Source: Haloarchaeobius sp. HME9146 (GTDB lineage Archaea; Halobacteriota; Halobacteria; Halobacteriales; Natrialbaceae). Taken from it: a stretch of DNA of 64,000 nucleotides. Position numbers and translations under genes: made by a program. Under the pieces are notes generated by a model. The model was not told where the DNA came from. It made no database searches and saw nothing but the letters and a program-made list of their open reading frames with translations. How positions within the stretch are numbered: the first letter of the stretch is position 1; every line of letters begins with the position of its first letter. The stretch is from NCBI RefSeq assembly GCF_025399835.1, contig NZ_JAODVR010000001.1:2976001-3040000 (forward strand). The letters run 5' to 3'. This document shows, piece after piece, positions 1 through 64,000 of this stretch.

Positions 1-1
1 G

Positions 2-382
2 CCGTCGGCGTCGGACCCGAACTGGGTCGGCCGGAACCAGAAGACCGGCGCGGTCGACGAGGAGGTCGTCGCCGAGCGCGAGGAGGTGTTCCGGGAGTCG
101 GTCACCCGGAGCGTCGAGGAGTACCAGCGCCTGCTCGACCTCGGGATGCCGCCGGAGGACGCCCGGTTCGTCCTCCCCATCGGCACCAAGGTGAACATGG
201 TGATGTCGATGAACGTCCGGATGCTGATGCACGTCGCGGACATGCGCGCGGCCGCCGACGCGCAGTGGGAGATCCGGGACCTCACCGAGCAGGTCCTCGA
301 CCTCGCGGCCGAGTGGTGCCCCATCACGTTCGACTACTACGAGGAGAACATGCGCAACCGGAAGAATCGCCTCGCACCCTGA
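2..382 (+). CDS. thyX: FAD-dependent thymidylate synthase ThyX, C-terminal part
   Basis: Only the last 126 residues are in the window; the reading frame is open to the left edge, so the N-terminus with the RHR motif lies outside. ThyX makes dTMP from dUMP using methylene-tetrahydrofolate and FAD/NADPH. Visible family marks are the ARFVLP segment, the N-x-R-x-L-M helix whose Arg contacts dUMP in known structures, and the AQWEIR motif, followed by the typical C-terminal CPITF helix. The GTG at 81-83 is an internal codon, not a start. It draws on the same folate pool as the glycine cleavage genes further right. Confidence 0.9.
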   Translation, partial: PSASDPNWVGRNQKTGAVDEEVVAEREEVFRESVTRSVEEYQRLLDLGMPPEDARFVLPIGTKVNMVMSMNVRMLMHVADMRAAADAQWEIRDLTEQVLDLAAEWCPITFDYYEENMRNRKNRLAP

Positions 383-593
383 CCCTGCAAGGGCCGACCG
401 CGAGCGTTCAAGCGCGACCTTCGGTGACCGCCACTGCTGATTCGAGAGACGGTGTCGTGGTGAACGATGGAGAACCGTTCCACCTAATGCCAGGTTAGCG
501 GCGGGGTAACCGCCCCTTCACCAAGGTCCCGAACTGGTACCACGTGACAATGAGCGCTTACTAATGAGACAGTAGTGTGAATACTCATCTGAG

Positions 594-887
594 ATGGGGG
601 AAATCTGGGGAGGTTTCGTAGAGGCGGTGTCCGGCCTGCACCCGCGGGTCCGTCGCCGCAGACAGGAGTACAGAGCGATCGCAGACGCCATCGAACGACA
701 GGACGTCCCACCGAAATCGTTCCGCTGTGACGGCTGTGGACAGGTCCAGTCACGCTACGCGGCGTCGACCCTCGTTACGGACGGCGGCGGCAGCGACAGC
801 ACACCAGGTGTCTGGTGTGTGACCTGCGTCGAAAAATCCGCACAGAATCGGAGCCAGACGCGAACGCTTGCTGGCCTCGAACGCTGA
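594..887 (+). CDS. small zinc-finger protein
   Basis: 97 residues with two CxxC knuckles, C45-x2-C48 and C75-x2-C78, spaced like a zinc ribbon, behind a basic helical N-terminus (residues 17-36). No enzyme signature is visible. Its end abuts the convergent winged-helix gene without a gap. Small CxxC proteins of this kind are very common in haloarchaea and mostly uncharacterised; a role in nucleic-acid or protein binding is only inference. The upstream 383-593 gap shows no other gene. Confidence 0.7.
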   Translation: MGEIWGGFVEAVSGLHPRVRRRRQEYRAIADAIERQDVPPKSFRCDGCGQVQSRYAASTLVTDGGGSDSTPGVWCVTCVEKSAQNRSQTRTLAGLER

Positions 888-1250
888 TCAGTCGTCGGAG
901 TCGTTCTCTTCGTCTTCGTCGCTCCCACGGACGAGCTGGCCCTGTGGCTGGGACCCGGCTTGCGGGTCGCTTGCGTGCGGGCCCTCGATGAGCGAGCCGA
1001 AGTCGTCGACCTCGTCGTACTGGTCCTGGTACATCAGCGCGATCTTGCCCTTCTTGGTTATCTCGTAGAGTCCGGACCGTTCGGCGGGCCCGATCTTCTC
1101 GACGAGCTTGTAGTCGGCGAGGACGGGGAGCCGACTGTTGATGTTCTTGCGACTCTTGCCCGTGTGATGGGCGAGGTTGGTCGCGACGTTTCTGCCCTGC
1201 GCTTGCAGCGCTTCGAGTATCAGGAAATCGGTTGGTTGGCGTAGTCTCAC
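888..1250 (-). CDS. winged-helix transcriptional regulator (PhiH1-repressor-like)
   Basis: 120 residues. Residues 1-75 form a MarR/PhiH1-type winged helix: a recognition helix around KSRKNINSRLPVL, then the wing with GLYEITKKGK. The tail (about 85-120) is Asp/Glu/Ser rich and probably disordered. The start is a GTG at 1250; a TATA-like stretch about 26-34 nt upstream supports leaderless initiation there. Haloarchaeal relatives of this type are stand-alone DNA-binding regulators. The target is unknown; the divergent 1347-1598 locus is the nearest candidate. Confidence 0.85.
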   Translation of the reverse strand: MRLRQPTDFLILEALQAQGRNVATNLAHHTGKSRKNINSRLPVLADYKLVEKIGPAERSGLYEITKKGKIALMYQDQYDEVDDFGSLIEGPHASDPQAGSQPQGQLVRGSDEDEENDSDD

Positions 1251-1273
1251 TGTTACACACTCCCGGCTGAGCC

Positions 1274-1287
1274 GTTGTATACTACTT
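1274..1287 (-). promoter_or_regulatory. TATA-like box for the winged-helix gene
   Basis: Read on the minus strand this is AAGTAGTATAC, centred about 30 nt upstream of the GTG start at 1250, the spacing seen for leaderless haloarchaeal genes. Confidence 0.5.
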
Positions 1288-1346
1288 GGTCGCCCCTGTT
1301 ATTTCTATCTAATGGCAATTTCACGGTTCGATGGCCAATAGTAATC

Positions 1347-1365
1347 ATCACCGGTGATTTTATAG
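1347..1365 (+). promoter_or_regulatory. 12-nt palindrome abutting a TATA box
   Basis: ATCACCGGTGAT (1347-1358) is a perfect palindrome. It shares its last T with TTTATAGG (1358-1365), a good haloarchaeal TATA box directed rightwards. A palindrome covering the BRE position would be expected to act as a repressor or activator site. No convincing protein gene begins about 25 nt downstream; the candidate RNA at 1385-1598 does. Confidence 0.55.
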
Positions 1366-1384
1366 GGACCCACACGCAAGCGTA

Positions 1385-1598
1385 TGGTAGGGTGTGACGG
1401 CAGCACCACCCGAGGTTGCCGACACCCTGACTGGACGACCCCCACCCATCCCCCCACCCATCACTGCCCCGTCAGAGGCACACACCCACCCGAACCACCA
1501 CCCAATCAGACAACCCGAACCACCACGCCAACCCGCACTCACCCATGCGACGGTTGGTCCGACCGTGTGAGTCGTCATCCTTCACTGGTCGGTTTTTT
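1385..1598 (+). ncRNA. candidate structured small RNA (C/A-rich)
   Basis: The TATA box at 1358-1365 predicts a transcript start near 1385-1390. A hairpin begins exactly there: arms 1389-1395/1422-1428 (7 bp) and 1398-1402/1417-1421 (5 bp). The body 1430-1535 is almost free of G and very rich in C and A. A second stem (1537-1542 + 1550-1554 paired with 1562-1566 + 1567-1572) is followed by a T6 run at 1593-1598, a possible archaeal terminator. The overlapping frame starting at 1384 encodes a Pro/Thr/His/Arg-rich, non-acidic peptide unlike haloarchaeal proteins, so I prefer RNA. The T-run could instead be the promoter of the next transcript. Confidence 0.4.
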
Positions 1599-1624
1599 CC
1601 TGCCACGCCGCGAACCCGGTAGTC

Positions 1625-1732
1625 GTGACGCAACCGCTACGTGCCAGCGAGTCCGCCGCCGGTCGCACCGTCGCCGACCAGTCCGTGAATCCACCGACCG
1701 CCCATAGCGACCGACCGGAGGGACGCGAATGA
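1625..1732 (+). CDS. possible 35-residue leader ORF before the amidohydrolase
   Basis: A GTG-started frame of 35 codons ends in ATGA overlapping the amidohydrolase start, with the GGAGGG Shine-Dalgarno inside it. The T6 run at 1593-1598 lies about 29 nt before the GTG, where this window often has a TATA element. The peptide is not recognisable and only weakly acidic. It may be a translational-coupling leader or chance. Confidence 0.25.
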   Translation: MTQPLRASESAAGRTVADQSVNPPTAHSDRPEGRE

Positions 1733-2934
1733 CGACGCACGTCTTCCGCGGCGGTGTCGTCGTCGACGCAGACGGTGCGCGCGAGGCCACCGTCGTGGTC
1801 GAAGACGACCGCATCGTCAGTATCGACCCGGTCGACAGCGACGACGGCGGGGCGGACCACGCCAGTGCAGCCGACCCCGATTCCGTCACCCACCTCGACG
1901 GCGCGTACCTCGCGCCCGGCCTCGTCGACGCGCACGTCCACCTCATGATGGACGCCAGGCCGAACCCCTCGGCCAACGTGGACGCCTCGACCGCGAGCCT
2001 CGCCTACCAGGCGACACGGAACCTCCGCGCCGCGGTCGAGACCGGCGTCACCACCGTCAGGGACCTCGGCGCACCCGACGACATCGCCATCGACGCCCGG
2101 ACCGCAGTCGACCGTGGCGTCCTCGCGGGCCCGCGAGTCCAGGCATGCGGGCGAAACATCGTCATGACCGGCGGGCACGGGCACTGGTTCGGCCGCGAGG
2201 CCGACGGCCCCCACGAGGTTCGCAAGGCCGTCCGCGAACAGCTCAAAGCCGGTGCTGACGTGGTCAAGTGCATGGCGACCGGTGGGGTCCTGACCGAGGG
2301 CGCACAGACAGGCTCACCCGAACTCACCCCGGACGAACTCACCGCGCTGGTCGACGCCGCGAGCGCGAAAGGTGTCCCGACCGCCGCCCACGCCCACGGG
2401 ACACAGGGCATCGAGAACGCGGTCGCCGCCGGCATCACGAGCATCGAACACGGCACGTACATGGACGAACGCGCAGCCGAGGCCATGGCCGAGGCGGGAA
2501 CCTACTGGGTGCCCACGGCGAGCGCGGTCCACGGCATCGTCGACAACGCCGACCAGGGGACCATCCCCGAGTGGGCCGTCGAGAAGGGCGAACACGCCCA
2601 GGACGCGTTCGCGGACGCCTTCGAGCACGCGCTCGCCGCGGGCGTCACCGTCGCGATGGGCACCGACGCGGGCACACCGTACAACCGGTTCGCGGACATC
2701 CCACACGAACTCGAACTCCTCGTCGAGTACGGCATGACGCCCGAAGAGGCGCTCGAAGCGGCTACGAGCAACGCTGCCGAGCTTCTGGGCATCGGTGACG
2801 AGACCGGTCGCGTCGCGCCGGGCCTCGCCGCGGACCTCGTCGTCCTCCCGGCCGACCCCCGCGAGGATGTGAGCGCGTGGCAACAGCCAGAGCGTGTCAT
2901 GGCGCGCGGGCGATTCGTCAATCACATGGCCTAG
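1729..2934 (+). CDS. amidohydrolase, imidazolonepropionase/dipeptidase-like
   Basis: 401 residues, full length for the TIM-barrel amidohydrolase superfamily. Metal-site residues are visible: H69-x-H71 (DAHVH), K180 (likely carbamylated bridging Lys), H221 in HAHG, H241 in EHG and D313 in GTDAG. The N-terminal 60 residues and the C-terminal GLAADLVVL segment form the usual small beta-sandwich. The closest match by motif is the Xaa-Pro dipeptidase/imidazolonepropionase-like group of metal-dependent hydrolases; the substrate cannot be read from sequence. The start is supported by GGAGGG 8 nt upstream. It appears monocistronic. Confidence 0.88.
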   Translation: MTTHVFRGGVVVDADGAREATVVVEDDRIVSIDPVDSDDGGADHASAADPDSVTHLDGAYLAPGLVDAHVHLMMDARPNPSANVDASTASLAYQATRNLRAAVETGVTTVRDLGAPDDIAIDARTAVDRGVLAGPRVQACGRNIVMTGGHGHWFGREADGPHEVRKAVREQLKAGADVVKCMATGGVLTEGAQTGSPELTPDELTALVDAASAKGVPTAAHAHGTQGIENAVAAGITSIEHGTYMDERAAEAMAEAGTYWVPTASAVHGIVDNADQGTIPEWAVEKGEHAQDAFADAFEHALAAGVTVAMGTDAGTPYNRFADIPHELELLVEYGMTPEEALEAATSNAAELLGIGDETGRVAPGLAADLVVLPADPREDVSAWQQPERVMARGRFVNHMA

Positions 2935-2968
2935 CGTTCTTTACCCCTCCCCGAGAATGGGTGGACGA

Positions 2969-4207
2969 ATGCGTCGGTCACTTGGTGTCGGAACAATCGT
3001 CGTCCTCCTCGTGGGCGCGGCCATACTCGCGGGTACGAGCCCGACCGCCGAGGTCGCGCAGGCACCCACCCCGACCGTGGACGCCCCACGTGGAGACCTC
3101 GCAGGCGCGCAGGAGTTCGACCGCACACAGTTCCAGATTCGGCTGTACGAGAACGGATCGGCACGCTTCGCCATCCACTACGAGCGAAATCTCAACGAAT
3201 CCGAGCGCTCGCAGTTCGAGGAGTTCGCCGAACGATTCGAGAACAACGAGACGGAGCTCTGGACCGACTTCCAACGTCGGGCCGACAGCCTCGTCGCCGC
3301 CGGCCGTAACCAGACCGGCCGCGAGATGACCGCGACCGGCTTCCAGCGCCGCGCGAACATCCAGACCGGCTTCAACGACATCGGCGTCGTCGAGATGTCG
3401 TTCGTCTGGACCGGCTTCGCCCGCGAGTCGGGCGACCGGCTCGTCGTCAGCGACGTCTTCGAAGGCGGCCTCTACATCGGCCCGAGCCAGTCCCTCGTTG
3501 TCGAGACCGGACCGAACCTCGCGTTCGCCTCGGTCACGCCCGAAGGGACGTTCTCCGGGGACTCGCCGGCCACCAGCGACTCCGTGACGTGGCAGGGCGA
3601 GAAGCAGTTCTCCGACGAGCGCCCGCGAATCGAGGTCGTCCCCGCAGACTCGGCCGGTGGGACGACCTCCGGCGGCGGTGAAACGACCGCCCCCGGTGAC
3701 GGAACCACCGACGCTGGACCCTCCGACGCCGGCGGCGGCTTCCCGACCATGCCCATCCTGCTCGTGGTCGCCCTGGTCGGCGTGGGCGGCGTCGTCGTCT
3801 GGTGGCGCAGCCGCGACGACGGTGCAGCAGCCACGACCACCAGCACCGAGGGCCCGACGGGTCCCGACACCGCCGAGATGAGCGGCGGGGCCACCGCGGA
3901 ATCCGCCCCCGAACCCGACGAACCCGCACCCGAACCCGCCGTCAGCGACGAGGAACTCCTCACCGACGAGGACAGGGTCCGCAAACTCCTCGAAGAACAC
4001 GGTGGCCGCATGCGCCAGTCCAACATCGTCGACGAGACCGACTGGTCGAAGTCCAAGGTCAGCATGCTGCTCTCGGACATGGAGGACGAAGGCGACATCA
4101 GCAAACTCCGCGTCGGCCGCGAGAACATCGTCAGCCTCGCCGGCCACGAACCCGACGCCGCGGGCTCCCCGTTCGCCGAGGAAGACGACGACGGTGTCGA
4201 ACGGTAA
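2969..4207 (+). CDS. membrane-anchored winged-helix protein (DUF7345/DUF7343-like)
   Basis: About 412 residues. Order: N-terminal signal/anchor helix (residues 1-25), an extracytoplasmic domain of about 200 residues with an ENGSARFAIHYE-type beta start, a Gly/Thr linker, one transmembrane helix (coded near 3740-3800), an acidic Pro/Glu linker, then a C-terminal winged helix (coded near 3960-4150) with the KSKVSMLLSDMEDEG recognition region. This outside-sensor, inside-DNA-binding arrangement suggests a one-component membrane regulator; that is inference. The ATG at 2969 is preferred (T-rich box near 2940); 2957 is an alternative. Confidence 0.8.
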   Translation: MRRSLGVGTIVVLLVGAAILAGTSPTAEVAQAPTPTVDAPRGDLAGAQEFDRTQFQIRLYENGSARFAIHYERNLNESERSQFEEFAERFENNETELWTDFQRRADSLVAAGRNQTGREMTATGFQRRANIQTGFNDIGVVEMSFVWTGFARESGDRLVVSDVFEGGLYIGPSQSLVVETGPNLAFASVTPEGTFSGDSPATSDSVTWQGEKQFSDERPRIEVVPADSAGGTTSGGGETTAPGDGTTDAGPSDAGGGFPTMPILLVVALVGVGGVVVWWRSRDDGAAATTTSTEGPTGPDTAEMSGGATAESAPEPDEPAPEPAVSDEELLTDEDRVRKLLEEHGGRMRQSNIVDETDWSKSKVSMLLSDMEDEGDISKLRVGRENIVSLAGHEPDAAGSPFAEEDDDGVER

Positions 4208-4281
4208 ACCGCCCCACGGCTCCGTCGAAACGCAAGGGTTTTTAGTATCCCTGCAATACGAAGTAATGCGAAGAACGCACC

Positions 4282-4356
4282 GCTCCGTTGGTGTAGTCCG
4301 GCCAATCATCTTGCCCTCTCACGGCAAGGACCAGGGTTCGAATCCCTGACGGAGCA
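4282..4356 (+). tRNA. tRNA-Glu (CTC)
   Basis: 75-nt cloverleaf. The acceptor arm GCTCCGT/ACGGAGC pairs 7 of 7 with discriminator A. Anticodon stem TTGCC/GGCAA encloses loop CTCTCAC, giving anticodon CTC. The T-arm has GGTTCGAATCC. CCA is not encoded. Confidence 0.96.
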
Positions 4357-4493
4357 CTTTTCCAATCTCGAATCGGCGAGCAACAGCGAGCCGTGTTCAA
4401 GTTCAAAAGTGCGCACGGAAGGGATTCGAATCAGGGAGCGAAGCGAACGCAGTGAGCGGAGAGACCGTGGTTCGAATCCCTGACGGAGCACTT
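4354..4493 (+). repeat. tRNA-Glu 3'-tail composite element
   Basis: Three parts lie directly behind the tRNA. (1) Inverted repeat GCACTTTT/AAAAGTGC, arms 4354-4361 and 4405-4412; the left arm includes the tRNA's last three bases. (2) An imperfect inverted T-arm copy near 4418-4432. (3) After a GAGCGAAGCGAACGC-type linker, a 25-nt exact direct copy of the tRNA 3' end (4469-4493 equals 4335-4359, offset 134 bp). No D-arm or anticodon arm is present in the copy, so it is not a second tRNA. Confidence 0.8.
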
Positions 4494-4623
4494 CTCACGA
4501 AGCAACTCACCGAGCGATAGCGAGGGGTGTTCGATTCTATGGATGCACCGGAAGGGAAGTGATGGGCAGTCTTGTGAATTCGGCCAGCGACACGCACCGA
4601 TGGCTCACCCGGCAGAAATGCTT

Positions 4624-4637
4624 ATTATCCCGATAAT
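4624..4637 (+). promoter_or_regulatory. inverted repeat over the promoter of the small membrane gene
   Basis: ATTATcccgATAAT, 5-bp arms with a 4-nt spacer, centred about 25 nt before the ATG at 4656 and overlapping the only TATA-like sequence (4622-4629). Probably promoter plus operator. Confidence 0.45.
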
Positions 4638-4655
4638 CATCTGCGTTATTTATTC

Positions 4656-4922
4656 ATGACTTACAGCGGACCGCCACCGTGGAGATCCCTCAACGCAGCC
4701 CTCAGCTGGGTTTTCGGCGGACTGATCGCGTGGTTCCTCGCCCTCGTAATGGGAGGGAACGATTCCACGACGGTATGGGTCGTCCTCCTCGGTCTCGCCG
4801 CGATACTCGCCGGGGGGAGCTGCATCGCACTCCTCTTCTGGGACGAGTTCGTCGTCGTGGTCGTCGACATCAAAGAACGCATGCTTGGACAGCGCCGGTC
4901 ACGCTACGACGAGTACCGATGA
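4656..4922 (+). CDS. small two-helix membrane protein
   Basis: 88 residues with two hydrophobic helices (about 16-33 and 41-64), a short acidic turn between them and a charged C-terminal tail with KERMLGQRRSRYDEY. No known domain recognised. It starts leaderless behind a palindromic AT-rich promoter and stands alone between tRNA-Glu and tRNA-Val. Function unknown. Confidence 0.65.
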   Translation: MTYSGPPPWRSLNAALSWVFGGLIAWFLALVMGGNDSTTVWVVLLGLAAILAGGSCIALLFWDEFVVVVVDIKERMLGQRRSRYDEYR

Positions 4923-4981
4923 TTCGTCCACTCTCCTGAACACGACGTGTGAAGCAAACAAAGGTCGCAGAACGGAGTTGC

Positions 4982-4996
4982 ACTGCACGGTGCAGT
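4982..4996. repeat. 15-nt inverted repeat
   Basis: ACTGCAC-g-GTGCAGT, 7-bp arms around one base, located between the small membrane gene and the tRNA-Val tail element. Downstream of both, so possibly a terminator hairpin. Confidence 0.4.
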
Positions 4997-5011
4997 TCGG
5001 CACAAAATCAG

Positions 5012-5149
5012 TGGGTTGGGGCAGATGTTGAACCTCACTCGCACCGCGTCGCGGTGCTCGCTGGTTCAAATCTACCCGGACCAATTTACGAAACACGTTG
5101 TACTCCTCGCGCGCTACGCGACGCTCGTCGGTATCGTGTTTCGTAAAAA
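5012..5149 (-). repeat. tRNA-Val 3'-tail composite element
   Basis: Read on the minus strand from the tRNA 3' end: a perfect 13-bp inverted repeat (arms 5135-5147 and 5085-5097, CGTGTTTCGTAAA and its complement) starting 3 nt behind the tRNA; then an inverted T-arm copy near 5063-5080; a linker rich in GCGAGC/GACGCGG; and a direct copy of the tRNA 3' end (15 identical nt, 5012-5026 versus 5150-5164, offset 138 bp). Same plan as behind tRNA-Glu. Confidence 0.8.
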
Positions 5150-5224
5150 TGGGTTGGGGCAGATTTGAACTGCCGACTTCCTCCGTGTGAAGGAGGTGTC
5201 ATAACCGGACTAGACCACCAACCC
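5150..5224 (-). tRNA. tRNA-Val (CAC)
   Basis: 75-nt cloverleaf on the minus strand. Acceptor GGGTTGG/CCAACCC with discriminator A; anticodon stem CCTCC/GGAGG encloses TTCACAC, anticodon CAC; T-arm GCAGTTCAAATCTGC. Confidence 0.96.
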
Positions 5225-5277
5225 GGGTTCGCACTCTCGGCTACCCGGTTGTCAAACTTAAGAGTTGCTTTCCGCGA

Positions 5278-5538
5278 CTACGCTTCCTGCTTGCGGTACC
5301 CGTCGAGCTTCTTGCGGGCTTCCCGGACGTTCTCCTTGACCTTGCCCTCGGCCTTCTTCTCGTAGCTCTTCAGGTCCTGCTGGAGTTTCTCGACACGGGA
5401 CGGCTCCGGTTCCGACTCCTTGCCGCGGAGGTCGTCGAACCGCTGCTGGAGCGTTTCGAACTCCTCTTTTGCGCCCTCTTTGGTGTGCTCGCCGGCTCGC
5501 TTCAGGTAGTACTGGGCGTCTTTAAAATGCTTGTTCAT
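5278..5538 (-). CDS. small coiled-coil protein, DUF7553-like
   Basis: 86 residues from the ATG at 5538, almost entirely charged helix: an N-terminal KHFKDAQYYLKRAGEH segment, then Glu/Lys heptads to the end. The pattern matches a haloarchaeal family I know as DUF7553 (unknown function). The longer frame to 5619 adds Cys-rich residues with AT-rich codons and is rejected. A TATA-like TTAAAC/CTTATC stretch lies about 20-30 nt upstream. Confidence 0.75.
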   Translation of the reverse strand: MNKHFKDAQYYLKRAGEHTKEGAKEEFETLQQRFDDLRGKESEPEPSRVEKLQQDLKSYEKKAEGKVKENVREARKKLDGYRKQEA

Positions 5539-5628
5539 ACACATCAATACGCATGATAAGAGTTTAACCCTTTCCCCTCCGTACATCGGGTTCTTGTTTT
5601 CACAGCGACACGAACCCATCTGGTGCTT

Positions 5629-5642
5629 TTAGGCCAGCCAAA
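5629..5642. promoter_or_regulatory. degenerate DtxR/Idr-type operator half of a pair
   Basis: TTAGGCCAGCCAAA, an imperfect version of the palindrome at 5664-5677, 35 bp away and followed by the same AACCAC. Such TTAGG-n4-CCTAA sites are typical of DtxR-family metal regulators. Confidence 0.4.
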
Positions 5643-5663
5643 ACCACAGGCTTTTTCTAATTG

Positions 5664-5677
5664 TTAGGCACACCTAA
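5664..5677. promoter_or_regulatory. perfect TTAGG-n4-CCTAA palindrome, DtxR/Idr-type operator
   Basis: TTAGGCACACCTAA, two 5-bp arms. Located between the divergent DUF7553-like gene (start 5538) and the MBL-fold gene (start 5866), next to a T-rich stretch (5651-5662). The rest of the 327-bp gap shows no convincing gene. Confidence 0.5.
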
Positions 5678-5865
5678 AACCACGGTCGGCGACACACCCC
5701 ATAGCGAGCCAGACTCGGCGCGTCGAAGAAGGTGCGGCGTGCCCCGACTGCCGTGGGCATCACTCGGTAGTCTCCTGTCCTGTTTCTCGCCGACCGCCTC
5801 TTTCGACACACAGCATGGCAACCGGATGCCAAGGGTTTACCAGACGGCGGTCCGACTGGACGGGT

Positions 5866-6813
5866 ATGTTCGAGCGGTTCGCTATTCCGACGCCGTTTCA
5901 GGTCGGTCCGGTCAACGCCTATCTCGCGGGCCGGACCCTCGTCGACCCCGGGCCGGACAGTGAGGAATCCTGGTCCACGTTGCTGTCCGGGCTGGAAACC
6001 AGAGAGCTCGGGCCCGAGGACATCGAGCGCGTGATCATCACGCACCCACACCCCGACCACTTCGGGCTGGCACACCGGTTCCGCGAACTCGGTGCCGACG
6101 TGTACGCCAGCGAGCAGTGCGCCGACATCATCGGTGACTTCGAGGGGCGCTGGGAGTACGAGCGGGAGTTCTTCGTCGACTTCTTCGCGCGCAACGGGAT
6201 GGCCGAGTCGACGGCCGAGTCCGTGACCGACCTCCCCGAGGTGTTCCTGCGGTACGCGCCGGACGTGGAGACTGACACCGTCATCGGCGACGGCGACGAC
6301 ATGACCATCGACGACACGCTGGTCGAGGTCGCGAGCGTCGAGGGGCACGCTGCCGGCGAGTTGACCTTCTCCTACGAGGACGACGGCGAGTACGTCGGTG
6401 TGGTCGGCGACAACGTCCTGCCGGACATCACGCCAAACCCGTTCCTCCAGCCGCCGCCGGAACCCGGTGCCGAGCGACCGAGGGTACTCCCCCGGTACAA
6501 CGAGTCGCTCGCGCGCCAGCGCGACGCGGGCTACGACCTGCTCCTTCCCGGGCACCGCGACCGCATCACCGACCCAGCAGGTCGGATCATTCAGATTCTC
6601 GACGCACACGAGAAACGCACCCAGGACGTGGCGGAACTGGTCGAAGAGCCGACGACAGCCGTCGACGTGATGCACGGCCTGTTCGACGACCTCCCGGTGA
6701 CCGAGCAGTTCTCGGGCATGAGCGAGGCCGTCGGCCACCTGGACGTCCTCGAAGCACGCGGAGAAGTGACCCGTCGCGAGCGCGGTGGGATGCTGGTGTA
6801 CGAGCAGGCCTGA
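5866..6813 (+). CDS. metallo-beta-lactamase-fold hydrolase
   Basis: 315 residues. The Zn motif H60-x-H62-x-D64-H65 (THPHPDH) is intact, with later His residues in EGHAAGE and PGHRDR. After the MBL core a C-terminal winged-helix-like segment (about 255-315, EEPTTAVDVMHGLF onward) is seen, as in the LACTB2/glyoxalase-II-like MBL group. Start 5866 is chosen because GGTTTACC lies 26-30 nt upstream and the family N-terminus FERFAIPTPF follows directly. The substrate is unknown; thioester or RNA cleavage are possibilities only. Confidence 0.85.
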   Translation: MFERFAIPTPFQVGPVNAYLAGRTLVDPGPDSEESWSTLLSGLETRELGPEDIERVIITHPHPDHFGLAHRFRELGADVYASEQCADIIGDFEGRWEYEREFFVDFFARNGMAESTAESVTDLPEVFLRYAPDVETDTVIGDGDDMTIDDTLVEVASVEGHAAGELTFSYEDDGEYVGVVGDNVLPDITPNPFLQPPPEPGAERPRVLPRYNESLARQRDAGYDLLLPGHRDRITDPAGRIIQILDAHEKRTQDVAELVEEPTTAVDVMHGLFDDLPVTEQFSGMSEAVGHLDVLEARGEVTRRERGGMLVYEQA

Positions 6814-6835
6814 CTCGAACGAGTAACCGGCCCCG

Positions 6836-7414
6836 TCAGCAGAAGTTCTGCGTGACGTACACCGAGGTGTTGCCGGCGGTCTCGTCGACGTCGACGACGA
6901 CACCGACACCCTCACGGAACCAGTAGTCAGAGAGCAGGTTCTCGCGGTGTCCGGTCGAGTTCATCCACCCGTCGACGGCGCGCTCGGCGATCTCGTCGTC
7001 GGTGTAGGACACACCGGCGAACGAGACGAAGAAGACGTTCTCACCGCCGTAGACGACGTTGTCCGTACCGGCCCTGATGCGGCAGTCGTACCGGAACTGG
7101 TCGTACCGGTTGAGTACTGTCTCGCCCGACGGCGAGACGTGGCCGACGTAGTCCGCCGCGGCCATGTCGCTGCTGTGGTAGCGACTGACCTCCGCCAGTG
7201 ACTGGTCGAACACGAGTGGTCGGAGTCCCTGCTCGACGCGCAGTTCGTTGACCTTGTCGTGGATGGCCGCCTCGATGGCAGCGTCGTCCAGGTCGGCGGG
7301 CACCTCGGGTTCCGGCGGCTGGTACTGCGCCTCGACGGGGACGAGCGATGGGTTCAGCGCCAGGACGAGGGCGCCGATGGATAGGACGAGCAGGAGTCTG
7401 GCCAGTGCACTCAC
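6836..7414 (-). CDS. secreted CAP-domain (SCP/PR-1) protein
   Basis: 192 residues with a Sec signal/anchor (residues 1-28) followed by a CAP domain: HDKVNELRVEQGL, the active-site-like HSSDMA helix, the GENV motif and HRENLL near the C-terminus. It ends in a Cys. CAP proteins are extracellular and usually stabilise or bind lipids or peptides; the role in archaea is unknown. Two Cys residues (one in DCRIR, one terminal) may form a disulfide. Confidence 0.85.
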   Translation of the reverse strand: MSALARLLLVLSIGALVLALNPSLVPVEAQYQPPEPEVPADLDDAAIEAAIHDKVNELRVEQGLRPLVFDQSLAEVSRYHSSDMAAADYVGHVSPSGETVLNRYDQFRYDCRIRAGTDNVVYGGENVFFVSFAGVSYTDDEIAERAVDGWMNSTGHRENLLSDYWFREGVGVVVDVDETAGNTSVYVTQNFC

Positions 7415-7477
7415 GAGAGAACGGAGGTGTTCGCGCCGAATAAGCGCGCGCTGGGGCCGCAGTAGTACCCTACGGGC

Positions 7478-8011
7478 TCAGTAAGTCGGATTCTCCTCGG
7501 GAACGCCGTCACGTTTGTTGACGACGCGCGCCCAGACGAACAACCCGTCAGAGAGCCGATTGAGGTACTGGACGGCCTCCTCGTTGATCGGGTCGTTCGC
7601 GGCCATCGCGACGGCCCGGCGCTCTGCGCGGCGACAGACCGCCCGGGCGTGGTGGAGCTTCGACCCCTTTTCCGAGCCGGTCGGAAGGATGAACGAGGTG
7701 AGCGGGTCGAGCTCGTCGTCGTACTCGTCGATCCAGTCCTCGACGGTGTCGACGTGTGCCTCCTCGATGACGGGGTCGTCATCCTCGGGGTCGGGGTTGG
7801 CGAAGTCGGCCTGGACGATGTGGAGGTGGTTCTGGACCCCCTCCAGCTTCTCGTCGATGTCGTCGTGGCCGGTCGGTCGGACCGTCCCAATGAGCGCGTT
7901 CAACTCGTCGACGGTCCCGTACGCCTCGATGCGCGGGCTCGTCTTCGCGACCCGGGACATGTCCCGCAGGTCGGTCATGCCGTCGTCACCACGTCCAGTG
8001 TAGATCTTCAT
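7478..8011 (-). CDS. pduO: cob(I)yrinic acid a,c-diamide adenosyltransferase, PduO type
   Basis: 177 residues, full length. It transfers the 5'-deoxyadenosyl group of ATP to cob(I)alamin, completing coenzyme B12. Family marks: N-terminal TGRGDDGMT ATP loop, RIEAYGTVDELNA, ILPTGSEKGSKLHHAR and the VCRRAER / YLNRLSDGLFVWAR helices that hold the corrinoid. No cobalamin neighbours are present, so it looks like a stand-alone salvage gene. Transcribed away from a 243-bp gap that holds a hairpin at 8164-8189. Confidence 0.92.
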   Translation of the reverse strand: MKIYTGRGDDGMTDLRDMSRVAKTSPRIEAYGTVDELNALIGTVRPTGHDDIDEKLEGVQNHLHIVQADFANPDPEDDDPVIEEAHVDTVEDWIDEYDDELDPLTSFILPTGSEKGSKLHHARAVCRRAERRAVAMAANDPINEEAVQYLNRLSDGLFVWARVVNKRDGVPEENPTY

Positions 8012-8163
8012 GTTCCCTCCTTCGTGCGGCCGCCACTTAACTTGGTTCGCGGCGGAACCGGTTGCCCGTTACTCGAGACCCCTCGTTTCCAGCCGGAGGG
8101 GATTTCGTATCGTGGGATGCGGTTTATTGGGGTAATATAGCCGGGGAAAGGTGGGCATCAGGA

Positions 8164-8189
8164 GCTGGTGGAACCTCGTTCCAGCCAGC
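8164..8189 (+). repeat. 11-bp hairpin behind a TATA-like box
   Basis: GCTGG-TGGAAC / GTTCCA-(G)-CCAGC, loop CTC, one bulged G. A GTAATATAG box at 8132-8140 would place a transcript start near 8163, at the foot of the hairpin. Either a short 5'-structured RNA or a terminator. Confidence 0.4.
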
Positions 8190-8223
8190 AAGCGACATAT
8201 CGTCTGCCAACCGTCTGACGTAA

Positions 8224-8230
8224 TTTAATA
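8224..8230 (+). promoter_or_regulatory. TATA box of the 8255 gene
   Basis: TTTAATA centred 28 nt before the ATG at 8255; predicts a leaderless transcript. Confidence 0.55.
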
Positions 8231-8254
8231 TGTGAGGCAATCACAAACAATGGT

Positions 8255-8491
8255 ATGGCGCTCCCGAACACCCGTGTCGCCCCGGACGAGGTCCTGGAAT
8301 CGTACGCAGAGAACACCCCCGAAGCGGTGATGGCACTCGCCGACATCGAAGAGGAGCCCGCCCCCGACGCGGTCGACTCGGCGGCGTTCGAGGGGTTCGT
8401 CACGGAGACAGACCGGGACGCATCGTCGCCAACGGCCTGCGACGAGTCCGGCGACGTCGAGGGGCTCGACCTCGACGAACTCTTCCGATAA
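8255..8491 (+). CDS. small acidic protein of unknown function
   Basis: 78 residues, about 30 percent Asp/Glu, with no membrane segment and no recognised domain. Helical N-terminal half (VAPDEVLESYAENTPEAVMAL), disordered acidic middle, ending in LDLDELFR. A well-placed TATA box and haloarchaeal composition support it as real. It precedes the zinc-ribbon gene by 48 nt and may share its transcript. Confidence 0.6.
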   Translation: MALPNTRVAPDEVLESYAENTPEAVMALADIEEEPAPDAVDSAAFEGFVTETDRDASSPTACDESGDVEGLDLDELFR

Positions 8492-8539
8492 CCGCCGCGG
8501 ACCGAATCGATAAAGTTCCGGGGCCACGGACCGCTGGGT

Positions 8540-8707
8540 ATGAGCCTGGAAATCGAGCACTACTGTCCGGATTGCGAGGACGACGAGACCTTCTACCGCG
8601 CCGCGAGCACCGAGATGCACCTCGGCGAGAAGGTGAAGTGGCACTGCACCGAGTGTGACTACGGGTTCGTCAAGATCGACGGGAACGTCGACACCAGCGA
8701 AGCCTGA
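8540..8707 (+). CDS. 55-residue zinc-ribbon protein
   Basis: A short gene with CPDC (C9, C12) and CTEC (C36, C39) knuckles about 24 residues apart, a typical two-knuckle zinc ribbon, and an acidic surface. It belongs to the large haloarchaeal set of zinc microproteins. Partner unknown. Confidence 0.75.
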   Translation: MSLEIEHYCPDCEDDETFYRAASTEMHLGEKVKWHCTECDYGFVKIDGNVDTSEA

Positions 8708-8771
8708 ATCGGCCTCTTCTCCCGTCTCACCCCAGGGGTTGGAGTGGTAACACCGGTGTGCAGAAGAGTCG

Positions 8772-9446
8772 TTACTCGTTCAGTGCGGCCTGCAATCCGG
8801 TGTCGACGGTGTACCACCAGGACTTCTCTGGCACGAGCTCTTCCCCGTTCACGAAGAACGTCGGGGTACCCCGCACGCCGCGGTCGATGCCCGACTGGCG
8901 GTCGGCTTTCACGGTCGGGCGATGCACGCCGTCTTTCGCCTCGGCGACGATTTTCTTTCCATCCGCGCCCACACTGCGAGCGACCTGCTCGATAGTTGCC
9001 CAGTTCATGTTTGCCTGCTCTTCGTACGCGGCCTCGGTAAAGGCGAAGAACGTCTCCATCCCCTCGTTCGCCTGGACGCTCCGGCCCGCCAGTGCCACGT
9101 TCCACGACCACTCGTTCAGTGGGATGGGGAAGTCGCGGTGGACGTAGTAGACGTCACCCGTCGAGAGGTACTTCGCTTTCACTCTCGGAAGCGTATCCAG
9201 GTGGAAGGTGCTGCAGTGCCCACACATATAGTCGGTGTAGGCCTCGATGACGACCGGGGCGTTCAGGTCACCGAGGGTCGGCTCCGCCAGCAGTGACGTC
9301 TCACCCGCTGCCGGCTTCTCGGCGGCCGGTTGGTCACCCTTCGGCCCGCCGCTGTTCGTCAGGTTACCCATACAGCCCGCCAGTGTTGTGACTGCACCAG
9401 CGCCGATCCCCCGGAGGAGCCATCGTCGTGAAGTCTGCGTCCTCAT
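8772..9446 (-). CDS. DsbA-family thioredoxin-fold lipoprotein
   Basis: 224 residues from the ATG at 9446. The N-terminus carries a Tat signal (TSRRWLLRG) and an archaeal lipobox ending LAGC, so it should be exported folded and lipid-anchored. The thioredoxin-fold domain has the active site CGHC (in TDYMCGHCSTFH) and the cis-Pro loop GTPTFFVNG. DsbA/DsbG-type oxidoreductases form or isomerise disulfides in exported proteins. The longer frame to 9503 would bury the twin-arginine signal and is rejected. Confidence 0.9.
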   Translation of the reverse strand: MRTQTSRRWLLRGIGAGAVTTLAGCMGNLTNSGGPKGDQPAAEKPAAGETSLLAEPTLGDLNAPVVIEAYTDYMCGHCSTFHLDTLPRVKAKYLSTGDVYYVHRDFPIPLNEWSWNVALAGRSVQANEGMETFFAFTEAAYEEQANMNWATIEQVARSVGADGKKIVAEAKDGVHRPTVKADRQSGIDRGVRGTPTFFVNGEELVPEKSWWYTVDTGLQAALNE

Positions 9447-9674
9447 GCTCAGATGAACGTGTCGTTCAGCGATAAGGCTTCCAGCGACGTACTGAGCTAT
9501 CACCGGCGTGATTGCTATTCGTAAACCACATGCTGCGATAGCAAATCAGGTGCCTGTGGTGAACCGGCGCGCTAGAGACGCTTCTCACCGAGGTAGCCAG
9601 CTACTGACCGACGAGCGACGCGCTAGCTCACCAACCGACTCGAAAAAGAACGCGAACCGTAGGACCGCAGGAGG

Positions 9675-11093
9675 TTACTCGTCGGCCAGCGACTGCCAGG
9701 ACAGACGGAGGTCGCGGGCTGCCGAAGTCTGGTCGATGCGGCGAGCCGTGGTCCGTTCGGGGGCCGCCTCCAGCGTCTCGTCGTCCTCGGCCGCGACTGC
9801 GTTGAACGCGTAGGCGAGCTGGTCGAGCGTCTCCTTGTTCTCGATCTCGGTCGGCTCGGTCATCAGCGCCTCGCTGACGATCTCGGGCCACTTCGTCGTC
9901 GGCGGGTGGACACCGTAGTCGAGCATGCGCTTGGCCACGTCGGCCGCGTCCTGGTCACCTGCGCTCGCGACGAACTCGTGGTGGAACGGTCCGTAGGGGA
10001 CCTCGTACTCCACCTGGGTCGCGAGGTAGTTCGCGTTGAGGACGGCCTTCGCGCTCGCATCACGGAGCCCAGGGTCACCCAGGCGGGCGATGTAGGCGTA
10101 CGTCTTGAGCAGGACGAGCCAGTTGCCGAGGTAGCCGTGGACCTTCCCGATGGAGTGCTCGGGGTCCACCAGTTCGTACGTGCCGTCCTCGCGCTCGACC
10201 TGGGGCCGCGGGAGGAACGGCGCGAGGTCGTCGACCACGCCGACCGGGCCAGCACCCGGGCCACCGCCGCCGTGCGGGGTGGCGAACGTCTTGTGGACGT
10301 TGTAGTGCATGATGTCGAAGCCCATGTCGCCCGGGCGGGCCCGGCCGAGCAGGGCGTTCAGGTTTGCGCCGTCGTAGTAGAGCAGCCCCCCGGCATCATG
10401 GACCATCTCGGCGATGGTCTCGATGTCGCGCTCGAACAGTCCGAGCGTGTTCGGGTTGGTGAGCATGAGCAGGGCGGTCTCCTCGGAGAGTGCGGCTTCG
10501 AGTGCCTCGAGGTCGACACGGCCGTCCTCGCCACCGGGGAGTTCGACCACGTCGTAGCCCGCGAGGGCGGCACTGGCGAAGTTCGTCCCGTGTGCGCTCT
10601 CGGGGACGATGATCTCCGAGCGGTCCTCGCCGTTGTGCTCGTGGTACGCCTTCGCGACGAGCACGCCGGTGAACTCACCGGCCGCGCCCGCGGGCGGCTG
10701 GAGCGTGACCGCGTCCATCCCGCCGATGCGACCGAGGTAGTCCTGCAGGTCGTGGAGAATCTGCAGCGTGCCCTGGATGCTCTCCTCCGACCGGGCCGGG
10801 TGGACCGCGCCGGATTCGAGGGCGGCCACGTCCTCGGTGAACTTCGGGTTGTACTTCATCGTACAGGAGCCGAGCGGGTACGGCCCGGAGTCGACCCCGT
10901 AGTTCATCTCGGAGAGGCGGGTGTAGTGCCGCGCGATCTCGGGCTCGGAGAGGTCCGGAAGGTCGAGCGAATCCCGGGTGAGGTCGGCCGGCAGCGGGGA
11001 GTCGTCGAGGTCCGCTTCCTTCGTGTGCTTCTCCGAGAGCAGTGGCTCGTAGCGTTCCTCGTCGTGGGTCCAGCGGGCCTGGTCGAACTTCAT
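9675..11093 (-). CDS. gcvPB: glycine dehydrogenase (decarboxylating) subunit 2
   Basis: 472 residues; the C-terminal half of the P-protein in its two-subunit form. It holds the PLP lysine K268 in [16 protein letters not shown]. With GcvPA it decarboxylates glycine and passes aminomethyl to the GcvH lipoyl arm. Its ATG overlaps the gcvPA stop by 4 nt (translational coupling). The 228-bp region downstream (9447-9674) holds no gene, only GC-rich inverted repeats. Confidence 0.96.
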
Positions 11094-12430
11094 CTCGCCA
11101 CCTCCGCGAAGGTCTCGACGAACCCATCCAGTTGCGAGTCGGTCGCCCCCGTCACGCAGAGCTGTATCTCGTGTTCGCCGACGACGTGGACCGCGTAGCC
11201 CTCGTCTTCGAGGTCACCCGCGATGGCCTTCGCCGGCTGATCGGTGTGGGCGACGAACTCCCGGAAGTGATGGCGGTCGTGGACCGGCGCTTTCACGCCG
11301 ACGATCTCCGAGACGCGCCCTGCGAGTTCCTGGGCGTCCGTCACCGACTCCTTCGCGAGGTCCGCCAGCCCGTCGGGGCCCAGCGAGGCCGCGTGCATGG
11401 CGGCCCGGAGCGCGACCCACGCCTGGTTCGTACAGATGTTCGAGGTCGCCCGCTCCCGGCGGATGTGCTGCTCGCGGGTCTGGAGCGTGAGCGTGTAGGT
11501 GCGCTTCCCGCCCAGATCCTCGCTCGCGCCGACGAGACGGCCCGGCACCTGCCGGACGTAGTCCTCGCGAGTGGCGAACAGTCCGAGACCCATCCCGTAG
11601 CTGGTGGGCATCCCGAGCACGTCGGCCGCACCGACGACCACGTCGGCACCGACGCTCGCGGGCTCTTGCAGGAGTGCGAGCGCGACCGGGTCGGACCCGA
11701 GCGTGAACAGCGCGTCGTTGGCGTCGGCGAGGTCGCCGATGGTCTCGAGGTTCTCCTCGACACAGCCCCGGACGGTCGGGTTCTCGGCGTACACCATGAC
11801 CGTCTCGTCGCCGACGAGTCCGTCGAGGGCGTCGACGTCCGCGTTCCCGTCGTCCATGGGGTACGTCTCGACCTCGAGGTCTGTTCCCGCGACGTAGTTC
11901 GCGAGCACCTCGCGCCGGCCCTCGGCGAGCTGCTCGGGGACCAGCACCTGCGTCCCGGAGGTCTGGCGGAGTCGGTCGGCGAGCGTCGCCGCCTCCCCGA
12001 GCGCGGTCGCGGCGTCGTACATCGAACAGTTCGCGACGCCGAGTCCCGTGAGTTCGACCAGCATCGACTGGTACTCGAACAGTGCCTGCAGGAATCCCTG
12101 CGTGATCTCGGGCTGGTACTGGGTGTACGAGGTGAGGAATTCGGAACGAAGGGAGAGATGGTCGACGACCGAGGGGACGTAGTGGCCGTAGTGGCCTCGT
12201 CCCAGGAGTTCGACCAGGTCGTCGTTGTGGTCGAGTGTGGCTGCTACTTCGGCCCGTACGGTCCGTTCGTCGCGTGCCTCGATACCGAACTCACCGTCGA
12301 AGAGGACGCTCTCCGGGATGTCGAAGAGCTCGTCCTCGCTGTCGACGCCGATCGCATCGAGCATCGCCTCGGTGTCCGCCGGGGTATGCGGCGCGAATGG
12401 GCTGCCCTGTGTTGTGTCGTGTCCACTCAT
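11090..12430 (-). CDS. gcvPA: glycine dehydrogenase (decarboxylating) subunit 1
   Basis: 446 residues; the N-terminal half of the P-protein, lacking the PLP lysine but completing the active site. Typical N-terminal [17 protein letters not shown], the [12 protein letters not shown] helix and the NICTNQAW motif are present. First gene of the gcvPA-gcvPB pair. The 249-bp gap upstream separates it from gcvH and contains AT-rich promoter-like sequence (about 12490-12510), so the P-protein pair probably has its own promoter. Confidence 0.96.
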
Positions 12431-12679
12431 GATGTGACTGGTGCTACGGTGTACGCGTACTCGCCCGCGGCCGCCCCGCGGCCGATGTTTCGATTCACAA
12501 TAGCGCGGTTAGGACTACTGGCATATGATTGCCGTGGTTCGCACGCGGCTGGTGTGCACGGACGTGGGTATAATCGAACCGAAAAGATTGGTGATACGCT
12601 TGTTCCTGCATACCGCGCGGCAGTATTTTCCGGCCAGCGTGTCGCGACAGAGAACCGGTCCGGTCGCCGATGGCCGACC

Positions 12680-13063
12680 TCAGGCGACCTGCTCGGAGTA
12701 CTCGTCGGCACTCAGCAGCTCGTCCAGCTCGGCCTCGTCGGCGAGTGCGATCTCCAGCATCCAGCCGTCGCCGAAGGGGTCGTCGTTGACGAGTTCCGGC
12801 GCGTCGAACAGCTCCTCGTTCACGTCGGTGACCTCGCCGGAGACCGGCGCGTACAGGTCGGAGACGGCCTTGATGGACTCGATGACGCCGAACGCCTCGC
12901 CCTGTTCGACGTCGTCGCCCTCACCGGGGAGTTCGACGAACACCACGTCGCCCAGTTCGTCCTGTGCGAAGTCGGTGATGCCGATGCGGACGGTGTCGCC
13001 GTCGCGCAGTACCCATTCGTGCGATTCCTCGTACTTCCGGTCGTCAGGTGTCTCGAAGCTCAT
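12680..13063 (-). CDS. gcvH: glycine cleavage system H protein
   Basis: 127 residues. The lipoyl-attachment lysine is K65 in [11 protein letters not shown], followed by the APVSGEV turn, all standard. Strongly acidic. The start overlaps the gcvT stop by 4 nt, so gcvT-gcvH is one translational unit. It carries the aminomethyl intermediate from GcvPA/PB to GcvT. No lipoate ligase or synthase gene is nearby. Confidence 0.96.
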
Positions 13064-14169
13064 GTGTCTCGTTGGTAGAAGGGGAGTGGTTCGACGACTG
13101 CTTCCTTCGCCCGACCGCGGACGACGATGTGCAGTCGGGTGTCGGGGTCGGCGAAGTCGGTCGGTACGTAGCCCAGGCCGATTGGTTCGTCCAGCGTCGG
13201 GCTCATCGTCCCGCTGGTGACGGTGCCGATGACGAAGTCGTCGGTATCGGCGATGTCGTAGCCGTGGCGGGGCACGCCCCGGTCGACGAGCCGGAAGCCG
13301 ACGAGTTTCTCCTCGACGCCGTCCTCTTTGACCTCCTCGAGGGCGTCACGGCCGACGAACTCGGTGTCGAGTTTGACCGTGAAGCCGATGCCGGCCTCGA
13401 AGGGGTTCCGGGGTTCGTCCTCGGGGTGGAAGTCCTGTCCGGAGAGGAGCAGGCCCGCCTCCAGCCGGAGGGTGTCACGCGACCCGAGTCCGCAGGGCTG
13501 GACGTCGTCGAACGCCTCCCACACGTCGACGGCGTCGTCCCACGGGACGACGAGTTCGAACCCGTCCTCGCCGGTGTAGCCGGTCCGGGCGACCAGACAC
13601 TCCGCGCCCGCCACGTCCGTGTAGCGGGCCGTAAAGCGCGAGAGATCGGCGACCTCGTCCGCCGCCGCCTCCGTGACATGGTCGACCGCGTCGGGCCCCT
13701 GGACCGCGAACATCGCGAACTCCTCGGTCCGGTCGGTGACCGTCGCGTCGAGGCCCCACTCGTCACGGTGGCTGGTCCACCGCTCCAGCATCTCCTGTTC
13801 GTGGCCCGCGTTCGGGACGAACAGGTACGTCGGGTCCGCGTCGGGTTGCTCGTCGGGGTAGCGGTAGACGACCGTATCGTCGATGATGACCCCGTCCTCG
13901 CGACAGATGCAGGAGTACTGCGAGTCGCCGGGGCCGAGTCGCTCGATGTCGTTGGTCGTCAGTCGCTGCATCAACCGGGTGCCGTCCGGCCCGGACACTT
14001 CGATCTCGCCCATGTGCGACACGTCGAAGATGCCCGCACTGGCGCGAACTGCCTCGTGCTCGACGCGGATTCCCTCGAACTCGACCGGCATATCCCAGCC
14101 GCCGAACTCTGTGAACTTCGCGCCGGCCGCGTCGTGTTGCTCGCGCAACGGCGGTGTCCTCAGGGCCAT
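13060..14169 (-). CDS. gcvT: glycine cleavage system aminomethyltransferase (T protein)
   Basis: 369 residues from the ATG at 14169. It releases ammonia and transfers the methylene group to tetrahydrofolate (or the archaeal equivalent). Seen: [23 protein letters not shown], the folate-binding Asp region [20 protein letters not shown] and the C-terminal beta-barrel. A T/A-rich box (about 14192-14203, minus strand) sits 25-30 nt before the ATG. The upstream extension to 14319 is Arg/Thr rich and rejected. The 14170-14443 gap holds only C/A-rich sequence. Confidence 0.95.
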
Positions 14170-14443
14170 ATCTGGACCCTCTCTCGCCGGCAAGTAATGT
14201 TTTCGTATCCCGTTGAGTGGTCGCCGGTTCTTGGTTTCGTGCTGTGGTGTGGTCGTGGACGCCAGGGTGAGCCGACGACGGCTCGACGTGTCCGCTCCGC
14301 GTTCGTGCCGCGGTTGCACCGTGCTCGAACGCGCTCGAACCCCGGCGTGGCTGACACAGTGACCACTCCGGACACCCGAACTCCCGACACAGAATCAGAA
14401 CCCACTACACCACCCCGCCCGAAGGCACGCAGCAAGACCACCC

Positions 14444-14842
14444 ATGACACGATTCGACGCGTCGACGGAGGCAACACGAATCGAACTGGTCGCGGACGCC
14501 ATCGCGGCACATCGAGAGCGCGAGAGTCCCTACACGACGATAACCGTCGAACCGACCGACACCGACCGCGAGCTGGGCCACGGGGCACCGTGGGTGCAGT
14601 ACTTCGACGGGACGGTGGCCCTGGACTGTACGGAATACGAGCTCGAACAGCTGAAATCGCTCTGTTCGGAGTTCTCATCGTTCAGTATCGAGGAACTCGT
14701 CGAACCGGAGGAGGCCGAGGGGACCCACGCCAGACTCACGGCACGGACCGACGACGAACGGGTCGGGCAGTTCGTCGACCGGGTGTTCCAGGACGTGTTC
14801 GACCGTCCAGAGTCGTACCGCCTCTGGGTTACTGACATCTGA
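14444..14842 (+). CDS. conserved haloarchaeal protein, DUF7975-like
   Basis: 132 residues, acidic, single alpha/beta domain without membrane segments. Begins MTRFDASTEA, has a central APWVQYFDGTVALDCT strand pair and ends YRLWVTDI. I recall a haloarchaea-only family (DUF7975) with this layout; function unknown. It stands alone, upstream of a usp-permease operon. Confidence 0.65.
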   Translation: MTRFDASTEATRIELVADAIAAHRERESPYTTITVEPTDTDRELGHGAPWVQYFDGTVALDCTEYELEQLKSLCSEFSSFSIEELVEPEEAEGTHARLTARTDDERVGQFVDRVFQDVFDRPESYRLWVTDI

Positions 14843-14983
14843 TTCCGAGACAGAACACTATTTGGTCGGTGGGCTTGTACGGCCGACCATGAGACAACCG
14901 CACAGCGACTCGAACAGAGACGACACGGTCGTCGAACCGCAACGCCGATGCAACTACTCCGTGCCTGGCGGGGGTGGTGGGTG

Positions 14984-15415
14984 ATGGACGCTTCCCTGCT
15001 CTCTCACCCGGTCGTTCCGGTCGCAGGCGAGAAGGACTCGCATGCGACACTCGAAGCGCTTCTCCCGTACCTTCCCGACGAGTCCCGACTGACCATCGTC
15101 CACGTCGTCGAGAAGGCGGGCGGCGCACCGGACAAGGCCTCGGTCGAACAGCGCGAGGAGTACGCCGAGGAGGCGTTCGAGGTCGCGCGCGAGAAGTGCG
15201 CGGAGGCTGGCGTCGACTGCGAGACGAAACTGGCCTACGGCCGGAACGTCTCGAAGGCCATCTTCGACACGGCGAAGGAGATCGACGCGACCGCGGTCGC
15301 GTTCGTCCCACGCGAGGGGAGCCGCTTGCTGCGGTTCATCACGGGCGATACGACGCTCGACCTCGTGACGGAGGCCGAACTGCCAGTCATCGCGCTCCCC
15401 GGGGGTGACGAATGA
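14984..15415 (+). CDS. universal stress protein (UspA family)
   Basis: 143 residues from the ATG at 14984. Rossmann-like UspA fold: VVPVAGEKDS strand 1, LTIVHVVEK strand 2, VAFVPREGSRLLRFITGDTTLDLV near the nucleotide site, ending LPVIALPGG. The canonical G-x2-G-x9-G-(S/T) ATP loop is altered, so nucleotide binding is uncertain. Its stop overlaps the permease start by 4 nt, so the two are co-translated. Confidence 0.88.
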   Translation: MDASLLSHPVVPVAGEKDSHATLEALLPYLPDESRLTIVHVVEKAGGAPDKASVEQREEYAEEAFEVAREKCAEAGVDCETKLAYGRNVSKAIFDTAKEIDATAVAFVPREGSRLLRFITGDTTLDLVTEAELPVIALPGGDE

Positions 15416-17658
15416 CCGACGAGGAACTCGCCAAAGACCTTGGCCCACTCGCCGCCCTGACCATCGGGGTCGGGACGATGATCGGTGCGGGTATCTTCGT
15501 CCTGCCCGGTGACGCCATCCTTCAGGCGGGGTCGCTGGCAGTCGTCTCGTTCGTCCTCGGTGGTGCCATCGCGCTCCTGACCGCGCTGTCGGCGTCCGAA
15601 CTCGGGACCGCGATGCCCAAGTCCGGCGGTGCGTACTACTACGTCAACCGGGCGCTCGGCCCGCTCTTTGGCTCCATCGCCGGCTGGGCGAACTGGATGG
15701 GGCTGGCCTTCGCATCCGCGTTCTACATGGTCGGCTTCGGCCAGTACATCAGCAACATCTTCGGCATGGCCGATGGCTACACGCTCGCTGGTATCACCCT
15801 CCCGTCGGTCAAAATCGTCGCGCTCGCGGGCGCAGCCCTGTTCGTGATGGTGAACTACATCGGCGCGAAGGAGACCGGCCGGCTCCAGAACGTCATCGTC
15901 ATCATCCTCGTCATCATCCTGTCCGTGTTCACCTTCGTCGGTGCGCTTCGGGCCAATCCTGCGAATCTGCCCGAGAGCAACGGGTTCGGGCCGATGATGA
16001 CCACGACGGGGCTCATCTTCGTCTCCTACCTCGGCTTCGTCCAGATCACGAGTGTCGCCGAGGAGATCAAGGACCCCGACCGGAACCTGCCCCGTGCAGT
16101 CATCGGGAGCGTCCTCATCGTGACGGCCATCTACGCGCTCGTCCTCGTCGTGATGAGCATGGCCGTCGAGAAGGGGTTCATCGCCGAACTCGCGAGTGGA
16201 ACCGACAAGATTGCCGTCGTGGAGGTCGCTCGCCTGCTGCTCGGCCCCGCGGGGGCCATCGCGATGCTCATCGGTGGGCTGCTCGCGACCGCCTCCAGCG
16301 CGAACGCGAGCATCCTCGCGTCGTCGCGCATCAACTTCGCGATGGGCCGTGACCGTATCGTCACGCCGGAACTCAACGAGATCCACAACCGCTACGGCAC
16401 GCCCTACCGGGCCATCGCCATCACGGGCGCACTCATCCTCGTGTTCATCGTCGTGGCACCCATCGAGACGCTGGCGACGATGGGGAGCGTCCTGCACCTC
16501 ATCATCTACGGGCTGCTCAACCTCGCGCTCATCGTGATGCGCGAGGCCGACGTCCCCGAGTACGAGCCGTCGTACACGGTGCCGCTGTACCCCATCACGC
16601 CCATCGTCGGCGCGTTCGTCTCGTTCGCCCTCATCGCGTTCATCAACCCGAACATCATCCTCCTGAGCATCGGGTTCGTCATCTTCGCGAGCGCATGGTA
16701 CCTCGGCTACGCCCGGACCCGGACGACCGAGAGCGGCGAACTCTCGGAGTGGATCCTCTCTCGCTCCGACGAGATGCCCGACTCCGCGGTCAACGCGGCG
16801 AACACGGTCGCCCCCGACGGCGGCCAGTTCCGTGTGATGGTCCCGCTCGCGAATCCCGAGCACGAGAAGGACCTCATCTCGCTCGCGTCGGCCATCGCCA
16901 AACAGCGCGGCGGCACCGTCGTCGCGACGCACATCGTCCAGGTGCCCGACCAGACCTCGCTGTCGTACGCGAAGGACCACGTCGACGAGATGGACCCGGG
17001 CAACAGGGAACTCCTCGATTCCGCACGGGAGGACGCGGAAGCGTTCGACGTCCCGGTCGAGACCCACACCATCCTCTCGCACCGCTCGTTCGAGGAGGTG
17101 TTCGACGCGGCCCGCGACCACAACGCGGACCTCGTCGTGATGGGCTGGGGCCCGCACTCCCACGGCCGTGCGGAGAGCCGCGTGGACGAACTCACCCAGG
17201 ACGTCCCGTGTGACTTCCTCGTCCTGAAGGACCGCGGGTTCGACCCGGACCGTGTCCTGGTCCCGACTGCGGGTGGCCCGGACTCCGACCTCTCCGCGGA
17301 GGTCGCACTCGCCCTGCAGTCCCAGTACGAGTCCGAGATCGAGCTACTGTACGTCCGCCGGACGGACGAAGAGACCCACGAGGAGGCCGAATCCTTCCTC
17401 AACGAGTGGGCGGCGGACCACGACCTGACGAACGCGACCTACATCGTGGACGACGGCGGCGACGTCGAGGACGCCATCGAGCGCCACGCGCGCGATGCCT
17501 CGATGCTCATCGTCGGCGCGACCGAGCGCGGTCTGCTCTCGCGCTTGCTCCGCGGGTCGCTCGTCATGGACGTCATCAGCGACGTGGACTGCTCGGTCCT
17601 GCTCGCCGAGAAGGAGCGCAAGACCAGCATCCGCGAACGGCTGTTCGGTCGGCGGTAA
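15412..17658 (+). CDS. APC-superfamily amino-acid permease fused to two UspA domains
   Basis: 748 residues. Residues 1-440: about 12 transmembrane helices with the APC hallmark GVGTMIGAGIFVLPG in TM1, the conserved TM6 region FVSYLGFVQITSVAEEIKDP and the ASSRINFAMGRD loop. Residues about 475-595 and 610-740: two cytosolic UspA-like domains, the second containing VGATERGLLSRLLRGSLVMDVI, close to the ATP-binding loop. Transport of amino acids or amines driven by cation symport is expected for the family; gating by the Usp domains is inference. Co-translated with the upstream stand-alone UspA. Confidence 0.92.
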   Translation: MTDEELAKDLGPLAALTIGVGTMIGAGIFVLPGDAILQAGSLAVVSFVLGGAIALLTALSASELGTAMPKSGGAYYYVNRALGPLFGSIAGWANWMGLAFASAFYMVGFGQYISNIFGMADGYTLAGITLPSVKIVALAGAALFVMVNYIGAKETGRLQNVIVIILVIILSVFTFVGALRANPANLPESNGFGPMMTTTGLIFVSYLGFVQITSVAEEIKDPDRNLPRAVIGSVLIVTAIYALVLVVMSMAVEKGFIAELASGTDKIAVVEVARLLLGPAGAIAMLIGGLLATASSANASILASSRINFAMGRDRIVTPELNEIHNRYGTPYRAIAITGALILVFIVVAPIETLATMGSVLHLIIYGLLNLALIVMREADVPEYEPSYTVPLYPITPIVGAFVSFALIAFINPNIILLSIGFVIFASAWYLGYARTRTTESGELSEWILSRSDEMPDSAVNAANTVAPDGGQFRVMVPLANPEHEKDLISLASAIAKQRGGTVVATHIVQVPDQTSLSYAKDHVDEMDPGNRELLDSAREDAEAFDVPVETHTILSHRSFEEVFDAARDHNADLVVMGWGPHSHGRAESRVDELTQDVPCDFLVLKDRGFDPDRVLVPTAGGPDSDLSAEVALALQSQYESEIELLYVRRTDEETHEEAESFLNEWAADHDLTNATYIVDDGGDVEDAIERHARDASMLIVGATERGLLSRLLRGSLVMDVISDVDCSVLLAEKERKTSIRERLFGRR

Positions 17659-17853
17659 GCGGCTCGACCACCGCGACCGACCCTTCGTTTCTGTGACGTT
17701 ATAGGTCAGGACTCCGTTACGTCTCGGTTTCTACCACTCTCAATATCGCTCGACGAGTATGTGTCAGTATAGCAAGGAGGGGGAGGACTTGCAGGACACA
17801 ACCAGCACCAGCAGGGAGAGAGGCATCACCGGTGTACGCAGCCGGAGGGGGGA

Positions 17854-19413
17854 ATGAGCGCCGTCGTTCGATCAGTCAACGCCGTATTGACGTGGATGCT
17901 CGTGTTCGGGCTCATCGCGCTCGCCGGATTCGCGTACACACGTGAAACGACGCTACTGGCGGTTCTCGCCGCGTTCATCGCGGTGCTCGCGGCAGGACCC
18001 GCGCTCACCAGGGGCTCGATGACACAGGTCGCGCCGTGGCCGCTGGTCACCATCGCCTGTGTTCCACTCACGACGCGCATCTTCGGCTCCGAGGTGTTCA
18101 TCGCGACCGGGAGTGACCTGAAGCTGTGGGCGCTCTCGCTCGCGAACGAACACGGCCTCTACGATCTCGTCCCCTCCGTGAGCGACGCCAAGCTCTGGGC
18201 GCTCTCGCTCGCGACGAAGTACGACCTCGACTACGTCGTCTGGACGGCGCGGGACGCCAAGCTCTGGGCGCTGGCGGTCGGGAACCGGTTCGGGTTCGAC
18301 CTCGCGTACTACTTCTCGTGGGACTTCGTGCTGTACCTGCGAACGACCCTCGTGAACAGTGGCTTCGAGTCCGTGTTCATGTTCGTCGACGCCGCCTCAC
18401 TGGCCGCCGTCGCCCTGCTCGGCGTCGCCCTGCTCCAGCAGTTCACGAGCCTCCGCATGACGACCAGCTTCGGGCGGTTGTTCGTCGCCGTCTCCACCAT
18501 GGGGCTGACCGGCTTCTGGGGCATCGCGCGCTGGTTCGCCACGGACGCCTTCGGCCTCACGCTGGTGACGACCAACGACAGGCTCATGTACGAGTTCGCC
18601 ATCGCCAGCGTCGCGGGCATCGTCGTCGCCGTCCTGTTCGCCCGGTACTTCTGCCGGTCGCGCCCGGAAGAAGACGGTACAGCTGCCGTGTCCCCGACCG
18701 CCGGGAAGACGTCGCTCGCGACGGACGGTGGCGAACCGACGCCGCTTCCGGGTGAGGTCGCGGACCCGGCCGAAGTGGCAGCAGTGACGCGCCCGCGACT
18801 GCCGGAACGAGCCGCCAGCGTGCTGGTCAGACTGATGCAACTCAGCCTGCTCGGCATCGCGTACATCGGCTACCAGCAGGAGAGCTTCGGCATCCTCGTC
18901 AACGCGCTCGGCGCGTTCACCATCACGTTCCTGCCGGCCATCCTCGGGCGCGACCGCCGGTTCACCCTGCACGTCTACCTGACGTGCTGGCTCACCGGCG
19001 CGGTCCTGTTCCACGCCGCCGGGACGCTCGGCCCCTACGGGGACATCGTCTGGTACGACGACCTCGCACACACCCTCTCGGCCTCGGTCGTCGCCGCGGT
19101 CGGCTACGCCACCGCCCGGTCGCTCGAAGCCCACAGCGAGACGCTCCGGCTCACGCCCTGGTTCACCTTCCTGTACCTCCTGCTGTTCGTGATGGCGGCC
19201 GGGGTCGTCTGGGAGCTGCTGGAGTTCGGCGTGATGTTCGCCGCAGACCGGATCGGCCAACCGGCTCCCATCGTGCAGTCCGGTCTCGACGACACCGTCT
19301 CCGACCTCATCTACGACACCATCGGCGGTGTCGTGGTCGCGCTGTTCGGCTCGGTGTATCTCACCGACGCGCCGACCGAGCGCCCGGACGTGCTCGAACG
19401 TCGCTCCGCCTGA
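17854..19413 (+). CDS. polytopic membrane protein with C-terminal DUF2238 (YjdF-like) region
   Basis: 519 residues with about 12 predicted membrane helices. Residues 90-158 hold three tandem 23-residue repeats (KLWALSLA-type cores). A hydrophilic loop (about 270-310) divides N- and C-terminal halves. The C-terminal half has YDDLAHTLSASVVAAVGY, WELLEFG and DTVSDLIYDTIGG, the acidic/His pattern of DUF2238. GGAGGGGGGA just before the ATG is a strong Shine-Dalgarno. Function unknown. Confidence 0.8.
   Translation: MSAVVRSVNAVLTWMLVFGLIALAGFAYTRETTLLAVLAAFIAVLAAGPALTRGSMTQVAPWPLVTIACVPLTTRIFGSEVFIATGSDLKLWALSLANEHGLYDLVPSVSDAKLWALSLATKYDLDYVVWTARDAKLWALAVGNRFGFDLAYYFSWDFVLYLRTTLVNSGFESVFMFVDAASLAAVALLGVALLQQFTSLRMTTSFGRLFVAVSTMGLTGFWGIARWFATDAFGLTLVTTNDRLMYEFAIASVAGIVVAVLFARYFCRSRPEEDGTAAVSPTAGKTSLATDGGEPTPLPGEVADPAEVAAVTRPRLPERAASVLVRLMQLSLLGIAYIGYQQESFGILVNALGAFTITFLPAILGRDRRFTLHVYLTCWLTGAVLFHAAGTLGPYGDIVWYDDLAHTLSASVVAAVGYATARSLEAHSETLRLTPWFTFLYLLLFVMAAGVVWELLEFGVMFAADRIGQPAPIVQSGLDDTVSDLIYDTIGGVVVALFGSVYLTDAPTERPDVLERRSA
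18121..18327 (+). repeat. three tandem 69-bp coding repeats
   Basis: Copies start at 18121, 18190 and 18259, each 69 bp (23 codons, residues 90, 113, 136). The core AAGCTCTGGGCGCT is nearly identical at DNA level in all three; the flanks have diverged. In frame, inside the DUF2238-containing membrane protein. Confidence 0.85.
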
Positions 19414-19488
19414 CCCCGACTGGACAACCGCATTTCGTTTCTCGCTGGCGGAGTGGCCATTCCACCCCGCGCCGTACTAGCACGCACG

Positions 19489-20364
19489 ATGCAGTCACCA
19501 GTCGAGTCAACACAGACCCCTCCCGTCGCGACCGAACCGCCAGCGACCACTGCCAGGGGGTGCCCCCGCCGGGTCGACAGGCGCGCCCTGCTCGTCGCTC
19601 TCGGGAGTTCGGGCGTCCTCGCCACCGCGGGCTGTCTCTCGCGCCGCCCGCAACAGCAGCCTGTCGGAGACCCCGCCCCGGCCGGGGAGACGCCCTACCC
19701 ACCCGACGCGAGCGTCTCGTTCGTCACGCCCACCGACGGCGACGTCATCGCCAACGGCGTCTCGGTCGTCATGGCCGCCGCGAACGTCGACCTCGAACCC
19801 GCCGGGCAGGCCCGGGCCGGTGCCGGCCACCTCCACCTCCTCGTCGACACCGACCCGGTCTCCCCGGGCGAGATAATCCCCGCCGACGCCCGCCACTACC
19901 ACCTCGGCGACGGCTCCACCGAGACCGTCCTCGCGCTCCCGCCCGGCCAGCACCGCCTCGTCTGCCAGCTCGGCGACGGCAACCACCGCGCGACCACCAT
20001 CACCGACACGGTGACCATCACCGTCGTCGAGGGAGCCAGCATCACCATCACCCAGCCAGCAACCGGCGCGACCGTCTCCAACCCGTTCGTCGTCCGCTGG
20101 ACGACGGAGCAGGTCCGCCTCGAACCCGCAGGCCAGGTCCGACAGAACGCCGGCCACGCCCACCTGCTCATCGACACCGACCCCATCCCCGTGGGCAGAC
20201 GTATCCCCGCCGGGCCGAAGCACCTCCACTACGGCGGTGGCGAACCCGAGGCGACACTCGACCTTTCCGCGGGCGAGCACCGACTGGTGTGCCAGCTCGG
20301 GAACGGCAACCACCTCGCCACGCCCCTCACCGACGAGGTGACAATCACCGTCGTGGACCGGTAA
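19489..20364 (+). CDS. Tat lipoprotein with two DUF4399-like domains
   Basis: 291 residues from the ATG at 19489. The signal has twin Arg (DRRALLVALGSSG) and a lipobox ending ATAGC, so probably exported and lipid-anchored. Two homologous domains of about 95 residues follow, each with the EPAGQ-x-R, AGH-x-HLL-(V/I)-DTDP, H-(Y/L)-H and HRLVCQLG-(D/N)-GNH pattern of DUF4399. The many conserved His residues suggest metal binding, not proven. It may be a cell-surface accessory to the preceding membrane gene, on spacing only. Confidence 0.8.
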   Translation: MQSPVESTQTPPVATEPPATTARGCPRRVDRRALLVALGSSGVLATAGCLSRRPQQQPVGDPAPAGETPYPPDASVSFVTPTDGDVIANGVSVVMAAANVDLEPAGQARAGAGHLHLLVDTDPVSPGEIIPADARHYHLGDGSTETVLALPPGQHRLVCQLGDGNHRATTITDTVTITVVEGASITITQPATGATVSNPFVVRWTTEQVRLEPAGQVRQNAGHAHLLIDTDPIPVGRRIPAGPKHLHYGGGEPEATLDLSAGEHRLVCQLGNGNHLATPLTDEVTITVVDR

Positions 20365-20411
20365 CGAACCCCCCTAATCGGTCACTGCTACCGTGGGGGC
20401 CAGCGATAACA

Positions 20412-20429
20412 GGCCCATAGCTATGGGCC
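20412..20429. promoter_or_regulatory. perfect 18-nt palindrome
   Basis: GGCCCATAG directly joined to CTATGGGCC. 48 nt behind the DUF4399-like gene and 450 nt before the next ATG. Too perfect and spacer-free for a usual hairpin terminator; more like a dimeric protein site or cruciform. Confidence 0.55.
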
Positions 20430-20837
20430 AGACCGTTGTATCACGGCACGGGGCAGCACGTTCGAAGTAGCATCGACGTCTCCGGTCGCACGGTCGGCAC
20501 CCAACTCGACACCGGCACCCGCGACCGAGCACTGTCCCCGGTATCCCACCACTGTCGAATCGCCGTTCCCTCTCCCCCCCATTCGCGTTTTCCTGTCGCC
20601 ACGGTAGCGGAGGGAATACGGAGACCCGTCCGAGATATGTTGGTTGTGGTAGTTATCGAAGTAGTATCGGCGGAGAGGCAGTAGAGATTCGCAAGTCACA
20701 CTGAAGCCCTGCACACACGAGATGCTCATTCTACTGATTGAGAGGGCGTACTCGATCAGTTCCGGGACTCGACAGGAGTTTCTACACTCACAAAGTGTGG
20801 CTGAGAAATAATGTAGCACAGACAATCATGTAATTTT

Positions 20838-20853
20838 GAGATACATTTATCTC
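20838..20853 (+). promoter_or_regulatory. TATA box inside an inverted repeat
   Basis: GAGATA-CATT-TATCTC; the CATTTATC part lies about 30 nt before the ATG at 20878. The box excludes the upstream in-frame start at 20836, because the transcript would begin after it. Confidence 0.55.
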
Positions 20854-20877
20854 TGCAGGGCGAATCACGGCTGGTGT

Positions 20878-23625
20878 ATGGGAAATGACAGCTGTTCGGA
20901 TGGGGGAGTAGAGTTCAGCAGGCGATCCATGCTGAAGACCGCTGGCCTAGCGGTCGTCGGGACTGGAATCCCGATAACGGGCGTAGCCAGGGCCAGCGAG
21001 GGGATAACGACCGTCCTCGAACAGGACTTCGAGGACATCGGTACGGGAGGATACCCGGCCGACTGGTCGAAGCAAGGGAACCACGACCAACGGGTCACAG
21101 ACCAGTTCGCAGGTGAAGGCCAGAAGTCGCTGATGATGAGCGGCTCTCCAGGAGGCTGCTGGGAGGCGCTCGCCGACGTTCCCGCCGACGTTCCCGCAGA
21201 AGGACAGACGGTCATCTCAGGGATGATTCGTCCGACGACCAGCGGTCGGGTCGGCTGCCACGACTCGAAGGGCCAACTCCAGTTCCGCACGAGAACCGGG
21301 TGGTGGGGTGCAGGAAGTGGAATCCGTCTGTTCCGGTTCTACAAGAACGGAGAGGTCCAGACGCGCGGCGAGCGCGTGACGGAGTACACGGAGAACGAGT
21401 GGCACGACTTCGAAGTCGTCTACGAGCGAACGAAGCCAGACGGTGGTGGCAACGGGACGATTACGCAAACCGTGACCGTGGATGGCGACAGCCACACCGT
21501 CGAGTACGATGCTCCCGGTCACGCGGACGACTTTTCGTACGTCCGTCTGGGAAGTGGTGACTTCGACGTGTACTTCGACGACATCACCATCGAGACGGGA
21601 CCCATCGACGAGTCGGGACCAGCAACGGCCACCGTCGACATCGCTGACGACGCAAAGCTCGTGCAAACGGTCACGAACACCCGGCTCAACTCCGACGAGG
21701 ATAGCTCCGTTCCCGACCCGCAGGTAGTCGCCGGAGTCGACACCTCCGTCGCGTTCGGGCTCGTAACCGATGGTCTGGCGGACCTCCCCGACTCCGCCGA
21801 GGTGCCGATTTCGGTGTCGACGCCCGACGGGAGCGTCGGCGACGTCGCGCTCACCAGGGCCGAACTCGAGACGCTGGCCGATGCCGATAGACCTGCCACC
21901 GCGCTCGCGGACGTGTTCGAGGGACAGACACCGCCAGTGTTCACTCCAGGCCCGGACTTCGAGTCCGTCACCATCGAGGTGCAGGACGCCTCCGGAGACG
22001 GGTGGGAGGTCACGGGTGGCGAGCCGGTCACGCTAGAAGCCGGTCCCGACTTCCAGGTCGTGGAGATGCCGGAATTGCGGATCGGCCTCGGGACGGTGAA
22101 AGCAGCGACGACGATGGAAGGCGGTGAGGAAGTTCCCCAGTACGGCGACACGGACACCGGGACGTTCACCTACGACGAGGACGGGTACGAATCCCTCACC
22201 GAGGCACTCCATGCCTTCGGCAGCGATCTCGAAGACTACCTTCTCGACGAGTACCCGACAGCCCAGGTCGACGTGAAAGTCCTCGAGAAACCCATTCAGG
22301 GCTCGGGGACACAGGGGTACTGGGGGATGATCGCAGACATGGACGACGTGTACGAGCAGGTGTACGGTGAGTACGACGTGGACGTCGCGCTCGCGCTCGT
22401 TCCCAACGGTGACGGGGAGAACGAGAGCTTCTACACTCACCACTACGAGGCAGCCAACGGTGTCGAGCCGATGATGGGCCTCCCTGAACTCCTCCAACCA
22501 CAAGAGGCCGCTAGCGTTCGCTGGCGACCCGAGGGTGATGCCGCCGTCGAGACAGCAGCACAGGAGATCGCCCATCACTTCCTACCAACCAACGCGTACA
22601 GTGGGGACTACACGTTCGACGGCAATCACGTCCACCCCTCCTACAGTAACGCCGAGTACGGGGTGGTCTCCACAGCGTTCGATATCTCCGCGGACACCTA
22701 CGAGGCCACCGACGGACTCTTCTCGTTCATGTCATACGCTGCAGAGACGGATCTCGAGGACACCGAAGAGACGGAGGGGAGGCTCGTGGCAGACGCACTC
22801 TCCCATCAGAAGCTAATCGACACCGGGTTCGACCCGCACCCGATGGAGATCGACAGGGGTCCCTTCAGTCAGACTGGGACGGTCATCTCGGGACTCTTCG
22901 ACACCACCAGCGGCGAGGTGTTCAATGTCTCTCTCCGGGAAGGAGGACCGCTCCCGTCCGCCAAGGGCAGCGACATCGTCGTTCGAGTCAAAGACGGTTC
23001 CGGAGAGGTACTCGACGAGCGACACACGGCGAGAGTTGCGTTCACTCACGACGGAACTGGCTCGGAAACGAGTGATGTCGCCCAGTTCGTCGTCCCCTTC
23101 GGCGACACCGCTGCAACAGTCGAAATCGTGACTGGAGATACCCGAACCACGTTCGACCCAGTCTCGAAAGTCCTGTCTGAGATGATTGCCTCACTCCCCG
23201 ACGCTGCCTTCGAGAACAACCCCGACAGCCGGCGCGAGACGCTTCAGCTGAAGCTCGACGCGGTGCATGGCCAAGTGGACGAGGGAGCCTACCGTGGGGC
23301 CGCCAACAAGCTCGAGAACGACGTCCTCGACAAACTGCACAAGTGGCTCGTAGACGTCGAGCCCACGGCTGCGAACGTCCCGTCGACCCAGACCGTCATC
23401 GACCAGTGTGACCAGCTAGTCGACCACATCCAGCGCCTCGCAGAACGGGCTGGAAACGAGGGACCTGCCGACGACCACGGGAACGGCAAGGGGAAAGATA
23501 ACGCACCGCCCGGAACCGAGCATGGAAACGGCGACCGGGGTGACAATGGTGGTACCGGGCGTCCAGCTGACGAGCGCGGGAACGGAACCGAATCACCCGG
23601 CCCCGGCAACCGAAACGAGCACTGA
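20878..23625 (+). CDS. large Tat-exported protein with ConA-like and degenerate metallopeptidase-like regions
   Basis: 915 residues. Tat signal SRRSMLKTAGLAVVG near residues 15-40. Then a jelly-roll/ConA-like segment (about 45-250, EQDFEDIGTGGYPADW to VYFDDITIETG), a beta-rich middle and an alpha/beta region with QEIAHHF at residues 562-568. The latter resembles a zincin HExxH helix, but the first His is Gln (codon CAG, 22561-22563). A helical FIMAH-like domain (about 790-865) and a Gly/Asn/Asp tail finish the protein. Probably an exported protein binding a surface or polymer; activity uncertain. Lower GC than its neighbours suggests transfer. Confidence 0.75.
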   Translation: MGNDSCSDGGVEFSRRSMLKTAGLAVVGTGIPITGVARASEGITTVLEQDFEDIGTGGYPADWSKQGNHDQRVTDQFAGEGQKSLMMSGSPGGCWEALADVPADVPAEGQTVISGMIRPTTSGRVGCHDSKGQLQFRTRTGWWGAGSGIRLFRFYKNGEVQTRGERVTEYTENEWHDFEVVYERTKPDGGGNGTITQTVTVDGDSHTVEYDAPGHADDFSYVRLGSGDFDVYFDDITIETGPIDESGPATATVDIADDAKLVQTVTNTRLNSDEDSSVPDPQVVAGVDTSVAFGLVTDGLADLPDSAEVPISVSTPDGSVGDVALTRAELETLADADRPATALADVFEGQTPPVFTPGPDFESVTIEVQDASGDGWEVTGGEPVTLEAGPDFQVVEMPELRIGLGTVKAATTMEGGEEVPQYGDTDTGTFTYDEDGYESLTEALHAFGSDLEDYLLDEYPTAQVDVKVLEKPIQGSGTQGYWGMIADMDDVYEQVYGEYDVDVALALVPNGDGENESFYTHHYEAANGVEPMMGLPELLQPQEAASVRWRPEGDAAVETAAQEIAHHFLPTNAYSGDYTFDGNHVHPSYSNAEYGVVSTAFDISADTYEATDGLFSFMSYAAETDLEDTEETEGRLVADALSHQKLIDTGFDPHPMEIDRGPFSQTGTVISGLFDTTSGEVFNVSLREGGPLPSAKGSDIVVRVKDGSGEVLDERHTARVAFTHDGTGSETSDVAQFVVPFGDTAATVEIVTGDTRTTFDPVSKVLSEMIASLPDAAFENNPDSRRETLQLKLDAVHGQVDEGAYRGAANKLENDVLDKLHKWLVDVEPTAANVPSTQTVIDQCDQLVDHIQRLAERAGNEGPADDHGNGKGKDNAPPGTEHGNGDRGDNGGTGRPADERGNGTESPGPGNRNEH

Positions 23626-23848
23626 AATCGGTCGGGGGCAGCGAGCACCCAACTCCAATCCCCTACGTCGGCGCAGGAATCACTCAGTCCGCGATAGTTC
23701 TTCCACGGTCCCACGGACGCTGGCTCACGTGATAGCCACAGACGGAGTTCTCTGAGCGAGAGAACCCCTCGACCGTCGACTGCGTGGCCACTACGGGGCG
23801 AAACGTCGTCGAAGAAATGGTGAAACGAGAGTGGTTCGAGATGCCGGC

Positions 23849-25318
23849 TCAGTTGCCGAACATCTGGCGCATCATCGGGTGCATCTCCATGAGCTGCTCC
23901 TCGGCGATCTCCTCGTACAGCTTGTACGTGATGGAGACCGTCAGCAGCAGCCCGGTACCGGTGACGCCACCGACGGTGCCGAGCATGTTCGCCAGCACCG
24001 CCAGCAGGCCGACCAGCGCACCACCGATGACGGTGACTTGCGGGATGTACCGCTCCATCACCTTCTCGATGACGCCGACGTTCTGGCGGAAGCCGGGGAT
24101 CTGCATCCCGGAGTTCTGAATCTGCTTCGCGGTCGCCTTCGGACCCATGTCGGTCGTCTCGACCCAGAAGATCGCGAACACCGCACCGCCCGCGATCATG
24201 AACGTCAGGTCGACGCCGACACGGATGAGCACCTGCCAGATCTCCATGCTGGCTGCCTGTCCGGTGCTCCACCACATCCAGTCACCGGGCGACTGGATGG
24301 GCGCGAGGTAGTAGAACAGGCCGCCGATGGCCTGTCCACCACTGTACTGGGCGACCCAGTTCGGGAGGCCGACCGCGCTGTTCAGCCCGCGCCCGAGGAA
24401 CTGGATGTTCGCCTGCAGGGCGCGAACCAGGATCATCGGCAGGACGCTCGCGTAGATGAGCTTCACGGGGAAGCGACCGCGTGCGCCCTTGACCCTGGCG
24501 TGACTGAGCGGGATCTCGACCCGCACGGACTCGGCGTAGACGACGATGGTGAAGATGATGATCGTCGTCGCGAGGGCGATTATCTGCCCCTCGGAGCCGA
24601 GGAACTGCGCGAAGCCGGACGTGGTCAGCACGTTGAAGTCGACGTTGCCGACGACGATGGCGTACCACCGGCCGAACATGTCGAAGAAGCCGGTGACGAG
24701 GCTCTGGCTCACGCCTGCCACAATGAACAGGCCGATACCGGAGCCGACGCCCCACTTGCTGACGATCTCGTCCATGAACAGGACGAGGACGCCGCCGACC
24801 AGAATCTGGGCGAAGATGAGCAACTGGACGGCCAGTCCGGCGTTCGCGGTGCCGACGATGCCGGCCATCGTGGACGCCGCCGCCTGCTCGACCGGCAGGA
24901 TGGCGTTCGAGAGGAACACCATCGGCAGGCCGGTCAGGCAGATCATCACCAGCACCAGCAGCTTCTGGAGGCCCTGGTAGAGCACCTGGTCACGCGGATC
25001 GTTGGTGTCGAGTCCGAGCAGGTTCGCCCCACCGAGCAGCTGTAAGACAATGCTCGCCGTGACGATCGGACCGATACCGAGGTGCAGTATCGAGCGATTC
25101 GCGCCCGCCAGTATCGAGCGGAACTGACCGAACGCGTCGCCGCTTGCTCCCGCACCGACCGGAACCGTCCCGAAGACGGTGACGGTGGTGAGGAAGAAGT
25201 ACAGTACGAGCACGCCAGCGGTCCATCCCAGCTTGCGCTTGAACGGGACGTGACCTTCTGGCCGCTGTACTGCGGGCATCCGCGTCAGGACCGGTTCGGC
25301 AGCCTCCTTCCATCCCAT
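23849..25318 (-). CDS. secY: preprotein translocase subunit SecY
   Basis: 489 residues, ten membrane helices; the protein-conducting channel of the Sec translocon. N-terminal RKLGWTAGVLVLYF, plug region after TM1, the LLGGANLLGLDTNDPRD loop and the cytosolic Arg loop (HARVKGARGRFPVKLIYASVLPMI) are standard. Last gene of the spc-type block, directly behind uL15. The 223-bp convergent gap downstream shows no gene. Confidence 0.97.
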   Translation of the reverse strand: MGWKEAAEPVLTRMPAVQRPEGHVPFKRKLGWTAGVLVLYFFLTTVTVFGTVPVGAGASGDAFGQFRSILAGANRSILHLGIGPIVTASIVLQLLGGANLLGLDTNDPRDQVLYQGLQKLLVLVMICLTGLPMVFLSNAILPVEQAAASTMAGIVGTANAGLAVQLLIFAQILVGGVLVLFMDEIVSKWGVGSGIGLFIVAGVSQSLVTGFFDMFGRWYAIVVGNVDFNVLTTSGFAQFLGSEGQIIALATTIIIFTIVVYAESVRVEIPLSHARVKGARGRFPVKLIYASVLPMILVRALQANIQFLGRGLNSAVGLPNWVAQYSGGQAIGGLFYYLAPIQSPGDWMWWSTGQAASMEIWQVLIRVGVDLTFMIAGGAVFAIFWVETTDMGPKATAKQIQNSGMQIPGFRQNVGVIEKVMERYIPQVTVIGGALVGLLAVLANMLGTVGGVTGTGLLLTVSITYKLYEEIAEEQLMEMHPMMRQMFGN

Positions 25319-25321
25319 GGC

Positions 25322-25813
25322 TTATTCCTCGTCGGCGGTCTCGTCTTGAGTGTCTTCCGGTTCTGGCTCCTCCGCGCGGTCGGTCAGCACGGCCTCGCCG
25401 CCGGCCTCTTCGATGAGGCCGCGAGCGCCTGCCGTGAACGCGTCCGCGTGGACTTCGAGCTCGTTGCGCACCTGACCGCCACCGAGGACCTTCACGACGT
25501 CTGCCTCGTGGCCGTCCTCGACGACGTCGCGAGCGTCGACGACGTAGCCGTCGCCGCTCTCCTCTGCGACGCCATCCGCGACGTACAGGGCGATGTCCTC
25601 GTCCAGCTTCTGGACGTTGATCTCTGCGACCTCGTCCTGGACGTCCTGCGGGCGCTTGAACCCGTGCTTGCCGAGCGGTTCGTAGTTGTGGAACTCGTGT
25701 TTGTCACGGCCAGCTCGACCGCGGCCACCACGGTGACCGGCACCACGCCGGTTCTTGTGCGTCCCACCGCCGTGTGTGCGCGAGCCGCGCTGGCGTCGTT
25801 TCTTGCTCGTCAT
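25322..25813 (-). CDS. rpl15: 50S ribosomal protein uL15
   Basis: 163 residues. N-terminal KKRRQRGSRTHGGGTHKNRRGAGHRGGRGRAG Gly/Arg tail that threads into 23S rRNA, followed by an acidic globular domain ending in an Asp/Glu-rich tail. Three nt before secY and behind uL30. Confidence 0.96.
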   Translation of the reverse strand: MTSKKRRQRGSRTHGGGTHKNRRGAGHRGGRGRAGRDKHEFHNYEPLGKHGFKRPQDVQDEVAEINVQKLDEDIALYVADGVAEESGDGYVVDARDVVEDGHEADVVKVLGGGQVRNELEVHADAFTAGARGLIEEAGGEAVLTDRAEEPEPEDTQDETADEE

Positions 25814-25815
25814 TG

Positions 25816-26280
25816 TTATCGCATTGCCTTGAGGAGCTTGTCGATCTCCTCGGTCGTGTGCTTACCGAGCTCGCCACCTTCCTTGGTCGGGTGCTTGATA
25901 CCGTCGTGACCCTTCCGCGGGGGGTGCAGGCGCAGCACCGGGGAGAGACCCTGCTCGCGCAGCGTCGTCTCCTCGGCCAGCAGCGCCTCGGCGAGACTGG
26001 CGATGTCGTCGTAGTCGGTGTTCTCGGCGACCCACTCATCGTCCACGTCGGCGTCACCCTCTGCGGGCTCGGCACGCGTACCGATGACGACCTCCAGCAC
26101 ATCCTGGCTGGGCTCGCCCATCGCGACGTAGTCGTTCACCTTCGTGAGCATGCCACGGTAGGTGTCACGCTCGGGAACGAGCGTGGCGTGGTTGACGCGG
26201 TGAAGATTCAGCATCTTCAGCGTGTCGTGGATGTCGCCGGACATGTCGACCTCACCGCGAATCTGGACGACTGCCTGCAT
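25816..26280 (-). CDS. rpl30: 50S ribosomal protein uL30
   Basis: 154 residues, the long archaeal form. AVVQIRGEVDMSGDIHDTLKMLNLHRVNHATLVP is the conserved N-terminal ferredoxin-like fold. Its start overlaps the uS5 stop by 1 nt. Confidence 0.96.
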   Translation of the reverse strand: MQAVVQIRGEVDMSGDIHDTLKMLNLHRVNHATLVPERDTYRGMLTKVNDYVAMGEPSQDVLEVVIGTRAEPAEGDADVDDEWVAENTDYDDIASLAEALLAEETTLREQGLSPVLRLHPPRKGHDGIKHPTKEGGELGKHTTEEIDKLLKAMR

Positions 26281-26921
26281 TATTCGGCCACCTCCTCAGG
26301 TGTCTGCTGCCGGGCACGGCGCGACTGCGACGCGTTCTCCAGGGCGTTGAACGTCGCCTTGGCGAAGTTGACGGTCGTGCGCGTGTTCCCGTAGCTCTTC
26401 GTCCACGCGTCCTCGATACCGGCGAGCTCCAGCACCTTCCGGACGGTGTCGGACGCCGCCAGACCCAGCCCGAGCGGGGCCGGGATGAGCTCGACCTCGA
26501 CGGACCCGGCTTTACCCGAGGTCCGGTGGGTGAGCGAGTGCGGCTTCGTGGAACGGTCTTCCCACGAACCCGAGCCGCGAGGCACGTCGATGATGTTCAG
26601 TTTCGCGATGCTGATCGCCTTCTGGATGGCAGCCCCGACCTGGTCGTCGCGCCCTTCGGCGTACCCGACGTATCCGTCGCGGTTGCCGATGGCGACGACG
26701 CAGCGGAACTTCACACGTCGGCCAGAGTCGGTCATGCGCTGGACCATGTTGATGTCCAGCACTTCGTCGTCCAGTCCGGGGAGGAGCTGGTCGACGACTT
26801 CGGGCTCCTTCAGCGGGAGACCGGAGTTGAGGGCAGCTTCCATCGTGTCGATGTCGCCCTCCTGAACCTTCTTGCCGAGTCGTGTGACGGGCTCCCAGCC
26901 GTCGTTGTAATTTCGGGCCAT
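26280..26921 (-). CDS. rps5: 30S ribosomal protein uS5
   Basis: 213 residues. The dsRBD-like S5 domain has [19 protein letters not shown], the C-terminal domain [22 protein letters not shown]. Involved in decoding accuracy at the mRNA entry side. Four nt behind uL18. Confidence 0.97.
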
Positions 26922-26925
26922 ATTG

Positions 26926-27477
26926 TTAGAGCTCCATCAGCGTCTCACGCACGTCGTCGAAGTGCGCGGGGAGGTCTGTTGCGTCGAAGTCGCCGCTGTA
27001 CAGCGGCTCGTCGAGTTGCTCTGCGTACTCAGCGATGTGCTCGCCGCGGTTACGCGGCCAGTCAGCCAGCACGGCATCGTTGTGCGGGATCTCGAGGCCA
27101 GCGTCGATAGCGCCCTCCTGGACGGCGAACACCTTCGAACCGGGCGTCGCCGTGTTGAGGCCGATGTCGAGCACTGCTTCGTCGAGACCTGCGTCGATGG
27201 CGCGCTTGCCCGCGAGGAGCCCAGTCAGGTACGCCGCCGGAAGGTTCCCAGTGGGAGCCTCCCAGCCGTACTCGGCCAGGTCCTGCGAGTGCGCACTCGC
27301 GAGTGTGTTGTCACCGTCGGGGCCGGGGGAGACCAGCTGCGCCGTCATGTGCTTGTTGCTCTTGCGTGCAACGAGCCGGGGTTTCCCGGATTTCAGCAGG
27401 CGCAACCTCTGATGGTAGTCGGTCCGGACCTCGCGGCGACGCCGCATCGGAACCTTGTATCGTGGTCCTGTCGCCAT
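26926..27477 (-). CDS. rpl18: 50S ribosomal protein uL18
   Basis: 183 residues; binds 5S rRNA with uL5. [30 protein letters not shown] is the archaeal N-terminus. Directly follows eL19 (adjacent stop and start). Confidence 0.97.
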
Positions 27478-27927
27478 TTATTCGTCACCGTAGTTGTTGT
27501 CGATGTAGTTCAGCAGGTACTGGACGCTGCGGAACTCCCCGCCACGGGCCTTGTTGTAGAGCTCACGGTACTGCGTACGCGTGATCTCGCCGTTGCCGCG
27601 GAGTTCGTTGAGCTTCTTTCGCTGCGCGCGGATACGCTTTTGCCACTCCTTCTTCGAGTTGGCGCGACCGCCTTTCTTGCCCTTGCGCTTGCCCGGACCC
27701 TTCTGGTGGCCGTAGGCGCGCTTGGCTTTGCGTTCGCGGGAGCGACCCTTGGAGTTGCCTTTCTTCTCCTTCGCTCGAATCGAGCCTTCGTCGACGAGCT
27801 CACGGATGTCCTCACGGGTGATCGCTTCGGAGATGTCACCCTGCGAGTCGGGGTCGAACCAGACGCGGTTCTTCCCACAGTCGAGGACGTCCGCAGCCAG
27901 TCGCTTCTGGGCTGCCAGATCAGTCAT
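27478..27927 (-). CDS. rpl19e: 50S ribosomal protein eL19
   Basis: 149 residues, archaeal/eukaryal family. N-terminal helical domain with [16 protein letters not shown], a very basic middle ([18 protein letters not shown]) contacting rRNA, C-terminal helices. Its start overlaps the eL32 stop by 8 nt. Confidence 0.97.
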
Positions 27928-28633
27928 CTTGTTCCACCTCGACTTCCACGTAGGTCGGGTTCAGCACCCGGATCTCCTGTTCCTCTGCCTGTTCCTCGAT
28001 ACGCTCGCGCTTGCGAGCGCCGACGGTCGAGGCGATGCGCACTGCCTGGGTGTCGCCGTCGACACCCTCGAGGTCGTCCGTGTTGTGCACACGGACCTCG
28101 TCGAAGCCCGAGGGGTGCTTGCCGCGAACCTCGGTAGGCGTGCGGTAGCCAGCCTCGACCTTCGGGCCCTTGCCCTTGATGCCACGGCGCTGCTTGGACA
28201 GGCCGCCGCGGGGTTTGCGCCACGAGGTCGGGGTGCGCTTCTTCTTGTGGTAGTCCTGGCGGTTGAACTGCGGCTTCCCGTCCTTCCGACGCTTCTGGAG
28301 CAGCTGCTCCGTCCGCTCGTCGAGTTCGGGGGTCTTCTCGACCAGCCCGCGGGGCTGCAGTTCGGTTTCGACGTCCTCGGCCGCCTCGGCCTCGGCTTCG
28401 TCTTCTTCCTCGCCTTCGATCTCTGCTTCGGTCTCCTCGGTCACTTCGAGGTCGCCGACGTCGGCCTTGATACGCGCAGCGAGCGCGTTCCCGATGCCCT
28501 CGACCTCTGCGAGGTCGGACTGGGAGGCCTTCTTGATGTCTTCGACGGTCTCGAAGCCGGCGTCGCGAAGGGCGTCCGCCTTCGTCTCGCCGACACCGCT
28601 GATGTCTTCGAGTTCCTGGGGTTCGTCTGCCAT
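27920..28633 (-). CDS. rpl32e: 50S ribosomal protein eL32 with N-terminal HhH extension
   Basis: 237 residues, about 100 longer than the eukaryal core. Residues 1-70 form a helix-hairpin-helix module ([17 protein letters not shown] and [12 protein letters not shown]), 73-100 an acidic linker, and about 115-237 the eL32 core ([24 protein letters not shown]). The HhH addition is known in haloarchaeal eL32. Confidence 0.96.
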
Positions 28634-28636
28634 ACG

Positions 28637-29170
28637 TTAGGCACCTCCCTTGCGAGGCTTCTGCGTGATGTACACGCCGTCCTGGAAGACACGGGTGTCC
28701 TTGCCGCTGACGCGTGTCAGCTGCTCGATATCGGCGGCGGTCTGCCCGACGTCCTCCTTGCTGGGGCCGCTGAGGGTCAGTGCTTCGCCGTCGACCTGCA
28801 CCTGTGTGTCTCCGTGGATGTTCGTTCGTCGCGGTGCGCGCTCACCGAGGAAGTTCTCGATGACGACCTCACTGCCCTCGACGTTCACCTGCATCGGGAA
28901 GTGAGAGTAGAAGACTTCCATCTCGTACTCCCATCCCTCGGTGACGCCGTGGAACATGTTCGTGATGTGGCTCTCGAAGGTACCGACGGTCGAACGCGTC
29001 TTCGCGTTCTCGACGTCGGACTCGATGACCACCTGGTCGTCCTCGACGCTCACGCTGATGTCGGGGTACCAGAGGCGTCGTGTGACCGACCCCTCGGGAC
29101 CGTCGACGGTGAGGTCGAGATGGTCCACCTCGGCGCTTACTTCGTCCGGAATGTCCAGTTCTACTCGCAT
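28637..29170 (-). CDS. rpl6: 50S ribosomal protein uL6
   Basis: 177 residues with two repeats of the L6 fold. Near the factor-binding region of the large subunit. Between eL32 and uS8 with gaps of 3 nt. Confidence 0.97.
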   Translation of the reverse strand: MRVELDIPDEVSAEVDHLDLTVDGPEGSVTRRLWYPDISVSVEDDQVVIESDVENAKTRSTVGTFESHITNMFHGVTEGWEYEMEVFYSHFPMQVNVEGSEVVIENFLGERAPRRTNIHGDTQVQVDGEALTLSGPSKEDVGQTAADIEQLTRVSGKDTRVFQDGVYITQKPRKGGA

Positions 29171-29173
29171 TGT

Positions 29174-29566
29174 TTAGTAGACGTATGCGATCACCTGGCC
29201 GCCAACGCCCTGCTCGCGTGCATCGTAGTGGCTCATGACGCCCTGACTGGTCGTCACGATGAGCGCACCGTAGTCACGCGCGGGGAGATATCGCTTCTCC
29301 CACTTCTCGTACTCGTCTGCCGCGACGGAGTAACGAGGCTTGACGGGGCCGCATTCGTTGATCGCGCCTTTCAGTTCGACCTCGAACCGACCGGACTTAC
29401 CGTCGTCGACGAACTCGAAGCCGTCGATGTACCCGTGGTCGTAGAAGACCTCGAGGACGCTGCCGATCTGGTTCGACGCGGGCTTTACCGTGTGTGTGAG
29501 ATGCCCAACGCTCTCTGCGTTGTTCACGCCGGAGAGCGCGTTGCTGAATGGGTCGTTCGCTGTCAT
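29174..29566 (-). CDS. rps8: 30S ribosomal protein uS8
   Basis: 130 residues. C-terminal VTTSQGVMSHYDAREQGVGGQVIAYVY is the conserved 16S rRNA-binding part. Separated from uS14 by 2 nt. Confidence 0.97.
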   Translation of the reverse strand: MTANDPFSNALSGVNNAESVGHLTHTVKPASNQIGSVLEVFYDHGYIDGFEFVDDGKSGRFEVELKGAINECGPVKPRYSVAADEYEKWEKRYLPARDYGALIVTTSQGVMSHYDAREQGVGGQVIAYVY

Positions 29567-29568
29567 GA

Positions 29569-29745
29569 TTATCGGTACTTTTTGAAGCCCATCTCACGGG
29601 CGATCTCCCGGAAGCACTGCCGACACAGCCAGATGTCGTACTTGCCAACGAGGCCCTGCTTGCGGCCACAGCGCTGGCACTCCTCGAACTGGCCGGTTCG
29701 CTTTGCGGCCTGCTCACCGGTCTCTTGCTCTTGACTTTCACTCAT
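29569..29745 (-). CDS. rps14: 30S ribosomal protein uS14 (zinc-binding form)
   Basis: 58 residues. C23-x2-C26 and C41-x2-C44 form the zinc ribbon of archaeal/eukaryal S14/S29. Start ATG at 29745 overlaps the uL5 stop by 8 nt; standard position between uL5 and uS8. Confidence 0.96.
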
Positions 29746-30262
29746 CCTTGTTCACCTCGACGTCGAATTCCGATTCGAGGAACGCGACTGCGTCCTCGGG
29801 GGTGAGACGGTGACCCGCCGGAATCTGACGCGACCGCTTGTCGCGCTTCTTCACGCGGTAGCCCGGACGGACGAGGTTGACCGTCACGTCCAGTCCGAAG
29901 ATACCGATGTTCGGGTCGTACTCCTGAGACGGGAACTCGGTGTGCTCTTCGACACCGAAGCTGAAGTTCCCGGTCTGGTCGAACTGCTTCGCGTCGATCT
30001 CGGCGAGCGGCAGTGCGGTCTCGAGGAACTCGCGGGCCTCCGGACCGCGGAGGGTGACCTTCGCGCCGATCGGGTCGCCCTGACGGATGCCGAAGTCCGG
30101 GAGGGTCGCCTTCGCCTGCGTGCGAACGGACTCCTGCCCGGTGACCTCCTCGAGGATGCCTTCAGCGTTCTGGAGTGCGCGGCCACCTTCGCCGACGCCC
30201 ATGTGGACGACGACCTTCTCGACGGTGGGCGTGCGCATCTCGTGGAACTCGGCCTCGCTCAT
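29738..30262 (-). CDS. rpl5: 50S ribosomal protein uL5
   Basis: 174 residues. [20 protein letters not shown]-terminus and the [22 protein letters not shown]-terminus are conserved. Binds 5S rRNA and the P-site tRNA region. Overlaps the eS4 stop by 4 nt. Confidence 0.97.
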
Positions 30263-30960
30263 TCGTCATCACCTGTGAAGTTCTCGTCGATGACGACGAC
30301 GTAGTTCTCGATGGTCTCGAACGAGCCGTCGTCCTGGTCGACGACGACGGTGTTGTTCCCGGAGCCCATCGTCACCTGGATCTCGGAGATCTCGCCGACC
30401 TCGCCCGCGTGACTGCCCTTGACGGCGGTCACGAGCGCGCCTTCCTCGTACGGGAAGTGGGCGACGATCTCGTTGGTCTCGTTGTCGATGACGAGGGAGT
30501 CCTTCGTGCTGTACTCACTGGCGTCCGCGAGCTGCAGGTTCTGACCGTCGTGGAGCGAGATCTGGGTCTCGCCACCGGTGACCTGCTGCTTGTCGACGAT
30601 CTTGCCGAGCTTGGAGTCTGCCGCGTCCGCCGCGATGGGCGAGAGGGCCAGACGGCCACCCTCGTCGGGGAAGACGCGGTAGTACTCGTCACGCTCGGTG
30701 AACGCGACGATGTCGAACATGCCGATGGGGCGCTGTTCGTCGGAGACCGCCTTGCCGTTGACCAGGACGGTGCCCTGGTTGAGGGCGTAGCGGGCTTCCT
30801 TCTTCGAGTCGACGTAACCGAGCACGTCGCGGAGCAGGATGACCAGCGGGACACCCTCCTCGCCGTGGGGGCCGGCGTCGGCCTTCACGGTGAACGTGTT
30901 GGTCTTGCGCTCGACGGGCCAGGACTTCGGAACGGAGAGTCGCTTCTGGTGCTTCGTCAT
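30259..30960 (-). CDS. rps4e: 30S ribosomal protein eS4
   Basis: 233 residues. S4-like RNA-binding domain followed by the eS4 core ([25 protein letters not shown]) and a C-terminal KOW motif. Overlaps the uL24 stop by 4 nt. Confidence 0.97.
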
Positions 30961-31313
30961 TCTGCATCACCTTCCAGACGCGCCACCCGACGCTCGTCTT
31001 CGAGGTCGAGCTCCGTGATACGGACGTTCGAGGGCTCCAGACGGCGGGGAACCTCCTCGCCGTCGGCCTTCTCGAGCGTCACGCCCTCGACCGAGATGGT
31101 CGAGGACTTGAGGTCGACGTCGAGGACTTCGCCTTCTTCGCCGGCGAAGTCTCCGCGCATGACCTCGACCGTGTCGCCCTCGTTGACGCGGGCGCGACGG
31201 CGGCCGTACTCCTCACGGAGGTCCTCGGACAGCGTCGAACGGACCTGCTTCTGCTTCTTGTGCAGGGGTGCGCGTGCTGCCTGGTTGCGCTGTTTGCGTG
31301 GTTGTCGTGTCAT
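30957..31313 (-). CDS. rpl24: 50S ribosomal protein uL24
   Basis: 118 residues. KOW motif [25 protein letters not shown] in the middle, basic N-terminus. Assembly initiator near the exit tunnel. Overlaps uL14 by 4 nt. Confidence 0.97.
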
Positions 31314-31708
31314 ACTATCATCGTAGCCGTGGATGCGATGCTTCCGAATCGCTCTGCCACTTCACGCGCGATGGGGCCCTTGATCTCCGAGCCCTGCGGT
31401 TCCTCGTTCTCGTTGATGAGGACGGCCGCGTTGTCTTCGAACTTCACGCGCGTTCCGTCGGGACGACGGATCGGCTTGCGCTGCCGGATGATGACGGCTT
31501 CCTTGACCTGGCGACGCTCTTCGGGCGTCCCCTTGGTCACGGAGACGGTCACCTTGTCACCGATACCCCCCTTGGGGTGTCGGTTCTTGGTTCCGTGGTA
31601 GCCAGCGATGGAGATGATCTTCACCTCACGCGCGCCGGTGTTGTCGGAACACGTCAGCAGCGAGCCCTTCTCGAGGCCCTGAGTCACGTCGGCTTTGAGG
31701 GCCTCCAT
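31310..31708 (-). CDS. rpl14: 50S ribosomal protein uL14
   Basis: 132 residues from the ATG at 31708; a GTG one codon earlier is less likely. [17 protein letters not shown] is the family hallmark. Part of the subunit-interface bridge. The stop and start of uS17/uL14 share one base (TGATG). Confidence 0.96.
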
Positions 31709-32061
31709 CACTCGTCACCTCCTCGGGGCTGGTAGGTGTCGTCGTGAGCGAGCTGCTCGACGACGACGTGGGCTTTCGTCTTCGAAAGTGGTCGTGTCTC
31801 TGCGATGCGAACCGTATCGCCAACCGTGAGGTCCATGCACGTCGGTGCATGGGCCGGGACCCGCGAACGCCGCTTCATGTAGCGGTCGTACTTGGGAACC
31901 CGGACGTCGTACTCACGTTCGACGATGACGGTTTTGTCCATGTCTGTGGAGGCTACCGTTCCTTCGAGTGTCTGGCCGCGCACGGCGAGTTCGCCGTGGA
32001 ACGGGCAGTCGTCGTCGGAACAGGTACCCTCCGGTTCGGGTACGTTCAGTCCTATCGCCAT
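31708..32061 (-). CDS. rps17: 30S ribosomal protein uS17
   Basis: 117 residues; OB-fold with [18 protein letters not shown] and [17 protein letters not shown]. The archaeal N-terminal extension has a C-x4-C pair (C14, C19). Overlaps the RNase P gene by 10 nt. Confidence 0.96.
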
Positions 32062-32417
32062 TTCGAATCACCTGTGGTTTCGGTGCGAAGGGCGGGTCGT
32101 GAGAGCAGTCTGACTCCATCCACCGTAACGTAGGCGACGTCGTCGCCGGTAGGGATGCCCGGTTTCGACGTCGTCCCCGACCCCTTCTCGGGGTCGGCGG
32201 TTTCATCTGTGAGTCGGAACTCGAATACCGTGCCCTGCTTCGGCACCTGGCGCACCCGAGACTCGCCATCGACACGGTCCTCCACGTGGAGGGTCTGCAT
32301 CGTCTCGATGACGATGCGGCCCGCTATCCCGACGAGGTCGGGGTTCGCGGCGTCGACGACCTCCACGTAGAGGCCGTTGAGTTCGTGTCGTGGGAGCGTC
32401 TCGGGTGTTAGCGCCAT
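32052..32417 (-). CDS. rnp1: ribonuclease P protein component 1 (Rpp29/Pop4)
   Basis: 121 residues; Sm-like barrel with [20 protein letters not shown] and [11 protein letters not shown] protein cofactor of tRNA 5'-end maturation. Its position inside the ribosomal operon between uL29 and uS17 is conserved in archaea. Confidence 0.95.
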
Positions 32418-32422
32418 GGTGG

Positions 32423-32638
32423 TTATTCTTCGTCCTCGAAGTCGCCTTCTTCCTGCTGGATCGTCTTGATCCGCGCGATGGTCTTGCGGAGCTCGCCGAT
32501 GCGGCCCGGGTTCTCCGGGGCACCACCGGCGGCCTGCACGGCCTTCGCGTTCAGGAGTTCGGTCTCCAGCTCTTCGAGTTCTTCTTCGCGCTCACGCGGG
32601 GTGAGCTCGCGGACTTCTTCGGGGTGGAGAATCGCCAT
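32423..32638 (-). CDS. rpl29: 50S ribosomal protein uL29
   Basis: 71 residues, helical hairpin: [24 protein letters not shown] and the [16 protein letters not shown] helix. Located at the exit-tunnel rim. Directly behind uS3. Confidence 0.96.
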
Positions 32639-32641
32639 GGG

Positions 32642-33562
32642 TTATTCCTCCTCCTCGTCGTCGTCCATCTCCTCGACCATCGCGGCCGCCTCTTCTTCGA
32701 CGGCCTCGTCGAGTTCTTCCAGTTCGTCTTCGATCTCGTCGTCGCCTTCGGGGACTTCGACCTCTTCGAACTCCTCGTCGGCGTCCTCGTCGAGAACCTC
32801 TTCGACGACTTCCTCGTCGGCGGGATCGGGCTCGGCGGCCTCGCTGGGCTCGCCCTCCTGGGCCTCGTCGACGATCTCGTCGAGCTCCTCTTCGGAGGGC
32901 TCTTCGAGCAGTTCCTCGACGGCCTCGTTGGCCTCGACGGCCTCGGGGGCAACCTCGTTGACGTCCTCGCCCTCGTAGATCTCGAAGTCGTCGGGGAGCT
33001 CGGCCTCCGGCGGGATGATCTTCACCGTGACGCCGATGGTACCGAGCTTCATGACTGCCACACCCTGGCCTTCGTCGACGATCTCCTCTGCGGGCTCGCC
33101 GTTGTGCTTGATGTAGCCGTCGTTGAACTTCTCGACGCGCGAGCGCGCGCCGGTGACCTTCCCGCTCAGGACGATCTCGGCACCGAGGGCACCGGAGTCC
33201 ATGATGCGTTCGAGGGTCGTGTGGCCGGCCTTACGGAAGTACCAGCCGCGCTCGAGCGCGTTGGCGAGGCGGTCCGCGACGATGCGTGCGTTGAGGTCGG
33301 GTTCTTCGACCTCCTGCACGTCGATCTGGGGGTCCTCGAGGTTGAACTTCTCCTCGAGCATCGTCGTGACCTTCCGGATGTTCTCACCGCCCTTGCCGAT
33401 GACCATACCGGGCTTCTCGGCTTTGAGCACGATCTGTGTGCCCATGGGCGTCTTGGCGACCTCCATGCCGCCGTAGCCAGCTCGACCGAGCTCTTCTGCG
33501 AAGAACTCGTCGATCTGGGACCGCTGCATACCGTCTCGGATGAACTGGTGTTCGTCTGCCAT
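32642..33562 (-). CDS. rps3: 30S ribosomal protein uS3 with long acidic tail
   Basis: 306 residues from the ATG at 33562. KH type-2 domain with [12 protein letters not shown] (mRNA entry), then the S3 C-terminal domain to about residue 199. The last 107 residues are 58 Asp/Glu with no Lys or Arg, a haloarchaeal-type tail here unusually long. The longer frame to 33616 overlaps uL22 and is rejected. Confidence 0.96.
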
Positions 33563-34023
33563 TAGTTCTCGACCTCCTCGACGATTATCTCGACGTCGAC
33601 CTGCGGCGTGTTCCACGCCGTGGCACGTCCCATCGCGCGGGGCTTGCGGCCCGGCGACTCACCGACCTTGTGGGCGGCGACGTGGATGATCTCCATCGAT
33701 TCGCCATCGAAGCCCTGGTGGTCGGCGTTGGCTGCGACGTTCTCCAGCAGGTCGAGGAACGCCTTGCTGGCCTTCTCGGGGTAGCGGCCGGCGTCCCAGC
33801 CGTCGATGTCGCCCTTGTGGCCGACGCCGCTGTTGTGCTGCTTGAACGGAACGGACCGCTCGCCCTTGATGACCGCGTCGAGGTACTCCTGTGCCTCGGC
33901 GACGGTCTTGCCCTTGATCTCTCGGGCGATGGCCTTGCTGTGCTTGTTGCTCATGTGACGCTCCCGGAGCATGGCCTTGGCCGTCTTCTCCGGATCCGCG
34001 TCGACGCTGTAGTTGATTCCCAT
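33562..34023 (-). CDS. rpl22: 50S ribosomal protein uL22
   Basis: 153 residues from the ATG at 34023. [25 protein letters not shown] is the haloarchaeal N-terminus. The central hairpin lines the peptide exit tunnel. Its stop shares one base with the uS3 start; the same frame extends upstream to 34575 without a plausible protein. Confidence 0.96.
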
Positions 34024-34031
34024 GGTATCGA

Positions 34032-34463
34032 TCACTTCAGGGGCACGAACTTCGAGGAGCGCGTCGCACCGATACCCGCCTGTCCGTGCGTGACGGACGA
34101 GCGTGTGAGCTGGAACTCGCCAAGGTAGTGGCCGATCATCTCGGGCTTGACCTTGACGCGCTCGAACTCCTGACCCGTGTAGACGGCGAAGGTCAGGTCC
34201 ACGAACTCCGGCAGCACCGGCATGTCGCGCAGGTGCGTGCGGATCGGGTTGTTGGCGCTCTCCTGTTCGTCGTAGTCGCGGGCCTTCTCGAGAAGCTTCT
34301 GCTTCTCGACGGAGAGACCGCGCTTGATGCTTCGCCGCATGCGGGCGGGGAGCTGTTCTGCGACTTCCTCGAGCTCCATCTCCTGCAGCTCGTCGAGCGT
34401 GTAGCCGCGGTAGGTGAACTCCTCGTCCTCGTCGCGGCCAGTTCTGTAGTCGGGTTGACTCAT
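34032..34463 (-). CDS. rps19: 30S ribosomal protein uS19
   Basis: 143 residues. The C-terminal [32 protein letters not shown] is typical. Head of the small subunit. Overlaps the uL2 stop by 4 nt. Confidence 0.97.
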
Positions 34464-35182
34464 TTGTTACCACCTCGGCCGGTTCGCCGAGACGCGATGT
34501 CACCGACCTTCCGGCCCGGCGGTGCGTCGCGCGAGACGGACTTCGGTCGGCCCGGGTGCTGGCGGCCACCGCCACCGAACGGGTGGTCGACGGCGTTCAT
34601 CGCCACGCCACGAACGTTCGGCCACTTGGTGCCGCGAGCCTTCATCTTGTGATACTTGTTCCCTGCCTTCACGAACGGCTTCTCCGTTCGGCCACCACCC
34701 GCGACCACACCGACCGTGGCGCGGCACTGCGGGTCGAGGCGCTTCATCTCGCCGCTGGGCAGCTGGACGACCGCAGCCTTGCGGTCGTGGGTGATGAGGT
34801 CGGCGCTCGTCCCGGACGCCCGGGCGAACTTGCCGCCGTCACCGGGCTGGCGCTCGATGTTGCACACCGGAACCCCTTCGGGGATCTCGGCGAGCGGGAG
34901 CGTGTTACCCGGTGCGATCTCGGCGGAGACACCGACCTGGATCTCGTCGCCCACGGTGATGCCCTCGGGCGCGAGCACGAGGCGCTGGTCGCCGTCCTCG
35001 AACTCGACGGCCACGACCGGTGCGGACCGGGCGGGGTCGTGTTCGATGTCGACGACGGTCCCGTTGACGACGTCCGATTCCTCAGGCGTCTTGTGCGAGA
35101 GCTCAGCCTTGTAGCGGTGCGAGGGGGCACGGAACGTCGGCCCACCGCGACCACGTCGCTGGCCCTGGATTCTTCGTCCCAT
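34460..35182 (-). CDS. rpl2: 50S ribosomal protein uL2
   Basis: 240 residues. [16 protein letters not shown] holds the conserved His near the peptidyl transferase centre. Two RNA-binding domains, basic Gly-rich ends. Between uL23 and uS19. Confidence 0.97.
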
Positions 35183-35184
35183 TC

Positions 35185-35436
35185 TTAGAACACCCCGATA
35201 CGAGAGGCGACTTCTTGTGCGTCGTCCTCCTCGGAGAGGCGGACGATGGCCTTCTTCTGGCCCTTCATCGTTACCTGCGTGTTGACGCTGACGACGGAGA
35301 CCTCGAACTGCTCCTCGACAGCCTCGCGGACGTCGGGCTTGGCAGCGTCGAGGTCGACGACGAACTGGAGCTTGTTCTCGAAGTCCATGTCGTTCATCGC
35401 CTTCTCCGTCACGAGCGGGTACTGGATGACGCTCAT
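35185..35436 (-). CDS. rpl23: 50S ribosomal protein uL23
   Basis: 83 residues; IQYPLVTEKAMNDMDFENKLQFVVD start and VNTQVTMKGQKKAIVRL core. Docking site for SRP at the tunnel exit. Overlaps uL4 by 4 nt. Confidence 0.97.
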   Translation of the reverse strand: MSVIQYPLVTEKAMNDMDFENKLQFVVDLDAAKPDVREAVEEQFEVSVVSVNTQVTMKGQKKAIVRLSEEDDAQEVASRIGVF

Positions 35437-36185
35437 CGGTCGGCCACCTCCGCGATGGCGGACTCGGTGAACACGGTCAGTCGACCGCCGTTCGCGCCGG
35501 GTGCGAGGTCTTCGACGTTCACGTTGGCTGCCGTCGCCACGTCGGCGCCGGCGAGGTTGCGTGCGGCCTTCGACGGGCCGGCCTCGCTGGAGGTCACGAA
35601 CAGGATGGACTTGGGCTGCTTGTACTTGCGACCACGGGTCGTCCCGCGACCGGCGCGTACGGTCTTGCCCTCGTCTGCGCGCTCGATGTCGGTGTCAGCA
35701 CCGACGGCCTCGAGGAAGCTGACGACCTCCTTGGTCTTCAGCAGCTCCTCGAAGTCGTCGCTGACGACGAGCGGCAGATTGAGGTCCTCGTCGAACGCGT
35801 GACCGCGCTCGGCGACGCGCTCGGCGTCGACGGTCGCGGCGAGTGCGCTCCGGAACGCGAGCTTGCGCTCCTTCTTGTTGATCTGCTCACCGAGGTCCTT
35901 CTCTTCCTTCGGCGGGTGTGCCTTGCGTCCACCAACGGTCTGGGGGACACGGACACCCTGGCCGTTCGAGCGCGGCACGTGTGCCATGCCGCGGCCCGAA
36001 CCCATCGATTCACCGGACGTACGCATGCCGGCGTAGTCGTCGGCACCGTACGGCTGTTTTCGGTTGGCCTGGGCGGCACGGACCGCACGCGTGATGAGGT
36101 CCGGACGGAAGGCCGTCTCGAAGACCTCGGGAAGGTCGAGCGTGTCGGCCTCGGAGCCGTCCAGGTCGTAGATTGTTGCCTGCAT
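35433..36185 (-). CDS. rpl4: 50S ribosomal protein uL4
   Basis: 250 residues, archaeal/eukaryal L4e form. The long tunnel loop around GMAHVPRSNGQGVRVPQTVGGRKAHPP is present. In some bacteria uL4 autoregulates its operon; nothing here shows that. Confidence 0.97.
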   Translation of the reverse strand: MQATIYDLDGSEADTLDLPEVFETAFRPDLITRAVRAAQANRKQPYGADDYAGMRTSGESMGSGRGMAHVPRSNGQGVRVPQTVGGRKAHPPKEEKDLGEQINKKERKLAFRSALAATVDAERVAERGHAFDEDLNLPLVVSDDFEELLKTKEVVSFLEAVGADTDIERADEGKTVRAGRGTTRGRKYKQPKSILFVTSSEAGPSKAARNLAGADVATAANVNVEDLAPGANGGRLTVFTESAIAEVADR

Positions 36186-36188
36186 GGT

Positions 36189-37214
36189 TTATCCCTGGTT
36201 CGATGCTGTGGAAACGAAGCGCACCTCGGGGTCGAGGCGCGGCTGGTCGTTCGGTCGGACGGCCGGACGGAAGCGCAGGAGGCGCTTGTCCGGACCCGGC
36301 AGCGAGCCCTTGACGAGCGTGAACGGACCGCCGACCTCGCCATAGTTGACGAAGCCGCCGTCGACGTTCACGTCGTCGACATCCTCACCGTCGCCGATGC
36401 GGATGACGCGCTTGTTGAGCTCGGTGCGCTGGTGGTAACCCATCTGACCCTGCTGGGGAACGGTCGAGCGAACGCGGCTCGGGTTCCACGGGCCGAGGTT
36501 ACCGATGCGACGCCGCCATCCTTGGCGGGCGTGCTTGCCCTTACGCTTCTGGACGCCCCAGCGCTTGACCGGGCCCTGGGTGCCCTTCCCCTTCGTGACG
36601 CCGGAAACGTCGGTGTACTCGCCGGCGCGGAAGGTGTCTTTCATCTCGTGCACGCCGCCGTCCTCGATGAGCTCGAGGCCGTAGTCGACGCGGTCCGCGA
36701 TGGAGCCACCGCCGATGCGGGTCTCCATCACGTCGGGCTTCTTCTTCGGCACCGACGGGACGTCGCTGGGGACGGTGTGCGTGATGGCACGAACGTCAGC
36801 GACCTTGCCTGCCTCGACGGCGTCGCGGAGTTCCTCCGCGTCGGCCTCGGGGCTGGGGTCCTCGGGGAGGTCCAGAACGCGGTCGAGTTCCTCGTGGAAC
36901 TCACCGGTCCAGACCTCGGTGAGGGGCTTCTTCCCGTACGGTGTGTCTTCGTACGCTCGCAGGGCCACCGCCCGCATGGGCGGGGTCTCCACGATGGTGA
37001 CGGGGACGGTCTCCTCCATCCCTTCTCGGGGGGAGTCGGACTCGTCGTTGATCATCACCACGTGGGTCATGCCGGCTTTGTAGCCAGCGAAACCCTGCAG
37101 CGTCGGCTGTCCGTCGTCGTCCGGCCACGAGTTGAAGCGCGGGACCTCGGAGGTCGCACGCTTGCGCGGGCCGAACCCGAGCGAGCCTTTGCGTGGTCTG
37201 CTAGGTTGTGGCAT
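36189..37214 (-). CDS. rpl3: 50S ribosomal protein uL3
   Basis: 341 residues, archaeal length. N-terminal PRKGSLGFGPRKRA and the central W/H finger (RWGVQKRKGKHARQGWRRRIGNLGPWNPSRVRSTVPQQGQMGYHQRTELNKR) reaching the peptidyl transferase centre are intact in order. Follows the SPOUT gene by 4 nt. Confidence 0.97.
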   Translation of the reverse strand: MPQPSRPRKGSLGFGPRKRATSEVPRFNSWPDDDGQPTLQGFAGYKAGMTHVVMINDESDSPREGMEETVPVTIVETPPMRAVALRAYEDTPYGKKPLTEVWTGEFHEELDRVLDLPEDPSPEADAEELRDAVEAGKVADVRAITHTVPSDVPSVPKKKPDVMETRIGGGSIADRVDYGLELIEDGGVHEMKDTFRAGEYTDVSGVTKGKGTQGPVKRWGVQKRKGKHARQGWRRRIGNLGPWNPSRVRSTVPQQGQMGYHQRTELNKRVIRIGDGEDVDDVNVDGGFVNYGEVGGPFTLVKGSLPGPDKRLLRFRPAVRPNDQPRLDPEVRFVSTASNQG

Positions 37215-37218
37215 TGTA

Positions 37219-38073
37219 TCACTCGTTGAGTGTCAGGCAGGCAAGCGTCGCGAACAGAGCTTCCTCCGTTCTCACGACCTTGCTGCCCTGGTGCGGAATC
37301 GAGTTCAGCCAAAGGTCGAACCCTCCGGCGTTGGGTTCGGTGGCGTCCTCGTGTCGAGCGGCCAGTTCGGCCACGTCGATTCCGAGTATTTCAGGCAGCC
37401 CTCGCCCCGGTGACCCGAACACGACGGTCATGCCGTCGCGCTGGATCTGCCCGGTCAGGTTCGCGAGTCGCCCCACGGTGAGTTCTTCACCGTGGCGCGA
37501 GGTCGCGATCCGGAGCCCCGCGTCGGGGCGGTCGAGCGCTGTCTGGAGGTCCGTGCGTTCGACGACCAGCCCACCGATGGGCTCGTCGACGAGTCGCGCA
37601 CGGACCGGACGTCGCGAAGATACCCTGACGATTACGCGTTCTCCCTCGTCTGGCACCGCCATATCGGGTGGTGCGACGAGCGAGATCGGGTGTTGCAGTC
37701 CGCAATTGACCCGGACGCGCCTGTCAGGTCCGACCTCGGTCACGATTCCCTGTCTTAACGACCCCGAACCGTCTGATTCGGAGCCGGTCTGTGGTGAGGC
37801 GCGGAGCGGCGGCAAGATACCGGCGTACTCCAGTTCGCTTCGATGCCCCCACGCCTCCTTTCGGAGGTAAGGGGGCGTCGTCGCGTATTCGAGTACGGTG
37901 CTTACGAACCCGCCACCCCATCTGGTCTCGCCGTCTTCGTCGGGGAAGACGACCAGCCTGTCTGCCCGGAACACCGTCGCCGCGCGGGCGACGTAGCCGA
38001 CCTTGCGAGTTGCCTCGCGTTTGTCTTCGGCTTCCCGGACGAGGGATGACGGCACGAGCACGCTGATGGTCAT
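37219..38073 (-). CDS. SPOUT-family putative RNA methyltransferase
   Basis: 284 residues. The N-terminal part has the trefoil-knot fold start (SVLVPSSLVREAEDKREATRKVGYVARAATVFRADRLVVF), an OB-like insertion (about 110-170) and a C-terminal knot with VVFGSPGRGLPEIL. It fits the archaeal COG2106 group, related to an RNA uridine methyltransferase family, which is regularly encoded just before rpl3. Target probably rRNA. First gene of the long block. Confidence 0.88.
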   Translation of the reverse strand: MTISVLVPSSLVREAEDKREATRKVGYVARAATVFRADRLVVFPDEDGETRWGGGFVSTVLEYATTPPYLRKEAWGHRSELEYAGILPPLRASPQTGSESDGSGSLRQGIVTEVGPDRRVRVNCGLQHPISLVAPPDMAVPDEGERVIVRVSSRRPVRARLVDEPIGGLVVERTDLQTALDRPDAGLRIATSRHGEELTVGRLANLTGQIQRDGMTVVFGSPGRGLPEILGIDVAELAARHEDATEPNAGGFDLWLNSIPHQGSKVVRTEEALFATLACLTLNE

Positions 38074-38112
38074 GCCGTGACGCTTCGACGCCTCGCCACT
38101 AGACTGTGCCGA

Positions 38113-38137
38113 ATTTATTCTGGCCCAATGTAAAAGG
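38113..38137 (-). promoter_or_regulatory. candidate promoter of the ribosomal block
   Basis: On the minus strand two AT-rich boxes, TTTTACATT and AGAATAAATTC, lie 40-65 nt before the SPOUT start at 38073. They are the only AT-rich stretches close to the first gene of a 25-gene block. Implies a short leader. Confidence 0.4.
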
Positions 38138-38310
38138 GTGCCGGATTGGATTTTGGGTTGTGACGGCGACTCACGCCCGAATGTGGGTGTTTAGCGTTCA
38201 CATGGTTGGAGCGTCATGCTCGCGTACGTGCGGGAATCAAGATAATACACCCCGTAACGCTGCGCAGTCTGGTGGTTTGTGTCTCCCACGGACCGTCCGA
38301 TTCAGAAGCC

Positions 38311-38316
38311 TTATAT
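38311..38316 (+). promoter_or_regulatory. TATA box of the first tRNA-Gly
   Basis: TTATAT 36-41 nt before the mature tRNA 5' end, leaving a short 5' leader for RNase P. Confidence 0.5.
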
Positions 38317-38345
38317 CACATCCAGCAGTTACGTTTGAATGCAGA

Positions 38346-38427
38346 CGAAGCGCACTGGTAGTGTAGTGGTATCACGTGACCTTGCCATGGTCACAACCTG
38401 GGTTCAAATCCCAGCCAGTGCATTTCT
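38346..38427 (+). repeat. 82-bp direct repeat, copy 1 (contains tRNA-Gly)
   Basis: Identical over 82 bp to 40298-40379, offset 1952 bp. Contains the whole tRNA-Gly plus 6 upstream and 5 downstream bases. Confidence 0.9.
38352..38422 (+). tRNA. tRNA-Gly (GCC), copy 1
   Basis: 71-nt cloverleaf: acceptor GCACTGG/CCAGTGC plus A, anticodon stem TGACC/GGTCA enclosing TTGCCAT, anticodon GCC, T-arm CTGGGTTCAAATCCCAG. The region behind it (38423-38677) shares GAGCGACCGCG..GCGTGTCGCGAGAAC with the tail of copy 2 but has only a weak T-arm copy near 38565-38575. Confidence 0.96.
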
Positions 38428-38677
38428 GCCGACGCAAATCGACGAGCGAAGCGAGTCGCATCTCTCGGTATACAACACCCAAGAGCGACCGCGTTTGCGT
38501 GTCGCGAGAACAGCTGTGGTGCGAACGCCAGGTCGTGGGTGCGTGACCGACGGCCTGTCATCCCCCAGCCATGCTTGATATTCTCTAACAATGAGAATCT
38601 GCACTGTCCATATTCTGCTAGAAGTCCTATTGTTACCTGGTCAACTGAGGCACAGTGACCAGAAAGGGGGAAGAAAA

Positions 38678-38986
38678 ATGATGAAACGTAGCCAACTGAC
38701 CAGAACCCCTGTCCTCGGACGGGTGATGCGAGGAGGAGCGTTGGTCCTCTTCGGAGTGATCGCCGTCGGCGTCATCGTGTTCGCTCCGCTGGCCGCGCTC
38801 GTGCTCGGCATCGGCATCCTCAGTCAACTCCCGTTGACCGAGGCTGTCATCTTCGTACTGGGCCTGGTCGTGTTCACGGTCGTGTACTGGGGGCTCGTCC
38901 GGGCCTCGGCGAGGAGCGGCCTCGCACGCTGGGACGAGCAGGAACCTGACGACGACATGGTCGAAGGAGAGTCGGTGGCGGGCTGA
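38678..38986 (+). CDS. small membrane protein
   Basis: 102 residues from the ATG at 38678, preceded by GGGGGAAG as ribosome site. Two hydrophobic helices (about 20-44 and 50-72) then an acidic tail. No family recognised. First of three small two-helix membrane genes lying between the two tRNA-Gly copies. The longer frame to 38591 is rejected. Confidence 0.6.
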   Translation: MMKRSQLTRTPVLGRVMRGGALVLFGVIAVGVIVFAPLAALVLGIGILSQLPLTEAVIFVLGLVVFTVVYWGLVRASARSGLARWDEQEPDDDMVEGESVAG

Positions 38987-39122
38987 ACGCTCCTCCCAAC
39001 ACGTCGCTCTTCGTGTACGTATTTCCCAGTCAGCACGTAGTCGGCCCACCTCGTGGTCCTATCCAACTCCTCGTTTCGCTTCGGTAACCGGTATCAACGA
39101 TTCTCACCTCTCTCTACGTGAT

Positions 39123-39422
39123 ATGAACGCTCTGTTCGCGGGGGGGTGGCGACCGTTCGTCAGGGACCTCCTGATAATCTTCACCGTCTTGGTTCTCGTC
39201 GGCGTCACCTTCGCGGGGTACAACACGCTCACGTTCTTCGCGGTGGTGGCTGCCAGGATGACACGCGATATGTTCTTCACGGGGGTCGGGGATGGCGTGG
39301 GGATGTACCTCCTCATCGGGGGGTTCCTGTTCATCGAGGCGCTGGTCGCCGCGACGGGAATCGCACTGGTCAAGCGTCGGTTGCGGCGGCTGTTTCGGTC
39401 GCCGCCGTCGTCGGCCGGGTAA
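39123..39422 (+). CDS. small membrane protein
   Basis: 99 residues with two helices (about 15-33 and 58-82) and a basic C-terminus (KRRLRRLFR), consistent with both ends inside. Function unknown; haloarchaeal-only on appearance. Confidence 0.6.
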   Translation: MNALFAGGWRPFVRDLLIIFTVLVLVGVTFAGYNTLTFFAVVAARMTRDMFFTGVGDGVGMYLLIGGFLFIEALVAATGIALVKRRLRRLFRSPPSSAG

Positions 39423-39476
39423 GTTGCACTGCATGCCAAGGTACTGGTTTTAGCGGTTGGGTGAGTACAGTGACGT

Positions 39477-39764
39477 ATGTACGAGACGCGCTCCCCGCCA
39501 CGTTCGTTCGCCGGGTCAGTCCTCCGGCTGACGGCTGTCCTGCTCGGGCTCGCCCTTCTGGTTCCCGCCACGTTCTTCGCGTGGTACTTCGGTATCGTCG
39601 CGGCCGACCTGCTCCAGCTCCACCTCGGCCTAGAGTACGGGCTGTGGTTCCACGTTGTCACGGGGGCAGTGTTCGTCCTCGAATCGGCGCTGCTCGCCAC
39701 GGTCGTGGTCGCGTTCTCCCGACTGGTGACCGACCTGGCGGACCGCCTGAAACCGACACGCTAA
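39477..39764 (+). CDS. small membrane protein
   Basis: 95 residues, two helices (about 15-40 and 55-80) with an amphipathic VTDLADRLK tail. Similar in size and plan to the previous gene but without clear sequence identity. Function unknown. Confidence 0.6.
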   Translation: MYETRSPPRSFAGSVLRLTAVLLGLALLVPATFFAWYFGIVAADLLQLHLGLEYGLWFHVVTGAVFVLESALLATVVVAFSRLVTDLADRLKPTR

Positions 39765-39801
39765 CGCAGCCCTTTTTTCAGCCACCCGAGTCGATACTGG
39801 C

Positions 39802-40230
39802 ATGTCCTGGCGTGAAATCAGACCGATCGCCCTGGGCCTCGTCTGGCGCGACGACGAGTTGTTGCTCCAGCGGTACGACGGCGAGGAGACGTTCTACCGA
39901 CCGCTCGGGGGTGGGCTCGAATTCGAAGAGCGGGCCCGCGACGCACTGGTCCGAGAGTTCCGTGAGGAACTCGACCGGGAGGTGACGCCCATCGAGCAAC
40001 TCGGCGTGCTCGAGAACGTCTTCACCTTCGAGGGAACTCCGGGCCACGAGGTGGTGTTCGTCTTCGAGGCCGAGTTCGCTGACGACGGCGCCTACGAGCA
40101 GGAGACGTTCGAAGGCCTCGAGGACGACGGCCCGGGGAGGTTCACCGCGAGCTGGGAACCCGTGTCGCAGTTCATCGACGGCGAGGCGACGCTCTATCCC
40201 GACGGACTCGTCGGCCTTCTCGACGACTGA
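39802..40230 (+). CDS. Nudix hydrolase
   Basis: 142 residues. Nudix box GGGLEFEERARDALVREFREELD (residues about 35-57) keeps the catalytic REFREEL core; the Gly after REEx is Asp. Hydrolyses nucleoside diphosphate-X compounds; the substrate is unreadable. A T6 run lies 24-29 nt before the ATG in the TATA position. Leaderless start likely. Confidence 0.88.
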   Translation: MSWREIRPIALGLVWRDDELLLQRYDGEETFYRPLGGGLEFEERARDALVREFREELDREVTPIEQLGVLENVFTFEGTPGHEVVFVFEAEFADDGAYEQETFEGLEDDGPGRFTASWEPVSQFIDGEATLYPDGLVGLLDD

Positions 40231-40297
40231 CCACCCCGCCCTCGCCGACTCATATCGCAGGGTATTAAACCGACCAGCACATCGGTTCAGGTGAAGT

Positions 40298-40379
40298 CGA
40301 AGCGCACTGGTAGTGTAGTGGTATCACGTGACCTTGCCATGGTCACAACCTGGGTTCAAATCCCAGCCAGTGCATTTCT
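40298..40379 (+). repeat. 82-bp direct repeat, copy 2 (contains tRNA-Gly)
   Basis: Second copy of the 38346-38427 repeat; together they bracket 1.87 kb of small genes. Confidence 0.9.
40304..40374 (+). tRNA. tRNA-Gly (GCC), copy 2
   Basis: Identical to the copy at 38352-38422 in all 71 nt. Confidence 0.96.
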
Positions 40380-40584
40380 CAGTATTCAACTACCACGAGC
40401 GACCGCGACAGCGTGTCGCGAGAACGTCGTGAATACTGGAAATCTCGACACTGGGATTTGAACCAGCGAGCAGTGCGCGGTTCGGAGCAGAGCGAGAACC
40501 GCGACGCGAACGGTGAAGCCGTGAGCGAACGCAGCCGAGCGGAGCGAGGTCGTGCGAGTGAGGTTCACAATCCCAGCCAGTGCA
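40373..40584 (+). repeat. tRNA-Gly 3'-tail composite element
   Basis: Inverted repeat CAGTATTCA/TGAATACTG (arms 40380-40388, 40430-40438) enclosing a 7-bp CGCGACA/TGTCGCG stem; inverted T-arm copy near 40449-40476; GAGCGAACGCAGCCGAGCGG-type linker; direct copy of the tRNA 3' end (16 identical nt, 40569-40584 versus 40359-40374, offset 210 bp). The rest of the 40375-40767 gap is AT-richer promoter sequence. Confidence 0.75.
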
Positions 40585-40736
40585 GTGCAGTTTCTAAATC
40601 CGGTTCCTCGCCAACACAGCACCGGCCACCACCATTTCTTGTTACCAATCGCGACACTCTCCAGAACAGACCTATAGGCCCGGTAACACCCTTTTGCAAG
40701 AGTTTCCGGATTTTCACATTCACTCCGGGGTGGGGC

Positions 40737-40744
40737 TTTTTATC
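40737..40744 (+). promoter_or_regulatory. TATA box of the 40768 gene
   Basis: TTTTTATC centred 27 nt before the ATG; leaderless. Confidence 0.55.
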
Positions 40745-40767
40745 GAACCCCGCGAGTCTGAAATACT

Positions 40768-41382
40768 ATGAAACTGCTCCAACGACTCACCGGACTTTTC
40801 GGAAGCAAAGACGGGAGCCAGTCGCCCGAGGCCGCGACGGAACAGACGGCGTCACCGACCTCGCCCACGGACGCGTCGGTCCCGCCGCAGTCGACACCGG
40901 ACTCACCGACTTCGGAACCGGCGGCACCGGCCGCCGGTGGCGCGACCGAGTCCGGGGGAGCTGTCGAGGAGGCGAAAGCCCCTGTCGAAGCCGAGGCTAC
41001 CGCGCCGGAGCCGGAGCCGGAACCCCGGGACCGGACGGAGGTGTTCCGCGAGCAGGCGGCGGCGTGCGTCGAGGACTGGCCGGCCGCAGAGCTCGATTAC
41101 TCGCTGGCGTCGCTGGAGCGACTCGACGACCTGGCCACCGAGTTGGCGACCGAGGGAGCCCGGGACAAGCAACTGGTGCTGTCGCTGGGGAGTTACTTCG
41201 GTGAAACGCTCCTGCGCGAGGCCGAGGGGGAGTGGCAGAAACCGGACAGTGGCGCGTGGGCAGTCGTCCTCACGGGCGAGGAGACCGACGTCACCCTGAA
41301 CGTCTTCCAGATCGCCGACAGTGCGCTCGCGGGGACGAGCCGGTTCGCGGCGACGTTCCGGTCGGTCGAACAGCGTCTGTGA
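40768..41382 (+). CDS. acidic protein with Pro/Ala/Thr linker, unknown function
   Basis: 204 residues. A short amphipathic N-terminus (MKLLQRLTGLFGSK), a low-complexity Ala/Pro/Ser/Thr/Glu linker (about 15-88), then a folded domain (about 90-204) with LVLSLGSYFGETLLREAEGEW and AWAVVLTGEETDVTLNVF. The latter resembles domains that measure or bind cell-surface components, but I cannot assign it. A leaderless promoter supports the start. Confidence 0.65.
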   Translation: MKLLQRLTGLFGSKDGSQSPEAATEQTASPTSPTDASVPPQSTPDSPTSEPAAPAAGGATESGGAVEEAKAPVEAEATAPEPEPEPRDRTEVFREQAAACVEDWPAAELDYSLASLERLDDLATELATEGARDKQLVLSLGSYFGETLLREAEGEWQKPDSGAWAVVLTGEETDVTLNVFQIADSALAGTSRFAATFRSVEQRL

Positions 41383-41436
41383 GACGGCACAGAACTGTAC
41401 GGAAGCTATTTATTCTCTTGTTCTAACATTTCCTGC

Positions 41437-41697
41437 ATGGAACTGAGCCCGCTGTACGGCGGCCTGTCGTTCGTCCGTGAATCCGTGCTCGTTCGCTGGG
41501 TCGTGCTCCCGCTGGTCGTCCTCGGAGCCGCCCTGTTCCCCGTCGGGCTGACCATGTCGCGGCTCTCCGGCTCGCAGGTCGCCGAGGTGGTGCTGTACTT
41601 CATGCTCCTCTCCGGCGGCGTGATGTGTGTGGGACTGTTCGCCGAGTACCTGCTGAAGCGGCTCCTCTCGTCCGACCAGGAGCGCGAGTACTACTGA
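41437..41697 (+). CDS. small two-helix membrane protein
   Basis: 86 residues; helices about 21-41 and 48-70, cytosolic tail KRLLSSDQEREYY. TATTTATT (41407-41414) lies 26 nt before the ATG. Unknown function. Confidence 0.65.
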   Translation: MELSPLYGGLSFVRESVLVRWVVLPLVVLGAALFPVGLTMSRLSGSQVAEVVLYFMLLSGGVMCVGLFAEYLLKRLLSSDQEREYY

Positions 41698-41794
41698 CGC
41701 GGACACCGCGTCGTCGGGCGGCTAGCCGGTCGCACGGGTGACACTGTGTCCCTCGGGCAACCTTTTTTTCACCCCCTCTCGAACAGCGGTAGAT

Positions 41795-42247
41795 ATGGAA
41801 CGCGCACTCGCCGTCATCCGCAACGATTCAGACCAGACCAAGTCCCTCATCCGAGAAGCCGGAGAGATCGCCGCCGGGACAGGGGCCGACCTCTACCTGC
41901 TCCACGTCCTTCCCGAGGAGGAGTACGAGGACATCATGTCGTCGCGACTGGAGAGCGACGGAAAGAGCTTCCCGCTCGACGAGGCCGAGATGGAGGCCGA
42001 ACACTTCGCGACACAGGTCGGCCACAAGTCGCTCGAGGGCCTCGACGTCGAGTACGAGGTACTCGGCACAGTCGGCCGCGAGGAGACCGCCATCCTCGAC
42101 GTGGCCGACGAGCGCGACTGCGACCACGTCTTCATCTCGGGGCGCAAGCGCTCGCCCAGCGGGAAGGCGCTGTTCGGTGACCTCACCCAGCGCATCCTGC
42201 TGAACTTCGAGGGACGGGTGACGGTCCAGCTCCACGAAGAGGAATGA
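41795..42247 (+). CDS. universal stress protein (UspA family)
   Basis: 150 residues from the ATG at 41795. UspA fold with the C-terminal SGRKRSPSGKALFGDLTQRILLNFEGRVTV, a near-complete nucleotide loop (G-x-R-x4-G-K). A T7 run is in the TATA position. It ends in a 4-nt overlap with the thiamine-binding gene, so they are co-translated. Confidence 0.9.
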   Translation: MERALAVIRNDSDQTKSLIREAGEIAAGTGADLYLLHVLPEEEYEDIMSSRLESDGKSFPLDEAEMEAEHFATQVGHKSLEGLDVEYEVLGTVGREETAILDVADERDCDHVFISGRKRSPSGKALFGDLTQRILLNFEGRVTVQLHEEE

Positions 42248-42561
42248 CGGTCGTCGCCTTCCTCTCGGTCGCACCAGTCATCGAGGGGAGCATGGCCAGT
42301 GAGGTCGCGAAGGCGGTCGCCGCCCTCGACGACTTCGACGTGACCTACGAGACGACCCCGATGGGGACGACCATCGAGGCAGCGGACGCGGCGACGGTGT
42401 TCGCCGCCGCCCAGGCCGCCCACGAGGCGGTCGATGGCGACCGCGTCTCGACGTTCCTGAAAATAGACGACAAGCGGACCAAGACCACGACGGCGGACCA
42501 GAAGGTCGAGGCGGTCGAGGGACACCTCGGGCGGCCAGCCCGGAGCGAGCCCGGGGAGTAG
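42244..42561 (+). CDS. MTH1187-family thiamine-binding protein
   Basis: 105 residues. VVAFLSVAPV start and the YETTPMGTTIEA motif match the MTH1187/YkoF-related family (DUF77), ferredoxin-like folds that bind thiamine or its pyrimidine part. Cytosolic. Coupled to the upstream usp. Binding rather than catalysis is expected. Confidence 0.88.
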   Translation: MTVVAFLSVAPVIEGSMASEVAKAVAALDDFDVTYETTPMGTTIEAADAATVFAAAQAAHEAVDGDRVSTFLKIDDKRTKTTTADQKVEAVEGHLGRPARSEPGE

Positions 42562-42619
42562 CGACGGTCGCTGAGCCGAGAACTGAAGCCCTTTATCCGG
42601 AGCCGCACAACCCTCGCGC

Positions 42620-43552
42620 ATGGAGAGTCTCAACCGGATGGCCATCGAGCTCGTCGACGAGGCCATCGACTTCGCGGAGGTACTCGATATCGGGGCGTAC
42701 GAACTGGAGAACGAGGCGACGGTCCTCGACTTCGGCGTGGATTTCCACGGTGGCGTCGAGGCCGGCGTCCTCCTCGCGGAGATACAGACGGGCGGCCTCG
42801 CGACCGTCCAGTCCCGGATGGGCGAGGTGGCGGGCGCGCCGATGCGCTACGTCGACGTGACGACCGACCACCCCGAGCTGGCCCTGCTGTGCTCGCAGAA
42901 GGCCGGCTGGGAGGTCAGCGTCGAGGACTTCGAGGGGCTCGGGAGCGGCCCGGCCCGCGCCCTCGTCGGCACCGAGGACGTGTTCCAGCGCGTCGGCTAC
43001 CACGACGCCTTCGACCTCACCGTCCTGACCATCGAGGCCGACGCGCTTCCGGGCGAGGCCGTCGCCGAGCACGTCGCGGACCTGACCGAGACGAACACCT
43101 CGAGCACCTTCCTCGCCGGCTTCCGGACCGCCAGCCTCGCGGGCAGCATCAGCATCGGTGCCCGGGCCGCCGAACTGGCCGCGTTCCGGCTCTCGGAACT
43201 GGGCTACGACCCGCTGAACCTCGTCTCGGTCTCGGGCACCGCCCCGGTCGCCCCGGTCGCCGCCTCGGAGGAGGAGGCCATGGCCCGGACCAACGACGCC
43301 CTGGCCTACGGCGGGCAGGTCACCCTCACCGTCGAGGAGGACTTCGACCGCTTCGACGAGGTCGTCTCGACCGCCAACGAGCAGTACGGCGAGCCGTTCG
43401 CCGAGATATTCGAGGAGATCGACTGGGACTTCCACGAGCTCGACGAGAGCGTGTTCGCCCCGGCGCAGATCACGGTCGACGTGCTGGGCGGCCCGACCCA
43501 CGTCTTCGGGGAGACGGACGAGGAGCTGCTGGCCGAGTCGTTCGGACTGTGA
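42620..43552 (+). CDS. mch: methenyltetrahydromethanopterin cyclohydrolase
   Basis: 310 residues, family length. Interconverts methenyl- and formyl-pterin. Visible: MAIELVDEAIDFAEVL, the YVDVTTDHPELALLCSQKAGW region, and the DPLNLVSVSGTAPVAPVA segment typical of Mch. Haloarchaea are not methanogens, so it probably serves C1-folate flow together with GcvT and ThyX; that link is inference. Its TGA overlaps the GTG start of the next gene. Confidence 0.93.
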   Translation: MESLNRMAIELVDEAIDFAEVLDIGAYELENEATVLDFGVDFHGGVEAGVLLAEIQTGGLATVQSRMGEVAGAPMRYVDVTTDHPELALLCSQKAGWEVSVEDFEGLGSGPARALVGTEDVFQRVGYHDAFDLTVLTIEADALPGEAVAEHVADLTETNTSSTFLAGFRTASLAGSISIGARAAELAAFRLSELGYDPLNLVSVSGTAPVAPVAASEEEAMARTNDALAYGGQVTLTVEEDFDRFDEVVSTANEQYGEPFAEIFEEIDWDFHELDESVFAPAQITVDVLGGPTHVFGETDEELLAESFGL

Positions 43553-44037
43553 AGTTCAAACACGTTCCCCCAGCGCCCGACTCGCTCGACTTCGTCGAGA
43601 CAGCCCAGCGCGCCGTCCCCCTGGTCCCGGGCAGCGAGGACGACTGCTGTGCCCGCATGCTCCAGCGCACGGACCTCGTCAGCCGCGATCAGGCCGCGAC
43701 GTGGCTGACGTTCCTTCGGGGGGTCGGCCTCGCCGAGGAAGGGCCGAGCGGGTTCAGCCGCATCCGCCAGGAACCGACCCGAGAGCACCTCCAGACGGCG
43801 TTTCTGGAGGGTGTCTTCGGCGCGACCGACGTGCTCGACATCCTCCGTGATGCCGACGAACCACTCTCGGCCGACGAGGTGTTCGCCCGCTACCGCGACG
43901 ACGTGCCCCAGTGGGAGCGCCACAAGAACCCCAACACGTGGGAGGAGGTCTGGACCGAGAAGGTCGAGTACGAACTGGACTGGCTGGTGCTGCTGGGCCT
44001 CGCAGAGCGGACCGGGGACGGCTACCGAGCCGACTGA
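43549..44037 (+). CDS. conserved protein coupled to mch, unknown function
   Basis: 162 residues starting at a GTG that overlaps the mch stop (GTGA). N-terminal KFKHVPPAPDSLDFVETAQRAVPLVPGSEDDC, then a helical, winged-helix-like C-terminal half (residues about 75-160) with VEYELDWLVLLGLAERTGDGYRAD. A possible metal or DNA binder; no catalytic motif. Co-translated with mch, which suggests a related job. Confidence 0.75.
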   Translation: MKFKHVPPAPDSLDFVETAQRAVPLVPGSEDDCCARMLQRTDLVSRDQAATWLTFLRGVGLAEEGPSGFSRIRQEPTREHLQTAFLEGVFGATDVLDILRDADEPLSADEVFARYRDDVPQWERHKNPNTWEEVWTEKVEYELDWLVLLGLAERTGDGYRAD

Positions 44038-44068
44038 TTTATCCTACCGCCGGGTGCAGTATCCACCG

Positions 44069-44749
44069 ATGCCCGCTCCCGTCGATACCGTCCTGTTCGA
44101 CCTCGACGACACGCTCTGTTCGTACCGACGCACGGTCCCCGAGATGCTCGACCTCGCCTTCGAGACCGTCGGGGTCGACCCGTTCTTCGAGGCGACCGAC
44201 TACTACGCGCGCTACGACGAGTTCGTGACGGACGCATCGGGGATGCATGAACTGCGCGAGCAGTGCTTCGCCAGCCTGGCGGCGGACGCCGGCAGGGACC
44301 CCGACCTCGGCCGTGAACTCGCCACGGTCTACGACGCGGAGCGCGACCAGTCGAACGTGGAACCGCTCCCCGGCGCTGCCGAGGCGGTCTCGTCCCTCGC
44401 GACCGACCACCGGCTCGCGGTCGTCACCAACGGGTCCCCCGAGATGCAGTCACAGAAACTCGGTGCCCTCCCCTTCGCCGACGCGTTCGAGCACGTCGTC
44501 CACGCCGGCTACGACACGCCCGCGAAACCCGCGCCCGACGCGTTCCACCGCGTCCTCGACCTGCTCGGGAGCGAGGCCGACAGCACGGTTCACGTCGGGA
44601 ACTCGCTGCGCTCGGACGTGGCCGGGGCGCAGGCTGCCGGAGTCCGTGCCGCGTGGCTCGCGGTGGATGGCGGGAGCCCGGGAGCGGACTCGCCGACGCC
44701 GGAGTACGTGCTCGGTTCGCTTGCCGAACTGACCGACCCGCCCTGGTAG
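44069..44749 (+). CDS. HAD-family hydrolase
   Basis: 226 residues from the ATG at 44069. Motif I FDLDDTLCSY (nucleophile Asp), motif II VVTNGSP, motif III Lys in TPAKPAPDAF, motif IV HVGNSLRSDVAGAQAAG. Cap domain helical between I and II. Phosphatase of a small metabolite; substrate unknown. 31 nt behind the previous gene, probably same transcript. Confidence 0.9.
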   Translation: MPAPVDTVLFDLDDTLCSYRRTVPEMLDLAFETVGVDPFFEATDYYARYDEFVTDASGMHELREQCFASLAADAGRDPDLGRELATVYDAERDQSNVEPLPGAAEAVSSLATDHRLAVVTNGSPEMQSQKLGALPFADAFEHVVHAGYDTPAKPAPDAFHRVLDLLGSEADSTVHVGNSLRSDVAGAQAAGVRAAWLAVDGGSPGADSPTPEYVLGSLAELTDPPW

Positions 44750-44768
44750 TCGGACGGCCCGACGCCAC

Positions 44769-45719
44769 TCACTGGATCTCGATGCGGTGCCACGTCGATT
44801 CCGCCCGCTCGACCAGTCGCTCGATTCGCTCCTGCATCGGGGGATGGGTCGCCAGCAGTCGCGTGAGCGTCCCTTCCTCTGTCCCGTGGATGTAGAGCGA
44901 CGACAGTAACCCGCCCGGGGGCTCCGAGGCGCGTTCGATGCGCGCCAGCGCCCGGGCGAGTGCCATCGGTTTCTCCGTCACCGCGACCGCCCGGTCGTCG
45001 GCCGCGATCTCCCGCCGCCGGGAGTGTGCTCGAAGCGCCAACGTCAACACCAGCATCACGACCATCACGGCCGAGGCCACCTGCGCGTGGGTGCGGGAGA
45101 GATGCTGGCTGAACGGGCGCGGGCGCTCCCCGCGGACCCAGCGCAATGCTCGTCGGAACCCGGCGACGAACAGCCCGACCGGAAGCAACAGCAGGAAGAC
45201 GAAGCCGCTGAGGGTCTGGGCGACGCTGAATCCCAGCGTCTGCACCAGGCTGTCGCGGCTCTCGATGTGGGCGAGTTCGTGCGCGACGATGGTCTCCATT
45301 TCGTCCAGCGAGAGCAGGCGGAAGAGGCTCGCGTCGAGGACGACGACCCCGCGCTTTCTGCCACCCAGCGCGAGCGCGTTCGGGGCGTGCATCCGCGCGA
45401 TGAGTACCTGCGGGCGCTCGATATCCATCCGCTCGCTCAGCCGGTCGACCCGGGCGTGAAGCTGGGGGGCGCGCTCTCTGGGCAGGGCGACCGCGTCGAG
45501 CGACGAGAGGAGCCGTGCAGTGCCTCCGCGATAGCTCGCGTAGCCGAAGACGAGCGACGACCCGAGCAGGGCGGCGGCGAACAGCACCGGGTCGGGGCGG
45601 CTGAGCCAGAGCGAGGTGGCGACCTCGACCAGCAGCGAGCCCACCAGCAGATAGAGCGCGACGAGGACCACCCCGGTCAGCGCCATGTAGAAGCGAACGG
45701 CTGGTGAGCGACGGTCCAT
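44769..45719 (-). CDS. M48-family (HtpX-like) membrane zinc protease
   Basis: 316 residues. Two N-terminal membrane helices, catalytic HELAHIESRD with zinc His residues, two more helices, and a later ASEPPGGLLSSLYIHG / LLATHPPMQERI region typical of HtpX. Active site faces the cytosol in HtpX; quality control of membrane proteins is the expected role. Convergent with the HAD gene. Confidence 0.92.
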   Translation of the reverse strand: MDRRSPAVRFYMALTGVVLVALYLLVGSLLVEVATSLWLSRPDPVLFAAALLGSSLVFGYASYRGGTARLLSSLDAVALPRERAPQLHARVDRLSERMDIERPQVLIARMHAPNALALGGRKRGVVVLDASLFRLLSLDEMETIVAHELAHIESRDSLVQTLGFSVAQTLSGFVFLLLLPVGLFVAGFRRALRWVRGERPRPFSQHLSRTHAQVASAVMVVMLVLTLALRAHSRRREIAADDRAVAVTEKPMALARALARIERASEPPGGLLSSLYIHGTEEGTLTRLLATHPPMQERIERLVERAESTWHRIEIQ

Positions 45720-45805
45720 TCGTGCCAGCGACTAGGACGCCAGCAAAAAAACATGTATCGGGCGACCGAAACGCTCCCGGTCAGGGGTGCTGGGTCGGCC
45801 GCAGG

Positions 45806-47455
45806 TCACTCCCGATAGACGTTCGTGACCGTCCCGACGCCCTTGGACTGGCCCTCGCGGAAGACGAAGCGCTGGCCCTCCTCGACCATGTAGGGCCTGA
45901 ACTTGAACCGGACGCGGGTGCGGCCCTTGTCGCCGGGCAGGAGCCGTCCCTCCTCGGGTGAGAATATGGAGGCTTCGCTGATGGTCTCGAGGTGGACGAC
46001 CGGCTCGTAGCCGTCGCCGATGCGGGTCGGGTGGTTGAGCACCATCACCTCGGCGTCGAACTCGCGGACCGTCGCCGGTTCACTGTCGCGGGGGACCAGC
46101 GCCATCCCGCGCTCTATCTCGTTCTCGGCGACGCCCTTGAGCGCGATACCGACGATGCGGCCCGCCTTGGCCTCGTCGACGCGGTGGTAGTGCATCTCGA
46201 TGGACCGGGCCTCGACCTCGCGCCAGGAGCCGTCGGGCATCGGGCCGAGCAGGAGTTCGTCCCCGGCCTCTATCTCCCCGGACATGATGGTCCCGGAGGC
46301 GACCGCACCGACCCCGGTGACGGAGTAGGTCCGGTCGATGTACATGCGGAAGTCACCCTCGACGCCGGCGGTCTTCGGGAGGCGCTCGAACAGCTCGTCG
46401 AGGGTGTCGAGGCCGTCCATCGTGACCGAACTGGTCGTGAGGATGGGGACGACCACGTCGCTGATCTCCTCGACGGCGGCGTCGACCCCGTGGCGGTCGA
46501 CCCGCAGGGGCGTCTTGCCCACGTCGCGGAGCAGGCGCTCGACCTCGCGTTCGACCTCCTCCAGGCGCTCCTCGTCGACGATGTCCTTCTTCGTCAAGAC
46601 GACGATGGTCGGAAGGTCCGTCGCGAGCAGGACGCCGAGGTGTTCACGAGTGGTCTTCGTCGGCCCGTCGTCGGCCGCGACCGTCAGCAGGCCGTAGTCG
46701 AGCTTCTGCCCGACCAGCCCCCGAATCGTGGTCCGGAGCCACGGCTCGTGGCCGACCGTGTCGACGAACGAGACGAGCCGGTCGGACTCCGTCACGATGC
46801 GGGCCCGGTCCTGCTTGCGGTGCGGGTTGTTCATGTGGACCGGGCCGTCGTCGTTGAAGCCGTAGACCGCGTAGGAGAGGTCCGCGGACAGCCCGCGCTC
46901 GACCTCGTGTGGCTTCACGTCCAGGTAACTGCGGGTCGCCCCGTCGCCGTTGTCCGGTTGTCCGGTGACGAGCGACCCGACCAGCGTGGACTTCCCGTGG
47001 TCGACGTGGCCGGCGGTCCCGACCACGATGTGCTCGTCGTCGGTCTCCAGCACGCCACCTTCGCGGATTTCGGCGACGCCGACGATACCGCGCTCTCTGG
47101 CGTCTGTGTGGTCACCGCGTGTCCCACGGTGGGCCCCGTCGTCGGTGACGCCCCACGTCTGGACGTTCTCGATGTGGGCACCGGCCTCCTCGGCGAGCAG
47201 GCTCAACACGTCCATCGTCTCCGAGAACACGTCAGGTTCGATACCGGCGAGGCCACCGTCGTCTGTGACACCGACCACGTACATCGCCTGGCCGTCGCCA
47301 GAGAGGACGCGGTGGCGCAGTTGCGCCGCCAGGCTCTCTCGCCGGCCATCGGCGAGGTGGACGTCCTTCGTAAGTCGCTCCTTGAACTCGACGTTGCCGC
47401 CCTCTTGCTCACCGCGTTCGAGGGCTTGCTCCAACACGGCCCGGTCAGGGCTCAT
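45806..47455 (-). CDS. GTPBP1/2-like translational GTPase
   Basis: 549 residues. N-terminal domain (1-135) has GGNVEFKERL and GQAMYVVGVTDDGGLAGI as in GTPBP1/2. GTPase: G1 GTAGHVDHGKST (about 145), G3 DTVGHE, G4 TKKD. Domains 2 and 3 follow as in EF-Tu. GTPBP1/2 relatives act in mRNA or ribosome surveillance in eukaryotes; the archaeal function is open. A GGAGGT site precedes the ATG. Confidence 0.9.
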   Translation of the reverse strand: MSPDRAVLEQALERGEQEGGNVEFKERLTKDVHLADGRRESLAAQLRHRVLSGDGQAMYVVGVTDDGGLAGIEPDVFSETMDVLSLLAEEAGAHIENVQTWGVTDDGAHRGTRGDHTDARERGIVGVAEIREGGVLETDDEHIVVGTAGHVDHGKSTLVGSLVTGQPDNGDGATRSYLDVKPHEVERGLSADLSYAVYGFNDDGPVHMNNPHRKQDRARIVTESDRLVSFVDTVGHEPWLRTTIRGLVGQKLDYGLLTVAADDGPTKTTREHLGVLLATDLPTIVVLTKKDIVDEERLEEVEREVERLLRDVGKTPLRVDRHGVDAAVEEISDVVVPILTTSSVTMDGLDTLDELFERLPKTAGVEGDFRMYIDRTYSVTGVGAVASGTIMSGEIEAGDELLLGPMPDGSWREVEARSIEMHYHRVDEAKAGRIVGIALKGVAENEIERGMALVPRDSEPATVREFDAEVMVLNHPTRIGDGYEPVVHLETISEASIFSPEEGRLLPGDKGRTRVRFKFRPYMVEEGQRFVFREGQSKGVGTVTNVYRE

Positions 47456-47589
47456 ACCTCCGGGTTAGGAGACAGGTGGCAAAAGACTTCTCGTCTTATG
47501 ACAATTGTTATCACATTACGGTCTGAGGAATCTGGAGAACCATCCAGTCCACCGGGTATCCCGGGGCACGGACAGGGAATCGCCCCGAC

Positions 47590-48165
47590 TCACCAGTCGT
47601 CTTTGAGGCGTTCGTACGCCGCGTTCACCCGTTTGAACGCATCCTCGTCCCCGTCCGGGGTGTCCGGGTGGACCTCCTTGACCTTCTCACGGTACGCCTC
47701 CCGAATCTTTTCTTCGTCGGCGTCACCCCGCAGGCCGAGCGTCGAGAGGGCCTCTTTCCGGGTCGGGCCGTCGTCCATCCGGGTTCCGCGTCGCTGGCGA
47801 CGCTGTCGGCGACGGCCGCTGTCGGAGACGCGGCCAGCCTGTCGGAACCGGTCGCGCCGGCGGCGCTCCTCCGCGGCCCGTCGTGCCTCGCGGGCGAACC
47901 GGCTTCGGCCGCCGCGGGCGCCCTCTCTGGCCTTCTGCTCGGCGGTTCGGCGGCGCTCGCCGGGGGCGTCGGCGTACGTCCCGCCGGCCACCTTCTCATG
48001 GAGTTTCCCGCTCGCCTGGAACCACATGAAGTAGGTGGTGGCGGCGAACGGGAGCGCGACCCCGAGGACGAAGAACTCGCGCGTGACGATGGCCACGACC
48101 GCGAGCACCGTCGTCAGGCCGGCGAAGACGGCGGCCAACCCGAACAGCAGTGGCGAATCTCGCAC
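47590..48165 (-). CDS. membrane-anchored J-domain protein
   Basis: 191 residues. Two N-terminal membrane helices (about 7-28, 32-50), a very basic Arg-rich linker (70-125), then a C-terminal J-domain (about 135-190) with the invariant HPD. It should recruit DnaK to the membrane. Unusual order (J-domain last) but known for DjlA/TerB-like membrane J proteins. Confidence 0.88.
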   Translation of the reverse strand: MRDSPLLFGLAAVFAGLTTVLAVVAIVTREFFVLGVALPFAATTYFMWFQASGKLHEKVAGGTYADAPGERRRTAEQKAREGARGGRSRFAREARRAAEERRRRDRFRQAGRVSDSGRRRQRRQRRGTRMDDGPTRKEALSTLGLRGDADEEKIREAYREKVKEVHPDTPDGDEDAFKRVNAAYERLKDDW

Positions 48166-48287
48166 GCTGTGACTCTATGTGCCACGCTACCCTAAACGAC
48201 TCGGTGGAGTGCAGGATACGGGGTGGCCGCGCGGTCGCTGGCACCGCAGGCCGAGCACTCAAGAGGCAGGGTGTGCTATCTTCTCAC

Positions 48288-48461
48288 ATGAGCGTCGCAG
48301 GCCTCTGCCAGATCTGCGAGGAAGCCCGCGCACGCCAGCACTGCAACCGCTGTGGGGCGATGGTCTGTCAGAACCACTTCGACCGCGAGCACGGGATGTG
48401 CCTCGACTGTGCGCGCCGGGCGGACCCCAGCGGGGTCGAGGGCGACACCTACCAGCTCTGA
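48288..48461 (+). CDS. 57-residue zinc-finger protein
   Basis: From the ATG at 48288. Four metal pairs: CQIC, CNRC, C-x3-H and CLDC, a cross-brace (B-box/HIT-like) pattern binding two zinc ions. Unknown partner. The longer frame from 48150 lacks haloarchaeal composition. Confidence 0.75.
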   Translation: MSVAGLCQICEEARARQHCNRCGAMVCQNHFDREHGMCLDCARRADPSGVEGDTYQL

Positions 48462-48497
48462 GTCGGCGGGAGTACCGGGGTCGGTGTGGGCGTCGAT

Positions 48498-49304
48498 TCA
48501 GTCGCGGTACTGGTTCAGTCGCGTCTTCAGCCGCCTGGCCGACTGCCCGGCCGCCTGGAAGAACTCCTTCTCGCCGCGAGCGTTCTCGCCGGCGAAGATG
48601 ATACCCCGCGAGGAGTTCACGAGCCCGACTCCGTCAGCGAGTCCGTACTCGACCGCGGCCTCTGCGTCGCCGCCCTGTGCGCCGACCCCAGGGACCAGGA
48701 ACGGGATGTCGGGAACCTGTTCGCGCAGTTCCTCGAGTTCGTCCGGGGTGGTCGCGCCGACGACCAGCCCGACGTTCCCGTGTTCGTTCCAGAGGTCCGC
48801 GAGCGCGGCGACCCGCTCGTACAGGGGCTCGCCGGAGGCGAGTTCGAGGTCCTGCAGGTCCGCGCCACCGGGGTTCGAGGTGCGACAGAGGATGAAGACG
48901 CCCTTGTCGGCCCGCGAGAGGAACGGGTCGAGTGAGTCCCGGCCCATGTACGGGTTCACCGTGATGGCGTCGGCGTAGTCCAGCAACTCGGCGTACTGGC
49001 GGGTCGTGTTCCCAATGTCGGCGCGCTTGGCGTCCAGGAGGACAGGAACGTCCTTCCCGTGGGCGTAGGCGATAGTCTCTCGCAGGGCGGCCCAGCCGTC
49101 ACCGTCCTCGTAGAACGCGGCATTGGGCTTGAAACAGGCCGCGTGCTCGTGCGTCGCGTCGATGATGCGGCGGTTGAACGCCCACCGGGGCAGGTCGTGG
49201 TCCGCGAGGAAGTCGGGAATCCGGGCCGGGTCGGGGTCCAGGCCGACCGAGACGACCGTGTCCTTGTCCCGAATCCGCTGCCCGACGTGCTCGAAGAAGC
49301 TCAT
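48498..49304 (-). CDS. pyrF: orotidine 5'-phosphate decarboxylase
   Basis: 268 residues, type-2 (longer) PyrF. Makes UMP from OMP. Catalytic Asp-Lys-Asp set in LLDAKRADIGNT; phosphate loop in the C-terminal RGIIFAG segment. Last step of pyrimidine synthesis; no other pyr genes nearby. Confidence 0.95.
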   Translation of the reverse strand: MSFFEHVGQRIRDKDTVVSVGLDPDPARIPDFLADHDLPRWAFNRRIIDATHEHAACFKPNAAFYEDGDGWAALRETIAYAHGKDVPVLLDAKRADIGNTTRQYAELLDYADAITVNPYMGRDSLDPFLSRADKGVFILCRTSNPGGADLQDLELASGEPLYERVAALADLWNEHGNVGLVVGATTPDELEELREQVPDIPFLVPGVGAQGGDAEAAVEYGLADGVGLVNSSRGIIFAGENARGEKEFFQAAGQSARRLKTRLNQYRD

Positions 49305-49425
49305 TTGATTGGCGTGGGAGTGGGTCGAATAACAAGGTTGCTATCGCGAGTCGCGGCCGGCACCGCAATATGAGCTATCAGCGCCGCGAATATCGGCTTA
49401 ACCACCGCAGGAGCGTATCCACTGC

Positions 49426-50799
49426 ATGCGACTCGTCCAGGCGCTCATCCCGCACGGAAAGCGAGACGGCGTGCTCGCCGTCCTCGAGCGGGAGGGTATC
49501 GATTACGCCCTGTTCGAGGAGACCGGTCGCGGCGACTTCGAGGCGATGGTCCAGTTCCCGGTGCCGACCAACGGGCTCGAACCCGTCCTGAAGAAACTGC
49601 GAATCGCGGGCATCCGGGAGGACTCCTACACCATCGTCCTCCCCGTCGAACTGGTCATCTCCCGGCAGTTCGAGGCACTCCGCGGGAAGTACGCCGGGCT
49701 CCGCGTCTCGCGGGAAGAACTCAGCGCCCGGGCGTACGACCTCGCCCCCGACAACGAGACGTTCTTCCCGATGCTGTTTCTGAGCACGCTCATCGCTGCG
49801 ACGGGCTTGCTCCAGAACTCCGCGGCGACCATCATCGGGGCGATGGTGGTCGCCCCGCTGATGGGCCCGGCCATCGCGGCCAGCGTCGGGGCCGTCCTCG
49901 AAGACGTTGAACTCGGGAGTCGCGGGATTCACCTCCAGATTACAGGGCTCATCGGGGCCATCGCGCTCGGGTTCCTGGTCGGGGTCGTCGTGCAACAGAC
50001 GGTTCTCGTCGAGCCGGACCTCTCGATCAGGGAGGTCCCCCAGATCATGGAGCGGGTGCGACCCGGTATCCTGTCGCTGGTGCTCGCCCTGGGCTCCGGG
50101 GCAGCCGGGGCCATCAGTATCATGCGGGGGTCCGGGTCGACGCTCGTGGGTGTCGCTATCGCGGTGGCGCTCGTCCCCCCGGCGGCGACCGCCGGTATCG
50201 CACTCTCCTACGGCGAGCCGCTCCTGGCATTCGGTGGGGCGGTGCTCGTCGTCGTCAACCTGCTCGCCATCAACCTCTCGGCGCTCATCCTCTTCTGGCT
50301 CGCGGGCTACCGGCCGGAGCGGCGACTGGATGCCGAGCGGGCGCGAGCCGCCGTCAGGATGCGGACCACGAAGCTCGTCGTGGCCATCGCCGTCCTCACC
50401 GTGCTCCTCGGGGCGGTCACCGTCACGACCCACGAGGTGCAATCGCTGGAGAAGTCGATGATCGCGGACCTCGAAGCGACCTTCGACGCCGGCGAGTACG
50501 GTCGGATGGCCTACCTCGACTCCGACATCGAGTACCTGCCTATCGACCACTTCCTGGGGAAGCCCGTCAGAGCGCGTGTGGTCCTCGGCTACCACGTCGA
50601 CACGCAACCGCCGCCGGGGCTGGCGCACGAACTCGCCGAGCGGCTCGAATCGAAGTACGGTCGGGAGTTCCGGCTGGAGGTCGTGTACGTATCGGGCGAG
50701 CGGTCCTGGGTCCCGCGTGAAGGACCTGGGTCGCCGGAGCAGTCCACGCAGTCACAGCTCACCTGGCGCGAGTTCGAGCCAGCCATCGCCACCGCGTGA
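49426..50799 (+). CDS. TIGR00341/DUF389 membrane protein
   Basis: 457 residues. N-terminal ferredoxin-like domain (1-85, RLVQALIPHGKRDGVLAVL), then about 8 membrane helices with the DUF389 signature LQNSAATIIGAMVVAPLMGPAIA (residues about 130-150) and a C-terminal exported/soluble domain (about 340-457). Function unknown; placed directly before a KhtT/KhtU pair, suggesting an ion-related role (inference). Confidence 0.88.
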   Translation: MRLVQALIPHGKRDGVLAVLEREGIDYALFEETGRGDFEAMVQFPVPTNGLEPVLKKLRIAGIREDSYTIVLPVELVISRQFEALRGKYAGLRVSREELSARAYDLAPDNETFFPMLFLSTLIAATGLLQNSAATIIGAMVVAPLMGPAIAASVGAVLEDVELGSRGIHLQITGLIGAIALGFLVGVVVQQTVLVEPDLSIREVPQIMERVRPGILSLVLALGSGAAGAISIMRGSGSTLVGVAIAVALVPPAATAGIALSYGEPLLAFGGAVLVVVNLLAINLSALILFWLAGYRPERRLDAERARAAVRMRTTKLVVAIAVLTVLLGAVTVTTHEVQSLEKSMIADLEATFDAGEYGRMAYLDSDIEYLPIDHFLGKPVRARVVLGYHVDTQPPPGLAHELAERLESKYGREFRLEVVYVSGERSWVPREGPGSPEQSTQSQLTWREFEPAIATA

Positions 50800-50835
50800 C
50801 GACCTTTATATCCCAGCCGGCCACCATCTTCGGGT

Positions 50836-51318
50836 ATGACGGTGTACGAGACGGACGTTCCTGGGGTCGGCCGCAAGTTCGAGGTCGAACTCGACGGCGG
50901 TGGCCGGCTTGTCGTCCTCATCCACCACGACGGTCGACGTGAGATGTTCCACCGGACGGACCCGGAAGCAGACAGCACTCGAATCGCGAGTCTCTCCGGT
51001 GAGCAGGCGCGCCAGCTCGGTGCGATTCTGGGCGGGGCGTACTTCCAGCCCGTCGAGCTCCAGCAGCCACAGGTGCCCCTCGGCGACGCCATCATCGAGT
51101 GGGTCACCGTCGACGAAGGGTCGACCCTCGAGGGCCAGACGCTCGAGAGCTGTGGCGTCCGGACCGCGACTGGAGCCTCTATCATGGCCATCCAGCGTAA
51201 CGACGAGACCGTCGCGAACCCAGACCCGACGTTCGAACTGCGAGGCGGCGATATCCTCGTCGCCATCGGGACGCGGGAGGAACAGGAGAAGCTCCGTTCG
51301 TTCGTCCACAAGGACTGA
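50836..51318 (+). CDS. KhtT-like regulatory subunit with TrkA-C domain
   Basis: 160 residues. N-terminal KhtT-like domain (VYETDVPGVGRKFEVEL) and C-terminal TrkA-C domain (about 75-160, ending GDILVAIGTREEQEKL). KhtT gates the KhtU K+/H+ antiporter on ligand binding. It ends 2 nt before the antiporter start. Confidence 0.9.
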   Translation: MTVYETDVPGVGRKFEVELDGGGRLVVLIHHDGRREMFHRTDPEADSTRIASLSGEQARQLGAILGGAYFQPVELQQPQVPLGDAIIEWVTVDEGSTLEGQTLESCGVRTATGASIMAIQRNDETVANPDPTFELRGGDILVAIGTREEQEKLRSFVHKD

Positions 51319-51320
51319 CG

Positions 51321-52523
51321 ATGGCCGGGCTACTCCTGGAAGCCGGCATCACGCTCACCGTCCTCGCAGTCGGTGGCGTCCTCGCCCGCCAGCTCCGGCT
51401 GTCGGTCATCCCGGCGTACATCGTCGTCGGGTTGCTCATCGGACCGCACGCGCCCATCGCCGACGGCGTCTCCCTGAAACTCATCCAGGACGAGGCGTTC
51501 GTCGACCTCCTGGCAGAACTCGGTATCGTCCTCCTCCTCTTCTTCATCGGGATGGAGTTCAGCGTCGACCAGCTGCTGGCCAGACGCGAGAAGCTCTCGC
51601 TCATCGGCGGCATCGACCTGGTGGTGAACGCCGGGGTCGGCGTGCTACTGGGGGTCGCGTTCGGCTTCTCCCCCCTGGAGACGGCGTTCCTCGTCGGTAT
51701 CGTCTACATCTCCTCCAGCGCGATCATCACCAAGACACTCATCGACCTCGGCTGGGTCGCCGACCCCGAGAGCGAGGTCGTTCTGGGGACCCTGGTCGTC
51801 GAGGACATCGTCATCGCGGTGTACCTCGCGCTGCTCTCGGCGGTCGCCATCGGCGACGGCGGCTTCGCGGCGGTCCAGTCGGTCGGCGTCGCGCTCGCCG
51901 TGCTCACCGCGCTCGTCGTCTTCGCCCGGTTCGGCACGCCGCTCCTCCAGCGCGCGCTCGCCATCGATTCTGACGAACTGCTGTTGCTCGGGCTGCTCGG
52001 CGTGACCACGGTCGTCGCCGCGATGGCCCTCGACCTCGGGGTCAGCGAGGCCGTCGCGGCGTTCTTCGTCGGGACGGCTGTCAGCGAGACCGACGCCGTC
52101 CATCGGGTCGAACGGGTCATGGCCCCCGCGAGGGACCTGTTCGCGGCGGCGTTCTTCTTCGCCATCGGCCTCCAGACCGACGTGAGCCAGCTCCAGGGGA
52201 CCGCACTCGCGCTCCTCGGCGTGGCCGTGGTCGTCACCACCGTGAGCAAGCTCGTCAGTGGCTACTGGAGCGGGAAGCGCTACGGGCTGAGCGAGCGCCG
52301 CTCGTTGCGCGTCGCGGTCGGGCTGGTGGCTCGCGGGGAGTTCTCGCTGGTGCTCGCCGCGCTGGCGACCTCGGTCGGAACCGGCGCGCTCGCGGACGTG
52401 ATTCCGGCCTTCGCCGTCGGCTACGTGCTCGTGATGAGCGTGCTCGGGACGGGTCTGATGCGGGCCTCGCCGTTGCTCGAGAAGTACGTCATCAGAGAAT
52501 CGTCGAGTGGGACCAGCGCCTGA
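51321..52523 (+). CDS. KhtU/CPA2-type cation:proton antiporter
   Basis: 400 residues, 12-13 membrane helices of the CPA2 fold: LGIVLLLFFIGMEFSVDQL in the third helix, SSSAIITKTLIDLG in the unwound helix pair region, and RGEFSLVLAALA near the end. No RCK domain, hence the separate KhtT-like subunit. Expected K+ efflux for proton uptake. Confidence 0.9.
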   Translation: MAGLLLEAGITLTVLAVGGVLARQLRLSVIPAYIVVGLLIGPHAPIADGVSLKLIQDEAFVDLLAELGIVLLLFFIGMEFSVDQLLARREKLSLIGGIDLVVNAGVGVLLGVAFGFSPLETAFLVGIVYISSSAIITKTLIDLGWVADPESEVVLGTLVVEDIVIAVYLALLSAVAIGDGGFAAVQSVGVALAVLTALVVFARFGTPLLQRALAIDSDELLLLGLLGVTTVVAAMALDLGVSEAVAAFFVGTAVSETDAVHRVERVMAPARDLFAAAFFFAIGLQTDVSQLQGTALALLGVAVVVTTVSKLVSGYWSGKRYGLSERRSLRVAVGLVARGEFSLVLAALATSVGTGALADVIPAFAVGYVLVMSVLGTGLMRASPLLEKYVIRESSSGTSA

Positions 52524-52563
52524 GTCGCTCCGCGACCGGTCACCGACTCACAGCCTCACCGAC

Positions 52564-52950
52564 TCACTCGCTCTCTGCCGCCTGACTCGCCGCGTCGACC
52601 ACGTCGGTCGCGCGCTTGACCTCGGCCCCGTCCTCGACGAAGACGAGCGTCTTCGGGGGCTGGGTCGCCTTCGGACGGACCCGGAGGCCGACCTGCTTCG
52701 CTTTCTCGACCGCGGCATCGAGTCCGACTTCGAGTTCGATGCGGATGCGGTCGGGCTGGACGAACACGACCGCGAACGGCTCCCCGTCTCGGGTCACCTC
52801 GTAGGCGCGGGCCCCATCGTCGGTCGGCTCCACATCGCGGTCGGCGTTCTCGACCGCGAAGCGGGCGAACTCGCCGTCCTCGCGCCCGTCGAGTTCGGAG
52901 GAGAGCAACTGCGCGAGGCGGACGCCGTCGGTGGTCCTGTCTTCGACCAT
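52564..52950 (-). CDS. conserved haloarchaeal protein of unknown function
   Basis: 128 residues, acidic, alpha/beta, no membrane segment. DGVRLAQLLSSELDGR N-terminus and PPKTLVFVEDGAEVKRATDVVDAA C-terminus. One nt from the DUF2240 gene and in the same direction, so a two-gene unit. No known motif. Confidence 0.65.
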   Translation of the reverse strand: MVEDRTTDGVRLAQLLSSELDGREDGEFARFAVENADRDVEPTDDGARAYEVTRDGEPFAVVFVQPDRIRIELEVGLDAAVEKAKQVGLRVRPKATQPPKTLVFVEDGAEVKRATDVVDAASQAAESE

Positions 52951-52951
52951 C

Positions 52952-53407
52952 TCAGGCCTCCGTGAGTTCCTGTCGCGCCTTCGTCCGTGCCTCGGAGACG
53001 TCGAGGCCCTGCTGGCGCGCGTACACCAGCGCGGCGGCCGCGATGGTCACGTCGAGCTCCTGCTGGAGCTGGTTGATGGCTCCGACCGCCTCGTGTTTCT
53101 CGTGGCCCGCGGCGACGAGGTCGTCGAGTACCTGTTCGAACGCCGAGCGCTCGGTGAGCACGTCGTCACCGGGGACGAACTCCTCGGGTATCTCGACCTC
53201 GTTCGGGTCGAACGTACACCGGAGGTTCCCGTCGACCTGTTCGAGCAACCCTTCACCCGTCGCCACATCCACCAGCCGCTTGGCCTGGTCCGGCGAGAAC
53301 CAGTCGCGGTCGAGCGAGAGCGCGACGACGAACTCGTTCTGCTCGAGTTCGCGCTTCCCGCGCTGGCGGAACGGCGCGGCGACGGCCACACGTAGACTCA
53401 TATTCAC
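52952..53407 (-). CDS. DUF2240 family protein
   Basis: 151 residues. MSLRVAVAAPFRQRGKRELEQNEFVVALSLDRDWF and the winged-helix-like DQAKRLVDVATGEGLL match DUF2240, an archaea-only family of unknown function, then a helical C-terminal region (EQVLDDLVAAGHEKHEAVGAIN). Two-gene unit with the next. Confidence 0.82.
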   Translation of the reverse strand: MNMSLRVAVAAPFRQRGKRELEQNEFVVALSLDRDWFSPDQAKRLVDVATGEGLLEQVDGNLRCTFDPNEVEIPEEFVPGDDVLTERSAFEQVLDDLVAAGHEKHEAVGAINQLQQELDVTIAAAALVYARQQGLDVSEARTKARQELTEA

Positions 53408-53561
53408 GTCGGTCGGCCGACGCGGGCCTAAACGCTACGATGTGGCTGCCCGAGAATGCCAGCTCCTCGCACGGCCCGAGGGCCGGCCGCACACGGCACA
53501 GGGGCACGAGACCCCGCTTCAAGTCGAGCGATTCAAGTAGCTGCTGGAACTGCTTCCGGGT

Positions 53562-53939
53562 ATGCAAGACCAGGGACGCTCCACGCGCAAGCGTACTGGC
53601 GGACGACTCCGCCCGATCCGTAACCGAAAGAAGCACCAGCTCGGCCGTCTCCCGACGGAGACGCAGGTCGGCGAACAGCGCTTCCGCGTCATCGAGACGC
53701 GCGGGAACACGACGAAGACCCGTGCCCTCGCGACCGACGTCGCGAACGTGAACAAGGGCGGCGAGACCGTCCACGCCACCATCGAGGACGTCGTCGAGAA
53801 CGACGCCAACCCGAACTACGTGCGCCGGAACATCATCACGAAGGGCGCCGTCATCGAGACCGACGCCGGCACGGCCCGCGTCACCTCCCGCCCCGGCCAG
53901 AACGGGCAGGTCAACGCGGTCATCGTCGACGACGAGTAA
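53562..53939 (+). CDS. rps8e: 30S ribosomal protein eS8
   Basis: 125 residues. STRKRTGGRLRPIRNRKKHQLGRLP is the family start and RRNIITKGAVIETDAGTARVTSRPGQNG the typical C-terminus. A lone ribosomal gene outside the S10 block, as in other archaea. Confidence 0.95.
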   Translation: MQDQGRSTRKRTGGRLRPIRNRKKHQLGRLPTETQVGEQRFRVIETRGNTTKTRALATDVANVNKGGETVHATIEDVVENDANPNYVRRNIITKGAVIETDAGTARVTSRPGQNGQVNAVIVDDE

Positions 53940-54029
53940 TCACCTTCTCATCTCCGTTCTCACCCCCTCACAGCGACGGCTCTGCTGGGAGAGAACAGCA
54001 GGAAGAGACATCGCTGAACCGGGTGCTGC

Positions 54030-55025
54030 TTACGGGCTCGGGGCCGCCTTCTGCAGTGCCGTCTCGGCGATGTTGCCGGCGTAGTCCGCGCTCCGCGAGA
54101 GCGAGTCGACGACCAGCCCGAGGGCCTGGGCAGCCTGCGGTTCGCGCTCGCGCAGGAGTTCGTCGATGGTGCGGGTGTGCTCGTCGATCTGGCGAACCGA
54201 CTCGCGGGCGGTGTTTGCGAGCTGTGTCGCCTCCTCCGGGTCGTCCGCGAACAGCGCGTCCATCGCCTTCTCCAGCACCTCGGCCGAGTCGTCGTGGAGC
54301 TCCTGGAGCGCCTCGGCCACGTCGTCGTCTATCTCGTCGAGTTCGACGGCGATGTTGGCGATCTTCGCGGCGTGGTCGCCGATGCGTTCGAGCTGGCGGG
54401 CGCTGGAGTGGTAGTCGAAACAGACCTCCCGGGGGACACCGAGTTCCTCGGCGGCGCGGGGCGAGCGCAGCGTCGCCCGGAAGATACGGGAGACGACGTA
54501 CCAGAGACGGTCGACGTCGTCGTCGCGTTCGCGCACGTCGCGGGCCATGTCCTCGTCGTTCTCCAGCAGTGCCGTGACGGCGTCCGAGAGCATCGACTGC
54601 GCGATGAGGCGCATGCGCGTGACGGCGTTGTGGATGCTGAGCTCGGAGGAGTCCAGCAGGTCCTGGATGACGACGCTGTCGCTCGTCTCCTCTAAGACCT
54701 CCACACCGACGAGGCTCTGGGTCGCCGACCGGATGGCGCGGCGCTGGTCGGTCGTGATGCGGCTCGCCTCCAGCGAGATGATGTCGAACCCGGAGACGTA
54801 CATGGTCATGACCGCGCGCGTGAGACGCTGCCCATCGAGGTCGGACACGTCGAGTGTGCCCTCGGTCCGTTTCGTCTCGCTCTTCGGTGTGAGCAACAGC
54901 GAGTTCTCTTCGGGATAGAACTCGACGGTCGTCCCGGCGGAGACGCCGTTGTCCGTCGCCCACGACTTCGGCAGCGAGACGGTGAAGGTGGACCCACCCG
55001 TCACTTGCACCTTGCGCGTTTCCAT
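54030..55025 (-). CDS. phosphate regulator: AbrB/SpoVT domain fused to PhoU domains
   Basis: 331 residues from the ATG at 55025. Residues 1-45 form an AbrB/SpoVT swapped-hairpin DNA-binding domain (RKVQVTGGSTFTVSLPKSWA); about 85-320 two PhoU helical repeats. This AbrB-PhoU form is known in archaea and is thought to link Pst state to transcription. Divergent from pstS, so it probably controls the pst operon. An upstream TTG (55034) is less likely. Confidence 0.88.
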   Translation of the reverse strand: METRKVQVTGGSTFTVSLPKSWATDNGVSAGTTVEFYPEENSLLLTPKSETKRTEGTLDVSDLDGQRLTRAVMTMYVSGFDIISLEASRITTDQRRAIRSATQSLVGVEVLEETSDSVVIQDLLDSSELSIHNAVTRMRLIAQSMLSDAVTALLENDEDMARDVRERDDDVDRLWYVVSRIFRATLRSPRAAEELGVPREVCFDYHSSARQLERIGDHAAKIANIAVELDEIDDDVAEALQELHDDSAEVLEKAMDALFADDPEEATQLANTARESVRQIDEHTRTIDELLREREPQAAQALGLVVDSLSRSADYAGNIAETALQKAAPSP

Positions 55026-55047
55026 ATCGGGCAATGAGGTCAGGGAG

Positions 55048-55055
55048 AAAATAAA
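55048..55055 (-). promoter_or_regulatory. TATA box of the AbrB-PhoU gene
   Basis: TTTATTTT on the minus strand, 26 nt before the ATG at 55025; leaderless start. Confidence 0.55.
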
Positions 55056-55345
55056 TGTGCTTGTTTCTATATAGAGCCCGGTCCGGTGAGAAGAACGAAT
55101 TCGTCACTCCGGAGACCAATGTGACTCTCGACCGACGGGGGGACGAAATCGTGGGTTCAGGCCCCGGAAACCGATGATTTAGACACGAACCTGTCCGGAA
55201 TATTCGATTCGGTGCCCCGTTCGGTGCCGTCGACCCCCGAAACGTTGTGACTCGGTATCACGAACCGAGGTAGTCTATTGCGTTATTTACGAATATATAG
55301 CTATCATAGCGAGGTATTTATTCATATCACCATGACGTTCACTCG
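55056..55345. promoter_or_regulatory. divergent phosphate-regulon control region
   Basis: The space between abrB-phoU and pstS. Holds two TTCGGTGCC direct repeats (55208-55230), an inverted repeat CTCGGT/ACCGAG (55251-55269), an AT-rich stretch with ATATATAG and ATAGCTAT (55286-55310), and the pstS TATA box. Likely holds phosphate-response operators. No gene seen. Confidence 0.55.
55315..55322 (+). promoter_or_regulatory. TATA box of pstS
   Basis: TATTTATT, 27 nt before the ATG at 55346. Confidence 0.55.
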
Positions 55346-56350
55346 ATGACGGAGAAAAGCGACACACGGTTCGAGGACGTCTCCAGACGGAAGTTCATGA
55401 CAACTGCCGGTGCTGTGGGACTCGCCGGTCTCGCTGGTTGCCAGCAGCGGACGAGTGGTGGCGAGGGCGAGAACACCGAGGACGGCGACTCCCTCTCGGG
55501 CAACATCGACATCTACGGGAGCTCGACCGTCTTCCCGCTCGCGACGGCCATCAAGGAGGGCTTCGAGGAAGAGCACCCCGAAGTGAAGATCTCGATCAGT
55601 TCGACCGGCTCCGGTGGCGGCTTCTCCAACTACTTCTGCAAGGGCGACTCCGACTTCAACAACGCGTCCCGCCCCATCAAGGAGACCGAGCAACAGGAGT
55701 GCTCTGACAACGACGTGGACTGGGTCGAACTCCAGGTCGCTATCGACGCACTCACCGTCGTCGTGAACAAGGAGGCCGACTGGGTCGACTGCATCACCGT
55801 CGACGAACTCAAGCAGATCTGGGAGCCCGACGGCGCCCAGAAGTGGAGCGACATCCGCTCGGAGTGGCCCGACAAGGAGCTCGAACTGTACGGCCCGACC
55901 TCCGCGTCCGGCACCTTCGACTACTTCACCGAGGCCGTCATCGGTGAGGAGGACAGCCACCGTCAGGACTACTCCGCGACCGAGCAGGACCGCCAGATCA
56001 TCACCGGCGTCAAGGGTTCCTCCGGTGCGATGGGCTACCTCGGCTTCGCGTACTACAGCGAGAACAAGGACGAAATCAAGGCGCTCGCCATCGACGACGG
56101 TGACGGCACGTGTGTCAAGCCCTCGCTCGAGAACGCGAAGGCCGGCGAGTACACGCCGCTCTCGCGCCCGCTGTTCACGTACCCGCGCGTCCAGTCGCTC
56201 GAGGAGAAAGAGCAGGTCCGCGCGTTCGCCGAGTACTTCGTCGAGCAGTCCGGCAAGCGCGAACTCGTCGCCGACAAGGTCGGCTACGTCCCCAACGACG
56301 AGGAGACGCTGCAGGCGCAGATGGACAAGCTCTCCGAGTACCTCGAGTAG
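55346..56350 (+). CDS. pstS: phosphate ABC transporter substrate-binding lipoprotein PstS
   Basis: 334 residues. Tat signal SRRKFMTTAG with lipobox ending GLAGC. Two-lobe PBP: phosphate-binding GSSTVFP, SSTGSGGGF and SGTFDYFTEA. Captures phosphate outside the membrane. First gene of the operon. Confidence 0.95.
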   Translation: MTEKSDTRFEDVSRRKFMTTAGAVGLAGLAGCQQRTSGGEGENTEDGDSLSGNIDIYGSSTVFPLATAIKEGFEEEHPEVKISISSTGSGGGFSNYFCKGDSDFNNASRPIKETEQQECSDNDVDWVELQVAIDALTVVVNKEADWVDCITVDELKQIWEPDGAQKWSDIRSEWPDKELELYGPTSASGTFDYFTEAVIGEEDSHRQDYSATEQDRQIITGVKGSSGAMGYLGFAYYSENKDEIKALAIDDGDGTCVKPSLENAKAGEYTPLSRPLFTYPRVQSLEEKEQVRAFAEYFVEQSGKRELVADKVGYVPNDEETLQAQMDKLSEYLE

Positions 56351-56435
56351 ACTCCCACGAGCACACACCGGTGACGAACCAGAGTAGAAGCGCTTTTCGG
56401 CGCGTCTAATTACCTATCTATAGAGACCGACTTCC

Positions 56436-57500
56436 ATGAGCACGGACAGGGTGACACAGGACATCACAGAGACAGCCAGCGATACGCCGGAGGAGAAGGT
56501 GATGAACGCCTTCTTCTTCGCGTGTGCGTTGCTCTCCGTGATAACGACCGTAAGTATCGTTCTCCTGCTGGCGTCGGAGACGGTGAAGTTCTTCGACCTG
56601 ACGGCAGGACTCGTCGGATACGAGGGAGATGTCATCGGCATCGCCGACTTCTTCCTCGGAACCAACTGGGCAGCAGGATTCAAACCGTACGCGTTCGGTG
56701 TGGTCCCGCTGGTGTTCAACACGCTCGTCATCACCATCGGGGCGGCCGTCGTCGCGATGCCACTCGGGCTCGCGACCGCCATCTACCTGAGCGAGTACGC
56801 GAGCAAGCGAAAGCGCGCCGTGTTGAAGCCCGCACTGGAGATTCTCGCCGGGATTCCAACCGTCGTCTACGGGTTCTTCGCGCTCGTGTACGTGACGCCG
56901 TTCCTCGACGGGCTATTCACGTTCCTGAACAACGACGTGCCGGGGCTCTCGGGGACCGTCTTCAACTTCCCCGAACTCGGGACGTTCAACGCCCTCTCGG
57001 CCAGCATCATCGTCGGCATCATGATCATCCCGATGGTCTCCTCCATCAGTGAGGACGCGATGAGCGCGGTCCCGGCGGACCTGCGCCGTGCAGGGTACGG
57101 GATGGGCGCGACCAAGTTCGACGTCTCCGTCGGCATCGTCGTTCCCGCGGCCGTCTCCGGCATCGCGTCGTCGTTCATCCTCGCGCTCTCGCGCGCCATC
57201 GGTGAGACGATGATCGTCGCCATCGCCGCGGGGTCGACCCCGACCATGCCCGCCTTCGGGCAGCTCTCGGTCCTGGGAACCCAGATCCCGTTCCCGAACT
57301 TCGGGACCCTCGCCGTCTACTTCGAGCCGGTGATGCCCATGACCTCCGCGATGGTCAACATCGCGACCGGCGACATGCCGACGAGCGGGGTCGCCTACCA
57401 CAGCCTCTTCGCCGTCGGGTTCACCCTGTTCGCGATGACGCTCGTCATGAACGTCATCAGTGACTTCATCGCCAGCCGCTACCGGGAGGAGTACGAATAA
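56436..57500 (+). CDS. pstC: phosphate ABC transporter permease PstC
   Basis: 354 residues, six or more helices with the EAA loop (PADLRRAGYGMGATKFDV, GxGATK). An AT-rich TAATTACCTATCTATAG stretch 20-35 nt before the ATG suggests an additional start of transcription. Overlaps pstA by 1 nt. Confidence 0.94.
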   Translation: MSTDRVTQDITETASDTPEEKVMNAFFFACALLSVITTVSIVLLLASETVKFFDLTAGLVGYEGDVIGIADFFLGTNWAAGFKPYAFGVVPLVFNTLVITIGAAVVAMPLGLATAIYLSEYASKRKRAVLKPALEILAGIPTVVYGFFALVYVTPFLDGLFTFLNNDVPGLSGTVFNFPELGTFNALSASIIVGIMIIPMVSSISEDAMSAVPADLRRAGYGMGATKFDVSVGIVVPAAVSGIASSFILALSRAIGETMIVAIAAGSTPTMPAFGQLSVLGTQIPFPNFGTLAVYFEPVMPMTSAMVNIATGDMPTSGVAYHSLFAVGFTLFAMTLVMNVISDFIASRYREEYE

Positions 57501-59095
57501 TGGCAACCGAACGAAAACACATCGAGAGCTTCGGCGAGGTCAGCCGCACCGTCGGGACCGTCTTCCGGTACCTGCTGCTGGCCGCGACGCTCACCGGTAT
57601 CGTCGCACTGGGTGCATTGTTGCTGTACGTCGGCATCCAGGCGATCCAGCCGTTCACCGCCGACCCCGCGTGGTACGTGTTCGTCGCGGCGACGTTCGTC
57701 GTGCCGACGCTCGGGTCCGCAGGATGGGTCTGGTTCAGGCACAACGACGCGGTCGGCACCGGCCTCGCGGCCCTCGGCATCCCGTTCGGTGGGTTGTTCC
57801 TCGGGGCAGCTATCGTCATGCTGTTCCTCGACGTGTTCGAACCCGAGGTCTGGCTCGGCTACTGGGCCGCACTCGCCCTCGCGGGCGGCGCGCTCGTACT
57901 GTACCGTCGCCAGCGCCGGGCCGGCTTCCTCGAGGAGACCGTCGTCACCCTCGTCGCGTTCGCCATCTTCGCCGTCGTCGTCCCCCGGGCCGTCGCGGCG
58001 TTCCCGTTCTACCTGCTCCCGTGGTCCATCATGTGGGTCACGTTCACGCTACCGATGGCTGCCGGGGTCGCCTGGTTCGTCGGTGGCCAGCTGGAGGACC
58101 AGCGCACCGGCCGCATCGCGGGTGGCGCGGCCGCCGCACTCGGGCTGCTGGCCGCGTTCGTCGGCCCGTACCTGTGGTTCTTCCCGATGCCGAGCGTCGT
58201 GCTCGCGACGTTCGTCGTCATCCCGACCGCGGCCTACGCCGCCGTCGTCGTCCAGAACCGGCCGACCCAGGTTCCCGGCCTCGTCTTCGCCGCGGCGTTC
58301 ATCGGTGGCGTGCTCGCCATCCGGTACCTCGCCCCCGTGCTCGGCCTCGCCGGACCCGATTCCTGGGTCGACTGGCAGTTCCTGATCAGCAACCACTCCA
58401 ACACGGCGGCCGACGCCGGCCTCTACCCGGCCATCATCGGCTCCGTGTTGCTGATGCTGGTCGTCACGCTGCTGTCGTTCCCGGTCGGCGTCGGTGCCGC
58501 GGTCTACCTCGAAGAGTACGCTCCGAACAACCGCCTGACCCATCTCATCCAGGTCAACATCTCCAACCTGGCAGGCGTCCCCTCCGTCGTCTACGGCCTC
58601 CTCGGCTACGGTGTGTTCATCAACACGCTCGCGCTTCCCGTCGGTTCGGTCCTCGTCGGGGGGATGACGCTCGCACTGCTCATCCTCCCCATCGTCATCA
58701 TCTCCGCACAGGAAGCCATCCGCTCGGTTCCGGACTCCACGCGCCAGGCCTCCTTCGGGCTCGGCGGCACGAAGTGGCAGACCGTCCGGCGGGTCGTCCT
58801 CCCCCGCGCCATGCCCGGCATCTTCACCGGGACCATCCTCGCACTCGGCCGCGCCATCGGTGAGACCGCCCCTCTCATCTTCATCGGTTACTCGATGGTC
58901 GCACCGGTGCCCGGCGGCTTCACCTCCAAGGGGAGCGCCATGCCCATGCAGCTGTACTCGTGGGCGACCCAGTTCGCCAGCGAGGAGTTCTACACGACGG
59001 CGCTCGCCGCGGGCGTCGTGGTGTCGCTCGTGGTGCTCCTGACGATGAACGGTATCGCAATCGTACTGCGCAACAGGTATCAGCGAGAGGCGTGA
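57500..59095 (+). CDS. pstA: phosphate ABC transporter permease PstA with long N-terminal extension
   Basis: 531 residues, about 240 more than a usual PstA. The C-terminal 250 residues are canonical (LEEYAPNNRLTHLIQVNI and the EAA loop PDSTRQASFGLGGTKWQTV). Between the first helix and this core about six additional hydrophobic helices are inserted (about 45-290). No frameshift; same reading frame throughout. Confidence 0.93.
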   Translation: MATERKHIESFGEVSRTVGTVFRYLLLAATLTGIVALGALLLYVGIQAIQPFTADPAWYVFVAATFVVPTLGSAGWVWFRHNDAVGTGLAALGIPFGGLFLGAAIVMLFLDVFEPEVWLGYWAALALAGGALVLYRRQRRAGFLEETVVTLVAFAIFAVVVPRAVAAFPFYLLPWSIMWVTFTLPMAAGVAWFVGGQLEDQRTGRIAGGAAAALGLLAAFVGPYLWFFPMPSVVLATFVVIPTAAYAAVVVQNRPTQVPGLVFAAAFIGGVLAIRYLAPVLGLAGPDSWVDWQFLISNHSNTAADAGLYPAIIGSVLLMLVVTLLSFPVGVGAAVYLEEYAPNNRLTHLIQVNISNLAGVPSVVYGLLGYGVFINTLALPVGSVLVGGMTLALLILPIVIISAQEAIRSVPDSTRQASFGLGGTKWQTVRRVVLPRAMPGIFTGTILALGRAIGETAPLIFIGYSMVAPVPGGFTSKGSAMPMQLYSWATQFASEEFYTTALAAGVVVSLVVLLTMNGIAIVLRNRYQREA

Positions 59096-59098
59096 CCA

Positions 59099-59989
59099 AT
59101 GACACAAGAGATGAGCAACGAACAGGCTGAATCGACATCGACCACCGACCCCGTCAGCGACGACGACGGTTCGGTTCTCCAGACCGACGTGACCGCAGGA
59201 CTCGACGACGAGGACGACACCGACGCCGGTGGCGTCGAGCAGACCATCGTCGAGGCACGGAACGTCGACGTCTGGTACAACGATGACCAGGCACTCCAGG
59301 ACATCTCGCTGCAGGTGCCGGAGAACAAGGTCACCGCGATGATCGGCCCCTCGGGCTGTGGCAAGTCGACGTTCCTGCGCTGCATCAACCGCATGAACGA
59401 CCTCATCGAAGCCGCCCGCGTCGAGGGCGAGCTCTACCTCGGTGACAAGAACGTCTACGACGACGACGTCGACCCGGTCGCACTCCGCCGCCGTGTCGGG
59501 ATGGTGTTCCAGAAGCCGAACCCGTTCCCCAAGAGCATCTACGACAACGTCGCCTACGGCCTCGAGATACAGAACAAGGAGGGCGACTACGACGAGATCG
59601 TCGAGGAGTCGCTCAAGCGGGCCGCGCTGTGGGACGAGGTCAAGGACCGGCTCGACGAGTCCGGCCTCGAACTCTCCGGTGGCCAGCAACAGCGGCTCTG
59701 CATCGCACGGGCCATCGCGCCCGACCCGGAGGTCCTGCTGATGGACGAGCCGGCGTCGGCACTCGACCCCGTCGCGACCTCCCAGATCGAGGACCTCATC
59801 GACGAGCTCGCCGAGGACTACACCGTCATCATCGTCACGCACAACATGCAGCAGGCGGCCCGTATCTCCGACAAGACGGCCGTCTTCCTCACCGGTGGCG
59901 AACTCGTCGAGTTCGGTGACACCAAACAGATCTTCGAGAACCCCGAGAACCAGCGGGTCGAGGATTACATCACCGGCAAGTTCGGGTAA
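59099..59989 (+). CDS. pstB: phosphate ABC transporter ATPase PstB
   Basis: 296 residues. An acidic 45-residue extension precedes the ATPase. Walker [11 protein letters not shown]-loop [13 protein letters not shown], signature LSGGQQQRL, Walker [12 protein letters not shown], switch His in VTHNMQQ. Energises PstCA. Three nt behind pstA. Confidence 0.97.
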
Positions 59990-60048
59990 TCCAGACGATT
60001 CAATCGATAGACAAAACCCTTTCAAAGCGCCCACGATTCCACTCACCA

Positions 60049-60714
60049 ATGGCACGTCAGAGCTATCAATCGAAACTCGACTCCCTCGAGGACGACGTCC
60101 TCTACATGGGGGAGATCGTTCTCGACCGGCTGCGAGACACCCTCGTCGCCCTCGAGAACAAGGACGAAGAGACCGCTGAACGCATCATCCAGACCGACGA
60201 CGAGGTGAACCAGCTCTACCTGGACATCGAACAGCAGTGTATCGACCTGTTCGCGCTCCAGCAGCCCGTCGCGGGCGACCTCCGGTTCATCGCCGCGTCG
60301 TTCAAGATAATCACCGACCTCGAACGCATCGGTGACCTCGCGACCAACCTCGCGCAGTACACGCTCGACGCCGACCGCGACGTGTTCCCCGAGGTCGACA
60401 TCCAGGACATCGGCGACCTGACCATCGCGATGGTCGAGGACGCACTCGACGCCTACGACGAGTGGGACGCCGAGGCCTGCTTCGAGATCGCCGACCGGGA
60501 CGACGAGGTCGACAACCGGTGTACGCAGGCGAGCCAGGTCGTCGTCCGGGACCTCGTCGAGGCCGAACACGAGGCCGACAACGAGGAGGTCTTCAACGAC
60601 GTCTCCCGGCTCCTGCTGACGGTTCGCGACCTCGAACGTGTCGGGGACCACGCGGTCAACATCGCCGCGCGCGCCCTCTACATGATCGAGAACGACGACG
60701 CGCTCATCGAGTAA
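60049..60714 (+). CDS. phoU: phosphate signalling protein PhoU (first copy)
   Basis: 221 residues, two three-helix PhoU repeats: the metal-binding E/D-x3-D set in LERIGDLATNLAQYT and LERVGDHAVNIAARALYMIEN. Modulates Pst and its regulator. Shares its transcript with pstB by spacing. Confidence 0.95.
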   Translation: MARQSYQSKLDSLEDDVLYMGEIVLDRLRDTLVALENKDEETAERIIQTDDEVNQLYLDIEQQCIDLFALQQPVAGDLRFIAASFKIITDLERIGDLATNLAQYTLDADRDVFPEVDIQDIGDLTIAMVEDALDAYDEWDAEACFEIADRDDEVDNRCTQASQVVVRDLVEAEHEADNEEVFNDVSRLLLTVRDLERVGDHAVNIAARALYMIENDDALIE

Positions 60715-60793
60715 TTCTCCCGTTTTCGACGACCGGACACGCCCGACCGAACCGAACACAACACCGATAGGTCAGCGGGCGAAACGTTCGACC

Positions 60794-61465
60794 ATGCCCC
60801 GCGAGAGCTTCCAGCAGAAACTCGATTCGCTGGAGACGGACGTCGTGTACATGAGTGACATCGTGGTCGACCGGCTCAGAACGGCCCTCTCGGCGATGGA
60901 GGCGGGGGACGAATCGGTCGCCTGGCAGGTCGTCAACGGCGACGGCGAGGTGAACCAGCTCTACCTGGACATCGAACAGCAGTGCATCGACGTGCTCGCC
61001 CTCCAGCAGCCCGTCGCGAGCGACCTCCGGTTCGTCGCCGCCTCGTTCAAGATACTCACCGACCTCGAACGCATCGGCGACCTCGCGACCAACCTCGCGC
61101 AGTACACCATCAACGCGGAGAGGGACGCCTACCCGGAGGTCGACGTGCAAGCGATCGGCACCGAGACGATCAAGATGGTCGAGTGGGCGATGGAGGCCTA
61201 CGCCGAGCGCGACGTCGAGGCCTGTTACGACCTCGCGGCGTACGACGACGAGGTAGACGCGAAGTGCGAGCACGCGAGCCAGGTCGTCGTCAGGGACCTG
61301 CTCGAATCGGAGGCCGGCGACGAGACGGACGTAGATGCAGCACTCGATGCCGTCTCCCGGTTACTCCTCACCGTCCGCGACCTCGAACGCGTCGGGGACC
61401 ACGCGGTCAACATCGCCGCGCGCACCCTCTACATGGTCGAGAACGACGACGAACTCATCTACTGA
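60794..61465 (+). CDS. phoU: phosphate signalling protein PhoU (second copy)
   Basis: 223 residues, about 60 percent identical by eye to the first copy, with the same LERIGDLATNLAQYT and LERVGDHAVNIAARTLYMVEN motifs, and a four-residue insert near residue 177. A tandem duplication. Confidence 0.94.
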   Translation: MPRESFQQKLDSLETDVVYMSDIVVDRLRTALSAMEAGDESVAWQVVNGDGEVNQLYLDIEQQCIDVLALQQPVASDLRFVAASFKILTDLERIGDLATNLAQYTINAERDAYPEVDVQAIGTETIKMVEWAMEAYAERDVEACYDLAAYDDEVDAKCEHASQVVVRDLLESEAGDETDVDAALDAVSRLLLTVRDLERVGDHAVNIAARTLYMVENDDELIY

Positions 61466-62001
61466 GCGTCGAACCGCCAGACCGTCGCTGCGTCGTCGGT
61501 CGTTCGAGATACCCCTGGCAGGCACGCGAGTCGCTCGTCGACCATCGCCCACCACTTCTCCTCGTCGGTGTACCCCGCAGAGTGCGCAGGATAGACCGAC
61601 GAGACGAGTTCTGTCGTGGTCGTCTCTCCCTCTTCGCAGAGGAACTCGTAGGACGCACGGACCGCATCGCGTCGCCAGTCCCGCATCATCTCGCTCGCGC
61701 CGGGGACCGACAGCGACGCGATGACCCGCTCTGCCCGTGCCTCGGGTGAGGTCTCCTCCCCCTCGGCAGGCCGGTACCAGACCGTGAGGCTCGTCTCCCG
61801 CGACCGGAGTTCCTTTCGGCGCAGGTCCCCGCGCTCGACGAGGTCCGAACAGAGCGAGCGGGCCTCCTCCTCGCTGATGCCGACCGCCTCGGCGAGTTCA
61901 GCCGTCGTCCCCGGTTCCCCGACCGCCAACTGTTCGAGGACGAGTACCGCCGGGACCGCCGCCCCGTCACGTCCGACCGAACGAGTGTCATTCACGCCCA
62001 T
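61459..62001 (-). CDS. HTH transcriptional regulator
   Basis: 180 residues from the ATG at 62001. Winged helix (about 15-75, TTAELAEAVGISEEEARSLCSDLVERGDLRR) followed by a helical C-terminal domain with a conserved EEKWWAMVDERLACLPGVSR end. It overlaps the second phoU by 7 nt at the 3' ends. The longer start at 62064 adds AT-rich codons and probably covers the promoter. Target unknown; phosphate link by position only. Confidence 0.7.
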   Translation of the reverse strand: MGVNDTRSVGRDGAAVPAVLVLEQLAVGEPGTTAELAEAVGISEEEARSLCSDLVERGDLRRKELRSRETSLTVWYRPAEGEETSPEARAERVIASLSVPGASEMMRDWRRDAVRASYEFLCEEGETTTTELVSSVYPAHSAGYTDEEKWWAMVDERLACLPGVSRTTDDAATVWRFDAQ

Positions 62002-62188
62002 ACCATGACTTCGCTCTCCAGACACATCATCGTTTCTCACAACACCTGTTACAATAAAAGACATATTGGGGTGCTGTTTACTAAGTTTTAGATAGGGTGG
62101 GCCCGTGATTTAGGCCGATGCCAACTGCGAGCCGACGCGAGAGACGGTCAAGAGTGTGGGACCTGACAACGGAACTGGGTGTGTGTCG

Positions 62189-62992
62189 ATGAGTTCCATA
62201 ACCATCGAGGTCGACGACCCGGAGAAGGCGTACGAGAGCGTCCTCGAACTGTTCGAGGCCGCACCCGTGGACTTCTCGCAGGTCACCTCCGTCAGGCTGG
62301 AGATCGAGTACGACACCGAGGAGGGCTCCGACGACTCGGACAGTCAGCCGACCGAGACCGACGAGACCGGCACGACGGACGACGAGCCGGAATCGGGTCC
62401 CTCCATCACCGACGCCGAGGGCAAGTCCCTGTCGAGTACGTTCGACCCCGCGCCACAGGACGCCGCCGACCCTAACACCGACGGGTTCGACGAGATCACG
62501 TTCGGCGAGGACCCGAACGACCAGGGCGACGACGACCCGTTCGCCGAGTCCTCCGAACCCGACGACTCCATCTTCGAGGCCGACGAGGCGACCGAGACCC
62601 CCGACCAGCCCACGGACGACTCCATCTTCGCGGCCTCGACCGACGACACCCCCGAGCAGTCCGCGACGGTGACCGACCCGGACGGTCTGAACGGCGTGAC
62701 CTTCGACGACCCGGCCCCGGCCGACTCCACCCGAGGCGAGACCGACACCGCACACGCAGCATCGCAGTCGACAGAGGACGACGACCAGCCGACACCCTCG
62801 CCGCGCACCTACAACAAGGTGATGCGACTCCTCCAGAACCGCGACTTCCCCATCGAACGCTCCCAGATAGAGACGGTCGCCGCCGGTGCCTACGACGTCG
62901 ACCCCGACGAGTGCCGCACCATCGTCGACGCAGCCATCGAGAAAGGTCTCGTCGCAGAGCAGGGCTCGAAACTCGTCGACCCCACCGAGTGA
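62189..62992 (+). CDS. very acidic protein with a disordered middle
   Basis: 267 residues from the ATG at 62189. N-terminal ferredoxin-like or beta-alpha segment (1-40, SSITIEVDDPEKAYESVLELFEAAPVDF), an Asp/Glu/Thr/Ser-rich disordered region (40-205), and a C-terminal helical domain (205-267, TYNKVMRLLQNRDFPIERSQIETVAAGAYDVDPDEC). Both ends look folded, so it may bridge two partners. Function unknown. Confidence 0.7.
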   Translation: MSSITIEVDDPEKAYESVLELFEAAPVDFSQVTSVRLEIEYDTEEGSDDSDSQPTETDETGTTDDEPESGPSITDAEGKSLSSTFDPAPQDAADPNTDGFDEITFGEDPNDQGDDDPFAESSEPDDSIFEADEATETPDQPTDDSIFAASTDDTPEQSATVTDPDGLNGVTFDDPAPADSTRGETDTAHAASQSTEDDDQPTPSPRTYNKVMRLLQNRDFPIERSQIETVAAGAYDVDPDECRTIVDAAIEKGLVAEQGSKLVDPTE

Positions 62993-63095
62993 GACGGCGT
63001 CTCTCGGCTCCTCGCACGCGATAGCTCGTACGCTTTTCCGAAACCGACGACGAGGCCAGTCGCTCGAACTCCCTCGTGACTTCGTCATGAAGTAG
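62993..63095. other. intergenic stretch between the acidic protein and the tRNA-Met element
   Basis: About 100 bp, no gene or clear site seen. Confidence 0.5.
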
Positions 63096-63315
63096 TGGCC
63101 GGGGCGGGCTCCGAACATCGGTCACTCCACTCGCTACGCTCGCTTCGCTCCCTTTCGCCGGCTCACATTCGTTCGCCGGCGATTCAATCAGAGACGAGCT
63201 CTGACAGCCTCCCGCTCACTGCGTTCGCGGGAGCCGTAAACGGGTTCGTCACGTCTACCGGCACATTTCTGCCGGCGTCGTCACTCACTATCGTTCGTTC
63301 CTCGCAGCAGAAATG
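63096..63315 (-). repeat. tRNA-Met 3'-tail composite element
   Basis: Read away from the tRNA (leftwards): inverted repeat CATTTCTGC/GCAGAAATG (arms 63264-63272, 63307-63315, the latter overlapping the tRNA end), GC-rich palindromic linkers of the GAGCGAAGCG/CGCTTCGCTC type, and a direct copy of the tRNA 3' end with 21 identical nt (63096-63116 versus 63314-63334, offset 218 bp). Confidence 0.75.
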
Positions 63316-63469
63316 GCCGGGGCGGGCTCCGAACCCGCGATCTCCGCATGACCCAGGTCCGAGACTTGGCGGGTCCCGTGGGGGCATGCATGAGCCTTCC
63401 CAGGCAGTTACCGCACCGAATCTCTAAACCCTATGAGTGCGGCGCTATGTCCAGCTAAGCCACCCGGCC
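63314..63469 (-). tRNA. elongator tRNA-Met (CAT) with intron
   Basis: 156-nt gene. Acceptor GGCCGGG/CCCGGCC plus A, T-arm GCGGGTTCGGAGCCCGC, anticodon arm CCGCA/TGCGG with loop CTCATA-A after removal of an 82-nt intron. Mature length 74. Intron position 37/38 and the elongator Met identity match known haloarchaeal tRNA-Met genes. Confidence 0.92.
63350..63431 (-). other. archaeal tRNA intron
   Basis: 82 nt between anticodon base 37 and base 38. Removal restores a 7-base anticodon loop; boundaries set by pairing could be off by one or two bases. The splicing endonuclease needs a bulge-helix-bulge, which the flanking GGG/CCC stretches can form. Confidence 0.8.
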
Positions 63470-63602
63470 TCACTCATCGCTTGTCCAGTGTGAAACTTAA
63501 ACCTTCTCAACTGTCCCCGCCCTGTCTGGGAGTCTCACCCTGTGCCGTCGGTCGTTCGACCAGCCCCACGGATTTATACCGTGGGGTAGTAAAGCAGTGA
63601 GC

Positions 63603-64000
63603 ATGGACGTTCCGGGCATCGTAGAGTCGACACTCGCAGGCGAAGACGTCGCGGCCGAAGTCTCCCTGGGTGGGGAGAACGTGCTCTACGTCACGCCGAC
63701 TCGGACCCTCATCTACCAGTCCGAGGGCTTTCTGAGCGACGAATCCGTCGACGAGTACCCACACGAAGCAGAACGATTGACCGTCAAAGAAGGCCGGCGA
63801 AAGACACGCATCACGCTGGAGTACTCCCTCGACGGCGAGAGGGATTTCACCGTTCCGGCCAACGTCTCCGAGTCGGTCGTCCACCCCGTCCTCGCAGGTG
63901 TGCTCAACGCCAGCGGGGTGACGAACCCAGGCGAGACGGTGACGCAGACGTTCCGGTTCTCGGAGCTCACCGTCGTCATCACCTCCGAGCGCCTCGTCAA
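63603..64000 (+). CDS. conserved haloarchaeal protein, DUF7115-like, cut by the right edge
   Basis: 132 codons visible from the ATG at 63603. Begins MDVPGIVESTLAGEDVAAEVSLGG, then a beta-rich PH-like repeat unit (YVTPTRTLIYQSEGFLSDES, LTVKEGRRKTRITLEYSL) that seems to begin a second repeat near the edge. I recall a family DUF7115 with this start. Function unknown. Confidence 0.7.
   Translation, partial: MDVPGIVESTLAGEDVAAEVSLGGENVLYVTPTRTLIYQSEGFLSDESVDEYPHEAERLTVKEGRRKTRITLEYSLDGERDFTVPANVSESVVHPVLAGVLNASGVTNPGETVTQTFRFSELTVVITSERLV

Follow-up and report, generated by a model that had tools for sequence, protein, structure and literature searches.

Short non-coding DNA units that look like cassettes docked at the 3' ends of haloarchaeal tRNA genes

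Why unrelated tRNA genes of a haloarchaeon should be followed by the same kind of non-coding element is the question raised by the sequence behind a tRNA-Glu gene in a stretch of 64,000 nucleotides (the window; G000:C1:2976001-3040000) that lies within a 4.19-Mb haloarchaeal genome of three contigs. Five tRNA genes were located in the window with ARAGORN and Rfam RF00005: Glu, Val, two Gly and an intron-bearing Met, the last of which (c63314-63469) is missed by the default tRNA scan and found once introns are allowed. The window also holds, at 37625-37727 on the minus strand, a strong match (75 bits) in a haloarchaeon to the Rfam L4-Archaeoglobi ribosomal protein leader. The initial annotation had described elements of 134-218 bp behind the Glu, Val, second Gly and Met genes, a degenerate form behind the first Gly gene, and a less clear inverted T-arm at Met. 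All four units were confirmed at the sizes stated (Table 1); behind the first Gly gene only a remnant is kept, and in the Met unit the inverted T-arm is indeed degenerate, yet the direct copy is perfect. On balance, and with slightly better than even confidence, the units are taken to belong to one family of haloarchaeal DNA cassettes, short and non-coding, that dock at tRNA 3' ends. They suggest a tiny insertion system, of a kind not described before, for which tRNA genes are the docking sites.

Table 1. Host tRNA genes in the window and the units behind them
Feature	Position	Strand	Basis	Remarks
tRNA-Glu(CTC), host gene	4282..4356	+	ARAGORN and Rfam RF00005	
Glu unit, whole	4357-4490	+		134 bp
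Glu unit: T-rich trailer and hairpin 1	4357..4411	+	sequence, folding	apex GGCGAGCAACAGCGAGCC
Glu unit: inverted T-arm	4421..4432	+		GGGATTCGAATC
Glu unit: purine-rich linker	4433..4468	+		AGGGAGCGAAGCGAACGCAGTGAGCG...GACCGT; family common to other tRNAs and genera
Glu unit: direct copy of tRNA nt 52-73	4469..4490	+		identity 22/22
Beyond Glu unit: displaced trailer, then start of a further hairpin	4491..4540	+		CTTCTCACGAAGC...CCGAGCGATAGCGAGG
tRNA-Val(CAC), host gene	5150..5224	-	ARAGORN, Rfam	
Val unit, whole	5149-5012	-		138 bp; arms TTTACGAAACAC/GTGTTTCGTAAA
Val unit: trailer and hairpin 1	5085..5149	-	sequence, folding	arms 5147-5136 / 5096-5085
Val unit: inverted T-arm	5063..5077	-		GGGTAGATTTGAACC
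Val unit: linker	5035..5062	-		AGCGAGCACCGCGACGCGGTGCGAGTGA; inverted in sister species G003
Val unit: direct copy	5012..5034	-		GGTTCAACATCTGCCCCAACCCA; T-loop with one extra base
tRNA-Gly(GCC)-1	38352..38422	+		degenerate unit behind, only remnant CCCAGCCATGC kept
tRNA-Gly(GCC)-2, host gene	40304..40374	+	ARAGORN, Rfam	
Gly2 unit, whole	40375..40584	+		210 bp
Gly2 unit: hairpin 1 arms	40380-40388 / 40430-40438	+		
Gly2 unit: inverted T-arm	40451-40464	+		
Gly2 unit: linker	40465-40561	+		nested hairpins
Gly2 unit: direct copy	40562-40584	+		
tRNA-Met(CAT), host gene	63314..63469	-	ARAGORN with introns allowed	82-nt intron
Met unit, whole	63096..63313	-		218 bp; two GA-type mini-hairpins, near 63177 and 63229
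Met unit: inverted T-arm		-		degenerate
Met unit: direct copy	63116-63096	-		identity 21/21

The units share one order, in which the tRNA is followed by a T-rich trailer, a hairpin, an inverted T-arm, a purine-rich linker and a direct copy of tRNA nucleotides ~52-73, i.e. the 3' part of the T-arm, the acceptor strand and the discriminator. In this genome the order recurs behind most chromosomal tRNAs, with a trailer that reads CTTYTG or TTTTC. Predicted folds allow the direct copy to pair with the inverted T-arm, with the linker in between. The further hairpin beyond the Glu unit begins with a sequence similar to the start of that unit's own hairpin 1. Four genomes sampled broadly, together with extra loci, yielded 185 units with a median length of 123 bp, which leaves no room for a gene; 142 of the 185 copies begin no more than one base from G52, placing the copy edge inside the conserved core GGTTCRAATC that is common to most tRNAs, and most stop at the discriminator. 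A second form, found downstream of Ala-GGC, Ala-CGC, Arg-CCG and Arg-GCG in this genome, its congener G003 and Haloferax (G101), has a copy that begins near nt 59-61, a palindrome on the acceptor strand (nt ~61-73) and a linker that is pyrimidine-rich on the tRNA strand. The typical hairpin apex is 5'-GA(A/G)C-loop-G(T/C)GA-3' with a loop of GNA or GNNA; such apices are enriched behind tRNAs relative to the remaining sampled sequence, at 10/17 vs 7/132 with a GNA loop and 8/14 vs 10/70 with a GNNA loop. An extra base in the T-loop of the distal copy is frequent (TTCACAAT, TTCAACAT and TTCATAAT vs TTCAAAT) and recurs at the unrelated tRNAs Val, Gly, Phe, Ile, Thr and Arg in several genomes.

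Two checks proposed in the initial annotation that might have refuted it, one across this genome and one in its relatives, both came out in its favor. When the 51 tRNA genes of the genome, found by Rfam, were analysed with their flanks, a direct copy of the tRNA's own 3' end scoring at least 12 was present within 320 bp downstream at 32/51, compared with 26/46 in the congener G003, 21/34 in another genus of the same family (G015) and 26/52 in Haloferax; the corresponding upstream controls gave 0, 0, 0 and 4 matches, the last suggesting that the Haloferax counts may be slightly inflated by adjacent identical tRNA genes. At a score of at least 15 the count in this genome is 23/51 tRNAs vs 0/51 upstream intervals. 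At the lower threshold copies were rare at ORF 3' ends (11/989, ~1%) and for random 30-mers (123/6000). These counts exclude chance. Moreover, the inverted T-arms fit their own tRNA better than permuted tRNAs in each of the four genomes (p <= 0.0002). The distribution is narrow: the unit was found behind 0/20 tRNAs in three genomes of other classes in the phylum, and the sole match in a second, phylum-wide set of 34 tRNAs was a halobacterial genome. Within the class, the tRNA-Glu(CTC) unit was present in about half of 30 relatives (counted by eye), and one linker form is carried by Haloferax, Halobellus, Halogeometricum, Halohasta and Halobium. On a secondary replicon of the same genome (G000:C2:576866-578673) a cluster of divergent Glu, Val, Ala and Asn tRNA genes, which looks acquired, has no downstream cassettes.

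The units are still turning over. Tandem arrays reach five units, and their order varies with locus and species, as at the two Met genes of this genome and at Lys-TTT, which is X-Y here and Y-X-Y in the congener. The Gly-CCC array of G015 is A-B-A, with both A units identical in hairpin, inverted T-arm and linker, and identical units at distance two are in excess (11/52 vs 9/182). Strict A-B-A alternation as a rule was ruled out by adjacent identical units in the same genome, at Arg-CCT (A-A-A) and Val-GAC; partial duplicates also occur in arrays. Comparison of this genome with its congener yields filled and empty sites that differ exactly at the tRNA end at Lys-CTT (174 bp), Val-TAC (107), Lys-TTT (109), Val-GAC (118) and Thr-CGT, and at the first four of these the difference is exactly the insert plus one repeat. 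A candidate pair at Asn-GTT was not counted; its length offset of 226 bp fits, but the flank directly behind the copy fails to align. At Lys-CTT the empty site has the trailer CTTCTTC, and in the filled site this trailer follows the distal copy, whereas the tRNA itself is followed by a new one, CTTTTC. The original 3' end and its trailer have been displaced to the far side of the unit. Across 43 arrays, first copies score above last copies (p = 3.6e-5), which is consistent with addition next to the tRNA. From this decay, together with the tRNA-proximal differences, polar insertion rather than deletion is inferred, with the caveat that presence or absence alone cannot separate insertion from deletion between direct repeats.

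Copies follow their tRNA, and linkers are exchanged. The Lys-CTT tRNA is not the same in all sub-groups of the genus: G001, G002, G004 and G005 have another 3' half, and both kinds of copy, direct and inverted, follow the change. Of 311 similar linker pairs, 258 link units of different tRNAs, and in 134 of these the genera differ too; in two Haloferax species the Phe loci have hairpin 1 in common up to the inverted T-arm and then different linkers. The linker of the Val-CAC unit in the window is matched in the congener at 97% by its reverse complement.

Whether the structure is conserved as RNA or as DNA can be approached through the stems. Selection on RNA stems should make G-U pairs outnumber A-C mismatches, as is seen in tRNA acceptor stems (41 vs 0), whereas hairpin 1 has 9 G-U vs 16 A-C and the linkers 11 vs 15. 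None of 30 GNNA loops is a GNRA loop, so that neither the stem G-U tolerance nor the loop types of a structured RNA are found in the units. Triloops of the d(GNA) type, e.g. d(GCGAAGC), form unusually stable DNA mini-hairpins, and d(cGNNAg) tetraloops are also stable; the GNA triloop is favourable in RNA as well, less so. Folding energies of two units in the window are low with both DNA and RNA parameters and do not decide, and a Phe unit folded as DNA did no better than its own shuffles. A kink-turn or other protein-binding RNA motif was discarded on reading the sequences by eye, the three-base bulge being missing at the tandem G-A pairs in most hairpins. On the other side, the orientation of the units relative to the tRNA is nearly fixed, so one strand matters, as RNA or as single-stranded DNA. 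Taken together, the units look like DNA-level, tRNA-docked cassettes and not like an RNA terminator or viral debris.

A maintained RNA structure, whether a backup terminator, an element for 3' processing or a small RNA that mimics a T-arm, would account for the strong predicted RNA folding (z -4.7 and -8.0), for the T-rich stretches at both ends of the units and for their near-constant orientation; flipped linkers are rare, which indicates a constraint on one strand orientation that an RNA function could also explain. In Haloferax volcanii a hairpin was able to stop 59% of transcripts (PMC7237163), which also speaks for it. This account is nevertheless judged quite improbable, given the stem and loop counts above, the many same-type tRNAs that have no unit in sister species and the absence of an Rfam family match. 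The terminator or processing structure offered as one option in the initial annotation is accordingly not supported, and the one inverted linker speaks against it as well. The annotation's other option, tiny elements that inserted at tRNA 3' ends and left att-like duplications, comes near the preferred cassette reading except in the word "remnants", because complete units recur behind most tRNAs and their turnover between sister species continues. Debris of a different kind would be scars left where larger proviruses or plasmids had integrated at tRNA genes before deletion cut them down to about 120 bp. In favor of this, the usual attR is just such a direct repeat of a tRNA 3' end, and haloarchaeal proviruses leave one (PMC3119063). 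Yet one complete architecture in a narrow length range recurs at dozens of loci with no gene-bearing intermediate sizes, unrelated tRNAs have linkers in common, and no relatives were found in phage genomes or in IMG/VR, where a linker-pattern search returned six contigs that proved to be chance matches in coding sequence; scars are therefore a highly improbable source. A plasmid search returned tRNA-Glu matches only.

A purely mutational origin is the more substantial rival, although it too is considered rather unlikely. Replication slippage, template switching and unequal recombination around the palindromic T-arm would duplicate the tRNA 3' end, and hairpin-templated repair would perfect the palindromes, with no dedicated enzyme and no function. 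Ordinary unequal recombination could indeed yield duplications, and the identical neighbors at Arg-CCT, the partial duplicates and the way that copies change with their tRNA are what such arrays would give; the inverted linker fits as well, since small hairpin loops can flip. Against it stand the linker families that are common to different tRNAs and genera, the equally sharp start of the copy at many tRNAs, the appearance of new unit types at the tRNA end, the confinement to one class and the almost fixed orientation.

The cassette reading can be cast as a sequence of steps. A unit would enter by recombination inside the T-arm core GGTTCRAATC, as T-loop type integrases do; the incoming copy would rebuild the tRNA, and the old 3' end would become the distal repeat. 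Later exchange between T-arm copies may duplicate, delete, reorder or invert modules, and hairpin-templated repair may keep the inverted T-arm complementary. The form that is recognized or replicated is probably single-stranded DNA hairpins of the tRNA-sense strand. As the units encode nothing, a trans-acting enzyme, a tyrosine recombinase of the host or of an element, is assumed. A general search for the Phage_integrase domain found only six integrase-domain stretches in the genome, four of them above the cut-off, and none of the six directly behind a tRNA. The units may be selfish, or may be spare docking sites for integrating elements. A bolder version, tentative and unlikely, is an integron-like system free of genes: almost every tRNA could offer its T-arm as the docking site, and the recombining partner would be a hairpin of single-stranded DNA folded from inverted T-arm, linker and direct T-arm, giving renewable arrays of docking cassettes.

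Archaeal tRNA-targeted integrative elements employ tyrosine recombinases and are bounded by attL and attR (reviewed in PMC8371274). The units resemble them in a direct repeat of the tRNA 3' end that bounds the insert and has its edge near the T-loop and, on the cassette reading, in insertion at the tRNA 3' end, rebuilding of the tRNA by the element and an original end that becomes the distal repeat; unlike them, they are 107-226 bp long, carry an inverted T-arm and hairpins but no integrase or other mobile-element gene, and lie behind roughly every second tRNA gene of a single genome. Archaeal integrons hold gene cassettes with attC hairpins (PMC9668308), and the units share with these the modular arrays, the changes in order and, by inference, polar addition at one end. 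Integron cassettes recombine at their attC hairpins, whereas for the hairpins of the units recombination is proposed; the units also differ in having no open reading frames and a separate version for each tRNA. No IntI was found with the general Phage_integrase domain search, and the attC core GTTRRRY is absent, their own core being GTTCRAAT with C as the fourth base. The units resemble in their working an integrative element docked at a tRNA and reduced to a minimum, with arrays as in integrons, yet they lack features that define each class: integrase and cargo on the one hand, the attC core on the other. REP/BIME sequences, MITEs and the palindrome-associated elements (PATEs) of Haloquadratum (PMC3119063) are likewise short non-coding palindromic repeats dispersed in genomes; in contrast, the units lie strictly at tRNA 3' ends with a 22-nt copy of the adjoining tRNA, and this tRNA end is their repeat, there being no terminal inverted repeats that bound them and no short target-site duplication as in MITEs. 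With CRISPR arrays they share tandem units and polar renewal beside a fixed leader-side gene, but the repeat is a tRNA end and the spacers are palindromic families rather than foreign fragments. No published description of the units was found, a novelty that is provisional as subscription papers and preprints lay outside the search.

tRNA genes are favorite docking sites of archaeal viruses and plasmids. If the cassette reading is true, class-wide gene-free cassettes occupy, rebuild and duplicate these sites, tRNA-associated repeats would have to be reread, and many that are called provirus scars would not be such. The units would act as decoy or spare att sites provided by nature, and archaeal recombination of single-strand hairpins could be studied on them; since Haloferax carries them, tests are feasible in a standard laboratory organism.

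Some loci carry hairpins of other arrangement. Downstream of tRNA-His in Haloferax (L205) a small palindromic insert (CGCGAGCGAAGCGAGCGTG...) splits the direct copy inside the T-loop, as if hairpin modules insert into hairpin loops. Behind Pro-GGG, in the present genome (C1:3123694 onward) and its congener (L184), there is an array of short GA-type hairpins, each followed by just the last 6-8 bases of the tRNA (GGTCCCA). Downstream of Leu-GAG, in the present genome, its congener (L186) and Haloferax (L217), a hairpin ending CCCACGCA is kept from one genus to another, whereas the units at other loci vary; it is perhaps a different, maintained structure.

Follow-up and report, generated by a model that had tools for sequence, protein, structure and literature searches.

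The hairpin behind the tRNA-Val(CAC) gene of Haloarchaeobius sp. HME9146 is probably the tRNA-proximal half of a non-coding miniature insertion cassette, which duplicates about 21-22 nt of its target tRNA and is able to form arrays. Comparison of related genomes showed the position of such units, their tRNA-end copies, their precise alleles, the addition or loss of units at the tRNA, and homology between units standing behind different tRNAs. As for how the units arrive, we infer insertion by a reaction with a target duplication of 21-22 nt at the tRNA end. The window, meaning the whole stretch of 64,000 nt that was analyzed, corresponds to C1:2976001-3040000 of the source genome (G000); four sister genomes of the same genus are referred to as G001-G004.

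The tRNA-Val(CAC) gene occupies 5150..5224 on the minus strand (ARAGORN; RF00005, 63.4 bits). On the same strand the unit begins at 5085..5149 with a T-rich start and hairpin 1, a perfect stem of 13 bp with a 37-nt loop, whose arms TTTACGAAACACG (5085-5097) and CGTGTTTCGTAAA (5135-5147) are exact reverse complements lying 37 nt apart. This inverted repeat had been described exactly, and it is beyond chance: no perfect inverted repeat in the initial 140 nt of the tail is longer than these 13 bp, a length that was reached in 0 of 1000 dinucleotide shuffles (mean 6.3, maximum 10). Only 2 nt (5148-5149) separate the gene from the arm, so the arm starts at the third base.

Further from the gene lies an antisense copy of the tRNA-Val T-arm (5063..5077, minus strand), which reads GGGTAGATTTGAACC on the minus, transcribed strand and was not mentioned in the original prediction. 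It is followed by a family A loop, a GC hairpin in itself (5035..5062, minus strand; AGCGAGCA...TGCGAGTGA), and by a direct copy of the tRNA-Val 3' end at the distal end of the unit (5012..5034, minus strand). The antisense T-arm pairs with the direct copy, giving a second, larger hairpin (hairpin 2), in which they form the 5' and 3' arms and the family A loop forms the terminal part. The tRNA copy first reported at 5012-5026, where it is exact over 15 nt, is real and belongs to the same unit as the hairpin. It continues to 5033, so that with one base inserted it covers nt 53-73, the final 21 nt of the tRNA, and position 5034 is G on the transcribed strand where tRNA-Val has A; its score was 19/22 against a cross maximum of 11. 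Hairpin 1, antisense T-arm, GC loop and direct 3'-end copy make up a non-coding unit of about 115 bp. Folded as RNA, the 141-nt tail with its two hairpins reached -68.6 kcal/mol (z -7.1, 0/200 shuffles), and two hairpins were also obtained when it was folded as DNA (z -5.9). A possible remnant of an older unit is located at 4971..5011 (minus strand; CTGATTTTGTGCCGAACTGCACC...), which by eye resembles the tRNA-proximal unit of Val(gac) in the sister genome G003.

Units of this plan were found behind other tRNAs in the window. The second target is tRNA-Glu(CTC) (4282..4356, plus strand; RF00005, the ARAGORN end being 4357), behind which hairpin 1, an antisense T-arm (4420-4431) and a family C loop (4357..4468, plus strand) precede a direct copy of the tRNA-Glu 3' end that is exact over 22 nt (4469..4490, plus strand). 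The third is a tRNA-Gly(GCC) gene (40304..40374, plus strand; ARAGORN), whose unit at 40375..40561 (plus strand) consists of hairpin 1 (CAGTATTCA/TGAATACTG), an antisense T-arm (40449-40464) and a long branched loop, and leads into a direct 3'-end copy of this tRNA with one additional base (40562..40584, plus strand). An intron-containing tRNA within 63096-63470 on the minus strand, probably the elongator tRNA-Met as judged by eye, was missed by ARAGORN and is absent from the RF00005 matches. Behind its 3' end (63314) there is a hairpin-bearing stretch (63117..63313, minus strand, by eye), in which an antisense T-arm is not clear, and then a direct 21-nt copy of that end (63096..63116, minus strand), which begins 197 nt beyond. 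The first of the two tRNA-Gly(GCC) genes has a tail with hairpin-1-like sequences and a stretch 83% like the second Gly tail (38352-38511); a direct tRNA-end copy was searched for in that tail by local match and was absent.

In an Rfam search of the window at the gathering score, only 4 tRNAs and RF03135 were reported, and the units matched no family. RF03135, the L4-Archaeoglobi ribosomal protein leader, was placed at 37625-37727 on the minus strand with 75.3 bits (gathering score 34.5), in a host outside the group of its name. The sequence GARCGNAGYGAG, a GNA loop with two closing pairs and a tandem G-A mismatch, recurs in unit loops (e.g. 4445-4456 and 38444-38455). It occurs 55 times in the genome, and 24 of these 55 occurrences lie within about 400 nt 3' of a tRNA by hand count; as a genome-wide element this GA motif was dropped, its backwards control occurring 37 times.

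Across the five genomes, a unit was counted solely by a copy of the tRNA's own 3' end in the tail. The last 22 nt of each tRNA were matched locally to its own tail with a threshold of at least 14, and the same ends were matched to up to 40 tails of other tRNAs as a cross control. The sets used were 51/51 tRNAs in G000, 44/57 in G001, 43/43 in G002, 48/50 in G003, and 42/42 in G004; the 13 left out in G001, all on C2, are a 12-tRNA cluster (921-926 kb) and a partial match (69046), and the two left out in G003 lie on C3. The cluster in G001 comprises twelve tRNA matches on one strand in about 4 kb (G001:C2:921692-925779) and is perhaps of virus or plasmid origin. Own-tRNA copies were detected in 97 of the 228 tails, and 131/228 had none. 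The share per genome ranged from 14/42 to 28/51, that is, from a third to just over half, with copies scoring at least 14 of 22 in 28/51 tails of G000, 21/48 of G003 and 17/43 of G002. The own copy scored above every cross tail for 32 (G000), 28 (G003) and 17 (G002) tRNAs. Cross-tail scores had means of 7.0 to 8.7 and a maximum of at most 15, save that four ends scored 22, presumably where tails run into another tRNA gene. The antisense match stood above every cross tail in only 13/51 (G000), 10/48 (G003) and 12/43 (G002).

The unit ahead of the copy measures 38-235 nt, with a median of 102. In 73 of the 90 units in which the boundary is measurable (it is not in 7/97), the copy starts 1-2 nt before the T-loop TTC, at nt 52-53, so that about 21-22 nt are duplicated; copies of exactly the last 22 nt account for only 25/97. 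A variant plan, in which mainly the acceptor end is repeated, was seen by eye behind Ala and Arg(gcg). An extra T-loop base near the same place bulges hairpin 2 in 12/97 distal copies, including TTCACAATC, TTCAACATC, TTCACACTC, TTCATAATC, and TTCGAACTC, and in some Leu units the extra base is found by eye in the antisense arm instead. There is no gene inside the units, the longest stop-free stretch having a median of 34 aa and a maximum of 78. No terminal inverted repeats appeared when the first 20 nt of the 97 units were compared with the reverse complement of the last 20 nt (own mean 3.96, cross mean 4.18). Within the 0.8-1.5 kb of tail examined, there was no gene-bearing version and, save for second tRNAs of the same kind, no copy farther out than the arrays. 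In phage and plasmid collections, the one unit searched, that of tRNA-Val, had no match.

The gain and loss of units were followed in 976 ordered pairs of same-anticodon tRNAs from the five genomes, in which the flank after the tRNA was aligned to the tail of the other genome. This gave 273 colinear pairs and 106 jumps; only jumps with a copy just ahead were used, the others being diverged or short matches. The test sees only sequence adjoining the tRNA, so it leaves room for additions farther out. In clean cases the flank resumes directly after the distal copy. At Ser(gga), G004 is filled (about 203 bp) and G001 and G002 are empty, the flank being aligned from base 0 with scores of 115 and 117.5 and a 19.5/22 copy standing just ahead of the jump. 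Because Ser(gga) has no unit in the other four genomes, gain in G004 is favoured, and on these alignments gain is favoured over loss only at this tRNA. Leu(caa) is filled in G000, G001 and G003 and empty in G002 and G004, with G001 and G002 forming the cleanest pair, and Lys(ctt) is filled in G000 and empty in G003 (L088). At Val(cac), the unit is present in G003 and absent from G001, G002, G004 and a further genome of the genus, G005; the unit-free sisters have unrelated downstream sequence, and a precise empty site is therefore not established at this tRNA.

Units may also be added to tails that already have one. At Thr(cgt), Val(tac), and Asp, one genome carries an extra unit adjoining the tRNA and the first unit of the other genome stands second, a pattern that points to addition or loss next to the tRNA. 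Similar jumps were found in both directions at Arg(gcg) and Lys(ttt), and at Met the adjoining units are alike. The tRNA-Ser(CGA) arrays of Haloferax species differ by whole units: one unit and a remnant in prahovense and massiliensis, two units and a remnant in denitrificans and marisrubri, where the additional one adjoins the tRNA, one hybrid unit and a remnant in gibbonsii, and two full units in larsenii (hybrid and remnant judged by eye).

Homologous cores (score of at least 38) were shared in 16 of 2397 pairs of units behind different tRNA ends (less than 15/22 alike), and in none with one unit reversed. The His(gtg) unit of G001 and the Lys(ttt) unit of G004 match over the full unit, their tRNA ends being 11/22 alike, and the Asp unit of G002 is 87% identical to the Arg(tct) unit of G000 over 92 bp, where the arms of each follow its own tRNA. 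In the Ser(gga) insertion of G004, the direct copy fits its tRNA but the antisense arm does not, its own tRNA ranking 29 among the 39 tRNA ends of that genome. With ties counted, the own tRNA gave the best fit to the antisense arm in 47 of the 97 units; were any of about 43 ends as likely as another, about 2 would be expected. The misfit of the antisense arm beside a fitted direct copy, mainly in this one fresh case, suggests a target origin for the direct copy and a donor origin for the antisense arm, which would be matched to the new tRNA later. In the Val(cac) tail of G003 (L054), the hairpin-2 loop is inverted relative to 5035-5062 of the window (95% over 44 nt, opposite strand), as if it had been flipped between the antisense and direct T-arms.

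The units extend well beyond the genus. Among 29 tRNA-Val loci of relatives, 9 repeat at least 10 exact nt of the tRNA end within 300 nt (one locus having only 67 nt of tail). The pattern GATTYGAAYC-N20..50-GTTCRAATC, which represents antisense T-arm, loop, and T-arm, was searched in 392 genomes of the phylum, with the rows counted by hand. It was present in 73 of the 81 genomes sampled from the source's own order, the haloarchaea (nine in ten), with 19/19 in its own family (source included) and 54/62 in the other families, against 2/311 outside the order; the backwards control was found in 2/392 genomes. Twenty pattern regions were inspected, and in 17 of the 19 from the order ARAGORN found a tRNA whose 3' end faces the match at a distance of at most 200 nt. 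A tRNA-Thr-like sequence is visible by eye in region L278, and L285 contains three tRNA-Ser-type 3' ends, with the tRNA itself beyond the stretch; in the one region from outside the order ARAGORN found no tRNA. The family A loop of the Val hairpin 2 also stands behind tRNAs in Haloferax: in named genomes, its pattern had 13 loci, 11 in Haloferax and one each in Halogeometricum limi and Halobellus captivus. ARAGORN found a tRNA at 12 of the 13, with the units behind those tRNAs, and the remaining locus (L260) looks like a tRNA remnant.

Covariation in hairpin 1 was counted on two three-row alignments; a six-row alignment was left out as not being in structural register. At tRNA-Gly, where the arms are CAGTATTCA/TGAATACTG in G000 and CCGAAACTC/GAGTTTCGG in G003, 6/9 pairs were changed on both sides in an alignment of effectively two sequences, two of its three rows being near-identical and from one genome; 1/500 shuffles was as high, and slid controls gave 0-1. 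Compensatory changes among sisters, sought as a sign of a functional hairpin at tRNA-Val, were thus seen at Gly, while tRNA-Val itself had 2/13 pairs changed on both sides, with 72/500 shuffles as high. The Gly result implies that the structure of hairpin 1 has been kept at least there, whether through selection or through hairpin-templated correction. Units do not in general have long perfect stems: a stem anchored at the tail start was significant (p<=0.05) in 25/97 unit tails and 13/131 others, or 21 and 10 without G-A pairs. A T-rich start (at least 4 T in the first 6 nt) was found in 44/97 unit tails and 28/131 others. Strong folding was rejected as a mark of units, the energy of the first 80 nt being alike in 49 unit and 50 non-unit tails of G000 and G003 (p 0.61). 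Cross-pairing of hairpin 1 arms, a weak test, gave -12.7 kcal/mol for own and -10.3 for cross pairs, and own pairing was better than every control in 16/96.

The effect of the unit on the tRNA was calculated with an equilibrium model of bare RNA, in which modified bases, proteins, salt, and co-transcriptional folding play no part. For 94 unit-bearing tRNAs, the share of acceptor and T-arm pairs kept was 0.81 for the tRNA alone, 0.10 with the unit but without the copy, and 0.25 with the copy; for tRNA-Val, the corresponding values were 0.99, 0.0002, and 0.74. The copy improved correct pairs by more than 0.1 in 45 of the 94 tRNAs and worsened them by more than 0.1 in 9. In controls with 85 tRNAs, mean correct pairs were 0.24 for the native tail, 0.11 with the copy shuffled and 0.53 with both parts shuffled, the copy being better in 61/85 (long tRNAs or tRNAs misfolding alone, 3/97 and 12/97 units, were left out of the two sets). 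In this model, the copy would thus partly shield the tRNA from the antisense arm, and a cassette-free tail would be safer. RNA protection as the purpose of the copy was rejected; the better folding of shuffled tails (0.53) speaks against a purpose in read-through RNA. The predicted folding fits better with a cassette tolerated through an early end of transcription than with a designed tail.

These results bear on the view that the unit is a host RNA feature, in which hairpin 1 and the T-rich start end pre-tRNA transcription or guide trimming of the 3' end, and the next gene is insulated by hairpin 2. The unit does lie directly 3' of the tRNA in the same orientation, but a terminator has no need of a tRNA-end copy, 131/228 tails are without one, and the presence of units flips between sister species. 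T-rich starts are commoner with a unit (44/97 vs 28/131), hairpin 1 covaries at Gly (6/9 pairs), and the Val tail folds with a z of -7.1; folding over the first 80 nt is nevertheless no stronger with a unit (p 0.61), and the unit harms the tRNA in equilibrium folding (0.24 native vs 0.53 for shuffled tails), so that a read-through transcript looks costly. We regard a host RNA feature as unlikely. The suggestion that the hairpin simply sets the 3' end of one transcript found no support; the hairpin belongs to a tRNA-wide family of units that are gained and lost, with an anchored stem significant in 25/97 unit tails and the same initial folding energy with or without a unit. As the full account, a lone terminator was rejected in view of the antisense and direct tRNA-end copies and the presence flips.

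The preference of archaeal integrases for tRNA 3' ends, as described in PMC8371274, makes it conceivable that ordinary integrase elements (viruses, plasmids) once occupied tRNA att sites and left the units as footprints in which only their ends survive. Such an origin is improbable, since the two-hairpin plan and the loop families are common to different tRNA kinds, no gene lies inside the units, and cross-tRNA homologues each bear their own tRNA's end, whereas simple att recombination would leave donor ends. Simple att recombination through a tyrosine recombinase is therefore disfavoured between tRNA kinds and possible within one kind. The earlier idea of an integrase-type site with the tRNA copy as partner comes close, since the precise empty sites at other tRNAs in sister genomes support some kind of insertion site; ordinary att recombination does not suit the moves between kinds. 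Spread may also have needed no dedicated enzyme, if template switching or ectopic recombination used the shared T-loop motif GGTTCRAATC as a short homology. The copy does start in a region of sequence shared among tRNAs, the T-loop border (in 73/90, with 1-2 identical bases ahead of TTC), the antisense arm supplies the same motif, and the inverted family A loop in Val(cac) of G003 is what in-hairpin switching would give. This possibility is doubtful given the left junction at nt 73 in the clean empty-site cases, a point without an evident shared motif, and the Ser(gga) unit, which stands behind a tRNA unit-free in four other genomes. A chance palindrome in GC-rich intergenic DNA has next to no probability: the counts of GARCGNAGYGAG and its backwards control (55 vs 37) indicate that short GC palindromes of such make-up are not rare, but the shuffles (0/1000), the fold z of -7.1, the own-tRNA copies, and the Gly covariation rule it out.

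If the units are insertion cassettes, the target would be opened for an arriving cassette on two sides: at nt 73, the 3' end of the tRNA, and at nt 52-53, the border of the T-loop. An opening so placed would duplicate the target sequence whatever the tRNA, by the same logic as a transposase or a Cas1-like integrase, and the origin of the copy in the target would be accounted for by a transposase, Cas1-like or other. The tRNA would be restored, and an older cassette would be displaced outwards and decay. The antisense arm would move with the cassette and later be matched to the new tRNA, perhaps by hairpin-templated correction, and a cassette could be lost by recombination between direct copies. 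Hairpins 1 and 2 may serve the cassette for recognition or protection, and its T-rich start may keep the end of tRNA transcription near the gene. Tentatively, one may imagine a tRNA-anchored cassette system, in which a putative integrase reads tRNA shape, not sequence, and inserts self-folding non-coding cassettes at many tRNA 3' ends. Each insertion would duplicate that end and place the newest cassette nearest the gene, giving ordered arrays like those of CRISPR or integrons, and the antisense T-arm would be re-matched to each host tRNA.

Several known systems share features with these units. In integron arrays, several small units stand beside a primary site that is fixed, every unit closes with an imperfect hairpin site, and the attC core is GTTRRRY. 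The likeness to integron cassettes lies in the small units, hairpin ends, fixed adjoining site and multi-unit arrays; the units differ in that their site is the tRNA end itself, which varies with each tRNA, and their T-loop reads GTTCRAA, not GTTRRRY. We know of no integron integrase for tRNA-tail units. With MITEs they share a target duplication and no coding capacity, but they have no terminal inverted repeats. The palindrome-associated transposable elements (PATEs) of Haloquadratum, as characterized in PMC3119063, are of non-coding length, without terminal inverted repeats and with palindromes near both ends, and no target duplication is listed in that account. The units resemble PATEs and IS605-type derivatives in shortness, in lacking terminal inverted repeats, in two palindromes (Val unit), and in their haloarchaeal host, and differ in duplicating about 21-22 nt of a tRNA, PATEs being described there without duplication and without a tie to tRNAs (PMC3119063). 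Casposons have terminal inverted repeats and a cas1-type gene; casposases produce duplications of 14-15 bp at tRNA 3' ends, and in the M. mazei case presented by PMC6977970 the duplication includes only the last 4 bp of the tRNA and 10 bp beyond (PMC6977970). In contrast to casposons, the units duplicate 21-22 nt inside the tRNA and have no terminal inverted repeats, no stop-free stretch above 78 aa and no gene.

Haloarchaeal integrative elements at tRNA att sites are reported to have direct repeats of the tRNA 3' end at both ends and a XerC/D integrase (PMC7921747, PMC8371274). The tRNA 3' end as a direct repeat is common to both, but the units measure about 100 bp (38-235 nt ahead of the copy) and are gene-free, often with an antisense T-arm. 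In Thermococcaceae, partial tRNA genes have been traced to integrated elements (about 9 to 23 kb in the six examples given) or to CRISPR activity (PMC9897764), and tRNA remnants beside full tRNAs are mentioned in passing, without explanation, in PMC7921747. No description of tRNA-tail units as a family was found by title or abstract, most subscription papers lying outside the search.

If the units are mobile cassettes, they would represent a large unnoticed class of tRNA-targeting elements with a reaction of their own, and might be turned into a tool for inserting DNA behind tRNA genes. The units are also relevant to the origin of the integrase preference for tRNA ends and to how a pre-tRNA stays able to fold beside its own antisense. 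In annotation, the mechanical open frames at 4306-4597 and 4899-5096, both on the minus strand, give RDSNPGP- and RVDLNQR-like peptides read from tRNA ends and units, and gene finders might call such frames proteins.
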